Source: Candidatus Saccharimonadota bacterium (GTDB lineage: Bacteria; Patescibacteriota; Saccharimonadia; Saccharimonadales; Saccharimonadaceae). From it: a DNA stretch of 64,000 nucleotides. Each line of letters begins with the position of its first letter. Position 1 is the stretch's first letter. This document shows, piece after piece, positions 1 to 64,000 of the stretch. The notes below the pieces were generated by a model that ran no database searches, was not told the DNA's origin, and saw nothing but the letters and a program-made list of their open reading frames with translations. The DNA is taken from the NCBI GenBank assembly GCA_017404795.1, contig JAFRBR010000004.1, positions 34,120 through 98,119 of the forward strand, read 5' to 3'. The position numbers were made by a program, and so were the translations under genes.

Positions 1-2981
1 ACCACCCCCTCTAGTGCCACGTTCATCCCATCCATCACATACTCATTCTCCAAATTCACAACTCGTTCTCCTTCATCCACTACCGGCGCGCCAAACGCAT
101 ACCGTTCGCTCGCATCATATTCATTAATATAATTATAATACGCAATGATATCCAACATATCCGACACCGTCTCTTTGTCCAGCCCCGAATACCGTGCCAG
201 CATCCCCTCATACGAATTATCTAGCGGGTTCTCCTCATAATACTCCTCCAAATACACCGCCACTGCTGATTTTTCAATTAATCCCATTGACTCCGCCAAA
301 GATTGATCCTCGATAAATCTTTGATAATACTTGGCTAAATTCCAGTTATCTCCACTCGCTGCTGTCCCACCTACGCTACTAGTCAATTTTATATCACCAT
401 CACCAGCATAAGCTAGCGCCGCAGAACTTCCGCCCTGATTCACGCAGGACTGACCACCAATGTAACCAAAATTCGCCTGAATCATATCCGCTTCTCCAAA
501 AGTCAAGACCTCACCAACTAACGGTGCCGACCCAATCGCCCCGTCTACAAAATCATTACCAGTACTGGTCCCAGAAATAATATCATTCTTAATATTTATA
601 TCCGGCGTTCCTAACATCGAGGTCCGCCCCGGACAATACCGCACATACACCGCAAGATCCGAATTCTTATCGATTATTACATTTCCATCACTGGTTTCAC
701 CACTAAACATGCCCAGGTCATCCAGTATATTAATTACTTCTCCCGGCTCCTCATCCATGGTGGACAAATCCGAATCCGCCAACGGCGTACCTCCAGAATC
801 ACAGGCCGCACCAACCGATGTTACATATGGACAAACTTCTTCAGCCTCTTCCCCTGTCAACAAATTATCCGCAACTTGCTTCGTAGTCGCCGAAACCGAC
901 GGCATCAACCCCACTAGAGATGTAGACACCGCCGAGCTCCCCGCTGATACCGTACTCATCACCGAACTCGCTGTACCAAAACTCGCCAACTTAGCCATAA
1001 TCGACCCCATAAAAGTATTTTTAGAAGTAATATCAAATTGGCTCATCGTTTCGCGTTCATATTTGGCCTCCTCTGCAATCACTTGTTGCCGTGCTACCGC
1101 AAAACTCTTATAACTGTCAATTGAAGCGTAAGACCCACCATTGGCCCGACTCACCCCACCCTGATACATATTGGCTGCTACCCACAGTCCATTCCCAAGA
1201 TCTTCACCCCCGACTCCAGTCAAATCTCGCACAAGAACATCAGTTATCATCGGTGCCAATACCGCTACTAATGTTCCTATACCAGCGGCAATTGCTGCCC
1301 CAGACAACATGCTAAAACCAGCTTCTAACAGCAGTGGTATGCAAGCAGCGCCAAAAGTTTCTACGCCAAATGCTACGCATGCAGCCAGGGTAGGCGCAGT
1401 GGTGACCACACCGGCCACAGCCGCTCCAACCATAGCAAAAGAGCACCCTTTAAATGTATTCATATCTCCACCTATCCCCCCCATCACACTCCTAATACTA
1501 CCCGCAAGATTAAAGCTTTTCAAGCTAGGATTATTAGGGTTCGCTTTTTTACCAGTAAACAAACTTGATAGCCCCTCCGATTCCATCGCCGCTTTTGTAG
1601 TCGTAGTATACGTACTATCCAGTTTCAGATTCTCAACATTTCCTCCAGTCCCGGCTGACAAAGTAGCGTTAGTATTAGCCCCCTTCTCATTAAACATCGC
1701 CGACAATTCTTTAAAGGGCGCCTCAGCTCCATAGCCCGCCTTAGTCTTGTCCACTGTTTCAAAAGTTAAAGTCGCAATATTCATAATTTGCAAAGCCTGC
1801 GCTGCATAAACCAAACCACTGAATGCCCCCATTATCTCCACGAAAGCACAACTAGCATTAACGGGTAATTCAACAAGGTTACCTTTATTAAATTTCCCGG
1901 CAATATTTTTTAGCTTTGTCTCCACCTCACTCTGACTCAAATCACTCCTCTTTACCTTACCTTCTTCACCAAAATCCACCGTGTTAGTCCTTTCATCCAA
2001 CAATTCTCTCGTTACTCTCGTACCATCACCATCCGCCTCTGCCTTTTTTTGCTTAAAATCCTTGGTCATATTTCGTGTCAAATTATTATTTTTAACCCAA
2101 CTATTAGTCACTCCACCAAACCAGTTCGCAAACTGCCCCCGCCAAGTCATCGACCCAGCAGTATATTTATGGCTAAAAGTTGCGTTATTCAACGCCGCAT
2201 CAAAACTCAGTGCCCCCACTCCTTGTCCTCTTAAACTCGCCGCCGTATCCGCATCCGCCGTTACTACTCGTGATTGCCCTCCATCAGTCGTGTATTCAAA
2301 AACCCTAATCTTTCTTCCATCAGGAGTCTCATAGGCATCGTTGTAAGTAATTCCTTGCCTAGCCAATTCTGTCTGTTGCTTTTCAGAAACTACAAATCTT
2401 TGTGGGCTAAAAGCCGTCCCTTTCCCCCTCACCGGATTTTTAAGCAAACCCGAATCCATCTGCCAACGCATAAATCTTGCCGACCGAATATAGGCCGACG
2501 TATGCATCGAATTATAATTTTCCTGCAAATTCGCCACCAAACTAAACAGCTGTGAACCTTGTGCCCCCATCATTAGCGCCCCCACCCCAAAAATCACAAA
2601 AAATATCCCAAGCACCGGCCCGGCCTTCTTAAACGCCCCCTTAAAATTCCCTTTCTTGAAATCTTTAGCTGCACCAACTTTACTTGCTAGCCCGCTTCTC
2701 TCCTCACCACCCGAATAAAAACCACCAGCCTGTTCACCAGCTCGAGCTTCCTCCAAGCTATCTCCACGTTGCGATAATTCACCTCCAGCCGAATCTTCTA
2801 CCCCCTTCAATCTATCAGCCGCTGTGCCATTAGCCGTTGTACGTGCATTAGCCCTTTTCTCAGCTTGCGGTCCATCTTGTGCTCCGTTACTATCTTCGCC
2901 AATCTCAAAAACCGGCCGGATATTTCTAAAACCTTCTTTTACGCGACCAAATAATCCACTTTTATCGGCATTTTCATCCAT
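1..2981 (-). CDS. Very large membrane/surface protein, N-terminal 993 residues (partial)
   Basis: The reading frame is open from an ATG at 2981 to the left window edge, so at least 993 residues are encoded and the C-terminus is missing. Residues ~1-115 are charged and soluble. A hydrophobic segment at about 120-145 (around GPVLGIFFVIFGVGALMMG) looks like a membrane span. A second long hydrophobic, Cys-containing region lies near residues 500-560 (CSFAMVGAAVAGVVTTAPT and following). The remainder is rich in Gly, Ser, Thr and Asn and carries scattered Cys. A possible -10 (TATAAT, about 2993) lies 11 nt upstream of the start. I do not recognise the family. Giant membrane proteins next to type IV pilus or secretion-like genes are common in Saccharibacteria, but nothing here proves that role. 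The only neighbour upstream on this strand is the small protein at 3058-3294. Confidence 0.75.
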   Translation of the reverse strand, partial: MDENADKSGLFGRVKEGFRNIRPVFEIGEDSNGAQDGPQAEKRANARTTANGTAADRLKGVEDSAGGELSQRGDSLEEARAGEQAGGFYSGGEERSGLASKVGAAKDFKKGNFKGAFKKAGPVLGIFFVIFGVGALMMGAQGSQLFSLVANLQENYNSMHTSAYIRSARFMRWQMDSGLLKNPVRGKGTAFSPQRFVVSEKQQTELARQGITYNDAYETPDGRKIRVFEYTTDGGQSRVVTADADTAASLRGQGVGALSFDAALNNATFSHKYTAGSMTWRGQFANWFGGVTNSWVKNNNLTRNMTKDFKQKKAEADGDGTRVTRELLDERTNTVDFGEEGKVKRSDLSQSEVETKLKNIAGKFNKGNLVELPVNASCAFVEIMGAFSGLVYAAQALQIMNIATLTFETVDKTKAGYGAEAPFKELSAMFNEKGANTNATLSAGTGGNVENLKLDSTYTTTTKAAMESEGLSSLFTGKKANPNNPSLKSFNLAGSIRSVMGGIGGDMNTFKGCSFAMVGAAVAGVVTTAPTLAACVAFGVETFGAACIPLLLEAGFSMLSGAAIAAGIGTLVAVLAPMITDVLVRDLTGVGGEDLGNGLWVAANMYQGGVSRANGGSYASIDSYKSFAVARQQVIAEEAKYERETMSQFDITSKNTFMGSIMAKLASFGTASSVMSTVSAGSSAVSTSLVGLMPSVSATTKQVADNLLTGEEAEEVCPYVTSVGAACDSGGTPLADSDLSTMDEEPGEVINILDDLGMFSGETSDGNVIIDKNSDLAVYVRYCPGRTSMLGTPDINIKNDIISGTSTGNDFVDGAIGSAPLVGEVLTFGEADMIQANFGYIGGQSCVNQGGSSAALAYAGDGDIKLTSSVGGTAASGDNWNLAKYYQRFIEDQSLAESMGLIEKSAVAVYLEEYYEENPLDNSYEGMLARYSGLDKETVSDMLDIIAYYNYINEYDASERYAFGAPVVDEGERVVNLENEYVMDGMNVALEGV

Positions 2982-3057
2982 ATATAATATATATTATATA
3001 ACACTTATGCTAAAATCGCACCAAAAACATCAAATCATCCCCCACATCTCATAATTC

Positions 3058-3294
3058 CTAAATAAATACAATGGAAATGATTGAAATCACTGCCAGCACA
3101 ATCAACACTATCCAGACCCAACCAAATTTACTAGTCTTTTTCATATTTTTGACATACTCCGAATCGTCAGCAAAATCCGGATCTGGATTCCCCTCGATTT
3201 CTTCCGATCCTACTTGCTTAGCTTTTAAATCCTCGTCAATTCTTTTTGAGAGTTCGTCTTTGTTGGTATTTTGCTTGTTTACTATTACACCCAT
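3058..3294 (-). CDS. Small C-terminally anchored membrane protein, 78 aa
   Basis: This is a short charged protein with an acidic middle (EEIEGNPDPDFADDSEYVK) and one C-terminal hydrophobic helix (WVWIVLIVLAVISIISIVF). That is the layout of a tail-anchored membrane protein. An upstream in-frame ATG at 3327 overlaps the -10 box (TATAATGG) and so cannot lie on the mRNA. The ATG at 3294, preceded by AGGAAAATT, is therefore the better start. It is encoded upstream of the giant protein on the same strand with a 76-bp gap, so it may be cotranscribed with it. It diverges from the MIP channel gene. Function unknown. Confidence 0.6.
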   Translation of the reverse strand: MGVIVNKQNTNKDELSKRIDEDLKAKQVGSEEIEGNPDPDFADDSEYVKNMKKTSKFGWVWIVLIVLAVISIISIVFI

Positions 3295-3325
3295 AATTTT
3301 CCTAAATAAGTTAATAACTTTTTCC

Positions 3326-3352
3326 ATTATATCACAAAAAGTGTGCTATAAT
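3326..3352. promoter_or_regulatory. Divergent extended -10 promoters
   Basis: Two extended -10 elements sit back to back. On the minus strand TGATATAAT (hexamer 3331-3326) serves the small protein gene. On the plus strand TGCTATAAT (hexamer 3347-3352) serves the MIP gene, whose ATG at 3380 is preceded by AAGGAGG. Confidence 0.65.
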
Positions 3353-3379
3353 AATATAAATATTATTTAAGGAGGAAAA

Positions 3380-4291
3380 ATGGCGACCAAAAAGTCGAAA
3401 GCGTCGAACAAGTCCAAAAAGACTGAATCGACCAAATCCAAAACTGCCGACAAGTCTGTCAAAAAGACCGAAGCAGTCAAAACCAACACGGTGGAGAAAG
3501 CTGGCGCAAAGAAATCCTGTCTGTCTGGGTTCTTCGCCAAGAAATACGATGAGAAGGAGTCCATCCTGACCATCTTCAAAAATCACAAATTTTACGGCTC
3601 GCTTCTCGGCGAAGTTATCGGCACTATGCTTCTTGCATTGTTGCTCTTTTCTTTGTTCTTGATGGGCTTGCCAAATCTTGCTACCTACGCTTTTGCGGTC
3701 ATTGCAATCCTGATTGCAATCTACGCCTTCTCAGGCGCCTGTCTCAACCCGCTCGTAGTAGTCGGCATGATGGCTTCACGCCGGATGTCAGTAATTCGTG
3801 GCATCATGTATATTATCGCTGAAGTTGTCGGTGCTTGGCTTGGCTGGATGATCTTCAACGGCTTCCACCTTGCCGGTGGTGAGACCGCTTACGATGTTCC
3901 TGCTATGTCCGCTCTCGCCGAGAATGGCTTCTGGCCTATCGCTATGGTTGAGCTCCTAGGCGCAGCCATCATTGCGTTCTTCTTCGCTCGCGCGTTGAAA
4001 TACAAACGCAGTGTCTTCACCTTTGGTGCAGTAGTAGCTGGCGGTGTCATTCTAGCTATCATTATTGGCTACGTTGTTTCCGCTGCCTTCCTAGGCGCCA
4101 GCAACAACTTCGTTATGAACCCAGCCGTTGCTACCATGCTTCAAATCTTCCCCTCTTCGGGCGACAATTTCGGCGAAATCATCGGCGGCATTTGCCAAGC
4201 CTTATCGCTTTACGCAATCATTCCAATGATTGGCGGTGTCATCGGCTTCTATCTATCCGATTTCACCAGTAAACTCTCCGCCGAGGAGTAG
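3380..4291 (+). CDS. MIP/aquaporin-family membrane channel
   Basis: A 303-residue protein with a strongly Lys-rich N-terminal extension (~45 residues, MATKKSKASNKSKKTES...) followed by about six hydrophobic helices. The two half-helix signature loops of the major intrinsic protein family are visible: SGACLNPLVVVGM (NPL instead of NPA) and SNNFVMNPAVATM (canonical NPA). Family knowledge: MIP proteins conduct water, glycerol or other small neutral solutes across the cytoplasmic membrane. Which solute is carried here cannot be told from sequence. The start is fixed by AAGGAGGAAAA directly upstream. A hairpin terminator follows the stop. The basic N-terminal tail is an add-on relative to typical family members and resembles the Lys/Ala tails seen on several ribosomal proteins in this window. 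Confidence 0.85.
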   Translation: MATKKSKASNKSKKTESTKSKTADKSVKKTEAVKTNTVEKAGAKKSCLSGFFAKKYDEKESILTIFKNHKFYGSLLGEVIGTMLLALLLFSLFLMGLPNLATYAFAVIAILIAIYAFSGACLNPLVVVGMMASRRMSVIRGIMYIIAEVVGAWLGWMIFNGFHLAGGETAYDVPAMSALAENGFWPIAMVELLGAAIIAFFFARALKYKRSVFTFGAVVAGGVILAIIIGYVVSAAFLGASNNFVMNPAVATMLQIFPSSGDNFGEIIGGICQALSLYAIIPMIGGVIGFYLSDFTSKLSAEE

Positions 4292-4306
4292 AAATATAAC
4301 TTCAAA

Positions 4307-4336
4307 AAATATACCCGAAAGGGTATATTTTTTATT
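4307..4336. terminator. Bidirectional Rho-independent terminator
   Basis: A perfect 10-bp stem, AAATATACCC / GGGTATATTT, with a GAAA loop (4317-4320), T-rich on the plus side and A-rich on the other. It lies between the convergent MIP gene and metG and can serve both. Confidence 0.85.
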
Positions 4337-5750
4337 GCTTTGGAAATAGCGGTTTCTCAGGCGGTTCAATTTTGCCAGCAAAAATCTCGTCAATTTTATC
4401 CGTAGTTACTGGAATAAACGGCTTTAATTCATAATTCACTTGCAACAAATCACGAACTAGTCCGCTTAAACATTTGTGCAATTTTTCTGTTTCACCATTC
4501 TTGGCTAGCATCCATGGTTTCTCATCATCAATTCGCTTGTTCAAAGCCTGTACTTTCTCCCAGACACAATCAAATACTTTAGCGTATTCAAATTTGTCCA
4601 TCAATACCCGATATTCTGCGTCAAAATCTAATTCTGGCAACTTGCTAAGTTCAATCCCATTTTTCGCACACATCGCCGCAAGTCTCTGTACCAAATTCCC
4701 CAAATCATTAGCTAGCTCATTATTATAGGCATTCTCAAACTTTTCCCAAGTAAAATCCGAATCATTAAAAGTATCGACATGGCGCAAAAAATAATACCGA
4801 AAGGCGTCCAAGCCATATTTCTCAATTACTTCCATTGGGTCCACCACATTACCTATCGTCTTGCTCATTTTTTGCCCATCAGCTAGCACCATTCCGTGCG
4901 AAATCAAAACTTTCGGTAATTCTAATCCTAATCCCAGCAGCATTGCCGGCCAAATAATCGCGTGGAACCTCAAGATATCCTTCCCCACAAATTGCGCTGC
5001 CGCCGGCCACCATTCACGATAATCATCCGTATCCGGATACCCCAGCACTGTCAAATAATTCGACAACGCGTCCACCCACACATACATTACTTGCGACTCG
5101 TCTCCAGGTACCGGTATCCCCCACTCTAGCTGTTCTTTCGGCCTCGAAATTGACACATCCGGCGAATCCGCCAGTAATCTCAAAATCTCTTTTTTCCGAA
5201 ACTCCGGCAAAACTAACATTTTGTCCGATTCAATCGCCCGAGCAATCTGCTCCTTAAAATCCGAAATTCGAAAATAATAATTCTTTTCCTTTAGTTTTTC
5301 ATATGGTTTTAAATGGTCCGGGCAAGCTCCATTATTTTCTTCATATTCTTTATCCGTAATGAATCTTTCACAACCAGTGCAATACCACCCTTCATACGTG
5401 TCCATATAAATATGGTTAGTTAATCGTTGCCAAATCTCTTGCACTCGCTTTTCGTGCTTAGTGTCCGTAGTTCTTACAAAATCCGTATAATTAACCCCTA
5501 ACTGACTAATAAAATCCACAAACTTACCCGCCTGCGCATCCACAAACTCCTGCACACTCACTCCTAACTGAGTTGCTTTTTGCCAAATCTTACTACCATG
5601 TTCATCCGTCCCCGCCTGCAAGCGTACTTCATCACCACACAGATTATAATATCGTACACAAACATCGGCCAAGCAATAATCCATTGCATGACCGATGTGG
5701 GGGTTTCCGTTCATATACGGAATCGCCGTTGTCACATATTTCTTCGTCAT
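4332..5750 (-). CDS. metG: Methionyl-tRNA synthetase
   Basis: 472 residues. It charges tRNA-Met with methionine. The class I HIGH motif is at residues 18-21 (GNPHIGHAMD) and the KMSKS loop is KMSKT near residue 295. A connective-peptide zinc knuckle shows CTGC followed by a further Cys (GACPDH). The length fits the short form without the C-terminal EMAP/Trbp111 tRNA-binding domain. The predicted -10 (TTGTAAAAT) lies within the last codons of the upstream gene and ends 6 nt before the ATG, so the message is probably leaderless. It ends at the shared terminator with the MIP gene. Confidence 0.95.
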   Translation of the reverse strand: MTKKYVTTAIPYMNGNPHIGHAMDYCLADVCVRYYNLCGDEVRLQAGTDEHGSKIWQKATQLGVSVQEFVDAQAGKFVDFISQLGVNYTDFVRTTDTKHEKRVQEIWQRLTNHIYMDTYEGWYCTGCERFITDKEYEENNGACPDHLKPYEKLKEKNYYFRISDFKEQIARAIESDKMLVLPEFRKKEILRLLADSPDVSISRPKEQLEWGIPVPGDESQVMYVWVDALSNYLTVLGYPDTDDYREWWPAAAQFVGKDILRFHAIIWPAMLLGLGLELPKVLISHGMVLADGQKMSKTIGNVVDPMEVIEKYGLDAFRYYFLRHVDTFNDSDFTWEKFENAYNNELANDLGNLVQRLAAMCAKNGIELSKLPELDFDAEYRVLMDKFEYAKVFDCVWEKVQALNKRIDDEKPWMLAKNGETEKLHKCLSGLVRDLLQVNYELKPFIPVTTDKIDEIFAGKIEPPEKPLFPKQ

Positions 5751-5759
5751 GAAAATATT

Positions 5760-6812
5760 TTACAATACTTCACAGACAAAATCAAGCGACTCATAATTAG
5801 CTTGGATGCTAGACTTTGTCAAATCAAGAGCTCCAGTGCTATCCGTCGGCAAGAAATAAACATCAGCACTTTCTGGTGTCAATTCATCTGCCAAAGCTTC
5901 GTGCACCGCATTTTCTACCGGTTCGTTACTTACTGCATCTTCATCAGTATAAGTGACCATTTCGGTTAGAACGATCTTGGTCAACATATTGTCGTCATCA
6001 AACTCTGCGCTCACGCTAATAGTCCCCGATGTAGCATCATTCAATTTAGCAATTTCTGCTGTCGTCATATTACGAGCGCAACTAATCGCACCAGACGTTG
6101 CGTCCACGTTTTCCTCATCTTCCATTTCATCCGTAGCATTACTGTTTGTATTCTCATCAATTGTCACTTGAGTATTTGGAGTACTGCCACCAGATGAACC
6201 ACCCTGGTCGCCTAATAACTGAATTGCTAATACTGCGCCTAGGGCAATCACAATCATCGCCGCTACAATAATCAAAGCAATCAGAGTAGTTTTATTTGTT
6301 TTCTTCTTGGCTGGTGCCATTGGCGCGCCGTTTGCCACATCTGGTTGCGTAGCCGGATCATTAAAAGCCACACTTGGTGTCTGCTTGTCATTATTTACAA
6401 ATGGATTCGCCGCCGGTGCTGGCTCCACCGCAGCTCCTGCCGCCGGCCCAGATACTGCCGAACCAATTGAACCCGGTGCTGGCTCTGCCGCCTTCATTGG
6501 CGCCTTAAGCTCTTCCTCTACTGGATCTGGCGCTGGGGCTGGCTCTGGCATCATAATTGGGTCGGTCGCAGCTAGTCCTTCAGATTGCATCGCCGGATTG
6601 CCTACTGGTGCTGGTGCTCCCGATGGAGACACCACCGGATTAATCACCGGATTAACCGGTGGAGTGGTCATTCCGCTCGCTGCCGTAGCCGGAGTCGGGC
6701 TAGGAGCCGCCGCTGGCGCTGGTCCTGCCGGAGCTACTGGAGCAGGCGCTGCTGGTGCTGCTGGAGCAGGCGTCGGGTTAGGATTTGGTGTTGGATTTGT
6801 TGTTGGATCCAT
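5760..6812 (-). CDS. Pro/Ala-rich single-span surface protein
   Basis: 350 residues. Residues 1-~165 are a low-complexity Pro/Ala/Asn segment, followed by a basic stretch (AKKKTNK) and one transmembrane helix at about 176-200. A ~150-residue C-terminal domain with an Asp/Glu/Asn-rich linker follows and is probably extracytoplasmic. No known fold is recognised. The same plan (P/A/G/M-rich cytoplasmic tail, one helix, outer domain) recurs in the protein at 59899-60714, so the two may be distant paralogs or share an export style. AAAGGA precedes the ATG, and TGTTATAAT lies about 50 nt upstream. It lies 9 bp upstream of metG on the same strand. Confidence 0.8.
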   Translation of the reverse strand: MDPTTNPTPNPNPTPAPAAPAAPAPVAPAGPAPAAAPSPTPATAASGMTTPPVNPVINPVVSPSGAPAPVGNPAMQSEGLAATDPIMMPEPAPAPDPVEEELKAPMKAAEPAPGSIGSAVSGPAAGAAVEPAPAANPFVNNDKQTPSVAFNDPATQPDVANGAPMAPAKKKTNKTTLIALIIVAAMIVIALGAVLAIQLLGDQGGSSGGSTPNTQVTIDENTNSNATDEMEDEENVDATSGAISCARNMTTAEIAKLNDATSGTISVSAEFDDDNMLTKIVLTEMVTYTDEDAVSNEPVENAVHEALADELTPESADVYFLPTDSTGALDLTKSSIQANYESLDFVCEVL

Positions 6813-6964
6813 TTTCTTATTCCTTTTTAAAAATTATTTAACTAATTGCTTTTGCTTAATTATAACATACATAATCAAAAATTGAAATGGAATTGACTTC
6901 CATTTTAATTTTCTTACTAGTTTCTTTTCCTGGTCTTTTCTTTGCCCAAATAAAAGGCCGAATT

Positions 6965-8851
6965 TTATCTCCCCCCAAATCCTCCGCCCCCTCCACCCCC
7001 ACCAGACAATCCTCCGCCACCCCCGCCCGAACCGCCAGAAGACCAACCCCCACCACCAGATACCGAACTACTCGTATACTGCGTAGCCCCAGTAGCATAT
7101 CCCGCAGCGTTTCGCATCGTCCGTGACAATTCAGAAGCCGTAATCCCCGCCAGCAAATAATCAGGCTCTTCAATCTCCTCAACCTTACAATACTGCTCCA
7201 TCTCGTTCATCCAACTCTCTTCCAGTCCAAATATCGCTGCATAGGGCAGCAGCTTCTCATACAATTTCACAATCCCTTTACTAGAAACATCTGCTCCGTC
7301 CACACTCTGCAAAAACTTCATTCGTTCCGCTTCCGCCATCCCAATATACAGTTTCAACCCCTCCATATATTTTGACGCTTTTAGCCCCTCAGTAGTGTGA
7401 TTGCCGTATTTTCGCGTCCTTCGCCTCAGAATAATCCATATCATCATCGTCACACAAATCATCCCAAAAGTTACCGGCAAAAATTCTTCTTCACCGATTA
7501 CTCTCCCGCCATAATTCTGAGCAAATTCAATCATGCTTTCCCCTATTCCTATCCAGGTAGCTCCCCCGATCATCACAAACGGCACCGCCACTATAAATCC
7601 AGCTATCACGCCTAGAATCGATGTGCTCGTACTACTATTTCCAATCATATAATCCTTTTCCACTAGACCATCCCTCTTTATCTTGGACAATATTTCGTCA
7701 TCAAACTTCTTGCCCAACTTTTGCAGGCTACTAGTTGCCGTATGTCTTTGAACTGTAATCACATCCTCATTATTCACGGCCGAGCCACCATTTAGTAGTT
7801 CTAACACATATTTTTCCTCTGGCTCCAGACTTTCCACCTCTTTTACAATTATTTCCCATTGCTTAGACTTCTTCACTTCTTCATTCTTCTTAATTTCAAT
7901 TTTTCGTTTTACAATTAAATCCAATAATATCCCCACTTTAGAATCCTTTTTCTTGCCCAAATATACTTCAGTCATCTCCGCCAAACTATACTTACCATCA
8001 GGTTGATATTGTGGCGCCGTAAAAATCCCCTTATATTCTTTAATTTTCGGCCTTGCCTTCAAATATTTCCGCCCCGGAAATAGCGCCAACAGTAATCCAC
8101 AAATCACCACTAGCCCAATCATCATCCACACCAAAATACAATTATCATCTACCGCCGGCACCACAAAACTCCCAGATTTTAGTTCTATATCAAAAGTCAA
8201 ATTCTCTCCTGCCTTCAAATTTGCCGCCGTAAACTCCACCCCGTCATCAATCTGACTAATCTCGCACCTATCCTGTCCGCTTGCACCGTATTTTCCTACA
8301 TAACACCACTGCTTACCGGCATAATCATTTGCAACGCTTTCATCAAAATGCACTCTTGCCACCACCTTATCAAATCTCTGACTCGCTCCATTTCCATTCG
8401 TATCCCAATAGAGCTCTTGGTAATCCCCAAAATCCGTCACTACTTTTTCAAAATTATATTCAAAAGTATAAACTTGTTCACCTAGCACATAATCATCCGT
8501 GCCCGTACAAACTTCATAATGCCCGCTATATTTTTCAATACTATAAATCGGTTCCGTCTCTCCATTTCTTAGCACTTTGATATTACTCGAATTCAAATTC
8601 GGCAAAGTCACATTCGCTCCATCTTGATTAGTATATGGTATCTGCCGACATATTCCTTTATTTTGATTATATTCTGGAAATACCGCCGTCACATCCTCTA
8701 TTATCTTTAAGTGACTAACTCCTTCCTCATCCTTACTCAAATAATAATCACCCGTAAAATCACTAAAATAAAAATCCTGCACTCCCGCATATACTGGCAC
8801 CGTTAGTAAACTTATTATTGTTATTATTGTCCCCAAAATCCACTTTTTCAT
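6965..8851 (-). CDS. DUF2207-family membrane protein with Gly-rich tail
   Basis: 628 residues. There is an N-terminal signal peptide (KKWILGTIITIISLLTVPVYA), then a DUF2207-like extracellular domain (about 25-235), and a transmembrane helix near 240-260. A cytoplasmic region follows, then two more helices near 410-470, and the C-terminus is almost pure Gly/Ser ending GGGFGGR. This matches the DUF2207 (YciQ-like) family, which has no established function. The ATG follows TGTTATAAT by 6 nt, so the transcript is expected to be leaderless. The gene diverges from ldh and the two -10 boxes are only a few bp apart. Confidence 0.8.
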   Translation of the reverse strand: MKKWILGTIITIISLLTVPVYAGVQDFYFSDFTGDYYLSKDEEGVSHLKIIEDVTAVFPEYNQNKGICRQIPYTNQDGANVTLPNLNSSNIKVLRNGETEPIYSIEKYSGHYEVCTGTDDYVLGEQVYTFEYNFEKVVTDFGDYQELYWDTNGNGASQRFDKVVARVHFDESVANDYAGKQWCYVGKYGASGQDRCEISQIDDGVEFTAANLKAGENLTFDIELKSGSFVVPAVDDNCILVWMMIGLVVICGLLLALFPGRKYLKARPKIKEYKGIFTAPQYQPDGKYSLAEMTEVYLGKKKDSKVGILLDLIVKRKIEIKKNEEVKKSKQWEIIVKEVESLEPEEKYVLELLNGGSAVNNEDVITVQRHTATSSLQKLGKKFDDEILSKIKRDGLVEKDYMIGNSSTSTSILGVIAGFIVAVPFVMIGGATWIGIGESMIEFAQNYGGRVIGEEEFLPVTFGMICVTMMIWIILRRRTRKYGNHTTEGLKASKYMEGLKLYIGMAEAERMKFLQSVDGADVSSKGIVKLYEKLLPYAAIFGLEESWMNEMEQYCKVEEIEEPDYLLAGITASELSRTMRNAAGYATGATQYTSSSVSGGGGWSSGGSGGGGGGLSGGGGGGGGFGGR

Positions 8852-8881
8852 ATTTTTATTATAACATGCTATAATATGCTT

Positions 8882-9796
8882 ATGGATAATAATAAAATCA
8901 TGATTGTGGGGACTGGCAACGTAGGAGCATCAATTGCTTTTGCCTTACTTAATCAGCGTACCGCCGTCAACGAAATAGTTTTAACTGATATCATTGCAAA
9001 AGACGCCGCCGGCGAAGCCATGGACTTAAAAGACGCTCTTGCCGTCTCACCTAGCTACATCAAAATCAAAAACGGCACCTATAAAGACGCTAGAGATTGT
9101 GATGTTGTAGTCATCACTGCCGGTGCCGCTCAGAAACCCGGCGAAACCCGCATGGATTTACTCAAGAAAAATGTCAACATCTTAAAAGGCATGGTCGAGC
9201 AAATCATGGATTCTGGGTTCAACGGCATTTTCCTAGTCGTCACCAATCCTATGGATGTTATGACTTACTATACTATGAAATTCTCTGGCCTCCCCGCCGA
9301 AAAGGTCCTTGGCTCTGGCACCGTCCTAGATTCCGCCAGGCTCCGCACTCGCATTGCCAGCTACTTAGACGTTAATCCCAAATCCATCCATGCTTACCAA
9401 GTCGGCGAACATGGCGACACCGAACTCACCCTATGGTCACTAGCCGACATCGGCGGCCAACCAGTTTCCAAATTACTCCCCGCCGCCACCCGCAAAGACA
9501 TCTCTGATTTCGTCAAAAACGAAGCCTATGACATTATCGACAAAAAAGGTGCCACCTATTATGGCATCGCAACTTGTGTCGTCCAAATTCTTAATTGTAT
9601 TCTTAATGACGAACACCGCGTCCTCGCCGTCTCGTCATATGACCATTTCTCCGGTGTGAGTTTTGGCTGGCCATCAATAGTAGGACGAAATGGTGCCATT
9701 CGCCGCCTAGATCTCAAAATCTCCGAGAAAGAAGGCATCTCTCTCCAAAAATCTATCAACACACTGAAGAAAGCCATAGCATCAATTCATCTTTGA
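8882..9796 (+). CDS. ldh: L-lactate dehydrogenase
   Basis: About 304 residues. It interconverts pyruvate and L-lactate with NAD(H), consistent with a fermentative lifestyle. Visible features are the Rossmann motif GTGNVGASIA, the substrate loop AGAAQKPGETR, the GTVLDSARLR segment and the catalytic GEHGDTE. The Gln before KPGETR is the family marker for lactate over malate (Arg in malate dehydrogenases). A longer ATG exists at 8876, but it abuts the -10 box (8870-8875). The ATG at 8882 lies where transcription should begin, so a leaderless start there is preferred. The 3' end overlaps the convergent sbcB gene by 41 bp. Confidence 0.9.
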   Translation: MDNNKIMIVGTGNVGASIAFALLNQRTAVNEIVLTDIIAKDAAGEAMDLKDALAVSPSYIKIKNGTYKDARDCDVVVITAGAAQKPGETRMDLLKKNVNILKGMVEQIMDSGFNGIFLVVTNPMDVMTYYTMKFSGLPAEKVLGSGTVLDSARLRTRIASYLDVNPKSIHAYQVGEHGDTELTLWSLADIGGQPVSKLLPAATRKDISDFVKNEAYDIIDKKGATYYGIATCVVQILNCILNDEHRVLAVSSYDHFSGVSFGWPSIVGRNGAIRRLDLKISEKEGISLQKSINTLKKAIASIHL

Positions 9797-11246
9797 TAAA
9801 ATCATCGTCAATTTTTTCGAGCTCGGCTAAGAATTTTGGCGCCTGCCATTTTAAGCGTTCCTGCCGATATTCTTCCCATTTTGCCATCTCGGCTTCCGAC
9901 AAAGACTGCGGAAAATTCCGGCCTTTATAATGGAGCAATAACTCCGGCAATCTTTCGTCATCAAATATCGGATGAAAATCCGCCAATCTATCAGCATCCG
10001 CATTTCTTACTGCCGTCACTTTTACTCTATCTTTATCATTCAAAAACCCATCATATATTGCCGCTTCCGGCTCCCTAGCCGGCGGAAATTCTGGCCGATT
10101 CTCATATTCACTCCGCATTTGCTCCGCAAATTCCGGATGCTCCAACAATGTATCTAGATTCTTTTTCACCGTTTCCTTATCCAATCCAATCTTCCCCCAC
10201 CCATCGTCCACCTCTAGCACCGACATTGGCGCCACGGCTGGACATTTGTTATAACATAGTTCTTTCACGATCGGGAAAAAACTAGAACGGGTGGCTGAAA
10301 CCTGTTTTTTCGGAAGCTTAAAATGATTTGAATTTTCAACACGTATATTCCTGACGGCCCGGACAGGTTCGCCCCGAAGGGGCGGTTCTGCCCGCGGCCC
10401 AGCGTATGACGTGCTTGAAAATTCAAGTCCCGCTTCCGAAAAAATAGGTTCAGCCAGGACCCGTTCCAGGCTATACCGAAGGTCAAATACTAGTACATTT
10501 CCGTTCCGCCCTGGTGCAATCGGAAATGCCACTGTAGCCTTATTGAATTCATTGGCATACCTCCCACTCGCATACACAAACGGCTTTTTATTATCTAAAT
10601 TCACTAATTTCTTAACTTCATTCTTACCCCGCATTTTTAGCAAATATTCAAACAACTTAGGCTGTTTATCTCGAATCATCCGCGCCACCGCTATCGTTGC
10701 ATAAACATCAGAAAGCGCATCATGCGCATGCGCATGCTCCAAGCCATTTAGTTTAGTTAGTAGTTCCAATCTATTTGTCGGCGCACCGTCATCCCGAAAC
10801 GGCCAATTAATCCCCTCTGGGCGCAAAGCCCGCGTCAATCGCACCACATCTAGCATGTCCCATCGGCTCCGCTCCTCTTTCCACTCCCACTCATACGGAT
10901 CATAAAAATTTCGCCACAGACACGCCCGCATAAATTCATCATCAAATCGCACCGTATTATAACCCACCGCAATCGTTCCGGGCACAAAAATCTCTTCATC
11001 CGCAAATTTGCAAAACTCCGCTTCGCTAATCCCATCCATCAAAGTCTGTTGTGGCGTAATCCCCGTCACTTTAATCGCACCCGGGCTCGGCAACGCATCA
11101 TCCGTCATTTTGATCAAAACATTCACCGGTTCTCCCACCGGCTGCAAATCCATTGAAACTCTCTGCCCCGCAAACTGCATAATTCTGTCTTCGCGCGGCA
11201 TCAACCCCGAAGTTTCCAAATCATAAAAGAAAAAACTCTGCTTCAT
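9756..11246 (-). CDS. sbcB: Exodeoxyribonuclease I (ExoI) with in-frame palindromic insert
   Basis: 496 residues. A DnaQ-like 3'-5' exonuclease of the ExoI family that degrades single-stranded DNA. The DEDDh motifs are visible: FYDLETSG near the N-terminus, YNTVRFDDEF, and HAHDALSDVYAT. The SH3-like/helical ExoI region continues to the C-terminus (CPAVAPM). Residues ~261-321 are encoded by a near-palindromic DNA segment (10285-10466) with no expected counterpart in ExoI. It sits before the conserved KCPAVAP block, and the frame stays open through it. The start follows TGATACAAT by 7 nt (leaderless). The 3' end overlaps ldh by 41 bp on the opposite strand. Confidence 0.9.
   Translation of the reverse strand: MKQSFFFYDLETSGLMPREDRIMQFAGQRVSMDLQPVGEPVNVLIKMTDDALPSPGAIKVTGITPQQTLMDGISEAEFCKFADEEIFVPGTIAVGYNTVRFDDEFMRACLWRNFYDPYEWEWKEERSRWDMLDVVRLTRALRPEGINWPFRDDGAPTNRLELLTKLNGLEHAHAHDALSDVYATIAVARMIRDKQPKLFEYLLKMRGKNEVKKLVNLDNKKPFVYASGRYANEFNKATVAFPIAPGRNGNVLVFDLRYSLERVLAEPIFSEAGLEFSSTSYAGPRAEPPLRGEPVRAVRNIRVENSNHFKLPKKQVSATRSSFFPIVKELCYNKCPAVAPMSVLEVDDGWGKIGLDKETVKKNLDTLLEHPEFAEQMRSEYENRPEFPPAREPEAAIYDGFLNDKDRVKVTAVRNADADRLADFHPIFDDERLPELLLHYKGRNFPQSLSEAEMAKWEEYRQERLKWQAPKFLAELEKIDDDFIKDELMLWLSSVC
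10285..10466. repeat. 182-bp imperfect palindrome inside sbcB
   Basis: The outer arms are GAACGGGT (10285-10292) and ACCCGTTC (10459-10466). Inward, GGCTGAA, TTTTTTCGGAAGC, TTGAATTTTCAA and CACGT blocks are mirrored in order on the other arm. The centre is a perfect GCCCC-GAA-GGGGC hairpin (about 10371-10383). It is translated as part of ExoI. This resembles, in principle, the palindromic elements inserted in Rickettsia genes, but no relation is claimed. Confidence 0.8.
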
Positions 11247-11270
11247 ACCCTATATTGTATCACAATCTTA

Positions 11271-11987
11271 TCAGTTCGCACTATCGGCAATTATTTTCTT
11301 TGGGTTCACATCCAGTAGCCACTTCAATTCGCGCTCACTATAATACTTCCCTAACTTTTTCTGCGCCTCCGTCAAATAATTAGTTCTACTGCATCGGTGA
11401 ATGTCACTCCCAAACGTAAAAATCATTTTATCCTTAGCCAACTTTTTAATCACTCTTTTGGCTTCCTTGCCATATCTGCCTACGATACTGCCCAAATTAC
11501 ACTGTAATAATATTCCCATCTGGTGCAATCTGCGTACCACCTCATAATCTTCTTGCACTATTGTGTATCTCTCAGGATGCGCCAAAATCACCTTTAATCC
11601 ATAATCCATCAAATCCTGCAAATAATCTTCATAATTTGGATATTCATCGTCGAGCGGTAATTCCACCAGCAAATACGAACTATCCGCCAAAGTTGTCATT
11701 TTTCCTGCTTCCAGCAAATCTATTATATTATCACTAATATATATTTCATTACCCAAAAACACCTCTATCTTCAAATTTTCTTCCGCCAAAGCCTCTTTTA
11801 ATTCTGCTAGTAATTTCAAATTATGAGACCTCGACGACACAAATGCCGTCCCATCCATGTAATGCGGCGTGGCAATCACTTTCGTCACCCCTTGCTCTAC
11901 TAACTGGCGCACAATTTCAACACTTTCCGCAATATCCCTCGCCCCATCGTCTATACCTGGCAAAATATGCGAGTGAATATCTATCAT
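11271..11987 (-). CDS. CpsB/YwqE-type tyrosine-protein phosphatase (PHP fold)
   Basis: 238 residues. This is the manganese-dependent PHP-family phosphatase that dephosphorylates the partner BY-kinase in Gram-positive capsule systems. Metal-ligand motifs are visible: DIHSHILPGIDDG at the N-terminus, TPHY near 40, GNEIY near 100, AHPERY near 157 and FGSDIHR near 210. The gene begins 1 bp after the stop of the kinase gene, without a clear ribosome binding site, suggesting translational coupling. Kinase and phosphatase together control polymerisation or export of the surface polysaccharide made by the genes around them. Confidence 0.9.
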   Translation of the reverse strand: MIDIHSHILPGIDDGARDIAESVEIVRQLVEQGVTKVIATPHYMDGTAFVSSRSHNLKLLAELKEALAEENLKIEVFLGNEIYISDNIIDLLEAGKMTTLADSSYLLVELPLDDEYPNYEDYLQDLMDYGLKVILAHPERYTIVQEDYEVVRRLHQMGILLQCNLGSIVGRYGKEAKRVIKKLAKDKMIFTFGSDIHRCSRTNYLTEAQKKLGKYYSERELKWLLDVNPKKIIADSAN

Positions 11988-11988
11988 A

Positions 11989-13353
11989 CTAGCTACTACT
12001 ACCGTAATAATAACTATTATAATATTTCGAAGATCTACGATTCACCATATTAAACACCACTCCCGCGATATTGGCCCCAACTTTCTCCAGCGAATCCTTG
12101 GCTGTAGCCAAATCGTTCTTAGAGGTATTCGCGTCTTTTACTATAATCAATGTCTCATCCATCAAACTTGCTAGAATCACCGAATCAGCCAACCCCCCTA
12201 CCGGTGCTCCGTCAAAGATAATTACATCATAAAAATCCCGCAAAGACTTAACCAAATGTTTATTCTTCTTAGAAGCTAGTAGTTCGCTCGGATTCGGCGG
12301 ATAAGTCCCGCAAGTCATCACATCTAAATTTTTAATTTTGGTCGCGTGAACATACTTACCAAAGCTCCGCTGATCGCTTGCCAGCAAATTAGATAGCCCG
12401 CTGGTATTCGTCAATCCAAATAATTTATGTAGTCGACCCTTCCTCAAATCGCAATCTATTAGCAATACTTTTTTATCCGCCTGCGCAAACGAAATCGCCA
12501 AATTTGAAGATATAAAACTCTTACCCTCACCCGCATTAGTACTGGTCACCAAAATCGTTTTCACCTTTTTATCTACCGCCGTAAATTGCAAATTGGTCCT
12601 AAGACTCTTGATGTTCTCGCTCACAATTGCTTTTGGTGTCTTAGCTACAATCAGCTCATTCTCGGCCCTTTTTGACTTAATGTCACTCTTCAAAATCTGA
12701 GCCGTAATCGGCAAACCAATCATTTTTTCTACATCATCACTGTGCTTCACTGTGTCATCAAGATAGAACCTAATAAATGCAAATCCGGCCACCCCCACCA
12801 CTGCAATCACTACTGCCAAAATCAAATCTCGCGTCAAAGTATTATTAGCCGGTACTTCTGGCGCCACCGCCACCGATAGTTGAGTCACATTTTCAACTTT
12901 ATAAATCGTCTTCACTTCTTCGGCAAACACTTTAGCTACTTCATTGGCGATCGTCGCCGAAAGTCTAGCATTCGGATCCTTTACCGTAATGCTAAGAATA
13001 GAAGTGTCGTCTAACGGCTTCACCGTCAAGCTCTTGTTTAGTTCTTTGACAGTAGCATGCAGGCCCAAATTCTCAATCACTTGGTTCAAGACCAATTCAC
13101 TTTTGGCAATTTCACTATAAGTAGTAGCCAACTTCTGGCTAGCATTAATGTCATTAAGCGTCGCCGCCGAGGACCCTTCCAGAGTGACATCAGATTTCGC
13201 AATCACCACCGTGGTATTTGATTGATAAATCGGTTCCTTAATCATCGAATCATAAACCGCCACACCCCCTACCGCTAGAGCGATCACTATCACAAACGCC
13301 AAAATATAATGTTTCAAATAGCTAAAAAAATCTTTAATATTTATTTCTTCCAT
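11989..13353 (-). CDS. Wzz/CpsC-CpsD fused chain-length regulator and BY-kinase
   Basis: 454 residues. The N-terminal half is a Wzz-like domain between two transmembrane helices (about 15-35 and 175-195). The C-terminal half is a bacterial tyrosine kinase with Walker A TNAGEGKSFISS, Walker A' LLIDCDLRKGRLH and a Walker B-like VIIFDGAPV. The extreme C-terminus has a Tyr cluster (SSKYYNSYYYGSSS), the usual autophosphorylation site. The two halves are separate proteins in many Firmicutes and fused in proteobacteria; here they are fused. TGCTATAAT and GGAGGATAGGAG precede the ATG. It leads a kinase-phosphatase operon. Confidence 0.92.
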   Translation of the reverse strand: MEEINIKDFFSYLKHYILAFVIVIALAVGGVAVYDSMIKEPIYQSNTTVVIAKSDVTLEGSSAATLNDINASQKLATTYSEIAKSELVLNQVIENLGLHATVKELNKSLTVKPLDDTSILSITVKDPNARLSATIANEVAKVFAEEVKTIYKVENVTQLSVAVAPEVPANNTLTRDLILAVVIAVVGVAGFAFIRFYLDDTVKHSDDVEKMIGLPITAQILKSDIKSKRAENELIVAKTPKAIVSENIKSLRTNLQFTAVDKKVKTILVTSTNAGEGKSFISSNLAISFAQADKKVLLIDCDLRKGRLHKLFGLTNTSGLSNLLASDQRSFGKYVHATKIKNLDVMTCGTYPPNPSELLASKKNKHLVKSLRDFYDVIIFDGAPVGGLADSVILASLMDETLIIVKDANTSKNDLATAKDSLEKVGANIAGVVFNMVNRRSSKYYNSYYYGSSS

Positions 13354-13425
13354 AAATAACTCCTATCCTCCATTATAGCATAAGCATTTATAAAGTAAAT
13401 TATTTTTCATCATTTTGTCCAAATT

Positions 13426-14715
13426 TTAATCTTCCGAAGTTGACTCCTCCGCCGGCTCCGCCACCGTCAAATATTCATTAATCTGGTTCGTAGCGTTTGC
13501 AATCGACTCCGCACTCGGCAACATCACATAAAGCGGCAAATTCGCCCCCATACTATAAGTCGGCTCATAAGTCCCAGTCCCATCTACCGAGATAGATTTT
13601 ACCTGCCACTTAATCGGGTCAGTTAATTGTCGACGAATAAATCCTGACACATTATCCCGCGAAATATCAGTTTCAAACGAATCCGCCGCGATATCTAGAA
13701 TCGTCGGAATCTTTAATAAATAATCTTTTGAGCTACTCAATCGCCCAATAATACTCGTAATCACCTGTTGTTGATTTTCGCCCCGATGACGATCACCAGT
13801 TTCGTACGATTTTCGCTCGCGAGCAAACCTCAGAGCGCAATCACCATCCACATGCTGTTTACCCACCACATACTCACAAACTTTACCGTTTTCGGCTTTC
13901 AAAGTCATCGCCTGGTCGGATTCAATATCAATCCCGTCCAGCTGATCTACCACTCTCACCACCGTATCAAAACTCACCTTAATCGTATAATCAATTTTAA
14001 TTCCCAACAAATCTTCAATCGTAGTCTTACTCATATTTATTCCGTACACCCCAGCATGCGTCAATTTATCTTTCAATCCTGTTGTGTCGTGCAACTGCAC
14101 ATAAGTATCCCGCGGTATCGACACCAGCAGGATCTTTCCCTCGCCCGGATTCACCACCGCCACAATATTCACATCCGAACGCGCCGTAGTCTGAATCCCC
14201 GTTCTAGAGTCACTTCCCGAAATATACACCACAAACGGCTCCGTAGTAATCTCTTTTGTCGAAACCTCCACATCCTCACCCTCAAGCTCAATTTCAAAAG
14301 TATAAATCACTTTGGTGTTTTTTATCATCTCCTCTGATTCTTCCTTCAACATCTCCAAACGATCCGTTTCCAGCGTAATCGCGTCCGTAATTCTGTTCTT
14401 TAATACATCCAGCATCATATCTATATCATCATAAAAATCCGCCTCCACCTTTACTACATTTTGCAAATATTGCTCCGCATTCACCGCCTTCGGGTCAGTT
14501 TTTAAAAATCCTACACTTTTATTCTTCAAATCCGCAATTTCGTTTAGCCCACTATCATTATTAACTAGCACGCTGTATTGTTTCACCTCAGGCTTTCGCC
14601 CAGTAATTTTATCCAAAAACCCATTATAAGCCAGCACGTAGCGTAGCACCACGCCCAGTACTATCAAAATAATTACACCAAGCACTATCAAAATAATCTT
14701 TTTAGTTTTGGACAT
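13426..14715 (-). CDS. LytR-CpsA-Psr (LCP) family glycopolymer transferase
   Basis: 429 residues. One N-terminal transmembrane helix (about 5-25) is followed by an extracellular domain and the LCP domain. LCP landmarks are SGSDSRTG, SDVNIVAVVNP, LLVSIPRDTYV and RFARERKSYETGDRHRGENQQ, which carry the Asp and Arg residues that bind pyrophosphate lipid. LCP enzymes attach polyprenyl-linked glycopolymers to peptidoglycan, and the capsule genes around this one fit that role. The gap to the upstream ugd stop is 2 bp, so the genes are probably in one operon. Confidence 0.9.
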   Translation of the reverse strand: MSKTKKIILIVLGVIILIVLGVVLRYVLAYNGFLDKITGRKPEVKQYSVLVNNDSGLNEIADLKNKSVGFLKTDPKAVNAEQYLQNVVKVEADFYDDIDMMLDVLKNRITDAITLETDRLEMLKEESEEMIKNTKVIYTFEIELEGEDVEVSTKEITTEPFVVYISGSDSRTGIQTTARSDVNIVAVVNPGEGKILLVSIPRDTYVQLHDTTGLKDKLTHAGVYGINMSKTTIEDLLGIKIDYTIKVSFDTVVRVVDQLDGIDIESDQAMTLKAENGKVCEYVVGKQHVDGDCALRFARERKSYETGDRHRGENQQQVITSIIGRLSSSKDYLLKIPTILDIAADSFETDISRDNVSGFIRRQLTDPIKWQVKSISVDGTGTYEPTYSMGANLPLYVMLPSAESIANATNQINEYLTVAEPAEESTSED

Positions 14716-14717
14716 TT

Positions 14718-15902
14718 TTAATCTCTCGCAAACAAATCTCTAGTATAAACTTTGTCCTTAATATCCTCTAACTCTGGCGTCATCCGATTTGCCAAAATCA
14801 CCGAGCAATCTTTCTTGAATCGCTTCAAATTATCCGTCACCTCTACGCCATTAGACTCTGCACCTTCAAACATCGGCTCGTAAATTAGTATTTTTTTCTT
14901 CTTGTCTTTAAGATTTTTGATAATATCATGAATCGCCGCATCGCGAAAATTGTCCGAATCCGACTTCATCGTCAGCCGATAAACCCCGATTAGTTCTGGC
15001 CCCCTCGCCAGCACTTCGTCCGTAATAAATTTTTTCCGCGTAATATTAGCCTCCACAATCGCCCTAATCAAATCTTGTGGTACACCTTTATAATTGGCCA
15101 GTAGTTGCTTGGTGTCCTTCGGCAAGCAGTACCCACCATAACCAAACGAAGGATTATTATAATGCACCCCAATCCGCGGGTCTAAGGAAACCCCATCAAT
15201 GATGCTCTTAGCATCCAAGCCCTTAATTTCAGCATAGGTATCCAACTCATTAAAATACGCCACTCGGAGCGCTAAATAAGTATTAGCAAATAGCTTCACC
15301 GCTTCCGCTTCGTTGCTATTCATCATCAATATCTGCACATCTTTTGCCAGCGACGCTTCCTGGAGTAACTCAGCGAATTTTTGTGCCTCTTCCGAATACG
15401 AACCCACAATAATTCGTGACGGATACAAATTATCATATAACGCTCTACCCTCTCTCAAAAACTCCGGCGAAAAGAAAATGTTATCAATTCCATATTTCTG
15501 CCGCATCGCGTTCACATATCCCACCGGAATGGTGGATTTGATCACCATCGTGGTCTTAGGGTTATCCAGCGCGATTACCTTTTCAATGATATCCTCCACT
15601 GAGCTAGTGTTGAAAAAATCTTTCTCAGCGTCATAATCAGTCGGCGTGGCGATAATCACATAATCTGCTTCCCTGAAGGCCTCCTCCCAATCCAGCGTCG
15701 CTCTGAGGTTTAGTATCCGCTCACCCCTTCTAGCCTCATCAAAATACTTTTCAATATATTCATCTTGAATTGGTGAAACAAGTTCGTTCACCATTTTCAC
15801 TTTTTCTGGAATGATGTCTAGCGCCACCACTTCATTGTTTTGAGACAGCAAAGTCGCCAGCGAAAGCCCCACATATCCCGTTCCTGCAATTGCAATTTTC
15901 AT
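14718..15902 (-). CDS. ugd: UDP-glucose 6-dehydrogenase
   Basis: 394 residues. It oxidises UDP-glucose to UDP-glucuronate with 2 NAD+. The N-terminal Rossmann motif is GTGYVGLSLA. The substrate-binding segment is SPEFLREGRALYDNLYPSRI. The catalytic Cys lies in GYGGYCLPKD (family GFGGSCFPKD). GTGGAGAAAAA precedes the ATG. The next gene upstream on this strand is a nucleotide-sugar 4-epimerase, so the pair probably makes UDP-glucuronate and then UDP-galacturonate for the surface polymer. Confidence 0.93.
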   Translation of the reverse strand: MKIAIAGTGYVGLSLATLLSQNNEVVALDIIPEKVKMVNELVSPIQDEYIEKYFDEARRGERILNLRATLDWEEAFREADYVIIATPTDYDAEKDFFNTSSVEDIIEKVIALDNPKTTMVIKSTIPVGYVNAMRQKYGIDNIFFSPEFLREGRALYDNLYPSRIIVGSYSEEAQKFAELLQEASLAKDVQILMMNSNEAEAVKLFANTYLALRVAYFNELDTYAEIKGLDAKSIIDGVSLDPRIGVHYNNPSFGYGGYCLPKDTKQLLANYKGVPQDLIRAIVEANITRKKFITDEVLARGPELIGVYRLTMKSDSDNFRDAAIHDIIKNLKDKKKKILIYEPMFEGAESNGVEVTDNLKRFKKDCSVILANRMTPELEDIKDKVYTRDLFARD

Positions 15903-15968
15903 TTTTTCTCCACACTAAAAATTAAAATATACCTATTATATTATATATCTTTTACTCCATATCGTCAA

Positions 15969-17117
15969 CTAAACATAAAAATCATGGTACCATTCGGCAA
16001 AGTTGCGAAGACCATCGCGAAGTGAAGTATGTGGTTTAAAGCCAAAATCCCTTTCAAGCGCACTTGTATCCGCGTAGGTCACCGGTACATCTCCAGGCTG
16101 CATCGGCACCAGTTCCTTGTGCGCCTCAAAATCATAATCCTCCGGCAAAACTTTCGCGCGGATTAGCTCTTCCTGCAAAATCTGCACGAAATCTAACAGA
16201 TTCTCTGGATTAGAATTACCAATGTTATAGACTTTATATGGCGGAATCGGCAGGCCGTCTTCACCTTCTTTTTTCTCAGGTGCTTTCGCCATCACTCGCA
16301 TCACCCCCTCGACAATATCATCAATATAAGTAAAATCGCGTTTACAATTGCCATAGTTGTAAATCTGAATCTTTTCACCCTTGATCAATTTATTCGTAAA
16401 ACCAAAATACGCCATGTCCGGCCTTCCTGCCGGGCCGTAAACCGTAAAGAATCGGAGGCCCGTTGAGGGTATATTATATAGTTTGGAGTAGGCGTGCGCC
16501 ATTAGTTCATTGGACTTTTTCGTTGCCGCGTATAAACTCACCGGGTTATCCACCTTATCGTCCGTTGAAAACGGTACTTTCTTGTTCCCACCGTAAACCG
16601 ATGAAGATGAAGCGTAGACCAAATGCTCCACCGGATGGCCCGTCTTTTTCTTGCTACTTTTTTCCATTTCCTCATCACCATTATCCCCATACTCAGACTC
16701 TTCCATCGTTTCATTTCCACTATGCCGACAAGCCTCCAAGATATTATAGAAACCGATGAGATTCGACTCAATATACGCATCCGGATGGTCAATACTGTAT
16801 CGCACTCCCGCTTGCGCGGCAAGGTTCACCACGATATCTGGCTGGTATTTTTCAAATACTTCATCTACTTTGGCCTTGTCCGCCAAATCCCCTTTTACAA
16901 ATATAAAATTCGGATATTTCTCCAACTTCTGCAACCGGTATTCCTTCAGTCGCACATCATAATAATCGTTTAAGTTGTCAAATCCAATCACCTTGGGCTG
17001 CTCACCACCTGATTGCTGGCTCTCCTCGCATATCCGCTCACAAAGCGCCGCCCCAATAAACCCCCCCGCCCCCGTAATCAGAATTGTTTTACCCTCAAAA
17101 TCAGCTGTTTTACTCAT
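15969..17117 (-). CDS. UDP-glucuronate 4-epimerase-like NAD-dependent epimerase
   Basis: 382 residues from the ATG at 17117. It is an extended short-chain dehydrogenase: TGAGGFIGAALCERI for NAD binding, YASSSSVYGG and the YAATKK catalytic Tyr-Lys pair. The sequence is closest in feel to the CapI/GalE-like UDP-glucuronate epimerases. A charged insertion (ETMEESEYGDNGDEEMEKSSK, near 135) is not typical. The start at 17117 follows TATAAT by 6 nt. A second in-frame ATG at 17183 lies 7 nt behind a stronger promoter (17191-17219) and would add about 22 residues. Both are plausible leaderless starts. Confidence 0.85.
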   Translation of the reverse strand: MSKTADFEGKTILITGAGGFIGAALCERICEESQQSGGEQPKVIGFDNLNDYYDVRLKEYRLQKLEKYPNFIFVKGDLADKAKVDEVFEKYQPDIVVNLAAQAGVRYSIDHPDAYIESNLIGFYNILEACRHSGNETMEESEYGDNGDEEMEKSSKKKTGHPVEHLVYASSSSVYGGNKKVPFSTDDKVDNPVSLYAATKKSNELMAHAYSKLYNIPSTGLRFFTVYGPAGRPDMAYFGFTNKLIKGEKIQIYNYGNCKRDFTYIDDIVEGVMRVMAKAPEKKEGEDGLPIPPYKVYNIGNSNPENLLDFVQILQEELIRAKVLPEDYDFEAHKELVPMQPGDVPVTYADTSALERDFGFKPHTSLRDGLRNFAEWYHDFYV

Positions 17118-17190
17118 AACTCCATTATACCACAAAAAGAAGCCCCTGCGGTAGGAGCATACTGCCCCGTGCAAGAACTTCATTACCTTA

Positions 17191-17219
17191 ATTATATCAA
17201 ATGAGTAGTTTAATGTCAA
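17191..17219 (-). promoter_or_regulatory. Full-consensus promoter reading toward the epimerase
   Basis: On the minus strand: TTGACA (17219-17214), a 17-bp spacer and TATAAT (17196-17191), with a TG one base upstream of the -10. It overlaps the 3' end of the nuclease gene. A GAAG...CTTCTTTTT hairpin follows at about 17184-17137 before the epimerase start at 17117 and could act as an attenuator. Confidence 0.7.
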
Positions 17220-17580
17220 TCACCCTACCATTTCTTGCAATTAATAATAACCCATGTATTTGTTTTTGCTCTTTAGCTTTTCTGATTAAAAAACGTTTCA
17301 AATCATAATCTCTCATATTTTTCATTCGTGAAGAATCAAAAATTATATTTTTGGATTGTTTCAAGCCACGCTTAATATTACGCTCTAATTTATCTGGCTT
17401 ATTAGTAAAAGGAGATTTTATCTCATATTCTATCCCGTCCAATAAGATATCAGCAGTGTGAACATTTGACTCTGCTAAAAATTCTACAGTATGTCCAGCC
17501 AAAGCCAAGATATTAGCAACACGCAGTTCGTGCGGCCATGGCTTACGACCAGCAGGTATAATAATTTTCCCTTTATCCAT
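17197..17580 (-). CDS. CdiA-C-like nuclease, copy 1
   Basis: 127 residues from the ATG at 17580. The core (TADILLDGIEYEIKSP, then a Lys-rich helix and KNIIFDSSRM) matches the layout of the CdiA C-terminal tRNase/PD-(D/E)xK-like domain found in contact-dependent toxins and phage head proteins: an Asp, then E-x-K, then a basic helix and a hydrophobic strand ending in Asp. It stands alone without a delivery domain or obvious immunity gene. The start is set by a promoter whose -10 (TAGGGT) ends 7 nt upstream. It is transcribed divergently from a KAP NTPase, and a paralog lies at 19252-19638. Toxin, restriction-like nuclease and defence effector are all possible. Confidence 0.6.
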   Translation of the reverse strand: MDKGKIIIPAGRKPWPHELRVANILALAGHTVEFLAESNVHTADILLDGIEYEIKSPFTNKPDKLERNIKRGLKQSKNIIFDSSRMKNMRDYDLKRFLIRKAKEQKQIHGLLLIARNGRVIDIKLLI

Positions 17581-17587
17581 GCTCCCC

Positions 17588-17698
17588 ACCCTACCACAAC
17601 CACAAAAATACTTCAACCCCCACCCCGCCAAACCTGTACTGCCCCGCCAAACCTATACTACCTCGCCAAACCAACACACAAAAGGCACATGTTATAAT
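17588..17698. promoter_or_regulatory. Divergent control region with three 19-bp direct repeats
   Basis: Minus-strand promoter for the nuclease: TTGAAG (17616-17611), 17 bp, TAGGGT (17593-17588). Plus-strand extended -10 for the KAP gene: TGTTATAAT (hexamer 17693-17698). Between them CGCCAAACC occurs three times with a 19-bp period (17626, 17645, 17664). This is the arrangement expected of operator sites for a shared regulator. The same triplet lies upstream of the second nuclease. Confidence 0.75.
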
Positions 17699-17704
17699 AC
17701 TGAT

Positions 17705-19057
17705 ATGGATAATAAAGCAACTCACAAACTCTTTTCTCATCCTGAATTCTTAAAAGAGACTGCGGAGGAATCTCCCCTTAGATTCCAAGAGCAAGAAATA
17801 AAAAGAATCCTTCAGTATATAAATCACCATATAGAACAGCAGAAATCAGAAATAATTGCCTATTTAGCGCCATATGGTTCTGGAAAAAGTGTTATTCTAA
17901 ACAATGTTTTAGAAAAACTACCAAATAGTTATCACAAAATCCAGTTCGACATCTGGCAATGTGCTAACGATGCAGACATCTGGAGGAACTTTTTAATTAA
18001 ATCATTATCAAAAGTAAAAAATAAAGATGAAAATAGAATCTTCGATGAAATTGACGGCTCCAAAATTAACAATAAACAGTTAATATTCTTTCTTGCCATT
18101 TACTTTGCATTAAGTATGGTAACTTGGTTTCTCCTTAAAGATTCAACAAATTGGTTTTTTGCCTTCTTAAAATCATTTTTGATTTACGCCGTCCCAATAC
18201 TCCTAGTACTTGTTGGCCTCAATCGATTCTTTCCAGTTTACGAATCCCCAGCAAAAACACTATTCCAATACGAGGAAAAGTTAAAGCAAGAATTACTCCA
18301 TATAAAACACGCCACTATCATTATAATAGAAGATATAGATCGCTCCGGCGAATCAGGTAAACGTTTTCTGGAAACGCTAAAATGTTTTCTTAGTAAAATT
18401 GATAAACCAATATTAGTCATTTGTCCTCAAAAAAATATGTCATTCGGTAAATCTGTGATGGGTACCATAAGTGACTATCCTGACGCAACGTCAAAATTGG
18501 AAAATTCCATCAAAATCTATGATGATGTTATTTACGGAAACATGCCAACAAAAATCACAAAAGAACAGGCCACCCAATTATTAGAAAGAGTTGGCTGCAT
18601 AAATGAGAAATTGACCAATGTGGTTGAATTACTAATTGGGCTATCTTCCGAATATTCAATCTTCACTATGAGATCGTTAAAATTTCTACTAAGAAATATT
18701 GTCTCTTTCATGGACGCTTATCCAAATGCCGATCCAGCCCTAGCCTTTTTCTTCCTATCAAGCAATTTTTTAAATAGTTATGAAAGCGCTACCACCGTGC
18801 CACTCGTCAAATCAATTATCAAGCCTGGAATAAGTATCACAGCAAATCCAAACAGTTCAAAACTCAAATTAGCTATAGTCCTATTCGAAATAAACCCAGA
18901 CATTTTAAGAAGAGCAACACTTATACAATTCAAGTTCTCCAATATTGATAACGAAAAAGAATCCAAATATCACAGACATACCAAAAACAAATCGTGGATT
19001 GTATGTGAAGCTGATATGAAATATAAAGAGTTGCTGGATAGTATTTCAATAAACTAA
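17705..19057 (+). CDS. KAP-family P-loop NTPase with two membrane helices, copy 1
   Basis: 450 residues from the ATG at 17705, which lies 6 nt behind TGTTATAAT. Walker A is APYGSGKS (about 55-62) and Walker B is IIIIEDIDRS (about 205-214). Two hydrophobic helices (about 125-144 and 150-172) sit between them. A P-loop interrupted by transmembrane helices is the hallmark of KAP NTPases, a family that includes the phage-exclusion protein PifA. Family members are thought to organise membrane complexes and several occur in defence islands. The pairing with a divergent small nuclease and the AT-rich composition suggest an acquired conflict module. Function is inferred, not shown. Confidence 0.75.
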   Translation: MDNKATHKLFSHPEFLKETAEESPLRFQEQEIKRILQYINHHIEQQKSEIIAYLAPYGSGKSVILNNVLEKLPNSYHKIQFDIWQCANDADIWRNFLIKSLSKVKNKDENRIFDEIDGSKINNKQLIFFLAIYFALSMVTWFLLKDSTNWFFAFLKSFLIYAVPILLVLVGLNRFFPVYESPAKTLFQYEEKLKQELLHIKHATIIIIEDIDRSGESGKRFLETLKCFLSKIDKPILVICPQKNMSFGKSVMGTISDYPDATSKLENSIKIYDDVIYGNMPTKITKEQATQLLERVGCINEKLTNVVELLIGLSSEYSIFTMRSLKFLLRNIVSFMDAYPNADPALAFFFLSSNFLNSYESATTVPLVKSIIKPGISITANPNSSKLKLAIVLFEINPDILRRATLIQFKFSNIDNEKESKYHRHTKNKSWIVCEADMKYKELLDSISIN

Positions 19058-19251
19058 CACTTTTTAAAATGTCTTTTTTTCAAGGCACAACTCAACTTTT
19101 TTCAACCACCTGGGGTATAATAAAAACACATTCGGGAATACCCGCGTCCCCCTCTCTAGAGGGGTATATTTTTACTCAGAATATAAAGCCAAACCAAAAA
19201 GATAGGGCTCATCTATTCCGAGACAAGTCCTATCTTATTACCCATATTATA
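19058..19251. other. Intergenic region: short promoter-hairpin unit and a bidirectional terminator
   Basis: A plus-strand -10 TATAAT (19116-19121) is followed within 30 nt by a CCCCTC-TCTA-GAGGGG hairpin (19149-19164) and a T-run, so a transcript of only ~45 nt would be made. A second stem, AAGATAGG (19199-19206) / CCTATCTT (19229-19236), is T-rich on the minus side and can terminate the second nuclease gene. I see no convincing coding region. Confidence 0.5.
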
Positions 19252-19638
19252 TCAAATCTGTTTCTTAAAATCAATAATTTTCTTTGTCTTCGTAATTACT
19301 TTTAGCCACTTTACACCTTTAGATTTGTAAAATTGCTTCTCTAATTCCTGCAAACACCTATCTTGATGGATTTTTATCCTTCTTAGATCAATCACGATAT
19401 TTGGTGACTGCCTATTAGCCTTTTTCAGGGTATTCTCTAAAAGCCACCTACCTTTTCCTCTCGGACTTTTTAATTCCCATTGCAATCCATCCATGACAAT
19501 ATCGGCTGTACGAATTCCCTTCTTATTACTTTTAGGTATAAGCTCTACGTCTTCCCCCATTTCCGTAAAAAATAAAATGGTTTTATATTCATGTTTTTCC
19601 AAAACTACACCATTCGGAATAATTTTCCCTTTATCCAT
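19252..19638 (-). CDS. CdiA-C-like nuclease, copy 2
   Basis: 128 residues from the ATG at 19638. It is a paralog of the protein at 17197-17580, with the same opening MDKGKII, the core TADIVMDGLQWELKSPRGKG and then SPNIVIDLRRI. The Asp...E-x-K and basic-helix pattern matches the CdiA C-terminal tRNase-like domain. The two copies differ widely in the middle and C-terminus but keep nearly identical upstream DNA, so selection or gene conversion may be acting on the promoter. Its promoter has TTGAAG, 17 bp, TAGGGT, and 7 nt to the ATG. The second KAP NTPase is upstream on the same strand. Activity and target are unknown. Confidence 0.6.
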   Translation of the reverse strand: MDKGKIIPNGVVLEKHEYKTILFFTEMGEDVELIPKSNKKGIRTADIVMDGLQWELKSPRGKGRWLLENTLKKANRQSPNIVIDLRRIKIHQDRCLQELEKQFYKSKGVKWLKVITKTKKIIDFKKQI

Positions 19639-19645
19639 GCGCCCC

Positions 19646-19730
19646 ACCCTACCACAACCACAAAAATACTTCAACCCCCACCCCGCCAAACCTATACTAC
19701 CCCGCCAAACCTATACTACTTCGCCAAACC
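19646..19730 (-). promoter_or_regulatory. Nuclease promoter with three 19-bp direct repeats, second copy
   Basis: -10 TAGGGT (19651-19646), 17 bp, -35 TTGAAG (19674-19669). CGCCAAACC follows at 19684, 19703 and 19722, again every 19 bp. The block is nearly identical to 17588-17672. Confidence 0.75.
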
Positions 19731-19842
19731 AACACCAATAAACACATATCTCACATCTATAACTTTGCTAAAAAACTACACCACAAATAGACACAAAACC
19801 ACTAACATTTAAAGGCGAAAAGATCACGCCCCTGCGCAACGA
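19731..19842. other. Intergenic spacer
   Basis: AT-rich DNA between the KAP gene stop and the nuclease control region. No ORF or clear hairpin is seen. Confidence 0.4.
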
Positions 19843-22071
19843 CTATTCGTCATCTAACCCTAGCTTATCGTATTGATAAATAAACTGCTCAACAACAACT
19901 TTCCTAAAATCCTCTGTACGTTCGTTTCCGACTCTACCAATATTTTTATTCTCTCGATTAAAAGGATCGCTGAAAGACCTAAACTTTTTCTCCTTAGCGT
20001 TCACAACATCATCATACCTTGAATCCCTACTAATTAAATCATAAAAATACTCCAGATCGACATATTTTTGAATTGTTTTTAGAGTCGCACTATCAACATC
20101 ACTCCTATAGCTAATTCCGTCACTCATACTAGTCGATATGCCCAGAAACTGCGTTATAAAATTTATCACGCCATCAGAAGTTATTACATGTTTCCTAACA
20201 TAAGTATTTATTTCTTCACGATTGCCAAACTGTTCCCAGTAAATATAGATCAAGGAAGAATTGTTTTGCGCATCCCAGGGCACCATATCCTTATCCGCCA
20301 TCTCTCGAATCACATCTAACGCATATTTCTTATATTCCCTCAACTCATCATTGGTCAGGTTAGGCTCATTACGAGAACGTTCGGGGTTACTATACAAAAC
20401 CACTTGCCGAATAAGAAACGGGATCGATTCAGCCCGCCCTAATTCATAATTATATCGCAGCAATTGTTTATATATTTCTAACTTATTGTCCTCCCCCCTT
20501 AGCAAATCATCGATAAAGAATAAGGCCGAATCAAACAAGCTCATAGAAAGATCTCTCCTCCTGCTATAGCCGCACACATCCGCTAAATCTAAAAGAGCTT
20601 TACTGAAATTAATTTTATCCACTATCTCTTTCTGATGGTCTCTAAATTTTCTAAAAGCCGACCGGTAATTAGACGCATCTATAGCCAAAATCTTTTTATC
20701 TAATTTAGATTTATCCATTGAGTTCTTAACTATATCCATGATAACATCATCGTCAATTTTAGTTATACCAACAGATATAGAAAAATATAAATCGAAATAA
20801 TCAAACGACGCAGCTCTTCTCTTTTGGCGTAATTCATCCTCATCATCACTCCCATTATCCTGTCCCCTGATAATACGCTGCGCACGCGGAAAAAGTTCCA
20901 ACATAATATTCGCAGCCACAGCACTTCCGTTGCACAAAGAATTTACTTTTTCTTTCTTCTCCTCATCACTCAATCTTATATACGATGAATCGACGTCACC
21001 ATAATTGTTTATGATTAGTTTTTTATTCTCAAAAATCATATTATAATACTCTTTATCAAATACTCTAATTATTTCAAGTACTATAAAATCAACTACATTT
21101 ATTTTATTCTGTTTTTCAATTAACGAAAATCTGAGCGAATTCACTAGCCTAACAGCATCCCTTGGAGTTGATATATATTTATTTAATCCATAATGTCGAT
21201 ACAAAATAACAAACCTCTCCCAATCATCTTCTTCAATCGATAATCCTAAATCGGATAATAAAATTTGCAACTTCTTCCCAAAATAATCGTCTAGCTCTTC
21301 CTGCAAAATCACAGGCAGATCGACTGGTATTTGCACTATTTTGTCTATATAGGCTTCCCCACTTAACGAAGGGGGCAAATGCGCAGATATCATTTTACTA
21401 ACATATTCTTTGTCGAAAGGCAATAAAAAATACAATCCTCGCCCCAAAGAAGAAAAACGATTTATCTGCCCCAAAAGCTCGATTATATCTTTCCCATTCA
21501 ATCTATCTATGTTATCTATACTAACTATGATCTTTTTTTCTCTAACTTTCTTCCTAATTGCTTTATTTATAGCATGCTCATCCATAGATCTCATAACCCC
21601 ATCAATGATAAAACTCGACGAAACGCTAACCCCAAAATATGATAAATTTATATTAGGCTTATTCTTTGATCTAGCTCTTTTTCCACCCCATCTTTTTATT
21701 CGTCCTAAGAACTTTCGTCTTTTTATCTTTTTTAGCCAACCATCGTCAATATCATCATCATTATTTAATATCTTTCTAGCAATCTCGGCCTGAATTCCAA
21801 AAGTGTTACCGCTATAATTCCAGGCATCAATACAGAAAAAATCAGCCGACCCTTCATCGACCACCGTGTCTCCATATAGTTCTTTCAATAAGTTTACAAC
21901 CGAAGTTTTACCTGCGCCCCAACTACCATATACACCTATCGTATAACTCTTTTCTATACTAAAGCTCTTTATAGTTTCAAAAATCGCCTTGGCGGTCTTA
22001 ATCCTCCCAAAGCAATCCTCGTTTTTGGATTCAATCGGTGAGTCTGAATAATACTCATCATTCTCCGACAT
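19843..22071 (-). CDS. KAP-family P-loop NTPase, copy 2
   Basis: 742 residues. Walker A GSWGAGKTS is at about 49-57 and Walker B IIVSIDNIDRLNGKDI near 190-205, which fits the KAP domain (here without clear membrane helices between the boxes). The remaining ~450 residues are charged and helical. The region from about 520 on reads like repeated helical pairs and could be a sensor or scaffold. TGTTATAAT and GAAGGAGG precede the ATG, so it is leadered, unlike most neighbours. Nuclease copy 2 lies downstream on the same strand. KAP NTPases are repeatedly found near antiviral genes; an antiphage or interbacterial role is an inference here. Confidence 0.75.
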   Translation of the reverse strand: MSENDEYYSDSPIESKNEDCFGRIKTAKAIFETIKSFSIEKSYTIGVYGSWGAGKTSVVNLLKELYGDTVVDEGSADFFCIDAWNYSGNTFGIQAEIARKILNNDDDIDDGWLKKIKRRKFLGRIKRWGGKRARSKNKPNINLSYFGVSVSSSFIIDGVMRSMDEHAINKAIRKKVREKKIIVSIDNIDRLNGKDIIELLGQINRFSSLGRGLYFLLPFDKEYVSKMISAHLPPSLSGEAYIDKIVQIPVDLPVILQEELDDYFGKKLQILLSDLGLSIEEDDWERFVILYRHYGLNKYISTPRDAVRLVNSLRFSLIEKQNKINVVDFIVLEIIRVFDKEYYNMIFENKKLIINNYGDVDSSYIRLSDEEKKEKVNSLCNGSAVAANIMLELFPRAQRIIRGQDNGSDDEDELRQKRRAASFDYFDLYFSISVGITKIDDDVIMDIVKNSMDKSKLDKKILAIDASNYRSAFRKFRDHQKEIVDKINFSKALLDLADVCGYSRRRDLSMSLFDSALFFIDDLLRGEDNKLEIYKQLLRYNYELGRAESIPFLIRQVVLYSNPERSRNEPNLTNDELREYKKYALDVIREMADKDMVPWDAQNNSSLIYIYWEQFGNREEINTYVRKHVITSDGVINFITQFLGISTSMSDGISYRSDVDSATLKTIQKYVDLEYFYDLISRDSRYDDVVNAKEKKFRSFSDPFNRENKNIGRVGNERTEDFRKVVVEQFIYQYDKLGLDDE

Positions 22072-22239
22072 GTATTCCTCCTTCTGGCTTTATTATAACA
22101 CATATATATAATAAATATTACATTATGTCAAAAAATTCGCGATGCTAGGTTATTTTTTTGATAACAGTCGACAAAGCGACCAAAAGAATTTTTCTCACAC
22201 CCTCCCATGCCCTCCGCTTCAAAATAACACCAAACATCT

Positions 22240-23163
22240 CTATGCGGATACATACTTTTCCGGCAGCTCAAGCATTTTGCCGAGACGTTCGTCATATTCA
22301 CGTTTTTCCCATTCTATCATTCCACCGCAAGTATAAAAAGTCAACTCACCAAAATATGGTTTCCCTTTTACTTCATAAAAATCCACCCGGACCTGCGGAA
22401 AATCTTTTGAAAGCTTTTTGGCTATCCTCTTCATTTCTTCAAAACTTTTTGGCTTTGGCGGTAGTTCTTTTAGTGCTTTATAGTCTGCTCTTTTTATATC
22501 TGAAATTTGATAATCCATGTCGGCAAAACTAATTGATGCTGTTGCATGATTTTCTAGACCTTTGGAAATATACATTATCGTCGGTTCACCATTAAAACAA
22601 AAGAATTTGTAGTCAGCGATGTCCTCGTTTTTATCGTTTGCCATAAATTTTTCAATAATTATACGCGGTTTAATTTGAGAATAAACCCATTCACGCTGGA
22701 TTCTACCATAGTATTTTACTTTCAAAGCTTTAGTGATTTTTTTTCTAGCTTTTTCAATGTCAAAATCTTTCTTATCTCTGCATAATATCACACTAGCACA
22801 ATCATGCGTACATTTGATTACGAACTGATCGGGTAATTCATCAAAATTAATATTATCAAAACTATCATATACGCCAATTGTTGGTATAATATATTTTTCA
22901 CCAATAATCTTAGCCACTTCTTCTTTGGCAGTAGCCTTGTCTACGAGGCGAGGTAAAATTGGTTTTCTATAGTATAATTTCATCCATTGTATTTTTTCAT
23001 TTAGTGTTTTGGGGTGCTCAAAATCTGGGCGGTAGCCAAATTTGTATTTATAATACAATTCCAAATATTTTTTATCATTCAAACGAATTAGGCCTATCTT
23101 GTCTAAGCTAAGTAAATAATATTCAGGTGTTTTTAGTTTTTTTAATATCTTCTTTATTTTCAT
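22240..23163 (-). CDS. TupA-like ATP-grasp protein
   Basis: 307 residues. It matches the TupA-like ATP-grasp family used in surface polysaccharide and teichuronopeptide synthesis: LNEKIQWMKLYYRKPILP, VDKATAKEEVAKIIGEKYII, FVIKCTHDCAS, and the ATP-grasp metal site RVDFYEV...FGELTFYTCGG. Members are thought to join an amino acid or acidic group to the sugar polymer with ATP, but substrates are mostly unknown. It overlaps the start of the upstream flippase operon (4 bp), so it is the last gene of the capsule operon reading leftward. Confidence 0.85.
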   Translation of the reverse strand: MKIKKILKKLKTPEYYLLSLDKIGLIRLNDKKYLELYYKYKFGYRPDFEHPKTLNEKIQWMKLYYRKPILPRLVDKATAKEEVAKIIGEKYIIPTIGVYDSFDNINFDELPDQFVIKCTHDCASVILCRDKKDFDIEKARKKITKALKVKYYGRIQREWVYSQIKPRIIIEKFMANDKNEDIADYKFFCFNGEPTIMYISKGLENHATASISFADMDYQISDIKRADYKALKELPPKPKSFEEMKRIAKKLSKDFPQVRVDFYEVKGKPYFGELTFYTCGGMIEWEKREYDERLGKMLELPEKYVSA

Positions 23164-24602
23164 TTATCATTTCCTTTCTGAGCATTTTTAAATTCTGGGA
23201 GAAGCCTCTGCATACACAAAAACGGCAACGATGCCAGTAAATATATCGCTCCGCCAATCAATACTTTATAGATAATGTTTATTAAATCTGAATTACTCAC
23301 ATTCGGCACCATTATTAATACCAAGAATACTACAATTCCAATAATTAAATATATCGTAGATTTTAAAACTATATGCCAAATTTTTAAATTCTTTCTAGTT
23401 AAAATGATTTGCGATATGCAAACACCAGCTTCAGCCATAAGCGTACCAACAGCAGCACCGTTTGCGCTAAATTGTGGAATTAAAATACTATTAGCAATCA
23501 AATTGATAATTGCTCCAGCGACTACTGACCATATAAAAATACTGTCGTATTTATACGGGATTAAATGTTGAGTTCTAACAACATTAGCTATTGCGAGGAA
23601 CATGCAACTTGGCATCAAAATTTGCAGTAACATTACGCACGGTTCAAAACCCGGTCCATAATACCATGGCACAAAATCTTTAGCTATCGCCATAATACCA
23701 AAACACATAGCCGAAGAGATGAACATGGCAAAATACAATGACTTTTCAATATATTTTTTACTTTCAGTGTGGTTATTATTCGCAACTAGATTTGATATTT
23801 TTGGCATCATTACGGTGCCTAGTGATGTGATTAAAGCTAGTGGCACTTGAACAAATTTTTCGGTACTTTCATAAAAGCCAACTTGTTCTAAGCTCGACAT
23901 ATTGCCTAGCATAATTTTATCCATCATTTTATATAAACTAATTGCAATAATTGGAATAAATAAAACTAAATTTGGTTTTAAATGCTTGATAGCGTCTCTA
24001 ATTGGAACTCTGTGGGGCTTTACATCCTTCTTTAGATAAAACCATAAGACTAGTTGGCTAACTAATGATGCAAGAACATTTATCAATGCGTAAATTAAAA
24101 CATCTTCTTTAGATTTAACGAATATAAATATTGAAAGCATAGATAGAATTTTGACAGTTGAGCTACGTAATGCGGTAAGTTTGAATTTTTCTAACCCAAA
24201 GAAAAGCCAATTGATATCAAAGGCCGCCGATACTACATATATTAGCATTACCCAAGTCATCAAATTATTAGATATAAATGTTGCATATATGATATACAGG
24301 GTAATCGCGAATACTGAAACTAAAACTTGCATAGTGTAGATTTCGGAAAAGACTTTGGATAATTTTTCTTTATCATCTCTCACACATGCAATGGTTCTAT
24401 TGCCATAATTGTTTAAGCCTAACATAATAAATATTACAAAATAGTACGCAATAGCATGCGCATAGGAATATGAGCCAATTTCTTCTGCGCCTAGTACTCT
24501 AGCTATGTATGGGGTAGTGATTAATGGAATTATTAGCAGCAATATCTGATACAAACTGTTATATAGAAAATTTTTTTTAGTTGACGATATCTTCTTAGCC
24601 AT
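23160..24602 (-). CDS. Wzx-type polysaccharide flippase
   Basis: 480 residues from the ATG at 24602, chosen because GGAAGGAG lies 6-7 nt upstream. The next in-frame ATGs upstream fall inside the preceding gene. About 12-14 hydrophobic helices are present, with the N-terminal motif of the polysaccharide-transport (Wzx/MATE-like) family, YNSLYQILLLIIPLITTPY and GAEEIGSYSYA. It is expected to flip undecaprenyl-linked repeat units across the membrane. The ATG overlaps the stop of the polymerase gene (ATGGCTAA), indicating coupling. Confidence 0.9.
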   Translation of the reverse strand: MAKKISSTKKNFLYNSLYQILLLIIPLITTPYIARVLGAEEIGSYSYAHAIAYYFVIFIMLGLNNYGNRTIACVRDDKEKLSKVFSEIYTMQVLVSVFAITLYIIYATFISNNLMTWVMLIYVVSAAFDINWLFFGLEKFKLTALRSSTVKILSMLSIFIFVKSKEDVLIYALINVLASLVSQLVLWFYLKKDVKPHRVPIRDAIKHLKPNLVLFIPIIAISLYKMMDKIMLGNMSSLEQVGFYESTEKFVQVPLALITSLGTVMMPKISNLVANNNHTESKKYIEKSLYFAMFISSAMCFGIMAIAKDFVPWYYGPGFEPCVMLLQILMPSCMFLAIANVVRTQHLIPYKYDSIFIWSVVAGAIINLIANSILIPQFSANGAAVGTLMAEAGVCISQIILTRKNLKIWHIVLKSTIYLIIGIVVFLVLIMVPNVSNSDLINIIYKVLIGGAIYLLASLPFLCMQRLLPEFKNAQKGNDK

Positions 24603-25890
24603 GGAGTTCTCCTTCCGGAATAGAGCGCGTATCGTCATTGGATAAAAGAATGCAACATACGATTGTGAAAGCATAAATTCCCGATAGCACATAATTGTAT
24701 GTCCCCATCACTGCGACGTAAGTCAAAAAAGTGGCTACATATATTGTTTTTAAGGATGGTGATTTGGCTCTCTTCTTATATGAAAAACCGATTATAGTAC
24801 CGAGGATAATCGAAAAGAGAAAACACCCAAAATACCCACCTGAATTCATAAATTCAAAATATACCGTATAAAAGGCATTATAGTGGTCGGAGGAACCAAT
24901 ATCATGACCAGTTGTCAAATATTCATTCACTACAGAATGATCGAACATCAGACCAAAAGGAGCTAGAGTACGTTCTATAATTAAGCCGAGACCGCCTAGA
25001 TATTTGAGTACTAGTGGAGAATCTTTAAGCGTCAAGCCGTTATTATGATCGTCATAATATGTAGAAAACATGTAATTCGAGCCGGAATAGTCCACTATTA
25101 AACTGTTTGCAGAATTTGAAAGAACGCCATTATTACCTGAAATCGATCTTACAGAAAAAGTTGCCAAAGCGGCTATTATCAATACGAGCGCGCTCCTAAT
25201 CAATATTTTCTTCTGTTTTTTATTGAGTTTGATGCTTGAAAACAAGAAGAAAATGATTACAAAAATTACGACCTTTAGTATTTCAATCCGACTTTGCATA
25301 ATAAGGATGAAAAATATAAAATTTAATATCGTAGCAATAGGTATTTTTTCTCCCCTGCAAAGCAATTTCCCAAAACGATACGTCAAATCAAAGAAAGCAA
25401 AGCCTCTGACAATGTATTGATAGAATACATAGATAAAACCATTAAAATATATTTTCGTGTAAGCGTCATCGCCATATCTCGTGCTATAGCTCATTTCACG
25501 AATTGAAGTGATTGAATAATGACCAGTAATTATTCCGATAAGCATATTTACAAAGATAATTAAAGACAGGATTAAGCAAATGATTCTAAAAACCTTAAAA
25601 AATAATTCTGAATTAAACCTGATTTTGTGTATCTTTTCTTTATTCTTTGAAACTTTAATAAAGCATCCTACAATAATAAATAAATCTAATAGCAATATAT
25701 TGAGTTCTATAAATACAGAAGATTCTGGCGTGGGAATGCATTGCCCATAAAGCCCGAGTCGACCTAATATTAACCACAAGCTAAATACAAAATTGATAAT
25801 TGATATAGGATTAAATGTCTTTTTAAAAAACACCGTACTAATAAAAATTAGCGCAATAATTAGAATTAAAAGAATTACAAAGAAAAGCAT
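24595..25890 (-). CDS. Wzy-like oligosaccharide repeat-unit polymerase
   Basis: 431 residues, almost entirely hydrophobic, with about 11-12 predicted helices and a large outer loop near 240-330 (SANSLIVDYSGSNYMFSTYYDD). This is the profile of Wzy/O-antigen polymerases, which join repeat units outside the membrane. Sequence conservation in this family is poor, so the call rests on topology plus position between a flippase and glycosyltransferases. It abuts the upstream glycosyltransferase gene (stop and start adjacent). Confidence 0.8.
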   Translation of the reverse strand: MLFFVILLILIIALIFISTVFFKKTFNPISIINFVFSLWLILGRLGLYGQCIPTPESSVFIELNILLLDLFIIVGCFIKVSKNKEKIHKIRFNSELFFKVFRIICLILSLIIFVNMLIGIITGHYSITSIREMSYSTRYGDDAYTKIYFNGFIYVFYQYIVRGFAFFDLTYRFGKLLCRGEKIPIATILNFIFFILIMQSRIEILKVVIFVIIFFLFSSIKLNKKQKKILIRSALVLIIAALATFSVRSISGNNGVLSNSANSLIVDYSGSNYMFSTYYDDHNNGLTLKDSPLVLKYLGGLGLIIERTLAPFGLMFDHSVVNEYLTTGHDIGSSDHYNAFYTVYFEFMNSGGYFGCFLFSIILGTIIGFSYKKRAKSPSLKTIYVATFLTYVAVMGTYNYVLSGIYAFTIVCCILLSNDDTRSIPEGELHG

Positions 25891-27009
25891 TTAACTAGTC
25901 CTCTCGTTTTTCATGCTAGTTAGTTCATGTTCTATTGTTTTTGTAAAACCATTCTGATAATCAAATAGCTCTTCAGTTAAAATTCTAATTTTATTAGTTA
26001 TAGCTTGCGGTTTTTCAGCTTTATATATTTTTTCATAAAAATCTATAATTTTATCTATATTGATATAGCTTTCGTCGGCTGGAAGTTTTAAATAATATGG
26101 AAATTTAATATCATCCAATTCAGTCTTAACTGCCGAAATCACTGGCACTCCTCTAGCAACATATTCCTTACCTTTAAGTGAACTATTATAATAGACTCCT
26201 GACCTATGGCGACCAAGCGCATCCACAGCGATATCTGTCTCATCAAAAATTTTGTCTAAACCGTCGCCGGTTTTTGCGCCATGAAATATTATATTGTCCA
26301 TATCTACCGAAAGCTTTTTTAAGTTATCAATTTCCTGACCGCCACCTACTACGTTGAGAATTATATGATAGTCGCCTTCGTATTCTTTTATCCCATTAAT
26401 TAATCTATCAAGCCCATGCCAATACATAAAATTTGAAACACAAGTCAGCCGAATAGTATTTAGTATTAGTTTAAACTTTTCACTTCTTGGCTTAATTTCA
26501 TTGTAATTGACACAATTAGACATCCTAATTGTAGGTATACCCCAAATAGCCTTATCATCAGAATAAGTTGCAATTCTGTCTACGACCTTGCTAAGATTTT
26601 TTTCGCAACGCACGCTCTTGACAATCATTAATCTTGAGAGTCCAGTATACTCTGAATGGAATGGATATGTTGGAATTTCTATAATGATAAAAATGCTAGG
26701 GTATAATCTTTTAACTTTTTTTAATACTTTGTAAAAATAAGTGGTCAAGGATGGTTTACGGATGTAAATATAGCGTGTATTTTTATTGGCTGGCTCAAGA
26801 ATCTTTCCCCAACCCATTTCGCGATTGCTTTTTATAAACGGCAATAAAAACTTAATTTTTTCAATCGCATTATCACTAAAAACATAATTGATTACTTTTA
26901 GTTGACCTAAAGATTTCAAGCATTTTATTTGTTGTAAAATCTTTTTTTCTACACCAATACTTGCAGTGGTTCTATTTTTTGCTTTTTCGTAATAATAAAT
27001 ACCTTCCAT
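25891..27009 (-). CDS. Glycosyltransferase, GT4-like
   Basis: 372 residues. The C-terminal half has a GT-B look: TIRLTCVSNFMYWHGLDRLI for donor-domain entry, LNVVGGGQEIDNLKKL, IIFHGAKTGDGLDKIFDETDIAVDALG, and the final KGKEYVARGVPVISA resembling the EX7E donor-binding region. It probably adds one sugar of the capsule repeat unit on the cytoplasmic face. The start overlaps the upstream gene stop (ATGG/TAA region at 27009), indicating one operon. Confidence 0.8.
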   Translation of the reverse strand: MEGIYYYEKAKNRTTASIGVEKKILQQIKCLKSLGQLKVINYVFSDNAIEKIKFLLPFIKSNREMGWGKILEPANKNTRYIYIRKPSLTTYFYKVLKKVKRLYPSIFIIIEIPTYPFHSEYTGLSRLMIVKSVRCEKNLSKVVDRIATYSDDKAIWGIPTIRMSNCVNYNEIKPRSEKFKLILNTIRLTCVSNFMYWHGLDRLINGIKEYEGDYHIILNVVGGGQEIDNLKKLSVDMDNIIFHGAKTGDGLDKIFDETDIAVDALGRHRSGVYYNSSLKGKEYVARGVPVISAVKTELDDIKFPYYLKLPADESYINIDKIIDFYEKIYKAEKPQAITNKIRILTEELFDYQNGFTKTIEHELTSMKNERTS

Positions 27010-27812
27010 TATCCATCAACTCCAAACTTAAAACCAAAAGCTTTTTCGGTGAATTTTTTAATACCAATTCTTGCATTAGCTGGAATACGTGCAACGACAT
27101 TATTCCTGATATGGCGAATAGCAGATTCTTTGAATGATAAAACTGGTCGGTTATCAAAGTTTATTTCTGGATTATCTTTCTTTAATCTTTTGTAATTAAT
27201 TGCATCCCATTCACCTTTGATGATGCCTGGAAGTAATCTAAAATAATTCTTTCTGACAATTAAATGTTTGTCGTAGTATTTATTAGTCTTTTTCTTTAAA
27301 TAATATTCTTCAAAATCCAAATCATCCTTGAACTTTAAAAACTCTTCATTTAGATAATCATAACTTACGACAAAAGCCGTAAAATTATGACTATATCTAT
27401 CCAGAGCGTTTATATATCTAAAATATTGATTGCATTTTTTTTCTTTCGTATACCCTTTTACGTATTTTAATGAACAATAATCTATATTGCTATTATCTAT
27501 AGTATTTAAAAGATTCATTACGCTGGAGTTATTTATTTTTTTGCTAATAAACGCATCGCCTAAGAAACTGATATAGTATTTGCTTTTATACTCCTTTGAT
27601 GCATCCACTAAACATTTAATCAATGAAGCATTCTTGCCGTTGTAGATGTTTTTTACTCCCTCTATCTTGATGTCCTCGCCGGTCATTGAAACCACTATTT
27701 CAAATTGACAGTCTGACCAATTCTTCCTTAATAATTTTAAAAAATTTGCAGTTATTTTACTGTACTTAGAATGAGTAGGTAAAACAATGATAAAATCATT
27801 GGCCATAATCAT
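27009..27812 (-). CDS. Putative glycosyltransferase-like capsule protein
   Basis: About 267 residues. There is no strong family signature. The N-terminus (NDFIIVLPTHSKYSKITANFL) and an acidic patch (SFLGDAF in place of a DxD) suggest a GT-A-like fold that may act on a lipid-linked sugar. The 27812 ATG lies ~8 nt after AAAGG and overlaps the 3' end of the upstream GT2 gene; ATG 27806 is an alternative. Its place inside the operon supports a polysaccharide role. The specific reaction is unknown. Confidence 0.65.
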   Translation of the reverse strand: MIMANDFIIVLPTHSKYSKITANFLKLLRKNWSDCQFEIVVSMTGEDIKIEGVKNIYNGKNASLIKCLVDASKEYKSKYYISFLGDAFISKKINNSSVMNLLNTIDNSNIDYCSLKYVKGYTKEKKCNQYFRYINALDRYSHNFTAFVVSYDYLNEEFLKFKDDLDFEEYYLKKKTNKYYDKHLIVRKNYFRLLPGIIKGEWDAINYKRLKKDNPEINFDNRPVLSFKESAIRHIRNNVVARIPANARIGIKKFTEKAFGFKFGVDG

Positions 27813-28632
27813 TCTCACCCTTTAAAGATTGTTTTTTTTCGCACACAACAATATTATTAATGTAATTCACGATGTTTGTTGCCGTAAAAAAACTCGCTAC
27901 CAACGGATTAAAACGGTTAGCATCCCTATGCATCCGATAGTGATACTTCACTAAATGGGCTTTGCCGCCAGAACTAATACTCCCAGGACTACGATCATAA
28001 ATCGCCAAAACTCCTGGATATTTCATCCCGTGGCGAACCTTCTTTAAGATCACGCACCAAAGCGCATAATCATTCCGCTTGGGCAAATTCGGTATTTCTA
28101 CATGCCCCACCGCATCCTTGTCATACACCACCGTCAAGCATCCCACCGAACACCCAATCAACATCCTAAAATACGACATCTTCGCCGGACAAATCCTTCG
28201 TCTATATATTCTCCCCGTCACAATATCACAAATATCATAATCCCCGTACGAAAAAGCCACTTTATTTTTTTTCATAAACTCAATCTGCGTTTTTAGTTTA
28301 TCTTTTCTCCAACAATCATCGCTATCCAAAAATGCTATATATTTCAAAGATGGATCTTCTTCGATTCTTTTTATCGCCAGATTCCTAGCCGCTGCCGCAC
28401 CCCTATCATCTTTTAACTGAATCAAGTGAATTCGTTTATCCTCTTTGGCGAGTTTTTTTACTATTTCAACCGTCTTATCAGTAGAATGGTCATCTACCAC
28501 AAAGACCTCAAAATCAGAATAGCTCTGCCCCATAACCGAACGCAAAGCTTTCTCAATAATTTCACCGCTATTATATGCTGGCATTACTATGCCAACTCTT
28601 GAATCCTTCTCGGTTGATTTTTTCTTTGTCAT
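27796..28632 (-). CDS. Family 2 glycosyltransferase
   Basis: 278 residues from the ATG at 28632. Classic GT2 motifs are present: VGIVMPAYNSGEIIEKALRS, VFVVDDHSTDKT, AAAARNLAIKR and the metal-binding FLDSDDCW. The catalytic region DYALWC follows. A longer reading with an upstream ATG (28725) is possible, but the -10 (TGTGGTAAAAT, near 28680) falls inside that extension, so the shorter start is preferred even though no clear ribosome binding site precedes it. It appears to be the first gene of the leftward capsule operon. Confidence 0.88.
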   Translation of the reverse strand: MTKKKSTEKDSRVGIVMPAYNSGEIIEKALRSVMGQSYSDFEVFVVDDHSTDKTVEIVKKLAKEDKRIHLIQLKDDRGAAAARNLAIKRIEEDPSLKYIAFLDSDDCWRKDKLKTQIEFMKKNKVAFSYGDYDICDIVTGRIYRRRICPAKMSYFRMLIGCSVGCLTVVYDKDAVGHVEIPNLPKRNDYALWCVILKKVRHGMKYPGVLAIYDRSPGSISSGGKAHLVKYHYRMHRDANRFNPLVASFFTATNIVNYINNIVVCEKKQSLKGENDYGQ

Positions 28633-28748
28633 TTCGCAATTTTCCACACTACAAAATAATTTGTTCTCAATATATTTTACCACACAACCCCCCAAAAAAG
28701 CAATGAAGCTTATGCCAAATTCCACTCTAAATTTTAAAAAATAAAATA

Positions 28749-28775
28749 GACCCTACAAAGGGCCTATTTTATTAG
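28749..28775. terminator. Terminator after the ribosomal operon
   Basis: The stem TAAAATAGacCCT / AGGgcCTATTTTA with a short loop is flanked by A/T runs on both sides. It ends the rpsH transcript (minus strand) and insulates the capsule operon. Confidence 0.8.
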
Positions 28776-28790
28776 TCCAGCAACCTGAAA

Positions 28791-29192
28791 TTACCAGACC
28801 TTCACCAAAATCTCACCCCCCAGCCGGTTCTTTTTGGCTTCGCGCCCAGTCATCAAACCTTTGGAAGTAGACACAATGATCATACCACGTCCAGATTTCA
28901 CCACCGGCAAATCATCCGCCGAAGAATACACCCGGCGTCCTGGCTTGGAAACCTTAGAAATCTCGTTAATCTTTGAAACCGTCCCCGGCTCAAAAATCAC
29001 TACCTTCAGCATCCCTCGTGGCTCCCCCTCGATTACTTCGTAACCAGCAACGTAACCATTCTTGGCCAAGACCTCAATCACGCCTACTTTCAGCTTGGAG
29101 GTAGGAACTAAAATTTCATTTTTGCCGACCATCACCGCATTGCGAATCCGCGTCAATAAATCAGCAACTTGATCTGTAGATTGTAATGACAT
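28791..29192 (-). CDS. rpsH: Ribosomal protein S8
   Basis: 133 residues from the ATG at 29192, chosen because GAAAGGAG sits 5 nt before it. A longer frame would start inside rpsN. The S8 C-terminal signature GRGMIIVSTSKGLMTG is present, as is DLLTRIRNA near the N-terminus. S8 binds 16S rRNA helix 21 in early 30S assembly. It is the last gene of the operon here. The usual followers (rplF, rplR, rpsE, rplO, secY) are absent, so the spc operon is split. Confidence 0.96.
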   Translation of the reverse strand: MSLQSTDQVADLLTRIRNAVMVGKNEILVPTSKLKVGVIEVLAKNGYVAGYEVIEGEPRGMLKVVIFEPGTVSKINEISKVSKPGRRVYSSADDLPVVKSGRGMIIVSTSKGLMTGREAKKNRLGGEILVKVW

Positions 29193-29206
29193 ATTTCTCC
29201 TTTCTC

Positions 29207-29476
29207 CTACCAACTACTCTTTGTTACACCCGGAATTTCGCCTTTCGAAGCTTTTTCCCGGAAATTAATACGCGATAAACCAAATCGGCGCATATAACCA
29301 CGTGGTCGACCATCCAACATGTCGCGATTCTTAAGCCGCGTCGGCGATGAATTACGCGGTAACTTCTGCAAACCCTCGAGGTCGCCTGCCGCCTTCAATG
29401 CCGCCCGCTTGTCTTTATATTTCTCATACATTTTTTGCCGCTTTTTGTCGCGGTAAACAGCAGATTTCTTCGCCAT
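29207..29476 (-). CDS. rpsN: Ribosomal protein S14 (zinc-free form)
   Basis: 89 residues, a small-subunit head protein. The C-terminal block [19 protein letters not shown] is diagnostic. The CxxC...CxxC zinc motif is missing, so this is the C-minus form. Length fits that class. Confidence 0.96.
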
Positions 29477-30142
29477 CTATTTACCCTCCCTTTCAAATGG
29501 CATTCCAAAGAGTTCTAGCAATTTCAAACTTCCTTCCTTTGAACCATTTTTAATAATAAACGTTACTTCTAGACCGTGCAAAACGCTCGCGTCCTCAAAA
29601 GTAATCTCTGGGAACACCGTCTGCTCCTTGATGCCTAGGTTGTAATTACCTTGTTGATCAAAAGCCGCCCGACTCACCCCGTGAAAATCCCTTACGTGCG
29701 GCAAAGCCACATTAATCAACCGGTCCACGAACTCATACATCTTATCATTACGCAAAGTCACGAGATAGCCAATCGGCGCGCCCATGCCTTTCCGAATCTT
29801 AAAAGTCGCGATCGATTTCTTGGCCAGCCTCGAAGTCGGTGCTTGACCGGTAATCTTACCCAGCGTCAACGCTACCGTCTCGGTAAACCGCTTGTCTTCA
29901 CGCTTTTTACCTACGCCACAGGATACCACCACCTTCTTTAGCTCTGGCACCTGGTTGATATTAGCCAAATTAAGTTCCTTGGCTAGTTTCGCCTTAAACT
30001 CTTTATTATAGAGCTCTTTAAGGCGTGGTTGTGCTTTAGCGTCAGCTTTGACTGGCTTTGCGACCGGTTTTTCAGCCGGTTTTTCAGTCGGTTTTGCAGC
30101 AGTCTTAGCCGTAGCTTTAGCAGCCGTTTTCTTTTCCGCCAT
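29477..30142 (-). CDS. rplE: Ribosomal protein L5 with Lys/Ala-rich N-terminal extension
   Basis: 221 residues against the usual ~180. The first ~40 residues are a Lys/Ala/Pro-rich tail (AKATAKTAAKPTEKPAEKP). The L5 fold then follows: LKKVVVSCGVGKKREDKR, TGQAPTSRLAKKSIATFKIR and HGLEVTFIIKN. L5 binds 5S rRNA in the central protuberance. It overlaps rplX by one base at 30142. The tail is low in sequence complexity and probably disordered. Confidence 0.95.
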   Translation of the reverse strand: MAEKKTAAKATAKTAAKPTEKPAEKPVAKPVKADAKAQPRLKELYNKEFKAKLAKELNLANINQVPELKKVVVSCGVGKKREDKRFTETVALTLGKITGQAPTSRLAKKSIATFKIRKGMGAPIGYLVTLRNDKMYEFVDRLINVALPHVRDFHGVSRAAFDQQGNYNLGIKEQTVFPEITFEDASVLHGLEVTFIIKNGSKEGSLKLLELFGMPFEREGK

Positions 30143-30420
30143 TACTTAGCTCCTTTCTTATCTGTCTTCTTGGCAGCTTTTTTCTCAAATTTTGCCGCTT
30201 CGACCAGCTTCAAATTCGAAAAATCAATTCCCACATGCACCGTCTTCTTGCCTCCAGCCGGATTGAACTGAGTTTTCTTCATATGGCGCTCGACCAACCC
30301 AATCCCCTCAAGGCAGGCCTTGCCAGCTTTGCGGTCAATCCCAACGATTTTTGCAGTTTCGCCCTTGTGGCTACCAGCAATCACCGTCACTTTGTCGTTA
30401 ATTTTCAATCCTTTTGCCAT
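30142..30420 (-). CDS. rplX: Ribosomal protein L24
   Basis: 92 residues. A KOW motif is visible (KINDKVTVIAGSHKGETAKI), then the 23S-binding part NLVERHMKKTQ in this variant (GLVERHMKKTQFNPAGGKK). An early 50S assembly initiator. The last ~15 residues are Lys-rich. Confidence 0.95.
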   Translation of the reverse strand: MAKGLKINDKVTVIAGSHKGETAKIVGIDRKAGKACLEGIGLVERHMKKTQFNPAGGKKTVHVGIDFSNLKLVEAAKFEKKAAKKTDKKGAK

Positions 30421-30421
30421 T

Positions 30422-30790
30422 TTAGAGTACCTCCGGTGCTAAACTGATAATCTTCATAAAACCCTTTTCGCGTAGCTCTCTAGGAATCGGGCCAAACACC
30501 CGCGTACCCTTTGGCGTCTTGTCGTCATTGACTAACACTGCGGCGTTTTCGTCAAACCGAATAGTCGAGCCATCTGGCCGGCGAATCGGCTGACGGGTGC
30601 GGACAATCACTGCTCGCACAATCGCCTTCTTCTTGACGTTACCGTTAGGCGTTGCTTCCTTCACCGAGCAAGTCACAACGTCACCTACCCGAGCATAACG
30701 CGCCCTAGTGCCACCCAGTACCCGGATTACTCCGAGCTCCTTAGCGCCACTGTTATCGGCTACTTTTAATCTACTTTCTTGCTGTATCAT
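30422..30790 (-). CDS. rplN: Ribosomal protein L14
   Basis: 122 residues, the standard length. The signature [18 protein letters not shown] opens the protein, and [18 protein letters not shown] closes it. It sits at the subunit interface of the 50S. The gap to rpsQ is zero. Confidence 0.97.
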
Positions 30791-31237
30791 TTATGCGTCC
30801 TCCCCTTCAGCAGCCTTAGCCTTCTTTTCGGCTTCTACCTCTGTTTTATCGGAACTTTTAGACGCGCTAGCTTCAGCAGCTTCAGCCTTTTCAGCCTCAG
30901 CCTTCTCCGCCGCCCTTCGCGCCTTTGCCTCGGCATCTGCTCCGACCTTTTCAGCTTCATAGGCCTTGTTTACATCTTCTTTTAGCTCTACTGAGCCTCG
31001 CGACTTCTCTAATACCTTAACCAAGGTATAAGCCTTAGTCTTAGAAATCGGCCGGCTCATCGCAATCTGCACTCGGTCCCCCACATGCGCCTCATTCTTG
31101 GCATCATGTGCCGTGTATTTCCGAGTCTTGGAATACTGTTTCCGATAAAGAGGATGCGTTTCTCTACTCACGATAGAGACGGTAATGGTCTTATCGCGCT
31201 TGTCAGAAGTCACGGTTCCAATCAAAGTGTGTGCCAT
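30791..31237 (-). CDS. rpsQ: Ribosomal protein S17 with Ala/Lys/Glu-rich C-terminal tail
   Basis: 148 residues against about 85 normally. The first ~85 are S17: GTVTSDKRDKTITVSIVSR, HPLYRKQYSKTRKYTAHD, VGDRVQIAMSRPISKTKAY. A tail of ~60 residues follows that is almost only A, E, K and S and is probably disordered or a coiled helix. In most bacteria rpmC (L29) lies between rplP and rpsQ. Here rplP stops at 31239 and rpsQ starts at 31237, so L29 is absent from this position. Confidence 0.94.
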   Translation of the reverse strand: MAHTLIGTVTSDKRDKTITVSIVSRETHPLYRKQYSKTRKYTAHDAKNEAHVGDRVQIAMSRPISKTKAYTLVKVLEKSRGSVELKEDVNKAYEAEKVGADAEAKARRAAEKAEAEKAEAAEASASKSSDKTEVEAEKKAKAAEGEDA

Positions 31238-31238
31238 C

Positions 31239-31658
31239 TTAAAACTCCTCCTTCTTAATTATTTTACATTTCACCGGCAACTTGTGCGAAGCCAACCGGA
31301 GAGCCTCTCTAGCCTGCGCTTCGGTCACATCGGCAATCTCAAACATTACCGTACCTGCCTTCACCTTTGCTACGTAAAACTGCGGCTCACCCTTACCAGA
31401 ACCCATTTTCACATCTAACGGCTTCTTACTAACTGGTGTATGTGGGAAAATCCGAATCCAAATTTTACCACCCCGCTTCACATAACGGGTAATCGCCTGA
31501 CGAGCCGCCTCAATCTGGCGCGCCGTTATTCGCTCATTATCTAGCGACATCAGGCCAAATTCACCAAATGCCACTGTATTACAACGCGTTGCGATACCTT
31601 CGTTTTTGCCTTTGCGCACCTTGCGATGCGGAACTTTTTTCGGTACTAAAATTGCCAT
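31239..31658 (-). CDS. rplP: Ribosomal protein L16
   Basis: 139 residues, the usual length. L16 blocks [36 protein letters not shown] and [16 protein letters not shown] are visible. It contacts the A-site tRNA elbow and completes 50S maturation. The stop and the next start are 1 bp apart. Confidence 0.97.
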
Positions 31659-31659
31659 C

Positions 31660-32286
31660 TTACTTTTCCCCCTTATAAATCCAAACTTTTACACCGACAA
31701 TCCCGGCAATCGTCTGAGCATGATGACAGTAAAAATCAATATCCGCCCGAAGCGTATGTAGAGGCACCGACCCCTCAATAAACTTCTCGCGCCGGCTCAT
31801 TTCTGCGCCGTTCAGCCGTCCTGCTACCTCAATACGCACCCCCTTAGCGCCGGCATTCATTGACGACTGCAAAGCCATTTTTACTGCTCGACGGAAATTC
31901 ATCCGCTTGCCCAGCTGAAAACCGATATTTTCAGCCACTAGTTTAGCGTTTAATTCTGGTTTCTTCAACTCTTCGACATTAATTCTAATCGGCCCCTCTA
32001 CGATTTTTTCGAGTTGCTTCTTTAATTCATTGATCCCCGACCCCTGTTTACCAATCACGGCACCTGCCTTCGCAGTTAAAATCGTAATGGTTGTCAGGTT
32101 GGCCGAACGCTCAATATCAATCCGCGCAATCGTCGGACGCGCCTTAAATCGCTCCTCAATCAGCTTGCGGATTTGGTCATCTTCGCGTAGCCAATGACGA
32201 AAATCGCTCTTGCGGGTAAACCACTTCGAGGACCAGTCTTTGCTTACTTGAAGACGGTAAGAGATGGGATTAACCTTCTGACCCAT
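31660..32286 (-). CDS. rpsC: Ribosomal protein S3
   Basis: 208 residues. It begins [12 protein letters not shown], with a KH domain ([20 protein letters not shown]) and the C-terminal domain [20 protein letters not shown] and [15 protein letters not shown]3 forms the mRNA entry tunnel. No long tail, unlike several neighbours. Confidence 0.97.
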
Positions 32287-32287
32287 A

Positions 32288-32737
32288 TTACTTTTTCTCC
32301 TTCGCTTCTACCTCTGTTTTTGCGGACTTTTCAGACGCGCTTTTTTTGGCGTCTTTTTTGTCCTCAAAGGCAGTCTTCTTTACTTTCTCTTCGCCTGCGA
32401 CCTCAACAAAAATGTTGGACGAAATCTTCTCATACGGCAATGCGCGACCCCTAGAAGCGGGCTTATAGCGTCGCATTCTAGTGCCACTAGTTACAAAAAT
32501 CCTCGCAATCCGAATCGTCTTCGGATCAATCGAAACTTTGTTATTGTTTAGCAAATTCGCATTAGCCGATTCTACGGCCTTCAAAACTGCTCTTGCCGCC
32601 TTGCGGGGTGTATGTTCCAAAATCACTACCGCATCCGCTACATAGCGATCCCTCACTAAGCTAGCCACAATATTGGTCTTGCGTGGCTGGGAATCAACAC
32701 CCTTGGCGTATGCATGTGCAAAATGTGTCTCTGCCAT
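32288..32737 (-). CDS. rplV: Ribosomal protein L22 with basic C-terminal tail
   Basis: 149 residues against ~110. The L22 core is clear: QPRKTNIVASLVRDRYVADA, ANAEANLLNN-like (ESANANLLNNNKVS) and RMRRYKPASRGRALPYEK. About 35 extra residues rich in Lys, Glu and Ala follow (VKKTAFEDKKDAKKSASEKS). L22 lines the exit tunnel. Confidence 0.95.
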   Translation of the reverse strand: MAETHFAHAYAKGVDSQPRKTNIVASLVRDRYVADAVVILEHTPRKAARAVLKAVESANANLLNNNKVSIDPKTIRIARIFVTSGTRMRRYKPASRGRALPYEKISSNIFVEVAGEEKVKKTAFEDKKDAKKSASEKSAKTEVEAKEKK

Positions 32738-32740
32738 TTT

Positions 32741-33034
32741 TTACCCCTTTCCTTTCGCGGCCGCGGCTTCGGCAGCCTTCTTACCACCGTGTCGGCGGAA
32801 TTTACGAGTCGGCGCAAATTCACCCAATTTATGACCGACCATGTTTTCCGAAATATAAACCGGCACATGAACTTTGCCGTTGTGCACAGCAATCGTCCGC
32901 CCCACCATTTCTGGCGAAATAGTCGAAGCCCTGGCCCAAGTTTTTATCACGGTGCGGTCTTCCGACGAGAGAGCAGCGACTTTTTTGGCTAGTTTATAGT
33001 CTACAAACGGACCTTTTTTCAAACTCCTAGACAT
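32741..33034 (-). CDS. rpsS: Ribosomal protein S19
   Basis: 97 residues. Opens [17 protein letters not shown]; the S19 signature [20 protein letters not shown] is present. It binds the 30S head near the decoding-site tRNA. Confidence 0.97.
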
Positions 33035-33036
33035 CT

Positions 33037-33873
33037 CTATCTCCTCTTTCCTTCGTGGCGACTGCGCACGATCATCTTATTAGTTTTCTTGTTTTTGCGA
33101 GTACGGTACCCTAACGTCAATTGACCCCATGGTGTTCTCGGCGCCTTACCAGAACCGTGCCGACCACCGTCACCACCACCGTGTGGGTGATCTACCGCAT
33201 TCATCACGACACCACGTACTGTCGGGCGGATACCCTTACGGCGTTTCCGACCGGCCGAGCCAATTTTTACATTCTGATGTTGCAAATTCGACACTGTGCC
33301 AATCGAGGCCTCACAAGCGGTCAAAACCTTCCGCACCTCGCCCGATGGCATCTTCAAGGTAGCATATTCGCCTTCTTTCGCCATCAACTGAGCCTGAGCA
33401 CCAGCCGCGCGCACCATCTGAGCGCCCTTACCTGGATTTAGCTCAATCGCGTAAACAAAAGTACCAACTGGGATATTTTCAAGTGGCATCCGGTTGGAAG
33501 TCTCCACCTCTACCTCTTTACCAGTCTTGAATTTAGTCCCCTTAGTCATCTTGGTATCGGCAATTACGTAATAATACACACCTTTTTCGTCTTTCACCCG
33601 TGCAATCCGAGCCGAACGATTTGGATCGTACTCAATCTCTTCCACGGTAAAAGTCAAATCTCGTGGCAATTTATAAGTAATTATCCGATAGTGGCGCTTT
33701 ACTCCGCCACCACGATGTCGCACTGTAATGCGACCTTGGTTATTTCTACCCGCTCGCTGCTTCTTACTAGCCAGCAAAGACTTCATCGGCTTCTTTGTCG
33801 TAATCTGATCAAAATCCTGAGTTGTCTTACCACGCTGAGCCGGAGTCATGGGGCGATATTGCTTAATAGCCAT
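33037..33873 (-). CDS. rplB: Ribosomal protein L2
   Basis: 278 residues, the standard length. Peptidyl-transferase-region protein. The conserved C-terminal block [19 protein letters not shown], with the key His, and the N-terminal [16 protein letters not shown] are present. It overlaps rplW by one base. Confidence 0.97.
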
Positions 33874-34316
33874 TACTTCTTCTCCTTACCTGCATTCTTG
33901 TCCGCCTTTTCCGCTTTTTTAGTAGCTTTTTCAGCTGCTTTTTCTAGCTTCTTGGCTTCCTTTGCGCTGGTTTTATTAGTTTTCTTAGGCTCTTCCTTCG
34001 CCGTATCTTCGTCAAATACCCGAATCGAATTACCCTTCTTTAGTCTCACATAAGCAAACTTCTTGTCTTGGCGATAAGTCGTGCCTGGATAAGCGTGCTT
34101 ACCCCGACTAAACCGCGTCTTCTTGCCCTTACGAATCATCGTCCGGACATCCGTCACCGTCACATTAAACTCTTCTTCTACCTGCCTCGCAATCGCTTGC
34201 TTGCTCATCGACTTCTTCACCGGAAAAACATAAATCCGGTTGGTCTGCTCTAAATAGCTCTTCTCGGTAGCCCTTGGCTCCAACATGTTTAACTTAATTC
34301 CTGCTTCTTCTGCCAT
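33873..34316 (-). CDS. rplW: Ribosomal protein L23 with Lys-rich C-terminal tail
   Basis: 147 residues against ~95-100. The L23 core runs from PRATEKSYLEQTNRIYVF to KKFAYVRLKKGNSIRV. The last ~45 residues are Lys/Ala/Glu (TNKTSAKEAKKLEKAAEKA). L23 is the docking site for trigger factor and SRP at the tunnel exit. Confidence 0.94.
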   Translation of the reverse strand: MAEEAGIKLNMLEPRATEKSYLEQTNRIYVFPVKKSMSKQAIARQVEEEFNVTVTDVRTMIRKGKKTRFSRGKHAYPGTTYRQDKKFAYVRLKKGNSIRVFDEDTAKEEPKKTNKTSAKEAKKLEKAAEKATKKAEKADKNAGKEKK

Positions 34317-34317
34317 T

Positions 34318-34917
34318 TTACTTCTCCTCTCCCTTTAGCCACTTAGTCGCCACCTTCAAAGCCGCATCAGAAAACACAATCGCATCCGCATTCATAATGT
34401 CAAACACATTGAGATAAGTCGCTCGTACCAATTTGACATTAGGCAAATTATTGGTTGAACGTAGAACCTCTGGGGTCTTTTCGTTTGCTACTGCTAGCAC
34501 GTTCTTGCCCTCGAGCTTCAAATCTTTCAAAATTTTAACTGCATCCTTAGTTTTGCCAGTTAGCTTAGCCGGCGTTTCTAACACAATCACGGCCTTATCG
34601 GCATTTTTCATCGAAAGCGCCTGGCAAACTGCCTGCCGCTTGGCTTGCTTACTAATCTTCTTGGTGAAATTCTCTTCACCAGTGCGACCAAACGCCACTC
34701 CACCATGTCGCCAAATCGGGTTCCGAGTGGAGCCAAATCGTGCTCTACCGGTACCTTTTTGCCGCCAAGGCTTCTTGCCACCACCCCGGACTTCGCCTCG
34801 CTTCAAAGTTTTAGCGTGGCTCGAACGTGAATTTGCAAGATACGCATCGTAAGCAAGTTTCACGAGCTCGTGGTTTTCAACCTTTAGACCAAAGATATCT
34901 TTATCTAACGTAGCCAT
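34318..34917 (-). CDS. rplD: Ribosomal protein L4
   Basis: 199 residues. The long extended loop is visible (RGGGKKPWRQKGTGRARFG, NPIWRHGGVAFG), as is the C-terminal IVFSDAALKVATKWL. L4 lines the exit tunnel. In Escherichia coli it also represses the S10 operon; whether it does here is unknown, but a long leader precedes rplC. Confidence 0.96.
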   Translation of the reverse strand: MATLDKDIFGLKVENHELVKLAYDAYLANSRSSHAKTLKRGEVRGGGKKPWRQKGTGRARFGSTRNPIWRHGGVAFGRTGEENFTKKISKQAKRQAVCQALSMKNADKAVIVLETPAKLTGKTKDAVKILKDLKLEGKNVLAVANEKTPEVLRSTNNLPNVKLVRATYLNVFDIMNADAIVFSDAALKVATKWLKGEEK

Positions 34918-34918
34918 A

Positions 34919-35539
34919 TTACTCCTTTCCCTCCAAACTTACGATTCCTTTTCTCGGGCCAGGCACCGCGCCTTTGAGGCCAATCAAATTTTTCTCCGCG
35001 TCAATGTAGGCTACTACCAGATTCTTCACCGTCACTTGTTCGTGACCCATCCGACCTGGCATTTTCTTGCCTTTCCAGACTTTCTGCGGATACATCGAAC
35101 CAATCGACCCGACTCGCCGGATATTTCCCTTAAAGCCGTGCGTATTACGCGATTCGATAAAATTGTGTCGCTTCACCGTACCAGCAAACCCTTTACCTTT
35201 GCTCGTACCGGTTACTGCTACTTTGTCGCCTAGTTTAAAACTGTTGACATCTATCTTGTCGCCCAGTTTCATCCCCTCTGGAATTTCCTCTACGCGAAAT
35301 TCTTTCAGGACCTTAGGACTGTTGTTTTCGCCGGCTTTCTTAGCGTGGCCAGCGACCGACTTGCTCAGATTCCGACTCGTACCATATCCCACCTGCACAG
35401 CGTTATAACCATCAGTTTCGATGGTTTTAATCTGAGTCACCGTGCAAGGGCCAGCTTCGAGGATAGTAACCGGAGTCACCACACCGTCGTCACCGATGAT
35501 CTGAGTCATACCAATTTTGGTGCCGAGAATGACTTGCAT
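34919..35539 (-). CDS. rplC: Ribosomal protein L3
   Basis: 206 residues. L3 blocks ILGTKIGMTQIIGDDG, SKGKGFAGTVKRHNF and GSIGSMYPQKVWKGKKMPG are present. It is the first gene of the operon. rpsJ (S10), which usually precedes rplC, is not here. AAAGGAATAGG precedes the ATG. A structured leader of about 210 nt separates it from the promoter. Confidence 0.97.
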   Translation of the reverse strand: MQVILGTKIGMTQIIGDDGVVTPVTILEAGPCTVTQIKTIETDGYNAVQVGYGTSRNLSKSVAGHAKKAGENNSPKVLKEFRVEEIPEGMKLGDKIDVNSFKLGDKVAVTGTSKGKGFAGTVKRHNFIESRNTHGFKGNIRRVGSIGSMYPQKVWKGKKMPGRMGHEQVTVKNLVVAYIDAEKNLIGLKGAVPGPRKGIVSLEGKE

Positions 35540-35753
35540 CCTATTCCTTTCGTTTAATATTTACTCTTACTGGCAAAAACCAGTACTCCACGCGCCCCTG
35601 TAAGGCACAATTCGTGCATTTTGCCTCTGTACACCAAGCAAAATTACACTATTAAAACTAGACTTTTAGGTCGGTTTCCCCTGTCGGCTCACGGATCGCT
35701 TAAGACGCTCACTTCCACCAAACATCGGACCTCTCCTTGTGTCTAGATATAAC
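35540..35753 (-). ncRNA. Leader RNA of the rplC operon
   Basis: About 210 nt lie between the promoter and rplC. The minus-strand transcript can form several stems, for example AGGTC (35735-35731) with GACCT near 35669-35665, and a GCACgaattGTGC hairpin near 35619-35607. It also carries a 19-codon ORF (35666-35725). It may be an autoregulatory ribosomal-protein leader. The binding protein cannot be named from sequence. Confidence 0.5.
35666..35725 (-). CDS. Possible 19-aa leader ORF upstream of rplC
   Basis: ATG at 35725 with AAGGAGAG 6 nt upstream, ending TAA at 35666. It encodes MFGGSERLKRSVSRQGKPT, a very basic peptide. It starts ~28 nt after the predicted transcription start and lies inside the structured part of the leader. 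It could be a translated regulatory uORF, or a chance frame in an RNA element with an SD-like loop. Confidence 0.35.
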   Translation of the reverse strand: MFGGSERLKRSVSRQGKPT

Positions 35754-35759
35754 ACCTCT

Positions 35760-35788
35760 ATTGTAGCACAAAAACTCCCTCTTGCCAA
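35760..35788 (-). promoter_or_regulatory. Promoter of the ribosomal protein operon
   Basis: TTGGCA (35788-35783), 17-bp spacer, TACAAT (35765-35760), with an extended TGC in front of the -10 on the minus strand. Transcription should begin near 35753. Confidence 0.8.
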
Positions 35789-35833
35789 CCCCTATTTTCC
35801 ACTTTTTTTGTCAACACTTTCATAAACGTGGGG

Positions 35834-35911
35834 TTGACTTTTCAATTAGTGTGCGGTAGAATCAAATCAGTTTTGGTTTTACTTCTGCTTCTTAGCAGGA
35901 GTAATTTTTAG
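35834..35911 (+). ncRNA. Possible short plus-strand RNA, copy A
   Basis: TTGACT (35834-35839), 17 bp, TAGAAT (35857-35862), then within ~20 nt the stem TTACTTCTGC / GCAGGAGTAA and TTTTTA (ending near 35911). A transcript of ~45 nt antisense to the 3' end of the micro-ORF would result. Confidence 0.45.
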
Positions 35912-35950
35912 TTTAATCGTAGCTTTTATATCTTCGATTTCAACGTCCAT
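35879..35950 (-). CDS. 23-aa conserved small protein, copy A
   Basis: ATG at 35950, with AAAGGAGG placed ideally upstream, encodes MDVEIEDIKATIKLKITP followed by AKKQK. Copy B at 36902-36973 has the same first 18 residues except D2E, with a silent GAT/GAC change and a different basic tail. Conservation of the peptide with silent change, a strong ribosome binding site and a matching promoter (TTGAAG 36034-36029, TAGGGT 36011-36006) argue that it is translated. Function unknown. The opening resembles the first strand of the protein at 39177-39584 (MVDIEIKITID), but this may be chance. Confidence 0.6.
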   Translation of the reverse strand: MDVEIEDIKATIKLKITPAKKQK

Positions 35951-36129
35951 AAACCTCCTTTCTTCTGCTCGCTCTTAATTTTTAATCTATCAACCCCACG
36001 CCGTCACCCTAGCACAAAGAATCAAAAACTTCAACCCCCCCACCTATCCACCCCTGTTTCTCCAAAATTCCCAGGGCATGGAAAAGGACGCCCGGAAAAG
36101 GGTTGAAATGTCCTTTTCCTTCGGCGCCC

Positions 36130-36609
36130 TTACCTTGCGACGAGAAAAAGCCCAAGCTCACTTAGCCTTTCGCGGATCCTATCCATCTTTTTTGGACCCA
36201 ATCCACGAATAGATGAGACATCTTTTTCGGAATACCGCATTAAATCACCAAGCGTTCCAATGTTTGCCCGAACAAGCGCTAAATAAAAGCCATTAAGCCC
36301 ATCTCCCTTTACTTTAAAGAGATCGCTAGAAGAACCAAAGGGAGGTCCGTAAAACGACCCATAAAGCGGGATCTTCCGCCAATCATCAACTCCTGCTTTT
36401 TCGCACAACTCCCGAAGCGCATCATTAATGGGATCGCCATCATCATACCTATATCCGATGCCGATTTCCTCTGTTGCTTCGCCTTCATCGGCAGTCGTAA
36501 CCACTACATCCGCATCGCAATACTCCCGAAGTGCATCCAAAAAAGCTTTCGCTTCCCCTTGCATTTCATCTACGCTGTCAGCTTCAAATTCCGCAGTTAC
36601 CTTAATCAT
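36130..36609 (-). CDS. RNA polymerase alpha-CTD-like protein, 159 aa
   Basis: The start at 36609 is chosen for the AAGAAGG upstream; a longer GTG-initiated frame to 36675 lacks a binding site. The N-terminal half (IKVTAEFEADSVDEMQGEA, then an acidic stretch) is unrecognised. The C-terminal ~55 residues (ALVRANIGTLGDLMRYSEK, then SIRGLGPKKMDRIRERLSEL) match the helix-hairpin-helix alpha-CTD fold, with the GLGPKK loop that in RNAP contacts DNA minor groove. No alpha-NTD is present, so it is not a polymerase subunit. It may be a DNA-binding adaptor. The promoter TTGACT-17-TATAAT (36725-36697) drives it. A second alpha-CTD-like protein is at 39177-39584. Confidence 0.6.
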   Translation of the reverse strand: MIKVTAEFEADSVDEMQGEAKAFLDALREYCDADVVVTTADEGEATEEIGIGYRYDDGDPINDALRELCEKAGVDDWRKIPLYGSFYGPPFGSSSDLFKVKGDGLNGFYLALVRANIGTLGDLMRYSEKDVSSIRGLGPKKMDRIRERLSELGLFLVAR

Positions 36610-36696
36610 TCCTAAAACCTTCTTTCTCTCAAGCCACTTTCTTAAAGTCCTATTCCCACGCACCCCTAGAGGCACGAAAAATCAATTTATACCCTA

Positions 36697-36725
36697 ATTA
36701 TAGCACAAACGGAATAAAAAGTCAA
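36697..36725 (-). promoter_or_regulatory. Promoter of the alpha-CTD-like gene
   Basis: TTGACT (36725-36720), 17 bp, TATAAT (36702-36697). The ~30 bp around it (CTATTGACTTTTTATTCCG then TATAATTA) recur on the plus strand at 43455-43487. Confidence 0.75.
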
Positions 36726-36734
36726 TAGTAACAC

Positions 36735-36785
36735 CACAAAAAATGAAAGCCCCGGAGGACAAACACCTCCAAAGGGGGTTGCCCA
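36735..36785 (-). terminator. Terminator downstream of small ORF copy B
   Basis: On the minus strand CCCC-ttt-GGAGG / CCTCC-GGGG closes a TGTTTGT loop and is followed by CTTTCATTTTTT. It separates copy B from the promoter of the alpha-CTD-like gene. Confidence 0.6.
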
Positions 36786-36856
36786 CTGAAGGAGTTGAAT
36801 AAATAGAAAGTTTACTTTCTATTCTGAAACGACGTCCAGCGGACGCCTCGGAGGGG

Positions 36857-36933
36857 TTGACTTTTCAATTAGTGTGCGGTAGAATCAAATTAGTTTTGGT
36901 TTTACTCTTCGCGTTTGCGAGGAGTAATTTTTA
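36857..36933 (+). ncRNA. Possible short plus-strand RNA, copy B
   Basis: TTGACT, 17 bp, TAGAAT, then TTACTCtTCGC / TGCGAgGAGTAA and TTTTTA. The stem is kept although its bases differ from copy A. Confidence 0.45.
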
Positions 36934-36973
36934 GTTTAATCGTAGCTTTTATGTCTTCGATTTCAACTTCCAT
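36902..36973 (-). CDS. 23-aa conserved small protein, copy B
   Basis: ATG at 36973 behind AAAGGAGG encodes MEVEIEDIKATIKLKITP followed by RKREE. It pairs with copy A (see there). The C-terminal five codons overlap the plus-strand hairpin, which explains why tails differ while both stay charged. The promoter is TTGAAG (37057-37052), 17 bp, TAGGGT (37034-37029). Confidence 0.6.
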   Translation of the reverse strand: MEVEIEDIKATIKLKITPRKREE

Positions 36974-37097
36974 AAACCTCCTTTCTTCTGCTCGCTCTTA
37001 ATTTTTAATCTGTCAACCCCACACCGCCACCCTAACACAAGTCATTCAAAACTTCAACCCCTCACCTATCCACCCCTGTTTTCATAGCTACACTTCA

Positions 37098-37133
37098 AAC
37101 AGCAAAAAGGCCGCGACCAGGCGCGACCTTTTA
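37098..37133 (-). terminator. Terminator of the 3D-like secreted protein
   Basis: On the minus strand AAAAGGtCGCGcc...CGCGgCCTTTTT forms a GC-rich stem with a T-run. Confidence 0.75.
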
Positions 37134-37175
37134 GTAGTACGTTGAAACAGGTTGTAATAAAGGCCAAATAGCAAG

Positions 37176-37826
37176 CTACCACGAAACGTAAACGTCCAAA
37201 TTGCCATAGCCGGAACCACTATCATACACCACCGCAGTACCACCCCCAAAGGGGACATCAACTACGGTACCTTTTGGCAAATCATCGGAGGCGATGCAAA
37301 TATTACTATCGCCATCGACCACATAGCCCTCATCATCCACATGGCGACCAGGGATATCTAGCTCGCCACCAGGCAACACATTTTCCGAATACCAAGTGTA
37401 CGAAAAGCCGCTACCATCGTCATAGTCATATCCACCAGAGAACATAAAGTCCCCGCCAGAATGCCAAGCATCATTAAGGTTAGCATTATAGTAGCCACTC
37501 CCGTCATACGGAACCAGCACTTGTTCGCCACTCTCACTGTAGTCCTCATAGTACCAAACCCCGCCATCGCCGACAAAAACATTCTCTTCCGGCCAAATCT
37601 CCTCTCCGTCTTCCACGCCGTCATCCGTAATTACTTCTTCCGATATGGGCAAAACCTCAATCGGCGGCACATAGACAGCCTCTCGAACCTCCAACATCGG
37701 CGGTTCACTTCTGGTGTCCACGTAAGCGTCATCACCACCATAAGCCAACTTCACAAAGATAGCCAACTCTATAAAAACAATGGCAAATATCACAATCATA
37801 GTGCGTTTCAGTGCCGTATTCTGCAT
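37176..37826 (-). CDS. Secreted/anchored protein with a 3D-like double-psi barrel domain
   Basis: 216 residues from the ATG at 37826, which follows GAAAGGCGG. An N-terminal hydrophobic helix (MIVIFAIVFIELAIFVKLA) serves as signal anchor. An acidic, Tyr/Gly/Asp-rich linker follows. The C-terminus (CIASDDLPKGTVVDVPFGGG, then VVYDSGSGYGNLDVYV) has the ordering of the 3D domain, whose Asp residues are catalytic in MltA-like lytic transglycosylases and which caps Rpf/YabE-like proteins. The third Asp is retained in NLDVYV. A cell-wall role is likely; enzymatic activity is unproven. Confidence 0.65.
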   Translation of the reverse strand: MQNTALKRTMIVIFAIVFIELAIFVKLAYGGDDAYVDTRSEPPMLEVREAVYVPPIEVLPISEEVITDDGVEDGEEIWPEENVFVGDGGVWYYEDYSESGEQVLVPYDGSGYYNANLNDAWHSGGDFMFSGGYDYDDGSGFSYTWYSENVLPGGELDIPGRHVDDEGYVVDGDSNICIASDDLPKGTVVDVPFGGGTAVVYDSGSGYGNLDVYVSW

Positions 37827-37970
37827 TTTTCCGCCTTTCTTCAACACATCTCTATTTCACACTACCTGTTAAAACTACAATGGGTCATCAAACCCATTCG
37901 CCTAATTGTATCACACTTAAGCTATTTTGTCAATGGTCACCCCTTAACCGCCCCCCTAAACTCGCAACTA

Positions 37971-39041
37971 TTACCCCTCCAAATACGCCTCTATAAACCC
38001 CTCTAGCTCTCCATCTAGCACCTTATCCGGCTCCTTCGACTCATACCCCGTCCGAGTATCCTTCACTAATTTATAAGGCTGCAACACATAATTCCGTATC
38101 TGTTGCCCCCAGCCCGCCGACTCTCCTGCCCGCAATTCACCAATCGTATCTGTATGTTGCTCCAGCTGCATCTGCACCAATTTACCCCTTAAAATCTCCA
38201 TTGCCTTCTCTCTATTTTGTATCTGTGAACGCTCATTTTGAATCGCCACTACCGTCCCTGTTGGCAAATGCGTAATCCTCACCGCCGAATCTGTAGTATT
38301 CACCCCCTGACCCCCGTGCCCCCCAGAGCGGTACACATCCACGCGCAAATCCTTCTCATCAATCACCACATCTGTATCCGCCGCGATTCTCGGCAAGACT
38401 TCTACCAAAGCAAACGACGTCTGTCTCAGATTGTTCGCATTAAACGGCGACAATCGCACCAACCGATGCACCCCATGTTCAGATTTCAGCCACCCATAAG
38501 CATTCGGACCAGAAACCTCATACACTGCAGTCTTTATCCCCGCTTCTTCCCCTGTCACCCGCTCCAAACACGCCACCTTAAACCCCTTTTTCTCACAAAA
38601 CCTCAGATACATCCGCTCTAACATCTCCGCCCAATCCATCGCCTCCGTCCCCCCAGCCCCAGAGGTAATCCTCAAAATCGCATCCCCAGAATCATATTTC
38701 CCCTTAAACCCCAGCGCCTTCTTGAGCTCCGCAAAATCAACCTCCATCCCTGTAATTTGCCCGGCAATTTCCTCCTTCAAATCTTCATCCGCCAACGCCA
38801 TTAATTCCTTCAAATCATGAATCTGCGTCCTTAACAGCTCCCACGGCTGCGCCTCATCGTTCAATCTAGCCAACTCTTGATTGGCCGCTGTCGCCCTCTC
38901 TACATCCTTCCAAATTTCCGGCTCCGCCACCTCTGTTTCTAGCTCTGAAACTCGCGCCACCTTCTCCGCCACCCCCAACCTCTCATATACCTTCAAAAAC
39001 TCCCCCTCTAACTCCAGCAATCTCTTCTCTATTTCCTGCAT
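37971..39041 (-). CDS. prfB: Peptide chain release factor 2
   Basis: 356 residues from the ATG at 39041, which is 6 nt behind TGTTATAAT (leaderless). The GGQ loop (SGGHGGQGVNTTDSAVR) triggers peptidyl-tRNA hydrolysis. The SPF tripeptide (RLSPFNANNLRQTSF) reads UAA and UGA. There is no in-frame UGA, so the programmed frameshift used in many bacteria is absent. Presence of RF2 shows that UGA is a stop in this genome. Confidence 0.95.
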   Translation of the reverse strand: MQEIEKRLLELEGEFLKVYERLGVAEKVARVSELETEVAEPEIWKDVERATAANQELARLNDEAQPWELLRTQIHDLKELMALADEDLKEEIAGQITGMEVDFAELKKALGFKGKYDSGDAILRITSGAGGTEAMDWAEMLERMYLRFCEKKGFKVACLERVTGEEAGIKTAVYEVSGPNAYGWLKSEHGVHRLVRLSPFNANNLRQTSFALVEVLPRIAADTDVVIDEKDLRVDVYRSGGHGGQGVNTTDSAVRITHLPTGTVVAIQNERSQIQNREKAMEILRGKLVQMQLEQHTDTIGELRAGESAGWGQQIRNYVLQPYKLVKDTRTGYESKEPDKVLDGELEGFIEAYLEG

Positions 39042-39176
39042 ACCACCATTATAACACACCCATAAGCCCAAAACGCCCCACGGTTGACTTTTTATCAAAA
39101 AATGGTAAAATTTACTCAGTGAGTACATAGTTTTTCAGCTAATACCCAAGTATCCTTATAGAGAAAGGTGCCTCAA

Positions 39177-39584
39177 ATGGTCGATATCGAAATCAAAATC
39201 ACCATCGACAGCGTCAAAGAGCTCGATTCAGCAACCACCACTTTTATAAAGTCCCTAGCCAAGGAGTGCAAAACCATCAAAATTAAATCTTCCGCCAACC
39301 AATCAGCAACCGGCGCCACCGCTCAAAAGCGAAAAACGCCCCTTCGATCCCTCAAATCGTTCGGACTTTCGACCCTCTCAATAAACTGTCTTAAAAACCA
39401 CCACATCAACTACGTGGAAGATATTGTGAGTTTTACCCCCAATAACCTACTCGAAATCCGACATCTCGGCCCTCAGAGACTCAAAGAGCTTCTAATAGCA
39501 ATCCAAAAATGGCAAGAAATCAATCCCAATCCAGAGGTCAAAAAATGGTTAAAGCGCTATGAATACAAAATAAATCTACTCTAG
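39177..39584 (+). CDS. RNA polymerase alpha-CTD-like protein, 135 aa
   Basis: The ATG at 39177 has GAGAAAGG 8 nt upstream and is preferred to a GTG at 39168. The N-terminus (MVDIEIKITIDSVKELDSAT) is of unknown fold. A basic linker follows, then an alpha-CTD-like helix-hairpin-helix (FGLSTLSINCLKNHHINYVED, split for length: FGLSTLSINCL, KNHHINYVED; then IRHLGPQRLKELL). It has the same overall plan as 36130-36609, though one is basic and the other acidic in the linker. The promoter TTGACT-16-TAAAAT lies near 39083-39110. The role is probably nucleic-acid binding. Confidence 0.6.
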   Translation: MVDIEIKITIDSVKELDSATTTFIKSLAKECKTIKIKSSANQSATGATAQKRKTPLRSLKSFGLSTLSINCLKNHHINYVEDIVSFTPNNLLEIRHLGPQRLKELLIAIQKWQEINPNPEVKKWLKRYEYKINLL

Positions 39585-39600
39585 CCCTTTCTTGTACCTT

Positions 39601-39630
39601 AAATTAGCCCCTTTAAGGGGCTAATTTTTA
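39601..39630 (+). terminator. Rho-independent terminator
   Basis: AAATTAGCCCC-TTTA-GGGGCTAATTT followed by TT. It follows the alpha-CTD-like gene. Confidence 0.85.
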
Positions 39631-39697
39631 TGCAAAATGCAAAAACACCTCCAAGCCAAATTTTGCCCTCCCCGCCAAAATATGTTAAAATATAAAA

Positions 39698-40756
39698 ATG
39701 AATATTTGGCAAGAGCTACCTAAACCATTTCTCGTATTAGCCCCCATGGAGGGCGTGACGGATATTATTTTTCGTCAAGTTATCGCTCATGCCGGACGAC
39801 CAGATTTATTTTTCACTGAATTCACCAATGTATCTAGCTACGCCTCTGAAAAAGGTCGCGCCAACGCTCTAGAACGGCTACAAATTACTCCTACCGATAA
39901 ACCTATTATCGCCCAAATCTGGGGCAAAGACCCTGCACATTTTGCGGAAACTGCCGAGGCGCTCGAATCACTCGGTTTTTCAGGGGTAGATTTAAACTTC
40001 GGCTGTCCCGACAAACACGTCAATAAAGCCGGTGGCGGCGCCGCCATGATTCAAAATCCCAATCTCGCCACAGAATGCTATCAAAATGCCAGAAAATCCA
40101 CCAATCTCCCCGTTTCCATCAAAACTCGCCTCGGCTGGAATAAACCCGAAGAATACCAAGAATGGCTCTCCACCCTCTTGAACCAACACCCCGCTGCCCT
40201 CACCGTCCACCTCCGTACTAAAAAAGAAATGAGCAAAGTCCCCGCCCACTATGAACTAATTCCTGAAATTGTCAAGCTCCGTACCAAACTCTCTCCCGAG
40301 ACTATACTTGTCGTCAACGGCGATATTAAAGACAAAACTCACGCTCTAGAACTACACCGACAGTATCCAGAAGTAGACGGCTTTATGATCGGCCGTGGCG
40401 TCTTCGCTAACCCCTACTGCTTCACCTCTCACGCCCCTACCCGCGAGGAATTGATGGAGCTTTTAAAACTGCATTTAAACTTATATGAAAAGTCTGCATT
40501 TTTCGCAAATATTGAGGAACGTAAAGGCAAAATCTTTGATTTTGCCGCCGAAGGGGCAGAGCGAGATGATATAATCGAAGATTATCATCTCGCGAAGCTT
40601 CCGAAATATTGCGAAAAATGCAGGCATATTCCTTACGAAAGCCTCAAACATTTCTTCAAAATCTACATCAACAACTTCCCCGGCGCCAAGGATTTACGCG
40701 CCAAACTCATGGAAACCCACTCTCTTCCCGAAGCTCGTGCTATAATAGAATCATGA
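39698..40756 (+). CDS. tRNA-dihydrouridine synthase
   Basis: 352 residues. FMN-dependent reduction of uridine in tRNA D-loops. Dus landmarks are LAPMEGVTDIIFRQV, the catalytic Cys in VDLNFGCPDKHVNKAGGGAA, SIKTRLGW, VHLRTK and MIGRGVFANPY. The exact Dus subfamily is not assigned. The ATG is 6 nt behind TGTTAAAAT (leaderless). The last bases overlap murD in an ATGA. Confidence 0.9.
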   Translation: MNIWQELPKPFLVLAPMEGVTDIIFRQVIAHAGRPDLFFTEFTNVSSYASEKGRANALERLQITPTDKPIIAQIWGKDPAHFAETAEALESLGFSGVDLNFGCPDKHVNKAGGGAAMIQNPNLATECYQNARKSTNLPVSIKTRLGWNKPEEYQEWLSTLLNQHPAALTVHLRTKKEMSKVPAHYELIPEIVKLRTKLSPETILVVNGDIKDKTHALELHRQYPEVDGFMIGRGVFANPYCFTSHAPTREELMELLKLHLNLYEKSAFFANIEERKGKIFDFAAEGAERDDIIEDYHLAKLPKYCEKCRHIPYESLKHFFKIYINNFPGAKDLRAKLMETHSLPEARAIIES

Positions 40757-41997
40757 GAATCGCACTACTAGGCTACGGCAAAGAAGGCCAAGCCGCCGAA
40801 AAATACTTCAAGAACAAATATAAAGACGCTACTTTTGATATTTTTGAAAACGAAACCCCAGAGCAGCTTAGGGCCCGAGATTATTCAGCCTATGATATAA
40901 TACTGCGCAGCCCCTCTATCCCACCCCTACGCTTAGAGAACGAATCCAGCCTTACCCGCTATTTCTTTGCTCATTGTCCCTGTCCGATTATCGGTGTTAC
41001 CGCCACCAAGGGTAAAGGCACTATCTGTTCTTTTATTAAATCGCTACTCGATGCCGATGGCCAAGACGCTTATCTGGTCGGCAACATCGGTACCCCTGCT
41101 ATCGAAATCTTGGACGACCTCCAGCCCACCTCTATTGTCGTCTACGAAATGTCCAGCTTCCAGCTCTGGGATCTAGAGAAATCCCCATTTGTTGCCGTTA
41201 TTGGCCAGTTAGAGCCCGACCACCTCAATGTGCATGAAGATATGGTTGATTATCTCGGTGCCAAAGCCAATATCACCAAACATCAGACCGCACAAGATTA
41301 CCTCGTCTACTATTCCAAAAATCTCGAAACAGTCAAAATCGCCAAAACTAGCAAAGCCCAGAAAGTCCCCTATCCCTTCGAAACCCCAACAGACGTCAAA
41401 ACCGCAGTCAAACTCCCCGGCAACCACAATCAAGAAAACGCTATGGCCGCTATAGCTGCCGTAGCCTGCTACAAAAATATATCACCAGATGAATATTTAG
41501 CCGCTAGCGCCAAACAAATCAAACAGGGGTTGAGCAATTTTAAGGGTCTTCCTCACCGTCTCGAATTCATCCGCGAATTAAACGGCATCAAATATTACGA
41601 TGACAACTTCTCCACCAACCCCTCTTCTACTCGGGTAGCCATTAACTCCTTCCCTGATAATCCCTTAGTCATCATCATCGGCGGCCGCGACAAGACCGAC
41701 AACCAAGATCTCCCCGAAATCTACGAGCTCCTCCAAGCCAAAAACATCAAAAAAATCATCCTCCTCGGCGAATCTGGCCACGCCCTCGCCGAGAAATATC
41801 AAGATGGCCGCTTCACGCTAGCCGAATCTCTCGAGGAGGCCGTTAATCTAGCCAAAAACACCGCCGAGCAAATCGCCCTAGATACCTCTGCTAATTCTCC
41901 TGTAGTCCTCATGTCCCCCTCCGCCGCCTCGTTTGATATGTTTAAGAATGTTTACGACAGAGGGAACCAGTATAAAATTCTAGTTGGCAATTTATGA
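40753..41997 (+). CDS. murD: UDP-N-acetylmuramoylalanine-D-glutamate ligase
   Basis: 414 residues from the ATG at 40753. It adds D-Glu to UDP-MurNAc-L-Ala in peptidoglycan synthesis. Motifs are the P-loop TATKGKGTICSF (GK in place of the usual GKTT arrangement), EMSSFQLWDL, HLNVHEDMVDYLGAK, LPHRLEFI and the MurD hallmark SPSAASFDMFKNVYDRG. A TATAAT within the end of dus stops 6 nt before the ATG, giving murD its own leaderless promoter. Its last codons and stop lie in the left arm of a 195-bp palindrome. It needs D-Glu, yet only a relic of glutamate racemase is seen (53625-53765). Confidence 0.92.
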   Translation: MRIALLGYGKEGQAAEKYFKNKYKDATFDIFENETPEQLRARDYSAYDIILRSPSIPPLRLENESSLTRYFFAHCPCPIIGVTATKGKGTICSFIKSLLDADGQDAYLVGNIGTPAIEILDDLQPTSIVVYEMSSFQLWDLEKSPFVAVIGQLEPDHLNVHEDMVDYLGAKANITKHQTAQDYLVYYSKNLETVKIAKTSKAQKVPYPFETPTDVKTAVKLPGNHNQENAMAAIAAVACYKNISPDEYLAASAKQIKQGLSNFKGLPHRLEFIRELNGIKYYDDNFSTNPSSTRVAINSFPDNPLVIIIGGRDKTDNQDLPEIYELLQAKNIKKIILLGESGHALAEKYQDGRFTLAESLEEAVNLAKNTAEQIALDTSANSPVVLMSPSAASFDMFKNVYDRGNQYKILVGNL

Positions 41998-42172
41998 GCA
42001 TTTGACAAACCCGGTTAATTTTCACAACTTTTCCTCATCCGAGACGAGTAAAGTCGCCGAGCGAGTCTTTTAAGACGAGCGAGCTGGCGACTTGATCGAG
42101 GCGAGGATTGAGTGAAACGTTGTAAAAATTAACACGGCGTGCAGTCAACCGCGAATAAATTACCAACTAGAA
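41978..42172. repeat. 195-bp palindrome spanning two convergent gene ends
   Basis: The outer arms TTCTAGTTGG (41978-41987) and CCAACTAGAA (42163-42172) are perfect. Further in, TTAATTTT-cACAAC mirrors GTTGTaAAAATTAA, and AAGTCGCC mirrors GGCGACTT around a central TTTTAA. The stops of murD (41995-41997) and of the M16 peptidase (42167-42169) both lie inside the arms. No coding function. It may also serve as a bidirectional terminator. Confidence 0.8.
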
Positions 42173-43438
42173 GTTTAACCTATTCTCTAGTTCAGAAATA
42201 AACGCTTTTTCCACGCTCGACACTGCCGCAAACCCTTTAATTCCTGACCCCGCAAATTCCCTAGCTAGCTCAATCATCTTGAATTTATCAATCGACTTAA
42301 TCAAATTCGGCATTGTATCATACCGCTGAATCATCCCATTTGTAAAATATCCTTCCGCATAATAATCCGCAATCTGTGCCGGTGTCTGCGCCCCCATCTG
42401 GAATCGCCCCAGCGCATACGATTTTGCCGCTAAGAAATCCATGTCCAAAATCTCACCATTTAAGGCCCGCATCAGCTCCAACTGAATCAAATCAAATAGC
42501 GCCTCGGCATTTTCTACATTCACTTCCCCGTCAAAATCCCAATAAGTACTCGTCGCATTCGCCGCCACCGACGATCCCATCCCATACACTAACCCTCGCT
42601 TCCGCGCCGCCCCAAAAATCCGCGAATTAGTCGTCCCATTCAAAATATGATTCAAGCAGTTCATCGCAAACACCTCGTCCGGCTCCAAATGCCTCGGTGT
42701 CACCAGCGAAAACCCAAAGGTAATGTTCGACGCGTCCTTCCGCCGAATAGAAACCGCCTCCGAGGAATGTAAATCCGCCACCGGTATCTCAAATTCCCGC
42801 CCCTCCTTCAAATCCCATTCCTCCAGCATGTGGATCAGCTGCTTACGTCGTCCTTTAATCCGCCCAGCGATAATAAACCGCATATTGTGCGCCGTATGCG
42901 TTCGCCGATAATGCTCCCGGATGTCCTTAAGCTCAATATTTGGAATAGTTTTAATCCGCTCCGACAAATCCAAAATATCCTCCCCCACCGCCTGCTGCAC
43001 CCTCGGCCAGAGCAACCGATAATAATCATTCATGTAACCCGTCAACTCCGAACGCACATTCGCCTTCTCGCTCTTCAGCTCCTCCTCATTAAACCGCGGC
43101 TCTGTAATTGACACTTTCTGCAATTCCATAATCCGCTCCCACTCAAAATCCGCACACTCCGTCTCATAACACACCGAAATATCCGAGGTCCAAGCATTAT
43201 GATAAGCTCCGTTCTTCGTAAATTCCGCCTCAAAGGCCTGCTCATCTTTAAACTTTGCATTCGCCCCAAAAGCCAAATGTTCCACCACGTGTGGGATTTC
43301 GTAGACATTTTTATTCTTGGCATACATCATCCCCGCCCGGAATTGCACCCTCGTAGACATCACGCTCGCCCCTGGGATATCAATAAATAGCCCTCTAGAT
43401 CCGTTTTTTAGTTTTACCTCCTCGACTGAATGTTTCAT
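42167..43438 (-). CDS. M16-family zinc metallopeptidase
   Basis: 423 residues. The inverted zinc motif HxxEH is intact (IPHVVEHLAFG), and the third ligand Glu is probably in EELKSEKANVRSEL, as in M16B peptidases. The second half has the R/Y substrate-binding region (RKRGLVYGMGSSV). Because it carries the active half and a paired domain in one chain, it may work as a homodimer. The N-terminus has no signal peptide, so cytoplasmic processing is likely. AGGTG precedes the ATG by 7 nt. secA lies upstream on the same strand with a 60-bp gap. Confidence 0.88.
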   Translation of the reverse strand: MKHSVEEVKLKNGSRGLFIDIPGASVMSTRVQFRAGMMYAKNKNVYEIPHVVEHLAFGANAKFKDEQAFEAEFTKNGAYHNAWTSDISVCYETECADFEWERIMELQKVSITEPRFNEEELKSEKANVRSELTGYMNDYYRLLWPRVQQAVGEDILDLSERIKTIPNIELKDIREHYRRTHTAHNMRFIIAGRIKGRRKQLIHMLEEWDLKEGREFEIPVADLHSSEAVSIRRKDASNITFGFSLVTPRHLEPDEVFAMNCLNHILNGTTNSRIFGAARKRGLVYGMGSSVAANATSTYWDFDGEVNVENAEALFDLIQLELMRALNGEILDMDFLAAKSYALGRFQMGAQTPAQIADYYAEGYFTNGMIQRYDTMPNLIKSIDKFKMIELAREFAGSGIKGFAAVSSVEKAFISELENRLNF

Positions 43439-43456
43439 CTTTTAACACCTAAACTA

Positions 43457-43485
43457 TTGACTTTTTATTCCGCTTATGGTATAAT
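43457..43485 (+). promoter_or_regulatory. Orphan plus-strand promoter between secA and the peptidase gene
   Basis: TTGACT (43457-43462), 17 bp, TATAAT (43480-43485). It points into the 3' end of secA and no plus-strand gene follows. About 30 bp match the promoter at 36697-36725. Confidence 0.6.
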
Positions 43486-43498
43486 TAAACCATCGGGA

Positions 43499-46363
43499 TT
43501 ATTTCCGCTTCCTTTTGGATTTCTTCTTCTTGCCAGATTTACTAGATTTACCAGAGCTTTTCTTCCTAGTGGCCGACCGCCGCTTGGGCGCTCCGGTCTT
43601 TTTCTTAAACTCCTCATCCATGTTTTTCTCGCCCGCCGAAATCTCATTTACTCCCCGCTCAGTCTGAGACTCTGCCATCTTAGTTAGCTCTGACTCGTAT
43701 TCCTCACCATCTGTAGCGTTATCTGCCGCCGCCTCTGATGGCGTCACCGTTAGCAGTATCTTCATCACTTCCTCACGCAAATTCCTCTGCAATCCATCAA
43801 ACAACTTCTGCGACTCACTCCTGTATTCTACCAGCGGATCCCGCTGACCCACCGAACGCCAGTGAATCCCCTCCCTCAAATGTTGCATGTTTTCTAGGTG
43901 CTGCATCCACAAAATATCTAGCACCTTGAGGTATACTTCGCGCTCCACTTTGCGCATCGTTTCCGCGCCAAATTTCTCCTCTTGCTTCTTATAAGCCTCT
44001 TCCACCGCTTCTAACGCCACCTTGTATCGGTCCTTTTCTTTGCGCTTCAGGCCAATTTCGTGAATCAAATCCTCATCAATCGTCGGAAACGCCGCCTTAA
44101 ACTCCTCGTCAAACTTCTTGTTTACTCTCGACGAAAACTCCGTCAACATCTCTACTTCTTCGCGCATCAACCGGTGGATTTCGGGATAAATATCATCCCC
44201 TTCCAAAATCTTCCGCCGGATCATATACACCACCTTACGGTGCCGGTTAATCACGTTGTCATACTGCACCACATTCTTCCGTGAGTCAAAGTTAAACCCT
44301 TCAATCCGCTTCTGCGCCGCCTCCAAAGTCTTGGAAATCGACCGCGTCTGAATCGGCATATCGTCATCCACCCCTAGACGCGACATCAAAGTCTTTACCC
44401 TATCCCCCTGGAAAATCCGCATCAGATCATCCTCGCAACTCACAAAGAATTGAGTCGTGCCTGGATCACCCTGCCGACCACCTCGGCCCCGTAGCTGATT
44501 ATCTACCCGCCGCGAATCATGCCGCTCCGAGCCAATCACCACTAAACCACCTAAATCTGCCACGCCCTCGCCTAATTTAATATCCGTCCCCCGCCCCGCC
44601 ATGTTAGTAGCCAGCGTAATCGCGCCCTTTTCGCCCGCCTTGGCAATAATCGCCGCCTCACGCTCGTTATTCTTGGCGTTCAAAATCTCATACGGCAGCC
44701 CAAACTGCTCCAAATACCGCGCAATCTCCTCGTTGTTAGCGATCGAGCCCGACCCTACCAGCACCGGCTGACCTTTTTCGTGATATTTCTTAATTTCCTC
44801 AGCAATCGCCTTTAATTTAGCTGATTTAGTCTTGTAAATCAAATCGTCTTTATCCACCCGAGCAATCGGTTTGTTGGGTGGAATTTGAATCACATCTAGC
44901 GCATAAATCTGCTGGAACTCCTCCGCCTCTGTAAACGCCGTCCCTGTCATCCCCGACAGCTTCTTGTATAGCCGGAAGAAATTCTGGAACGAAATCGTCG
45001 CTAGCGTCATCGACTCCTGCTTTACCGCCACTCCCTCCTTAGCTTCAATCGCTTGGTGCAGACCCTCATTATAGCGTCGCCCCTGCATCAGTCGCCCGGT
45101 GTGCTCATCTACAATCAACACTTCACCCGAGTTGGTCACTACATAATCTTTGTCCCGCTTAAACACAATCTCTGCCCGAATCGCCTGATTCAAATGATAC
45201 ACCAACCGCGTATTCTTAGTCGAATACAAAGTCTCTACCCCTAAGAGATTCTGCACCTTCTCAATGCCAGCATCCGTCAAAGTCACCGAGCGTCTCTTTT
45301 CGTCAAATACATAATCATCTGGCGTGAGCCGCGCTGCTACCTTGGCAAATTGATAATAACTCTCTGGATTATCTCCCGCTGGCGCCGAGATAATTAGCGG
45401 CGTCCTCGCCTCATCAATCAAAATCGAATCCACCTCATCCACAATCGCAAAATTGAGCTCTCTCTGACGCAAATACTGCACCTCACTCGTCATATTATCC
45501 CGCAAATAATCAAACCCAAACTCGTTATTCGTCCCGTAGGTAATATCCGCCGCGTAAGCCTCCTTCCTAGTGCAGGGCTTCAAATGTCGAAACCGTTCAT
45601 CATCGTGCTCCTCGTTCTCATAATCTCGGTCATAAATAAACGACGCCTGGTTAATAATCACCGCAACCGAAAGCCCCAGAAAATCATAAATCGGCCCATT
45701 CCAACCCGCATCCCGCTGCGCCAAATAATCATTTACCGTCACCACGTGCACCCCACGGCCCGTCAAACCATTGAGATAAGCCGGCAACATCGCTACCAAA
45801 GTCTTACCCTCGCCAGTCTTCATCTCTGCTACCGCCCCTTCATGCAAAACCATCCCCCCAATTAACTGCACATCATACGGCCGAAGCCCCATAATCCGCT
45901 TCGACGCCTCTCTAGCCACCGCAAACGCCTCTGGCAATAGTTCATTCAAAATCTTCGTGTCATCCAGCGGTTTCTTGCGTTTTTTGGCTTTTTTGGGCTT
46001 TTTCCCCTGTTTAGCGGAGTTTTTCGACGCGCTTTCTTCCCGCTCGGCCTCTCTTTCTACCTCTTTCAGAGCCTTGCGAATTCGCTCCCGAAACTTTTCC
46101 GACTGCTCCGCCAGCTCCTCGTCGCTCATTTTTTCATACTTAGGCTCTAACTTATTAATCTCTTGTGCTCTCTTCCACAACCGCTTCAAAATCTTCTTCT
46201 GCGCGTCTCCAAATACCCCCTGCAAAAATTTCGTCAGCGCCGTTCGGTCGGCCAACTTATCGGTCGGTTTTTTCTCTTTCCGCACTCTTTTTACGGGCTT
46301 ATTTTTCAGTTTAGCAACTTTCCTCTCGGCAGTTTTCTTACTGTCTGTATCTTTTTTCGCCAT
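43499..46363 (-). CDS. secA: Preprotein translocase ATPase SecA
   Basis: 954 residues. The motor that drives unfolded proteins through SecYEG. DEAD motifs are clear: Walker A MKTGEGKTLVAM, FAIVDEVDSILIDEARTPL, TNMAGRGTDIKLG and the second NBD RGRGGRQGDPG. N-terminal residues 1-~35 and an insertion near 110-130 are Lys-rich. The C-terminal zinc-binding Cys motif is replaced by a Lys/Ser tail (KKSSGKSSKSGKKKKSKRK). TGTGATACAAT and TTGGAG lie upstream. Confidence 0.96.
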   Translation of the reverse strand: MAKKDTDSKKTAERKVAKLKNKPVKRVRKEKKPTDKLADRTALTKFLQGVFGDAQKKILKRLWKRAQEINKLEPKYEKMSDEELAEQSEKFRERIRKALKEVEREAEREESASKNSAKQGKKPKKAKKRKKPLDDTKILNELLPEAFAVAREASKRIMGLRPYDVQLIGGMVLHEGAVAEMKTGEGKTLVAMLPAYLNGLTGRGVHVVTVNDYLAQRDAGWNGPIYDFLGLSVAVIINQASFIYDRDYENEEHDDERFRHLKPCTRKEAYAADITYGTNNEFGFDYLRDNMTSEVQYLRQRELNFAIVDEVDSILIDEARTPLIISAPAGDNPESYYQFAKVAARLTPDDYVFDEKRRSVTLTDAGIEKVQNLLGVETLYSTKNTRLVYHLNQAIRAEIVFKRDKDYVVTNSGEVLIVDEHTGRLMQGRRYNEGLHQAIEAKEGVAVKQESMTLATISFQNFFRLYKKLSGMTGTAFTEAEEFQQIYALDVIQIPPNKPIARVDKDDLIYKTKSAKLKAIAEEIKKYHEKGQPVLVGSGSIANNEEIARYLEQFGLPYEILNAKNNEREAAIIAKAGEKGAITLATNMAGRGTDIKLGEGVADLGGLVVIGSERHDSRRVDNQLRGRGGRQGDPGTTQFFVSCEDDLMRIFQGDRVKTLMSRLGVDDDMPIQTRSISKTLEAAQKRIEGFNFDSRKNVVQYDNVINRHRKVVYMIRRKILEGDDIYPEIHRLMREEVEMLTEFSSRVNKKFDEEFKAAFPTIDEDLIHEIGLKRKEKDRYKVALEAVEEAYKKQEEKFGAETMRKVEREVYLKVLDILWMQHLENMQHLREGIHWRSVGQRDPLVEYRSESQKLFDGLQRNLREEVMKILLTVTPSEAAADNATDGEEYESELTKMAESQTERGVNEISAGEKNMDEEFKKKTGAPKRRSATRKKSSGKSSKSGKKKKSKRKRK

Positions 46364-46394
46364 ATAACTCCAATCTACCCCCTATTGTATCACA

Positions 46395-46757
46395 TTATTT
46401 GCGCCTAATAAAGAGGTTCTTTAAACTCTTTTTCTGGCGATGTGGTTGAACCTCCAATTTATACCGCCGAATCTGCCCCGTGAGCTTGGCTTCAACCAAA
46501 TCCACCCCTGCAAACACGTTCGAACACTCATCTTTGGCCGCAATCACTTTGCCTCCAGTCGTCTCCATCGTCACGGCAATTTCGTATTTATCATTCTTGC
46601 TCTTGCTAATTTCCGCCACGGTCACTTTCATGATCACGTCTTTTTTGGCTCCTCGTGGCAAATACCGGTCCAATTTCCCTAGCCGCTTTTGCACATACTT
46701 CTTAAACGGCTCGTCAATTTTGTAGCCCTTACCACTCATTTCAATTTTTTCAATCAT
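46395..46757 (-). CDS. Ribosome hibernation/HPF-YfiA family protein (short form)
   Basis: 120 residues. The S30AE fold is seen in IEMSGKGYKIDEPFKKYVQK, KKDVIMKVTVAEI and the closing VDLVEAKLTGQIRRYK. It stabilises inactive ribosomes during starvation. It lacks the C-terminal dimerisation domain of long HPF. The gene starts 1 bp after serS ends, and secA follows it. Confidence 0.9.
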   Translation of the reverse strand: MIEKIEMSGKGYKIDEPFKKYVQKRLGKLDRYLPRGAKKDVIMKVTVAEISKSKNDKYEIAVTMETTGGKVIAAKDECSNVFAGVDLVEAKLTGQIRRYKLEVQPHRQKKSLKNLFIRRK

Positions 46758-46758
46758 T

Positions 46759-48003
46759 TTATATCTCCTCCTTATTATTTAGATATGGTTTCAAAACCTC
46801 TGGTACCTTGAGTTTACCACCAGGGGTAGCGTAATTTTCGATCACTGCCACCATCGTCCTCGCCAGCGACACCGCCGTCCCGTTCAAGGTGTGCAACACT
46901 TCTAACGAGCCGTTCTCTCGTCGCACCCGAATATTCAAATTTCGCGCCTGAAAATCCGTACAGTTCGAACAACTCGTAAGCTCCCGATAACACTGATCCA
47001 CCGGCGACCAATACTCCACATCGTACTTCTTAGCTGCTGGCGCGCCGAGGTCCCCCGCCGCGATATTTATCACTCGGTATGGTATCCCTAGCTCCTGCCA
47101 AATCTCTTCCTCAGTCGCGAGAATCATCTCGTGCATCTCTTTGGATTTCTCTGGCAAACAAAATACATACATCTCCAACTTATTAAACTGATGCACTCGG
47201 AACAGCCCCCGCGTATGCTTACCGGCCGCCCCGGCTTCTTTGCGAAAACAAGCCGAGTACCCCGCATAGAGCAAAGGCAAATCCTTTTCCTCAATAATCT
47301 CGTTCATATGATAGCCTGTCAATGCAATCTCTGCCGTCGCAATCAACGCCAAATCCTCCCCCTCAATAAAGTATTCATCACTCTGGTCGCTACTCCGCGG
47401 GCTAAATCCCGTCCCCTCTAGTACTTTGCTAGATACCAAATCCGGCACCGTGATAAAATTAAACCCTTTCTCCATCACTTTCTTCAGCCCAAATTGCACC
47501 AAAGCGTTTTCTAGTAAAGCCAACTCATTCTTGAGATAATAAAACTTCGCTCCTGCCACCTTCGCCCCCCGTTCAAAATCCACCCAGTCCCGACTCACCG
47601 CGTAATCCAGATGGTCTGCTCCCCCCTCTGGCTTGCCACCCCAGTTCTTTATCTCTACCGAATCCTCCTCACCCCCTAGTGGCACATCCTCAAAAATAAT
47701 ATTCGGCACAGATTTCAGCGCGTCCTTAAACTCCGCTTCCACCTCTGTTAATTTGACTTCTAGACCCGCCAGCTTCTCTTTGACTCTCTTTCCTTCCTCA
47801 ATTAGCTCTGGCGCCGGCTTGCCGCCCTTCATCTTGGCCGCAATTTCATTCCTCTGCCGTCTCAGTTCCTCTACTCGCCCCAACTCTTTTTTGCGTTTTT
47901 CATCCAAATCCAGCACTTCCTGGATGTTGATTTTGTACCCCTTTTCCTTGGCTGATTTCTCCACCAATGCTAAATTCTCTCGAATAAACTTCACATCTAA
48001 CAT
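46759..48003 (-). CDS. serS: Seryl-tRNA synthetase
   Basis: 414 residues from the ATG at 48003, which lies 6 nt behind TGTTATAAT. The N-terminal coiled-coil arm (EELRRQRNEIAAKMKGGK) and class II motifs (FRKEAGAAGKHTRGLFRVH; TSCSNCTDFQARNLNIR; LNGTAVSLARTMVAVIE) are present. It charges tRNA-Ser. Longer in-frame ATGs upstream fall in the promoter and are rejected. Confidence 0.96.
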   Translation of the reverse strand: MLDVKFIRENLALVEKSAKEKGYKINIQEVLDLDEKRKKELGRVEELRRQRNEIAAKMKGGKPAPELIEEGKRVKEKLAGLEVKLTEVEAEFKDALKSVPNIIFEDVPLGGEEDSVEIKNWGGKPEGGADHLDYAVSRDWVDFERGAKVAGAKFYYLKNELALLENALVQFGLKKVMEKGFNFITVPDLVSSKVLEGTGFSPRSSDQSDEYFIEGEDLALIATAEIALTGYHMNEIIEEKDLPLLYAGYSACFRKEAGAAGKHTRGLFRVHQFNKLEMYVFCLPEKSKEMHEMILATEEEIWQELGIPYRVINIAAGDLGAPAAKKYDVEYWSPVDQCYRELTSCSNCTDFQARNLNIRVRRENGSLEVLHTLNGTAVSLARTMVAVIENYATPGGKLKVPEVLKPYLNNKEEI

Positions 48004-48045
48004 ATTTTTATTATAACACACCCATTTTATCAATCAAAACTCAAT

Positions 48046-48822
48046 CTAGCCATCCCCCAGCATTGCCTTCCATAACCTCTGATAATCCATCAACCTCAAA
48101 TCTCCTGGCCTAGCGTCCAGATCAATCCCTAGCCCCTCAAAAATCCCTATCAGTTCCTCTTTAGATTTCAGCTCACTAAGATTGTGAATCAATTTTTTGC
48201 GCGGAGCTTTAAACCCCACCTTAATCAATTCAAACACTTCTTCAGGCACCTCCGGCGCATGCGGCTCCAGTATCAACACCTCTGAATCCACCTTTGGCGG
48301 TGGCGTAAATTCCGACTTAAACACCACCGGTCCTGCCTCTACTCTAGCCCGATTTTTCACAAATAGCGACAACTGCGTTTCTTTTTCACTCAAAATTCGC
48401 TCTGCCACCTCTTTCTGCACCAACAATACCACTCTCTCTGGTAAAGGCTCTGCCGTCAGCACCTTCTCGATAATCGGACTTGTAATATAATACGGAATAT
48501 TGCCTGCTATAACATATTTTCCGCGTATTGTCGAAAAATCAAACTCCAAAATATCCCCCCAGACCACCTCCAGATTAGTCCCTGGGAAGGATTTTGGCAA
48601 ATTCTCCGCCAACCGCTCATCATATTCTACCGCAATTACCTTATCAAACCGTTTCAATAGCGACGCCGTTAAAGTCCCCAGTCCCGGGCCAATTTCCACA
48701 CACACCCCTGTTTTTGCGGAGTTTGAAAACGCGCTTTGACCAGTCGCCAAATCCGCAATCTCATTCAGAATCTCACGGTTTTTTAGCCAGTGCTGACCTA
48801 GAGATTTTTTAGTACCAACCAT
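48046..48822 (-). CDS. rsmA: 16S rRNA dimethyladenosine transferase (KsgA)
   Basis: 258 residues from the ATG at 48822. It dimethylates two adenines in the 3' hairpin of 16S rRNA. The SAM site CVEIGPGLGTLTASLL and the catalytic NIPY (IAGNIPYYITSPI) are clear. It opens MVGTKKSLGQHWLKN, the family N-terminus. It overlaps the end of the upstream Rpf-like gene by 14 bp. Confidence 0.95.
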   Translation of the reverse strand: MVGTKKSLGQHWLKNREILNEIADLATGQSAFSNSAKTGVCVEIGPGLGTLTASLLKRFDKVIAVEYDERLAENLPKSFPGTNLEVVWGDILEFDFSTIRGKYVIAGNIPYYITSPIIEKVLTAEPLPERVVLLVQKEVAERILSEKETQLSLFVKNRARVEAGPVVFKSEFTPPPKVDSEVLILEPHAPEVPEEVFELIKVGFKAPRKKLIHNLSELKSKEELIGIFEGLGIDLDARPGDLRLMDYQRLWKAMLGDG

Positions 48823-49834
48823 GCGCGTACCAGAAATTAACTGCCCCTTGCCAGCCCCCATAACGACTCACATATCCCGCCATCCAGCGGATTTGAGTCA
48901 CAGGATTAGTCTCCCAGTCTGCTCCCGCCGAGGCCATCTTGCTCCCTGGCAAAGCCTGTGGAATTCCATAAGCCCCCGAAGAAGCATTCGTGGCATCCAC
49001 TCTACAACCACTCTCATGATAAATCAAATCTACCGCTGCCGCCACATCTGCCTCACTCACCCCTGCAGCTCGCACCCACTCTGCACAAGTCGCCTGATCT
49101 GGTCGCACCGAAGCCTTCGCCCCCACTGCCGTCACTCTAGAGACTGGCTGCCGCACTACATCCTCACTGACCACCTCGCGAGACACTTCCTCATTATTTA
49201 CATATAGCACGTTATAAGATACTTTCTTGGTCCCCACCTCACCCAGTTGCCTGACTTCAGTCTTACCCCGCTCTAGACTAGCATCGCGCACCGTCTCCTC
49301 AACAAACGGAATTTCTTCTTCTACTGTCACCACTCTACCCCCGTTTCGCGTCACAGTATAGACATTTGCCACCCCATTTTCTAAGAAATTATCATTCGGT
49401 ACCATTTTAATCTCGTCGCCATCATAAACCGTCACCCCTGCCTCGTTCATGATTGTCTTATAATCATAACTCGCCGTCATCAAATACTTCTCTATGATCC
49501 CATCCTTCACCACCACCGGTCGCGCCCGGTAAATATTGATAAAGAAATTATCCGCATTAATCTCCGCCTCTAGCCCCGGCTCGACAATATCACCCTCATT
49601 AATCAAAATCCCCGCTCGCTCAATTGCCTCGCCCACCGTCGTTGCAGTAGTCTTAACGGTCAGCTTTCCCCCGCCATCATAAAAAGTCACAAATTTCGCC
49701 CCCTCTGCCGCGTAAATATCCCCCTCAGCATAAGTATTTGTTGCATAAATCTTAATCAAACAACCAGAAAATACCACCATCACTAGCGCTATCAATACAT
49801 ACAAAATCCTATCGAACTTTCTCGAAAGTTCCAT
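48809..49834 (-). CDS. Rpf/YabE-like cell-wall hydrolase (DUF348, G5, lytic transglycosylase-like)
   Basis: 341 residues from the ATG at 49834, which lies 6 nt behind TGGTATAAT. N-terminal transmembrane anchor (RILYVLIALVMVVFSGCLI). Two DUF348-type beta-grasp repeats follow (about 45-160), then a G5-like domain (about 160-220, EEEIPFVEETVRDASLE). The C-terminal domain is lysozyme-like: DLIYHESGCRVDATNASSG with the catalytic Glu, AYGIPQALPG, and WYAHGWY at the end. This is the domain order of resuscitation-promoting factors and YabE. In an epibiont it could remodel its own wall or that of the host; the target is unknown. Confidence 0.88.
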   Translation of the reverse strand: MELSRKFDRILYVLIALVMVVFSGCLIKIYATNTYAEGDIYAAEGAKFVTFYDGGGKLTVKTTATTVGEAIERAGILINEGDIVEPGLEAEINADNFFINIYRARPVVVKDGIIEKYLMTASYDYKTIMNEAGVTVYDGDEIKMVPNDNFLENGVANVYTVTRNGGRVVTVEEEIPFVEETVRDASLERGKTEVRQLGEVGTKKVSYNVLYVNNEEVSREVVSEDVVRQPVSRVTAVGAKASVRPDQATCAEWVRAAGVSEADVAAAVDLIYHESGCRVDATNASSGAYGIPQALPGSKMASAGADWETNPVTQIRWMAGYVSRYGGWQGAVNFWYAHGWY

Positions 49835-49873
49835 ACGACAATTATACCACACTTTAAGCAAAAACAAAATACT

Positions 49874-50049
49874 AAAAATCTGCCACCAGCCACAACCAGC
49901 GACAGATTTTTATTTACAAATTTCTAGGTGGAATTGTAGCCAAAATTCAAATTTAGCCAAAACAGCTCCAAACTCTCCACCCGCTTTGCTAAAACACCTC
50001 CCAATGTTTTAACTTTGGCTCTGGCTGGTCTCAACACCAGTCCGAACCT
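49874..50049 (-). ncRNA. Candidate independent non-coding RNA, ~175 nt
   Basis: On the minus strand TTGACA (50083-50078), 16 bp, TAAAAT (50061-50056) predicts a start near 50049. The end is a strong hairpin AAAAATCTGTC / GGCAGATTTTT (49911-49874). There is no ORF. Internal complementarity includes GGTGGA with TTCCACC. The gene downstream has its own leaderless promoter, so this is a separate transcript. Size and isolation fit 6S-like RNA, but I cannot confirm a family. Confidence 0.55.
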
Positions 50050-50154
50050 ACTCTCATTTTAGCATAGGCAAAATGCTTGTCAATATTGTTTTTTCAGAAT
50101 TTTTATTGTATAATATTTTTGTTCAATAACAGGGGTCAAACCCTCAAAAACCGA

Positions 50155-50196
50155 ACAGAAATTTACTTTTTGCGAACGCAGGCAATCCAGAAACAA
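50155..50196 (+). repeat. Partial copy of the interspersed palindrome (right half)
   Basis: TTTACTTTTTGCGAACGCAGG matches the right half of the core in the three full copies (written in two parts: TTTACTTTTTGC, GAACGCAGG). The left half is missing. Confidence 0.6.
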
Positions 50197-50218
50197 TGAA
50201 TATATTAATTGGTTAGTA

Positions 50219-50330
50219 GCAACTATTTATTATTTTTGGGGCATTTTCCCGGAGTCCCAGCAAAAAGTCAACGCCCTTTAGGGCTTTACTTTTTGCGGAC
50301 GGAGGCGCCCCAAAAGTAATAAATAGTTGC
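50219..50330. repeat. Interspersed palindromic element, copy a
   Basis: 112 bp. Arms GCAACTATTTATTA / TAATAAATAGTTGC. Core: CCCGGAGTCCCAGC, then stem GCAAAAAGT / ACTTTTTGC and inner hairpin GCCC-TTTA-GGGC, then GGACGGAGGCG. It lies directly upstream of the gene at 50356. Confidence 0.85.
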
Positions 50331-50355
50331 TAAACAATATGCTATAATATTAAAC

Positions 50356-50988
50356 ATGAACTGGAGGAAATGGTGCGACGAATTCGCTTTAGCTGGTAAA
50401 GGTATTTTACTAGCTGCTAAAGAAAAGCGCTTTTGGTACGGTTTTGTACCTAGTTTTCTCTTTTTTGGCATGCTCATGAGCCTCTTAGCTGGCGGCACCA
50501 CCAAATTTGAACTAATGGCCACTCTCGGCTTCCCCGAATCTCTCAAAATCCTCGGACATTCATTTCTAGCCATTTTCGGATATAACCAACCTTTTCTGGA
50601 CTGGCTGCCAATTTTCGCTATCTCTATCTTGCAAGGAATCCTGATCGGCCTTATTGTCCTACTTTGGAACAAAAAACGCCAAAACGCCTCCACCAACTCC
50701 GAAAACATCGAAAAAGCCGGCATTATCACCGGGCTTATCGCTCTCGGCGCCGGCTGCCCCACTTGCGGCGCCACCCTTATTACACCTCTCATTGCTGCCA
50801 TTTTTTCTACTGGCAGCCTCGCTATCGCCAGCACCATTTCGATTGTTGTCACTCTTCTCGCCATCGTCATCGCCATTTTTGCCCTGAAGCGCCTCGGTGT
50901 CGAAACCTATGCTATAATAATAAATGAAAAATATCTAGCGCGCAAAGCCAAAGAGGCCAAAGGAGCAAAAAATGAAAAAATTTCTTAG
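50356..50988 (+). CDS. Four- to five-helix membrane protein with intramembrane CPTCG, probable DsbA partner
   Basis: 210 residues, hydrophobic with about five helices. Helix 4 begins with GAGCPTCGATLITPLIAAIF, so a CxxC pair sits at a membrane edge. The gene overlaps the next one (a DsbA-like oxidoreductase) by 17 bp, which suggests coupled synthesis. By analogy with DsbB/VKOR/CcdA partners, the CPTC pair may pass electrons between the membrane and the outer thioredoxin. It resembles none of these families clearly. The C-terminal tail is Lys/Ala-rich. TGCTATAAT lies 7 nt upstream (leaderless). Confidence 0.65.
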   Translation: MNWRKWCDEFALAGKGILLAAKEKRFWYGFVPSFLFFGMLMSLLAGGTTKFELMATLGFPESLKILGHSFLAIFGYNQPFLDWLPIFAISILQGILIGLIVLLWNKKRQNASTNSENIEKAGIITGLIALGAGCPTCGATLITPLIAAIFSTGSLAIASTISIVVTLLAIVIAIFALKRLGVETYAIIINEKYLARKAKEAKGAKNEKIS

Positions 50989-51664
50989 AATTTTCGGCAT
51001 CGTCGTAGTAGTAATCCTAATTGTCGGAGCTATCATAGCCAGTATGCACCAGTCCAAACCCTCCAACTCCGAAATGGTCTGGGACGAGCAAATGACCACC
51101 GGCAATCTCGACGCCAAAAACTACTTCATCATCTATTCCGACATCGTCTGCCCATACTGCGTTGCTTTTGAGAACGCTATCGTCGAGCACGAATCAGAAT
51201 TCCAAAAATACATCGAGGAAAACGACATTTTAGTCGAAATCCGTCTCTCTGACTTCCTCTACGAATACGGCGAATCTCGGCCCATCAACTCGCGCTACTC
51301 CGCCATCGCCACCTACTGCGCCAAAAACGAGGGCAAATTCTGGGATTATTATAATCATATTATCACCACCGTCTGGAATAGCTACTTCAAAGACCTCGGC
51401 AAATCCGCCGTTTCCAGCATGTCGAAACTTGACAAAAACTATTGGATTAAACTCGGCCAGCAAATCGGCCTCGGCGACTCCTTCAAATCTTGCGTCGAAA
51501 ACGATGAGCCTCTAGAAGAAATTAAGACCAACGCCCAAAAATCCGCCAAGCTCGTCCAAGGCATGCCTTATTTCAAATTCAACAACTACACCAGCTCCGG
51601 CTTCGACCTCTCCTGGGGTTGGGAATATGTCCAAATGTATTTCCAAGCCGGCCTGGAGAGCTGA
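50972..51664 (+). CDS. DsbA-like thiol-disulfide oxidoreductase
   Basis: 230 residues. N-terminal anchor (FLRIFGIVVVVILIVGAIIA), then a thioredoxin fold with the active site SDIVCPYCVAF (CPYC) and a cis-Pro in GMPYFKF. The helical insertion (about 90-180) is as in DsbA/BdbD. It is expected to form disulfides in exported proteins; the exported proteins here that have Cys pairs are few but include the giant protein at the left edge. RBS: AAAGGAGC precedes the ATG. Its stop codon lies in the left arm of palindrome copy b. Confidence 0.9.
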   Translation: MKKFLRIFGIVVVVILIVGAIIASMHQSKPSNSEMVWDEQMTTGNLDAKNYFIIYSDIVCPYCVAFENAIVEHESEFQKYIEENDILVEIRLSDFLYEYGESRPINSRYSAIATYCAKNEGKFWDYYNHIITTVWNSYFKDLGKSAVSSMSKLDKNYWIKLGQQIGLGDSFKSCVENDEPLEEIKTNAQKSAKLVQGMPYFKFNNYTSSGFDLSWGWEYVQMYFQAGLES

Positions 51665-51783
51665 GTAAATACTATTACTTCTGGGGCATTTTCCCGGAGT
51701 CCCAGCGAAAAGTCAAGGCCTCCGCGCCTTTACTTTTTGCGGACGGAGGCGCCCCAGAAGTAATAGTATTTACTCAACTCTCC
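51655..51783. repeat. Interspersed palindromic element, copy b, spanning two convergent gene ends
   Basis: The core is as in copies a and c (51684-51753). Arms GAGTAAATACTATTACTTCT / AGAAGTAATAGTATTTACTC are perfect and extend as GGAGAG / CTCTCC into both coding regions. The stops of the DsbA gene (51662-51664) and rarA (51770-51772) lie inside the arms. Confidence 0.85.
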
Positions 51784-52951
51784 AAATCCGCACTTGCTTA
51801 ATACTATCCGGCAAATAATTTTTGTCTAGATGGAATCCCGCCTCCCATTTTTGACCCTTACCATAGCCTAAATCTTTCATCAGCTTCGTCGGCGCATTCC
51901 GAAGCCACACCGGCACCGGTTCTCCCCGTGTTTTCCGTGCTAGCTCCAAAGCTTTATACCACGCATCCGAGGTCTCTCGTGATTTTTTGGACAAAGTCAG
52001 CGCCACACAGGTGTGCGCCAACATCAGCCCCGACTCCGGCATCCCTACTCGTTCCACCGCCTGAAAACACGCTGTCGCTAGGCTCAGCGCCCCATTACCT
52101 GCCAACCCAATATCCTCTGAAGCAAAAATCACCATCCGCCGCGCAATAAACTTCGGGTCCTCACCCGCTTCCACCATCCGCGCCAAATAATACAGCGCCG
52201 CGTCCACATCCGAGCCTCGCATTGACTTAATAAACGCCGAAATCGTATCATAATGCTTATCACCCTTCTTGTCATAGCCCGGCATTTTCCGCCCGGCTGC
52301 CTCCAGCACCACTTCTTCATCTACTTTTTCAGACAAAGAAAGCGCCAGCTCCAAATCCCCAAGCGCACTCCTCGCATCTCCTCCCGACAACTCCGCGATT
52401 AGTTCCAAAGCTTTCCTGCTCACTCGCTTCCCAGCTTTTTCGGTTTTTACAGCCCGTTTCAAAACTGTCAAAATCGCCGTCTTGGACAGTGGCGACACCA
52501 CCACCACTCGCGACCGGCTCAGCAGTGGCGAAATCACCTCAAACGACGGGTTCTCCGTCGTCGCCCCAATCAATATAATCAACCCCGATTCCACATGTGG
52601 CAAAAACGCATCCTGCTGCGCCTTATTAAACCGGTGAATTTCATCCACAAACAAAATCGTCCTAGTTTTCAAATTCCAATTCGTCCGCGCCCGTGCTACC
52701 ACCGCCTCCACATCTTTTTTGCCTGCCGTCACCGCTGAAATTTCCACAAAATCCGCCTTAAACTCTCGGGCTAAAATCCGCGCCAAAGTCGTTTTACCTG
52801 TTCCCGGCGGCCCCCAAAAAATCAAATTCACCGGCTCACCCTTTTTCACAATCTCCGTCAAAATCTTCCCCTCACCGATAATCTCCTCCTGCCCCAACAC
52901 TTCCGACAATTTAGTCGGACGCATTCTCTCCGCTAGTGGCACTCTATTCAT
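51770..52951 (-). CDS. rarA: Replication-associated recombination protein A (MgsA/RarA AAA+ ATPase)
   Basis: 393 residues from the ATG at 52951, 6 nt behind TTGTATAAT. Clamp-loader-like ATPase acting at stalled forks. Walker A WGPPGTGKTTLARIL, Walker B ILFVDEIHRFNKAQQDAFLPH, sensor 1 IGATTENPSFEV and the tetramerisation C-terminus (GYGKGQKWEAGFHLDKNYLP variant) are clear. Confidence 0.95.
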   Translation of the reverse strand: MNRVPLAERMRPTKLSEVLGQEEIIGEGKILTEIVKKGEPVNLIFWGPPGTGKTTLARILAREFKADFVEISAVTAGKKDVEAVVARARTNWNLKTRTILFVDEIHRFNKAQQDAFLPHVESGLIILIGATTENPSFEVISPLLSRSRVVVVSPLSKTAILTVLKRAVKTEKAGKRVSRKALELIAELSGGDARSALGDLELALSLSEKVDEEVVLEAAGRKMPGYDKKGDKHYDTISAFIKSMRGSDVDAALYYLARMVEAGEDPKFIARRMVIFASEDIGLAGNGALSLATACFQAVERVGMPESGLMLAHTCVALTLSKKSRETSDAWYKALELARKTRGEPVPVWLRNAPTKLMKDLGYGKGQKWEAGFHLDKNYLPDSIKQVRIWRVE

Positions 52952-53068
52952 ACTATTATTATACAAAATTTTCCACCAGTCTCAAACATAAACTTTTTCT
53001 TCAAAAACTCTTTACAAATCAAAATATTTTATGCTAAAATTAAGGTAGTTAATAAAAGGAGTTACAAA

Positions 53069-53542
53069 ATGACAAACTTTGCAGTTACCAATAGCTATAA
53101 TTATGGTGGCTATGACTACGAGAATATCGATAGTCTTCTCGGTGGCAGCTCATCAGTGTCCACAGGCCTAGAAGGCGCCGCCATCTGGATGATCATTGCA
53201 GCCATACTAGCTATCATTGGTGGTATTTTAGTTTATTTCTTGTTTGTCAAAGCCAAAACCGAGCCTAAGGGCAAATTCGCCAAGTGGCTCAAGGATTTCC
53301 TCAGCTTCAAGATCATGTGGATCGAACCAATCTTGAAAGTAGTCTACTATATTGCTACTATTTTCGTTATCCTCTTCTCCTTCTCCTTCTTGGCGCTAGG
53401 CGGAGTCGGCGTTCTTTCCTTCTTCATGTGTCTCATCTTCGGGCCGATCATCGTTCGTTTGACTTATGAAATGACCATGATGTTCATCATGATTTGGCGC
53501 AATACTCGCGATATCGTGGCAAACACCGAAAAGAAGAAATAA
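53069..53542 (+). CDS. DUF4282-like membrane protein
   Basis: 157 residues with three hydrophobic segments: IWMIIAAILAIIGGILVYFL (about 39-60), IEPILKVVYYIATIFVILFS (about 86-110) and VGVLSFFMCLIFGPIIVRLT. The closing GPIIVRLTYEMTMMFIMIW matches the DUF4282 pattern. The N-terminus is Tyr/Asn/Gly-rich. Function unknown. AAAGGAG precedes the ATG and a strong terminator follows. Confidence 0.75.
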   Translation: MTNFAVTNSYNYGGYDYENIDSLLGGSSSVSTGLEGAAIWMIIAAILAIIGGILVYFLFVKAKTEPKGKFAKWLKDFLSFKIMWIEPILKVVYYIATIFVILFSFSFLALGGVGVLSFFMCLIFGPIIVRLTYEMTMMFIMIWRNTRDIVANTEKKK

Positions 53543-53552
53543 CCCACCTCAC

Positions 53553-53580
53553 ACTTAAAGCCCCTGTTAGGGGCTTTTTT
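53553..53580 (+). terminator. Rho-independent terminator
   Basis: AAAGCCCC-TGTTA-GGGGCTTT followed by TTTTT. It ends the DUF4282-like gene. Confidence 0.9.
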
Positions 53581-53624
53581 TGAACACTAAATTTACTCAA
53601 GTTTTCCACAAGTTTTCCACAAGT

Positions 53625-53765
53625 TTACCCCTGTTTAGTCAATTCTAATACTCTTTTTGCCACTCCTTCATTCCCATCTATCAATCAAGCCCGCGAAAAA
53701 AACCTCTGGATCTCTTTCATCACCGTAGTTCCACCCTTACCAGAATCAAAAATTCCAATTTTCAT
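53625..53765 (-). pseudogene. murI: Relic of glutamate racemase (N- and C-terminal ends only)
   Basis: From the ATG at 53765 the frame reads MKIGIFDSGKGGTTVMKEIQ, the hallmark MurI N-terminus (IGxFDSGxGGLTVxKEI). After 26 residues comes TGA. In the same frame 19 more codons read LIDGNEGVAKRVLELTKQG, like a MurI C-terminus, then TAA. The ~200 central codons, including both catalytic Cys, are gone. The leaderless promoter TGATATAAT still stands 6 nt before the ATG. Presumably an internal deletion. Functional D-Glu supply must come from elsewhere or from another enzyme. Confidence 0.6.
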
Positions 53766-53804
53766 CTACCAATTATATCATATCTGTGGTATAATAAGCG
53801 GAGT
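53766..53804 (+). promoter_or_regulatory. tRNA cluster promoter region
   Basis: TGGTATAAT (about 53788-53796) a few nt before the tRNA-Phe gene, divergent from the murI relic promoter. Confidence 0.6.
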
Positions 53805-53880
53805 GGCTCTGTAGCTCAGTTGGTAGAGCAGAGGCCTGAAGAGCCTTGTGTCACTGGTTCAAGTCCAGTCGGAGCCACCA
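53805..53880 (+). tRNA. tRNA-Phe (GAA)
   Basis: Cloverleaf: acceptor GGCTCTG/CGGAGCC, anticodon loop CTGAAGA, T arm ACTGG-TTCAAGT-CCAGT, encoded CCA end. Confidence 0.97.
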
Positions 53881-53904
53881 AATTCACATAATCGCCTAGT
53901 AATT

Positions 53905-53981
53905 GGGCCGGTAGCTCAGCTGGTTAGAGCACGGGCCTTTTAAGCCCGGTGTCGAGGGTTCGAGCCCCTCCCGGCTCACCA
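53905..53981 (+). tRNA. tRNA-Lys (TTT)
   Basis: Acceptor GGGCCGG/CCGGCTC, anticodon loop CTTTTAA, T arm GAGGG-TTCGAGC-CCCTC, encoded CCA. Confidence 0.97.
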
Positions 53982-53997
53982 ATCTCTAGACGATTAG

Positions 53998-54074
53998 GGG
54001 CGGTTAGCTCAGTTGGCTAGAGCGCGTCTTTGACGTAGACGAGGTCAGAGGTTCAAATCCTCTACCGCCCACCA
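53998..54074 (+). tRNA. tRNA-Val (GAC)
   Basis: Acceptor GGGCGGT/ACCGCCC, anticodon loop TTGACGT, T arm AGAGG-TTCAAAT-CCTCT, encoded CCA. Confidence 0.97.
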
Positions 54075-54109
54075 TAGACCTACTCGGTCTTTTTTGTTAT
54101 AATAAAATT

Positions 54110-55501
54110 ATGAAAAAGTTTAATACTTCACCCATTTCAGGTGCCGAGGAGCTCTTGCCAGAGCAACAAGCTACCTTTGATACACTTAAAACCAAAATTC
54201 ACCAAATCTACCAAAACCACGGCTATCAACATATCGAAACCCCCTGCATCGAACGCATCGAGGTTCTCCTCGCCAAAGCCGGCGGCGACACCGAAAAACA
54301 AATCTACGAAGTCAAAAAAACCGGCGAAAAGTCCAACGTCAAAGCTTCCCAGGCCCTCCGTTTTGACCACACCGTCCCTCTAGCTCGCTACATCATCGAA
54401 CACGAAAACGATCTCAACTTCCCCTTCAAAGTCCAGCAAACCGGTCCTAATTTTCGTGGTGAACGCGCCCAGAAGGGCCGCTTCCGTGAATTTTACCAAT
54501 GCGATATCGACATCATTGGCCGCGACACGCTTCCCCTCGCCTATGACGCCGACGTTATTTCCACTCTCATTGACACCCTCAAGGCTTTTGATCTCGACAC
54601 CCCCATCCTGGCTCGCATTTCCAATCGCAAAATCCTCGCCGGCCTTCTTAATTCACTAAATCTAAAAGATCAAATCACCGAAATCAGCCACATCATCGAC
54701 CACGCCGAAAAGGTCACTCCCGAGCAGACCAAAGTCAGCCTCGAAGAGCTCGGCCTTAATAAATCCCAAGTCAAGACTATCCTAGACTTCATCGACCTCC
54801 ACGGGCCTCGTTTTGACGTCATCACCGCCCTCAATAATCTTGAAATCAACGACGACGTCTTCTACCAAGGCATCTCCGAACTAGATCAAGTCCTCGGCCT
54901 TTTAGAAGCCGCAAACTACGACGAGCAAATCACCGCCGATATGAAAATCATCCGCGGCCTAGATTACTACACCGGCACCGTCTTTGAATTCATCCTCCCC
55001 GAGCACACCAATATCGGCTCTATCGCCGGCGGCGGCCGCTACGACAATCTCACCGGGCATTTTTCCGCCAAATCCTTCCCTGGCGTCGGTGGCTCTATCG
55101 GGCTAACTCGTCTTTTCTACATCCTCCGCGAACATGACCTACTCCACATTAATAGCCCCGCTCTCACCGAATATGCCCTCATCCCCGTCTCCGAACTCGA
55201 AAACGAATACGCTTTCAAGCTAGCCGACGAGCTCCGCTCCAAGCACCACAGCGCTACCATCGTCTTTAGCGACAAAAAACTCGGCGACAAACTCACTTAC
55301 GCCGCCAAAGTCGCTGCCAATGGCATCGTCATCGGCGAACAAGAAGTAGAATCCGGCCAGCTCAAAGTCAAAGATTTCGCCACCGGCAAATCCCGCGATT
55401 TTAGTTTCACCACCGAGAGCTTGCTAGAGCCAAACTCCGAAACCACTTCCGACCCCACCGACTTTTGGACCGACCCCGCCGAACCATCTACCTTCTTATA
55501 A
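54110..55501 (+). CDS. hisS: Histidyl-tRNA synthetase
   Basis: 463 residues. Class II synthetase that charges tRNA-His. Visible: SGAEELLPEQQ at the N-terminus, motif 2 region PNFRGERAQKGRFREFYQCD, the HisS-specific RGLDYYTGTVFEF and GGGRYDNL, and a C-terminal anticodon-binding domain. A Ser/Thr/Glu-rich tail of ~30 residues follows the standard end. TGTTATAAT is 6 nt before the ATG (leaderless). It lies just after the tRNA cluster. Confidence 0.95.
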   Translation: MKKFNTSPISGAEELLPEQQATFDTLKTKIHQIYQNHGYQHIETPCIERIEVLLAKAGGDTEKQIYEVKKTGEKSNVKASQALRFDHTVPLARYIIEHENDLNFPFKVQQTGPNFRGERAQKGRFREFYQCDIDIIGRDTLPLAYDADVISTLIDTLKAFDLDTPILARISNRKILAGLLNSLNLKDQITEISHIIDHAEKVTPEQTKVSLEELGLNKSQVKTILDFIDLHGPRFDVITALNNLEINDDVFYQGISELDQVLGLLEAANYDEQITADMKIIRGLDYYTGTVFEFILPEHTNIGSIAGGGRYDNLTGHFSAKSFPGVGGSIGLTRLFYILREHDLLHINSPALTEYALIPVSELENEYAFKLADELRSKHHSATIVFSDKKLGDKLTYAAKVAANGIVIGEQEVESGQLKVKDFATGKSRDFSFTTESLLEPNSETTSDPTDFWTDPAEPSTFL

Positions 55502-55506
55502 TCAGA

Positions 55507-55618
55507 ACAGTTTATTGTTGTTTCTGAGACATTTTCCCGGAGTCCCAGCGAAAAGTCAAGGCCTCCGTGCCTTTTACTTTTCGCGGACGCAGGCGTCTCA
55601 GAAACAACAATAAACTGT
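55507..55618. repeat. Interspersed palindromic element, copy c
   Basis: 112 bp. Arms ACAGTTTATTGTTGTTTCTG / CAGAAACAACAATAAACTGT with a core like copies a and b (CCCGGAGTCCCAGC; GCGAAAAGT / ACTTTTCGC; GGACGCAGGCG). It lies between hisS and ppa, and the ppa promoter TGTGCTATAAT starts at its right end. Confidence 0.85.
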
Positions 55619-55650
55619 GCTATAATAAATATATAAAAAAGGAGATTATT

Positions 55651-56175
55651 ATGGCAGATTTCAATAAAATTTTGACCCCTGGGGATTATGAAAAGGGCGA
55701 GCTCAACGTCGTCATCGAAATCCCTACTGGTAGCAATCATAAAATCGAATGGGACCGCGAGCACGCTTGTTTCATGCTCGACCGCGTCGAGCCTATGGCC
55801 TTTGCCAAGCCTTGTAACTATGGGTTCATCCCTCAGACTCTCGACGAAGACGGCGACGAGCTCGATGTCTTGATGATCACCGACCAACCTCTCACTACCG
55901 GCATCTGGATGCAGGGCAAAATTCTCGGCGTGATGAAATTCGTCGACGGTGGCGAGGTCGACGACAAAATCATCTGTGTCCCACTAGACGACCGCAATAA
56001 TGGCGACAAATACCAGACCCTAGCAGACCTCCCCGCTCAGACCTTAAAGCAAATCGAATTCCACTTCAACCACTACAAAGATTTAAAAAAGCCTGGCACC
56101 ACGAAAGTCGAATCTTTCGATGGTCTAGACGAAGCCAAGAAGGTCATCGCTGCCGCCATCAAGCGCTACAAATAA
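55651..56175 (+). CDS. ppa: Inorganic pyrophosphatase
   Basis: 174 residues from the ATG at 55651 behind AAAAAAGGAG. Family I soluble pyrophosphatase: the metal-binding signature DEDGDELDVLMI is exact. PCNYGFIPQTL and the C-terminal KVESFDGLDEAKK also fit. It hydrolyses PPi from biosynthesis. Confidence 0.95.
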   Translation: MADFNKILTPGDYEKGELNVVIEIPTGSNHKIEWDREHACFMLDRVEPMAFAKPCNYGFIPQTLDEDGDELDVLMITDQPLTTGIWMQGKILGVMKFVDGGEVDDKIICVPLDDRNNGDKYQTLADLPAQTLKQIEFHFNHYKDLKKPGTTKVESFDGLDEAKKVIAAAIKRYK

Positions 56176-56223
56176 ACAAATAATCCAACAGACCAACAGA
56201 CCCAACAACCCAACAAACCAAAA

Positions 56224-56258
56224 ACTCCCCGCTCATCATAAGCGGGGAGTTTAATATT
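56224..56258 (+). terminator. Terminator after ppa
   Basis: ACTCCCCGC-tcatcataa-GCGGGGAGT followed by TTAATATTT. It may also terminate the opposite gene. Confidence 0.85.
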
Positions 56259-56266
56259 TGAGCTAT

Positions 56267-56806
56267 TTATTCCTCAACTTCTACTTCTACGCTCTCACCA
56301 CCTTCTACTACTTCAGCTTCATCTACATTCTCTTCATCCAAAGTCATATTCTGCAGACTTTCATAAAACTCAATTTGAGATTTTACATCGCTAGCCGTCA
56401 TCCCTTCGTATTGATCAGGAGTAGCAGTGACAATGATATATTTGCCATCTAGGGCATAGTTAGTCATGTCCTCGCCAGATTCCTTAATAGCATCAAAGGC
56501 CTTCTGAGCGCTACTGGCATCAGCAAATTCGCCGTAGGTCTTCATACCCGTCACCTCATCGCCAGAATAAGTGTAGACAATGTGCGTCTTAACCGGTGTA
56601 TAGACGTCCTCTTCCTCATCACCCGTCAGCTCACTCTCAACCGTCAACACGTATTTAGTATCATCCGACTGAAAATAACTGTCATTTAGTTTATTACCAT
56701 TGGTCGCTAGCAATACTGCCACGACAATAATCACGACTACCACTACCGCAGCACAAATGCCACCAATAATCATGTTTTTGTTCTCTTTTTTTGCTTTGTT
56801 AGCCAT
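56267..56806 (-). CDS. Single-span surface protein, 179 aa
   Basis: Short basic cytoplasmic tail (MANKAKKENKN), one transmembrane helix (about 12-35, MIIGGICAAVVVVVIIVVAV), then an outer domain of ~140 residues ending in a Glu/Val-rich acidic tail. No family is recognised. The middle (EFADASSAQKAFDAIKESGE) reads like a small ferredoxin-like alpha/beta fold, which is only a guess. Probably a secreted or anchored surface protein. Confidence 0.75.
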   Translation of the reverse strand: MANKAKKENKNMIIGGICAAVVVVVIIVVAVLLATNGNKLNDSYFQSDDTKYVLTVESELTGDEEEDVYTPVKTHIVYTYSGDEVTGMKTYGEFADASSAQKAFDAIKESGEDMTNYALDGKYIIVTATPDQYEGMTASDVKSQIEFYESLQNMTLDEENVDEAEVVEGGESVEVEVEE

Positions 56807-56845
56807 AAATATTCTCCTTTTATGTTTACAATTATAGCAACGAAA

Positions 56846-58198
56846 TCAAAGTTTAGCAATAGCAATTCTAACTTGCTCAGTGGTATCTCGGTCTCGCACC
56901 GTCACTGTATCATCAGCCAAAGTATCAAAATCCACCACTACGCATTTTGGCGTGCCAATTTCATCTTGCTTGCGATAGCGCTTGCCGATATTACCCGAGT
57001 CGTCCCAAGTCACATTACCATATTTCTCTCGCAAAATCTTATAAACCTCTCGCGCTTTCTCCACCAATTCCGGTTTATTCTTGAGAAGTGGCGACACGCA
57101 GAACCGATACGGAGCCAACCGTTCTGGCAATTTCAGCACCACGCGCGAAGATCCACCTACCTCATCTTCAGAATAGGCTGCCGACATTACCGCTAGGAAC
57201 AATCTCTCCACCCCAATCGACGGCTCAATCACATGCGGGATAAACGCCTCGCCCGTCTTCTTGTCGCGGTATTCCATGTTTTTGCCACTCTCCCGCTGAA
57301 TATTGGTAAGATCAAAATCCGTCCGATACGCCAAACCCATCAATTCCTCGGTTCCGTTCGGATAATCAAACATCAAATCGATCGTCCGTTTACTATAATG
57401 CGCTCTATCCGCCTCTGGTACATCTAGTTCATGAATTGCCTCCGCCGGTAGCCCCATCAAGTTTTCCAGAAAATCATGTTGCAAAGCCAACATCTTATCA
57501 AAATTCTCTTCCCACGTCTCTGGAGTTACAAAATACTCAATCTCCATCTGCGAGCATTCCCGGTCTCGCAAAATAAAATCCCGCGGGCTGATTTCATTCC
57601 GAAACGCCTTGCCTTGCTGCGCAATTCCAAACGGCATATCCGGATAAACCGTATCCACTACATTTTTATAATTCGTAAAAATCCCTTGTGCTGTTTCGGG
57701 GCGCAGATACGCCACTCCCCTCTCGGCCAATTCTGGATTCTCAGAAACGTCCTCCGGCAACACCGCCCCCACATGAGTAGAAAACATCATATTAAACTTC
57801 CGAATCGGCCCCCAGTTTTCCTTACCACAGACCGGACACTTCACATGCAAATTCCAAAACTCTTCACTAGTCACTCCCTCGCCAACCCCCTCCGCAATCT
57901 TGTCCGCTCGGAACCGATTTTTACACTCCTTACATTCCACCAGCGGGTCCGCAAAAGTCGCCGTATGCCCCGATGCCTGCCAGACACGTGGATTCATGAT
58001 TATCGCCGCATCCACTCCGTACATGTCATCCCGGTTTTCTACAAAATACTTCCACCAGGTATCCATGATTCGCCGCTTTAATTCCACCCCTAGCGGACCG
58101 TAATCCCAAGTCCCAGCCATCCCCCCATAAACTTCAGACCCCTGAAAGATAAATCCCCGCCTCTTACATAAACTTACAATGTCTTCTAATTTTCCCAT
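56846..58198 (-). CDS. glyS: Glycyl-tRNA synthetase (homodimeric class II)
   Basis: 450 residues. Single-chain alpha2 GlyRS: CKRRGFIFQGSEVYGGMAG at the start, a zinc-like pair CKECKNRF and CPVC, motif 2 FRNEISPRDFILRDREC and the closing FCVSPLL..., with EQVRIAIAKL as the end. It charges tRNA-Gly. The start overlaps the stop of recO (13 bp), so it is the last gene of a tightly packed operon. Confidence 0.95.
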   Translation of the reverse strand: MGKLEDIVSLCKRRGFIFQGSEVYGGMAGTWDYGPLGVELKRRIMDTWWKYFVENRDDMYGVDAAIIMNPRVWQASGHTATFADPLVECKECKNRFRADKIAEGVGEGVTSEEFWNLHVKCPVCGKENWGPIRKFNMMFSTHVGAVLPEDVSENPELAERGVAYLRPETAQGIFTNYKNVVDTVYPDMPFGIAQQGKAFRNEISPRDFILRDRECSQMEIEYFVTPETWEENFDKMLALQHDFLENLMGLPAEAIHELDVPEADRAHYSKRTIDLMFDYPNGTEELMGLAYRTDFDLTNIQRESGKNMEYRDKKTGEAFIPHVIEPSIGVERLFLAVMSAAYSEDEVGGSSRVVLKLPERLAPYRFCVSPLLKNKPELVEKAREVYKILREKYGNVTWDDSGNIGKRYRKQDEIGTPKCVVVDFDTLADDTVTVRDRDTTEQVRIAIAKL

Positions 58199-58866
58199 AA
58201 CCTTATTATATCATACACCCTATCAATTGTATCTTGTTCAACTTTAATTTTTTTAATCGCCGCAAGACTCATTTTTGACATCAATCTCATTAATTTAATT
58301 TCATTAGTCCCATATCGTCCACTACCATCCAAATAAAAATTCCGCTCATAGCCATCCCAATCATAACTTTTCCCTTCTGCCAGCTTCTCCCCCGCCGCAT
58401 CTCGATACAAATTCACTTCCTCACCACCAATCCGCAATAAGTTCAACCAAAACCAACTTTCTATTAATGCAACATTTGTTTCATTATTTAATTCCTCCAA
58501 ACATTGCCGTGTCAATTCAAAATATTCCGGCCCCTCCGCATGCTCCGCCGCCATACTGACTTTTTTCAAAATCAACCCCGCTAGCTCCATTCGTTCATAG
58601 CTTTGCAAAATTCCACTATAGTGCCTGACCATCCGTGCGCTCGTTACTACTCCCAACTTCCCTCGCCCTTGGTGAATTTGTATTTCAGATAGACAAAACA
58701 TTTCTATTCCTCCCGCCAATTTGGATCGCGCTCGCCGCACTCCTTTGGCAATTACTGCTATCTTGCCCACCGGCGTAATCAGGTTCAAAATCCTGTCCGC
58801 CTCTCCATAATTAGTCCGCCTCAGTACCACGGCTAAAGTCTTTAAATCAGCAGTATTCCTCGGCAT
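58186..58866 (-). CDS. recO: DNA repair protein RecO
   Basis: 226 residues. N-terminal OB fold (LAVVLRRTNYGEADRILNLI, TPVGKIAVIAKGVRRARS) and a helical C-terminal domain. The zinc Cys cluster of long RecO is missing, in line with the short form. It anneals ssDNA and loads RecA with RecR. It overlaps the response regulator gene upstream and glyS downstream. Confidence 0.88.
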   Translation of the reverse strand: MPRNTADLKTLAVVLRRTNYGEADRILNLITPVGKIAVIAKGVRRARSKLAGGIEMFCLSEIQIHQGRGKLGVVTSARMVRHYSGILQSYERMELAGLILKKVSMAAEHAEGPEYFELTRQCLEELNNETNVALIESWFWLNLLRIGGEEVNLYRDAAGEKLAEGKSYDWDGYERNFYLDGSGRYGTNEIKLMRLMSKMSLAAIKKIKVEQDTIDRVYDIIRLWEN

Positions 58867-59197
58867 AACTTCTAATTTCCTCTGGCGTCATTGTCGCCTT
58901 GTCTAGCACTTCCACTACACCATATACCCTCAAATCCCACCCCGCAAAATCCAGCGACGACACCACCACTACTGGCACTTTGGCCGTGTCCACATACGAC
59001 GCCAACTCGTTCAAAAACGTAAACCCATCCGGTCCAGTCAACAAAATATCCAAAAAAATCAAGTTTGGTAGTTTCGCTCCATCTAGTGCCTGCACTGCCT
59101 CGATCGCATTATCAAACACTCGCACCGCATCCACTCCCTCACACGCTCGCGCTATACACCCCGCCATTATTTCGTCATCATCAATAACATAGATCAT
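58847..59197 (-). CDS. Single-domain response regulator (CheY-like)
   Basis: 116 residues from the ATG at 59197, which overlaps the kinase stop in an ATGA. Receiver domain only: acidic pocket DDDE near 7-10, phospho-acceptor Asp in LIFLDILLTG, Thr/Ser in VVVSSLD and Lys in VLDKATMTPEE. There is no output domain. It is presumably the partner of the kinase just upstream. Confidence 0.88.
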   Translation of the reverse strand: MIYVIDDDEIMAGCIARACEGVDAVRVFDNAIEAVQALDGAKLPNLIFLDILLTGPDGFTFLNELASYVDTAKVPVVVVSSLDFAGWDLRVYGVVEVLDKATMTPEEIRSYAEEYC

Positions 59198-59877
59198 GTC
59201 CACAAACTCGCTTGCTTAGATGTTAGCAGTTCTACGTAAAAACTTGTCCCGTCCCGATGTCGCACAGCTCCCACTTTGGCGCCCATCGCTCGTGCAAAAC
59301 GCGAAGCAATATAGAGCCCTAGTCCCGAAGACCCTGGTCGCATTGCGATTGAAGTTGGCCGCTTTACCCAGCCTTGCTTCATCTCGCGCCACACGTCCAT
59401 CGGCAATGCTGGCCCGTAATCTCGCACCACCACCTTGACTCGGTCATGAAAATCTCGCACGAGTAGCTCCGCTCGCGCTCCCTCACCCGAATAATGCATC
59501 GCATTGAGCAGAAAATTATACACTACACTTTTTAATAAATCCCGATTTGCCGTCACCAGCCGCGCCCGATTACTATATTTAATGCACAAATCTCGCTGAT
59601 TATAATTAAACAAACAAGTCAACTCCGCCGTTACTTCGTCGCACACCGCCCTTATCGCTACTGGCTCCATGACAAATAATCCATCCTCTAATCGACGAAT
59701 CCGAGTCAAATCATTTACTTGGCGGATGGCCCGCTCACTTACACTCACCATCTCACTCCGCATCTGCTCACCACCAACATCCATCCCTGGCAAACCCAAT
59801 GCCAACTGCCGAAGCACCGCCAGCGGCGCCTTTAGCTCGTGCGCCGCCACCAAAATCCCATCTACCTCACTCTCCAT
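59194..59877 (-). CDS. Soluble histidine kinase without a sensor domain
   Basis: 227 residues from the ATG at 59877, 7 nt behind TGTTATAAT. It begins directly with the dimerisation/H box: AAHELKAPLAVLRQLALG, with His near residue 14. The ATPase domain follows with N box (KSVVYNFLLNAMHYSGEG), a weak G1 (VRDYGPALP) and G2 (PGSSGLGLYIASRFARAM). No membrane helix or PAS/GAF domain exists. The signal is unknown; it may sense through a separate partner. The operon continues with response regulator, recO and glyS. Confidence 0.88.
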   Translation of the reverse strand: MESEVDGILVAAHELKAPLAVLRQLALGLPGMDVGGEQMRSEMVSVSERAIRQVNDLTRIRRLEDGLFVMEPVAIRAVCDEVTAELTCLFNYNQRDLCIKYSNRARLVTANRDLLKSVVYNFLLNAMHYSGEGARAELLVRDFHDRVKVVVRDYGPALPMDVWREMKQGWVKRPTSIAMRPGSSGLGLYIASRFARAMGAKVGAVRHRDGTSFYVELLTSKQASLWT

Positions 59878-59898
59878 ACCCCCCATTATAACACACAA

Positions 59899-60714
59899 CT
59901 ACTCGTTAAATGTAACGGTCCCCAGTAACTTATTAAAATCTTCTTCAAATAGTACTGAATCAGTCTGCAAGATTGCAGTCTTGTCCCGAATCTTAAATGT
60001 CACCACATATCCTACCAAATCCTCAGTATTTGGTATTACTCCAGTATAGCGATTAGCGGTGATGTTGTTATTCTTACCAATCGTCGTAGTCGCCATTGTC
60101 AGTCCCGAATTATCTCTTTCCATTTCGCGCTGGTATTCTTCCGTCACCTCATCAAAACTCTCGTCTCGGATGACCACTCTCAGCGCATTCACTGTATCAT
60201 CACCTACCGCATCTACTTGAATCGGGTTAAAGTAAGCATTGAAATCTCCGTCCGAGCTTGCCGCCGATTGTGCTACATATACACTCCAAGTCTTAGGATA
60301 CTCAAAAGTAAGTTGCCCATAATCCGCCGGCCCCGAAAAAGTCTTATACGGATATTTTTCTCGCTCCAGAAAGTCATTTTCTAGCTCCATCGCTTGCTCA
60401 TCCTTGGCCTCGGCCACGGCTACAGCTACCTTAGTGTCCAAATCCGTCTGCGCCTCCTGGTAATTCATAGTCATCCAGATGAACAGCCCAATAAAAGTCA
60501 CCGCAACTAGCGATAGTATAATAATCACAATTGTCTTAATCAGCCCCGACATATCTTTCTTGGGCAATGCCGCCTCTGGCACCTGCTGCACCATCATCTG
60601 CCCGGGTACTCCACTACTTACCGGTACGCCAGCCTGCTGCATTGATTGCACTTGTGGTATCCCTGGTGCTCCTGGCATGCCACTTGCTCCATTCATTCCG
60701 TTCATATTATCCAT
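59899..60714 (-). CDS. Single-span surface protein with PsbP-like outer domain
   Basis: 271 residues. Residues 1-~55 are Met/Gly/Pro-rich, one helix spans about 58-83, then a coiled segment. The outer domain of ~165 residues reads YGQLTFEYPKTWSVYV ... ITANRYTGVIPNTEDLVGYV, close to the PsbP-like/DUF fold of many CPR and Gram-positive surface proteins. TGATATAAT is 7 nt before the ATG. Function unknown. Confidence 0.75.
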   Translation of the reverse strand: MDNMNGMNGASGMPGAPGIPQVQSMQQAGVPVSSGVPGQMMVQQVPEAALPKKDMSGLIKTIVIIILSLVAVTFIGLFIWMTMNYQEAQTDLDTKVAVAVAEAKDEQAMELENDFLEREKYPYKTFSGPADYGQLTFEYPKTWSVYVAQSAASSDGDFNAYFNPIQVDAVGDDTVNALRVVIRDESFDEVTEEYQREMERDNSGLTMATTTIGKNNNITANRYTGVIPNTEDLVGYVVTFKIRDKTAILQTDSVLFEEDFNKLLGTVTFNE

Positions 60715-60823
60715 AAGCTATATTATATCATACCGCATTAATTTATGAAATAATTATCATTCTGGACAATTTGAAAAAAAGCAAATTAGACAAATTGTTC
60801 AATCTGAAATAATCCACCCACTG

Positions 60824-60832
60824 TGATATAAT
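60824..60832 (+). promoter_or_regulatory. Promoter for the DGR template RNA
   Basis: Extended -10 TGATATAAT (hexamer 60827-60832) on the plus strand, with transcription expected from about 60839. No good -35 is seen. Nothing codes on this strand before the TR. Confidence 0.6.
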
Positions 60833-61052
60833 GGTACAGCAATAATTGTTGCTATTTCGAATGATATTTATAAATATCATCGTCTAGCCAAACAGGTTTG
60901 CCGCACGGGAATCAAGAATCCACTTTTATCAAATCATCTAAACATAGAAGTATCTGCTTTTTTAAATAATACTTATTATTTTTAAGAAGCCCCTTTTAAG
61001 AGTTACGGCTTTTAATAGGTCAGAGAGAATCTTTAATAACGGAGTCCCATTT

Positions 61053-61270
61053 CTTCGTCTACTCCGGCAACTTCAATACGGCGTCGGCGAACAATCGGGG
61101 TAGCAACGGGAACTATTGGTCGTCTTCGGCGAACAATAGCAACAATGCCTACAACCTGAATTTCAACTCCACGAACGTCAACCCAGGGACCAACAACAAT
61201 AATAAGTACAACGGTAGGACAGTCCGTTGCTTATTATCTAGTTAGTTCTTTTACTTATTCGTCCGTGTAG
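61053..61270 (+). repeat. DGR template repeat (TR)
   Basis: 218 nt, the invariant copy. It is rich in AAC/AAT codons (about 20) in the reading frame used by the VR. It aligns without gaps to the reverse complement of 63553-63770. I count 19 differences, each at a TR adenine. The last ~49 nt (from GTCCGTTGC on) are identical in both and include the stop codon and an IMH-like segment. Confidence 0.95.
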
Positions 61271-61293
61271 CATCCCGTTCGGTAATTATAATT

Positions 61294-61320
61294 CTGTGCC
61301 TCATCAAGGCACAGTTTTTT
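61294..61320 (+). terminator. Terminator of the template RNA
   Basis: Stem CTGTGCC / GGCACAG, loop TCATCAA, then TTTTTT. The T-run overlaps the RT stop codon on the other strand. Confidence 0.85.
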
Positions 61321-62551
61321 ATCTTCTTTCAAACAATTTATCATTTCTATACTCCCACCCCGCATTTTCAAATGCCTTTTTTACACTAATAAAACCATTT
61401 ATATGCAATGTATGTCCAAGATATGACGCCACTGTACTCAGTTCTCTTTTCCCCATCGCTACCTCACGAAACGCTTGATTCATATTGCGAATTAGCCTCT
61501 TCCCAGGAACCGTATAATGCATATATACTACCACCCCCAAAAACGGCACCCCCTGATCCACCCTAATCAGATGTCTCTTCTTGGGGTGCAACGTCAATTC
61601 AATTGATCTCAAAAAGTTTTCAATCACTTTCACATCTCGTTTCAATTGTTCTAATTGTGATTTATCCACCACAATATAAAAATCATCCACATACCGACCA
61701 TAATGTTTATATCCCAATGACATAGTCACAAATCTATCCAATTGGTCCAAATAAATATTAGACAAAAGTTGTGATGTTAGATTCCCAATCACGATTCCTC
61801 TCCCCTTGGGCTGGCAGAACAAACTCTTCGAGGTCGGGATTAATTTCCAATTAGATATTTTCCCTTTTCTCGTCGCACCCTTCACCGGATCATCAAAAAT
61901 AATCTGTCTCCACAAAAATTTCAATAAATAATACAAAGGCGTATCTTCTCTACCCTCAAATTGCATATTCAAACCTCTTATGGCCGTTCTATACAATTTT
62001 TCTCTTGGCAAACTCATAAAATATCCCTGAATATCAAACTTATACACATACGGCACTCTTCCATATTTCTGTTCCACCGAATGAATATGATGCTCTAATC
62101 TTCGTATACCAAATAAAACCCCCTTACCCTTTCGACAAGAATACGAATCATAAATAAAATGTCGGTCCCACCATTCATACACCGCCATAAATAATAAATG
62201 ATGTACTACTCGATCCCGAAAAGGCGCTGCAAAAATCTCCCGTATCACTGGTGAAAAAATAATATGGGCTGCGCTACGTGACGGCCGATAAGTACGCTCT
62301 TTAAGATTTTTTACCATAATTCTTATATTATCAAAAACATTTATTTCAAAACTATGCTCATCATAGGTCTTACGTTTTCCACCTTTTCTCGCCTCTAAAT
62401 ACGCTATATATAAAATCAACGCCATCTGATTTTCTTGTGTTCGTAACCACTCTCTGTCAGTTTCATCCATTTCTTGTAAAATACTTCTTAATTTTACCGG
62501 TGGCAATATCAAGAGCAAGGAATTCCATGAGACATCTATTTTATTTTTCAT
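61319..62551 (-). CDS. DGR reverse transcriptase
   Basis: 410 residues. Group-II-like RT of the DGR clade: fingers region RTYRPSRSAAHIIFSPVIRE with DRVVHHLL, then YKFDIQGYFMSLPR (motif A Asp), GIVIGNLTSQLLSNIYLDQL (DGR-type motif, where group II introns have a Q-G pattern), catalytic YVDDFYIVV near residue 285, and the thumb HPKKRHLIRVDQGVPFLGVV. It overlaps the accessory gene by 11 bp and so is coupled to it. It makes mutagenised cDNA from the TR RNA for transfer to the VR. Confidence 0.95.
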   Translation of the reverse strand: MKNKIDVSWNSLLLILPPVKLRSILQEMDETDREWLRTQENQMALILYIAYLEARKGGKRKTYDEHSFEINVFDNIRIMVKNLKERTYRPSRSAAHIIFSPVIREIFAAPFRDRVVHHLLFMAVYEWWDRHFIYDSYSCRKGKGVLFGIRRLEHHIHSVEQKYGRVPYVYKFDIQGYFMSLPREKLYRTAIRGLNMQFEGREDTPLYYLLKFLWRQIIFDDPVKGATRKGKISNWKLIPTSKSLFCQPKGRGIVIGNLTSQLLSNIYLDQLDRFVTMSLGYKHYGRYVDDFYIVVDKSQLEQLKRDVKVIENFLRSIELTLHPKKRHLIRVDQGVPFLGVVVYMHYTVPGKRLIRNMNQAFREVAMGKRELSTVASYLGHTLHINGFISVKKAFENAGWEYRNDKLFERR

Positions 62552-63374
62552 TAAAGTGCCTTTCTATGCCAACTTTCATATCAGCAAGCAGTTTTCCAAT
62601 TCTTATTTGACCCGTCACATCCAAACAATCATTCTCTGACAACAATCTCAAAACCGCCTCCAGATCATCTATCGCCATCAACATTTCGTTTTTCGCCTCT
62701 TCTTGTTTCATCCGTCCGTTAGCGAAACGATGATAGGCTTTCATTAAACGAATCATTCCACAATTCAATTCTGGCGCAAAATCTTCTCGAAATCCGTCTT
62801 TTAACCTCTTAGCCTTCACCGGTATCGTTTTTGATAATTCTAGTATAATACCATATAAATCTGGAAATACTTTTTTAGGGCGAAACAAGTCGTTCAAAGC
62901 CTCCAGATCTTCTTTTTCTCGCTTTTTCAAAGCCTTGATTTCGTCAAAAGAAAATTTATAATCCAATTCAAAAATCATTACGCCAGACTCTTCCTTCATT
63001 TCATAGCCCAACCCCTCCATCGTCTTTAAAATATTCTCTTTCCAATGCAAAAATATCACGCCATTTCTAGAACGACATCTCATATCTGTATCTGGATGAA
63101 CTGTCGGTGGTTTTCTTCTTTTTAGCCTTGGAGCTACATAATATTTATAAAAATACACTGAATTTCCAGCTATTTTAAACCACTCATCTTTATCCCCTTT
63201 AGACGCCACAGAAGGGAAAACAATTATCCGTGAATTATTCATCTTTTCCAAAGTCAAAGCAACTTGTTTACAATCGTAGTATTCCTTATAAATTTTCTCA
63301 GTATTCTTTTCGTCTAGTTTCGTCTCTACAGGTAGATCGGATGAATTATTCAATTTTTTTGAATCCTTTACCAT
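62541..63374 (-). CDS. DGR accessory protein: N-terminal domain fused to Avd-like four-helix bundle
   Basis: 277 residues. The C-terminal ~105 residues (FPDLYGIILELSKTIPVKAK ... IRIGKLLADMKVGIERHFNE) have the helix pattern of Avd, the basic four-helix-bundle partner of DGR RTs. The N-terminal ~130 residues (CKQVALTLEKMNNSRIIVFP, RSRNGVIFLHWKENILKTME) are a separate, probably alpha/beta domain. It may be the MutS-N-like domain described in some CPR DGRs; that is tentative. AGAAGGGAG precedes the ATG and TTGCGT-17-TATAAT (63440-63412) drives it. RT follows. Confidence 0.75.
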   Translation of the reverse strand: MVKDSKKLNNSSDLPVETKLDEKNTEKIYKEYYDCKQVALTLEKMNNSRIIVFPSVASKGDKDEWFKIAGNSVYFYKYYVAPRLKRRKPPTVHPDTDMRCRSRNGVIFLHWKENILKTMEGLGYEMKEESGVMIFELDYKFSFDEIKALKKREKEDLEALNDLFRPKKVFPDLYGIILELSKTIPVKAKRLKDGFREDFAPELNCGMIRLMKAYHRFANGRMKQEEAKNEMLMAIDDLEAVLRLLSENDCLDVTGQIRIGKLLADMKVGIERHFNEK

Positions 63375-63425
63375 TATTCTCCCTTCTCCATTTTTCTACC
63401 TCTTATCATATATTATACTCCTCTT

Positions 63426-63552
63426 AGAGCGTGGACGCAAGCGACCACGCTCTGGATCCTTGCCCCTTAAATCGGGGCAAGGATGGACTTGCGGTCGCTA
63501 TGGCGCCCGCAAATCTAAGGGGGTCCTTGCGGACCCCCTGATTCCCGGGAAT
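63426..63552. repeat. Five consecutive inverted repeats downstream of the VR
   Basis: Stems: AGAGCGTGG/CCACGCTCT (63426-63453); ATCCTTGCCCC/GGGGCAAGGAT (63456-63484); TTGCGGtCGC/GCGcCCGCAA (63489-63512); GGGGGTCC-TTGC-GGACCCCC (63519-63538, 8-bp stem and 4-nt loop, GCAA on the VR sense strand); ATTCCCGGGAAT (63541-63552). In other DGRs a hairpin/cruciform with an 8-bp stem and 4-nt loop just past the IMH aids cDNA transfer; the fourth stem fits. The others may act as terminators or be extra copies. Confidence 0.85.
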
Positions 63553-63770
63553 CTACACGGACGAATAAGTAAAAGAACTAACTAGATAATAAGCAACGGA
63601 CTGACCTACCGTAGTACTTATTATTGCTGTTGGACCCTGGGTAGACGTTCGTGGAGAGGAAACTCAGGTAGTAGGCACTGCTGCTATAGTTCGCCGAAGA
63701 CGACCAATAGTACCCGCTGCTACCCCGATTGCGCGCCGACGCCGTAAGGAAGTAGCCGGAGTAGACGAAG
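63553..63770 (-). repeat. DGR variable repeat (VR)
   Basis: 218 nt, the gapless counterpart of the TR. Its 5' part codes for the last ~65 residues of the target protein; the last ~25 nt lie past the stop. All 19 differences from the TR occur at TR adenines (to T, G or C). Altered codons are mainly AAC/AAT to Tyr, Ser, Leu or Arg codons. Confidence 0.95.
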
Positions 63771-64000
63771 TTGTTAGGAAAGGCTCTGATTAGTTTGTCT
63801 ACAGGGCCGGCTTCAGTGGAAACATCGTAGTATGGGCTGGAGCTTCTATCGTAATTAGATGGTAAAGTATTGTTATTAAGATTTACTACGATTAGGTTCC
63901 AAAATTCATTATTGTTGTCCGAAGTAATTCTAGTCTTATCACCGCCAGTAGGGATATGCCAGCCAGTGGGACAGAGAGAGGTACCAGCAGATTCGGAGGC
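63578..64000 (-). CDS. DGR target protein, FISUMP/C-type-lectin-like C-terminal domain (partial)
   Basis: The last 140 codons are in the window; the N-terminus lies beyond 64000. The start of the domain SLCPTGWHIPTGGDKTR and the end GRSVRCLLSS are typical of Fibrobacter succinogenes major paralogous (FISUMP) domains, which share the C-type-lectin-like fold used as DGR scaffold. The middle reads YYWSSSANYSSSAYYLSF, with changed sites in this stretch. The VR places diversified residues on the presumed ligand-binding face. Likely a surface adhesin; ligand and anchor are unknown. Confidence 0.85.
   Translation of the reverse strand, partial: ASESAGTSLCPTGWHIPTGGDKTRITSDNNNEFWNLIVVNLNNNTLPSNYDRSSSPYYDVSTEAGPVDKLIRAFPNNFVYSGYFLTASARNRGSSGYYWSSSANYSSSAYYLSFLSTNVYPGSNSNNKYYGRSVRCLLSS

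What the first reader, a model, noticed from the sequence alone, without database searches (positions are those of the whole stretch)
61053..63770. A DGR with 19 adenine-only differences between TR and VR
TR (61053-61270) and VR (63553-63770, minus) are 218 nt each and align without gaps. I compared them codon by codon. All 19 mismatches are TR adenines changed to T, G or C, and no other base differs. The 3' ~49 nt is identical. With an RT of the DGR type, an Avd-like protein and a lectin-like target this makes a complete, apparently active system that could diversify a surface protein, perhaps for host attachment if this is an epibiont.
Basis: partly seen in the sequence, partly recalled or inferred. 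Interest (0 to 1): 0.95.

Follow-up and report, generated by a model that had tools for sequence, protein, structure and literature searches.

The report
Backward-template mutation cassette, four per genome
A bacterium with a 0.69-million-base genome, likely a gut member of the Saccharibacteria, carries four copies of a cassette whose template lies backward to its copying enzyme and which is predicted to rewrite the ends of likely surface proteins, which would let it keep changing what it sticks to.

Summary
In detail: TR (61053-61270, +) and VR (63553-63770, -) align without gaps and all 19 mismatches are TR adenines. It is a diversity-generating retroelement (DGR), a known kind. Wider search adds: (1) the 692-kb genome, likely saccharibacterial, has four DGRs and eight VRs that pass; this TR alone has four. 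(2) In all four the TR lies past the RT stop on the opposite strand; so it does in 37 relatives, all in one RT clade (support 94/94), with two exceptions found. (3) The TR has a promoter-like site and a 5' leader whose hairpin covaries, so it is probably a separate RNA gene; the hairpin model does not match the leaders of two of the four own cassettes. (4) The 'Avd-like' protein is an Avd fold fused to another domain, with an inconclusive resemblance to MutS domain I. (5) The two VRs with a downstream hairpin have no non-adenine changes; the two without it have nine. Present activity and attachment are untested. New variant of a known kind.

The parts
60827..60832 (+). TATAAT, promoter-like -10 site of the predicted TR RNA
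   Evidence: Found at 60827. TATAAT lies 120-420 nt upstream of TR in 24 of 40 inverted loci, 5.7 expected from base shuffles. Consensus recalled; no transcript data.
60839..61052 (+). Predicted 5' leader of the TR RNA (start about 12 nt past the -10 site is assumed)
   Evidence: Folds better than 60 dinucleotide shuffles, z -4.06 for the window; z between -2.59 and +0.41 in the 11 other leaders folded.
60952..60981 (+). Conserved leader hairpin followed by UAAG
   Evidence: Over 14 loci 13 of 13 pairs have compensatory changes, covariation score matched by 0 of 500 shuffles; window match 27 bits, E 0.047, a training row.
61053..61270 (+). Template repeat (TR); homology with VR runs on to 61277
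61294..61320 (+). 8-bp hairpin with T run, terminator-like, between the convergent TR and RT
   Evidence: Hairpin start at 61294; strict terminators of this type within 110 nt of TR in 3 of 41 loci.
61319..62551 (-). DGR-type reverse transcriptase, 410 aa
   Evidence: RVT_1, PHROG 1423 E 7e-71, 8ub7_A E 2.3e-18, IGNLTSQ and YVDD.
62541..63374 (-). Accessory protein, 277 aa: N-terminal alpha/beta domain plus C-terminal Avd fold (residues 167-277)
63519..63538 (-). GC-rich hairpin downstream of VR: 8-bp stem, 4-nt loop GCAA in the VR sense
   Evidence: Found at 63519; also past the C5 VR with loop GTAA, incomplete past C9, absent past C24.
63540..63553 (-). 14-nt palindrome at the 3' end of VR
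   Evidence: Found at 63540; also at C5 and C9.
63553..63770 (-). Variable repeat (VR), spanning the stop codon of the target
   Evidence: 19 of 19 mismatches at TR adenines.
63578..64000 (-). Target gene, C-terminal 140 aa, Fib_succ_major domain; 5' part lost at the contig end
   Evidence: Fib_succ_major 34.1 bits, cut-off 33.9; contig C23 ends at the window end.

Best explanation
This is a diversity-generating retroelement, one of four in a 0.69-Mb genome that is likely saccharibacterial, in which a template repeat on the strand opposite to the reverse transcriptase is predicted to be made as its own short RNA and copied with errors at adenines into the 3' ends of target genes. Shown by sequence: the TR/VR pair with adenine-only changes; four VRs for this one TR on four contigs; three more cassettes with the same inverted layout; an RT with the DGR motif. 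Predicted: the C-terminal part of the accessory protein has the Avd fold. Inferred: a promoter 226 nt upstream of TR and a terminator just after it define a TR RNA whose 5' leader carries a conserved hairpin; the RT-accessory complex recognises this RNA in trans and makes cDNA with errors opposite adenines; the cDNA replaces VR sequence, starting in the unchanged 3' part and helped by a DNA hairpin downstream of VR. The product would be a repertoire of lectin-type domains on likely surface proteins, plausibly for binding partner cells.
For: 19 of 19 adenine mismatches and 17 of 17 in the C5 VR. Own TR2 16 of 16, TR3 20 of 23 with the rest near the alignment ends, TR4 33 of 34 with one near the end. 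Four RTs in the genome. 41 inverted-TR rows all in one 52-row RT clade, all 15 same-strand rows outside. In the 37 relatives 617 of 624 TR/VR mismatches are at adenines, in pairs selected for at least 90%. All 82 RTs have [ILV]GxxxSQ and YVDD. Avd fold. Promoter-like sites, covarying leader hairpin, found again at the expected place in four loci outside the training set and in the C19 and L206 leaders. VRs with the hairpin 0 of 36 non-adenine changes, without 9 of 48, Fisher P 0.0088.
Against: No expression data and no reads; one search gave no strain-level VR variants. The leader hairpin model does not match the C12 and C4 leaders; one of five extra hits is misplaced (L075:1238) and the four good ones are weak, E 0.065-0.53. 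TATAAT is missing in 16 of 40 loci and the control was a base shuffle. Strict terminators follow TR in 3 of 41 loci. 8 of 500 shuffles also reach 13 pairs with changes on both sides. Two relatives have TR on the RT strand (L108, L206). Two of the four VRs of this TR have non-adenine changes. The hairpin loop does not meet the GRNA consensus (PMC3240598, passages).
Confidence: 0.85

Rival explanations
1. A DGR that worked in the past but is now idle here: the TR/VR pattern is a relic and the genes persist for now.
For: No population reads; two of four VRs of TR1 have collected non-adenine changes. Roux et al. find lower-than-average signs of activity in DGR clade 2, the Patescibacteria clade (PMC8144416, passages); whether this RT belongs to that clade was not tested.
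Against: RT and accessory frames are open; C23 and C5 VRs have 36 of 36 changes at adenines and none elsewhere, so homing outpaced ordinary mutation until recently; the four VRs differ from each other mostly at TR adenines.
Confidence: 0.12
2. A canonical DGR in which the TR is only read from RT-strand or read-through transcripts; the flipped TR, promoter-like site and leader hairpin have no function of their own.
For: 24 of 40 loci only have TATAAT and 3 of 41 a strict terminator; two own leaders lack a match to the hairpin model.
Against: The adenine asymmetry marks the + strand of TR as the RNA template sense, which an RT-strand transcript cannot supply; the leader hairpin covaries and is kept in L206, where TR has the other orientation to RT.
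Confidence: 0.1
3. Assembly artefact or strain mixture: the repeats were created or misplaced by the assembler.
For: Four contigs end about 200-230 nt upstream of a VR and C23/C24 and C5/C9 share their terminal stretches, a sign of unresolved repeats.
Against: TR, RT, accessory gene and VR lie on one 98-kb contig; relatives from other assemblies have the same layout; mismatches confined to adenines are not an assembly signature; listed contamination is 0.01.
Confidence: 0.02

Closest known systems
Bordetella phage BPP-1 DGR (mtd / avd / TR / brt)
   Same: RT with SQ motif, Avd fold, adenine-specific TR/VR differences, unchanged 3' part of VR, GC-rich hairpin past VR (PMC3240598 passages).
   Different: TR is flipped and downstream of RT; in BPP-1 the TR RNA is flanked by avd on its 5' side and by a structured 3' spacer that recruits bRT-Avd (PMC12875486, passages), while here the predicted RNA has a 5' non-coding leader and little 3' flank. 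Accessory protein has an extra N-terminal domain. Four VRs for one TR.
DiGReF group 4 'inverted' DGRs (Shewanella, Vibrio, Photobacterium)
   Same: TR and RT on different strands, so TR RNA and RT mRNA are separate transcripts (PMC3521204, passages).
   Different: There TR, VR and target are all opposite to RT, in three elements; here TR alone is flipped in the window and in 30 of 37 inverted relatives, with VR on the RT strand; 7 of 37 have the group 4 layout.
DGRs of Patescibacteria (clade 2 of Roux et al.)
   Same: Cellular DGRs, common in this phylum (PMC8144416, passages).
   Different: I did not place this RT in that clade scheme. The paper says clade 2 targets mostly lack recognisable domains; here Fib_succ_major is recognisable.
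DGR accessory protein MSL (PF01624, MutS domain I)
   Same: An extra domain beside Avd; weak co-linear match of the N-terminal domain to MutS_I.
   Different: Relation inconclusive. Whether an MSL-Avd fusion is already in print could not be checked, as Wu et al. 2018 is not held.

Membership tests
Diversity-generating retroelement | RT with (I/V/L)GxxxSQ motif and polymerase YxDD | tested here: met
   IGNLTSQ and YVDD in all four own RTs; closest PDB sequence is a DGR RT. No non-DGR RTs were in the tree.
Diversity-generating retroelement | TR/VR pair with differences at TR adenines | tested here: met
   19 of 19, P 4.3e-12.
Diversity-generating retroelement | VR in the 3' end of a target with a C-lectin-type domain | tested here: met
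   VR ends the frame 63578-64000; Fib_succ_major just over cut-off, a known DGR target domain (PMC4159848, passages). The fold itself was not modelled.
Diversity-generating retroelement | Avd-type accessory protein | tested here: met
Diversity-generating retroelement | Mutagenic retrohoming activity | not testable with these tools
   No reads, no expression, no bench work.
Bordetella-type Avd | Pentameric barrel that binds RT and TR RNA | not testable with these tools
   Only a monomer model was made.
DiGReF group 4 inverted DGR | TR, VR and target together on the strand opposite to RT | tested here: not met
   VR and target share the RT strand in the window.
BPP-1-type target site | GC-rich 7-10 bp hairpin with GRNA loop, 4-34 bp past VR | tested here: inconclusive
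   8-bp stem, 14 nt past the 218-nt VR or 7 nt past the full homology; loop GCAA does not fit GRNA (PMC3240598 passages).
MSL (MutS-like) DGR accessory | Homology of the N-terminal domain to MutS domain I | tested here: inconclusive
   hhalign score 19.7 over 68 columns, probability 6%, above 148 of 150 column shuffles and 36 of 36 RT windows; PF01624 in 1 of 46 members at E 0.072.

The most novel reading that the evidence does not exclude
In gut Saccharibacteria the DGR template has become an independent, trans-acting RNA gene: the structure that recruits the RT complex has moved from the 3' spacer to a 5' leader hairpin, and it is read by an Avd fused to a MutS-domain-I-like mismatch-binding module, in bacteria with no detected MutS of their own; one tiny genome runs four such separate mutators on at least eight dispersed lectin-type genes.
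Probability: 0.3. Interest if true: 0.78.

Novelty: new variant of a known kind. Interest (0 to 1): 0.55.

Why it matters
A 0.69-Mb genome that keeps four hypermutation cassettes and eight variable lectin-type genes has invested heavily in diversity; if the targets face partner cells, this is a testable candidate for how episymbiotic Saccharibacteria vary host binding. The flipped, self-contained TR unit is a natural case in which template RNA and RT are separated, so the RNA parts that a DGR needs can be dissected. VRs of one TR with and without the downstream hairpin form a natural test of its role outside phage.

Tried and rejected
C3 match as a second VR of TR2: only 22 of 57 mismatches at adenines, with gaps, so rejected; it may belong to a TR missing from the assembly.

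L206 layout as a product of recombination between TR and VR: the GC-rich hairpin stays with VR and the other hairpin with TR, so a simple crossover in the shared 3' part does not fit; a flip of the accessory-RT pair between them does.

Population test through the protein database: own copies and relatives of at most 72% identity only. Pfam, NCBIfam and PHROGs gave nothing for the window accessory protein; a PDB sequence search with its family profile gave 32 weak hits (E 0.034 to 0.89), none to Avd. Rfam at gathering scores finds three tRNAs and nothing at the TR leader. In the structure search the C-terminal bundle fills the list, so the N-terminal fold was never searched on its own. A diverse MutS set from one protein search failed (the 120 listed hits are enterobacterial or near-identical) and was replaced by MutS of other Patescibacteria.

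Rows dropped before counts: in the tree 26 of 82 RT rows had no TR/VR pair or an adenine fraction under 0.9 and were labelled 'none'. Eleven of them lie in the 52-row clade; of those L080 and L110 are inverted (0.75, 0.80) and L108 is same-strand (11 of 13). The TR finder keeps only pairs with at least 75% adenine mismatches, so the adenine totals of relatives are conditioned on that. One search kept 80 of 96 confirmed loci; 78 gave a full RT frame. 51 accessory frames were chosen for A1; L072 and L137, with short frames, were left out. The hairpin model was trained on 14 leaders anchored by hand on the hairpin and UAAG, which favours it; one search's slid controls allow for this only in part. 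72 loci were given, not all held.

Full report
Observation. TR 61053-61270 (+) and VR 63553-63770 (-) are 218 nt each, align without gaps and differ at 19 positions, all TR adenines. With 62 adenines in 218 bases the hypergeometric chance is 4.3e-12. The identical 3' stretch is 51 nt; the inverted arms extend to 225 nt. Up to the stop codon 54 of 58 TR adenines sit at codon positions 1 and 2, many in AAY codons, which cannot turn into stops by changes at those positions.

Genes. On the minus strand from the right end: a target whose C-terminal 140 aa match Fib_succ_major at 34.1 bits (cut-off 33.9), with VR at its end; a 277-aa accessory gene; an RT gene overlapping it. The RT has IGNLTSQ and YVDD, a PHROG reverse transcriptase match, and its best solved relative is 8ub7 chain A, a DGR ribonucleoprotein by title. 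The contig ends with the window, so the target is cut.

Whole genome. The window is G000:C23:34120-98119 of a 691,946-base, 27-contig, 94%-complete assembly. TR1 has four VRs: this one, C5 (17 of 17 mismatches at adenines), C9 (21 of 26) and C24 (18 of 22 over 196 nt). The four contigs stop about 200-230 nt upstream of these VRs, and C23/C24 and C5/C9 share their terminal stretches, the mark of repeated target genes. Three more RTs exist, on C19, C12 and C4, each with accessory gene, TR and VR: 16 of 16 at adenines on C12; 20 of 23 on C19, the other three near the alignment ends; 33 of 34 on C4, the other near the end; and a second VR of TR4 on C11, 31 of 36 with two small indels. A C3 match to TR2 is not its VR (22 of 57). 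So four DGRs and eight VRs pass. In 174 genomes of the genus 97 have a match to this RT; G068 and G072 also list four near-full-length matches, G095, G176, G013 and G168 list four that include fragments or are not all shown.

Who it is. The nearest named relatives are Candidatus Saccharibacteria, many from ruminant guts by title, and Candidatus Nanosyncoccus alces. G001, in the window's genus, has a contig of 32,553 bases, the length of the N. alces record, so the genus is probably Nanosyncoccus (inference). MutS domain I was over its cut-off in 0 of 40 relatives including the own genome, against 11 of 14 control genomes, and in 60 of 286 genomes across the phylum.

Inverted TR. In all four own cassettes TR is opposite to RT, past the RT stop. 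I scanned 80 named loci for repeat pairs with adenine-biased mismatches and built an RT tree of 82 rows. The 41 rows with an inverted TR (37 relatives, 4 own) all fall in one 52-row clade, support 94/94, just short of the tool's star. All 15 rows with TR on the RT strand fall outside it: 12 Bacteroidota and 3 in a neighbouring group (L112 named Saccharibacteria, L118 Patescibacteria, L123 unnamed). The own RTs sit in four different subclades, so they are not recent copies of each other. In 36 of 37 relatives the TR segment starts between 19 nt before and 198 nt after the RT end, in one at 1,573 nt. Two exceptions inside or near the clade: L108, TR on the RT strand, 11 of 13 at adenines; and L206, the RT closest to ours (64%), where TR is upstream of the accessory gene on the RT strand and the target is convergent with RT. 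In L112, L118 and L123 TR is also downstream of RT but on its strand, so a local flip of TR is the simplest account; L108 and L206 need further changes.

TR as its own RNA gene. TATAAT lies 120-420 nt upstream of TR in 24 of 40 inverted loci, 5.7 expected from base shuffles; in the four own loci at 226, 199, 294 and 188 nt. In the window an 8-bp hairpin with a T run starts 16 nt after the homology; such strict terminators appear in 3 of 41 loci. Leaders share little sequence but a hairpin followed by UAAG. Over 14 hand-anchored loci all 13 pairs have compensatory changes (8 of 500 shuffles also reach 13), 78.6% of cells pair against 57.6% shuffled, and the covariation score 0.665 is reached by 0 of 500 shuffles and falls to 0.13-0.21 when slid. 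A model run over 72 loci gave 19 hits at E up to 1: the 14 training rows and five others. L078, L102, L083 and L090 (E 0.065-0.53) lie past the RT end on the TR strand, upstream of TR in the three where TR is known; L075:1238 does not. Searched alone, the leaders of C19 (E 0.014) and L206 (E 0.0046) match; C12 and C4 do not. In BPP-1 the structure that recruits bRT-Avd is the 3' spacer and the 5' flank is avd (PMC12875486, passages). The predicted window transcript has little 3' flank, so I infer that the recruiting structure is 5' here. This is not shown.

Homing signals. Past VR on C23 and C5 lies an 8-bp GC-rich stem with a 4-nt loop (GCAA, GTAA); C9 keeps one arm, C24 neither the hairpin nor the last 22 nt of VR. 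The two VRs with it have 0 of 36 non-adenine changes, the two without 9 of 48 (Fisher P 0.0088). This fits the role of such hairpins in BPP-1 (PMC3240598, passages; in E. coli its loss impairs homing severely but not fully, PMC12875486, passages). The loop does not meet GRNA, I saw no such clear hairpin past the other three own VRs by eye, and the comparison was noticed before it was tested, on four VRs.

Known and new. DGRs in Patescibacteria are known (PMC8144416, PMC10221324, passages). Fib_succ_major targets are known (PMC4159848, PMC8934634, passages). TR and RT on different strands was reported for three elements, with TR, VR and target together opposite to RT (PMC3521204, passages); a survey lists 122 cassette patterns, with inversion among the commoner (PMC6642488, passages). 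In the listings and the passages above, an open-licence library only, I did not see a clade with a flipped TR and structured leader, an Avd fused to this domain, or four DGRs in one saccharibacterial genome. Wu et al. 2018 and Paul et al. 2017, the likeliest places, are not held.

Verdict. A confirmed DGR, a new variant of a known kind. DGR membership is near certain, a separate TR RNA likely, the MutS-like domain open, activity and attachment untested.

Noticed in passing
G000:C3:1-398 (L042:1-372): A target fragment whose upstream part resembles the DGR2 target but whose VR-like end does not fit TR2 (22 of 57 at adenines, gaps); possibly a VR of a TR missing from the assembly.
   Followed up: partly
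G000 contigs C23, C24, C5, C9, C12, C3, C4, C11: Contigs end inside target genes a short way upstream of VRs, so repeated target N-terminal parts seem to break the assembly and hide full-length targets.
   Followed up: partly
L206:3-4000 (G181): In the closest RT relative the accessory-RT pair is flipped relative to TR and target, while TR keeps its leader.
   Followed up: partly
40 relatives: MutS domain I is over the cut-off in 0 of 40 relatives, own genome included, although 60 of 286 genomes across the phylum have it.
   Followed up: partly
members of A1: 7 of 51 accessory proteins match HTH_3, so some carry an extra DNA-binding-like N-terminus, or their start codon was set too far upstream.
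   Followed up: no
L008:3901-5139, L093:6131-7441, L206:4464-5669: ATPase-like genes, similar by eye, lie next to VRs or DGR cassettes in three loci; no family search was made.
   Followed up: no
window 58847-59898 (-): A response-regulator-like and a histidine-kinase-like frame lie side by side near the DGR; named by eye from the translations.
   Followed up: no
L091 (record titled Clostridia bacterium): Its RT is nearly identical to saccharibacterial L094, so this contig is probably mis-binned.
   Followed up: no
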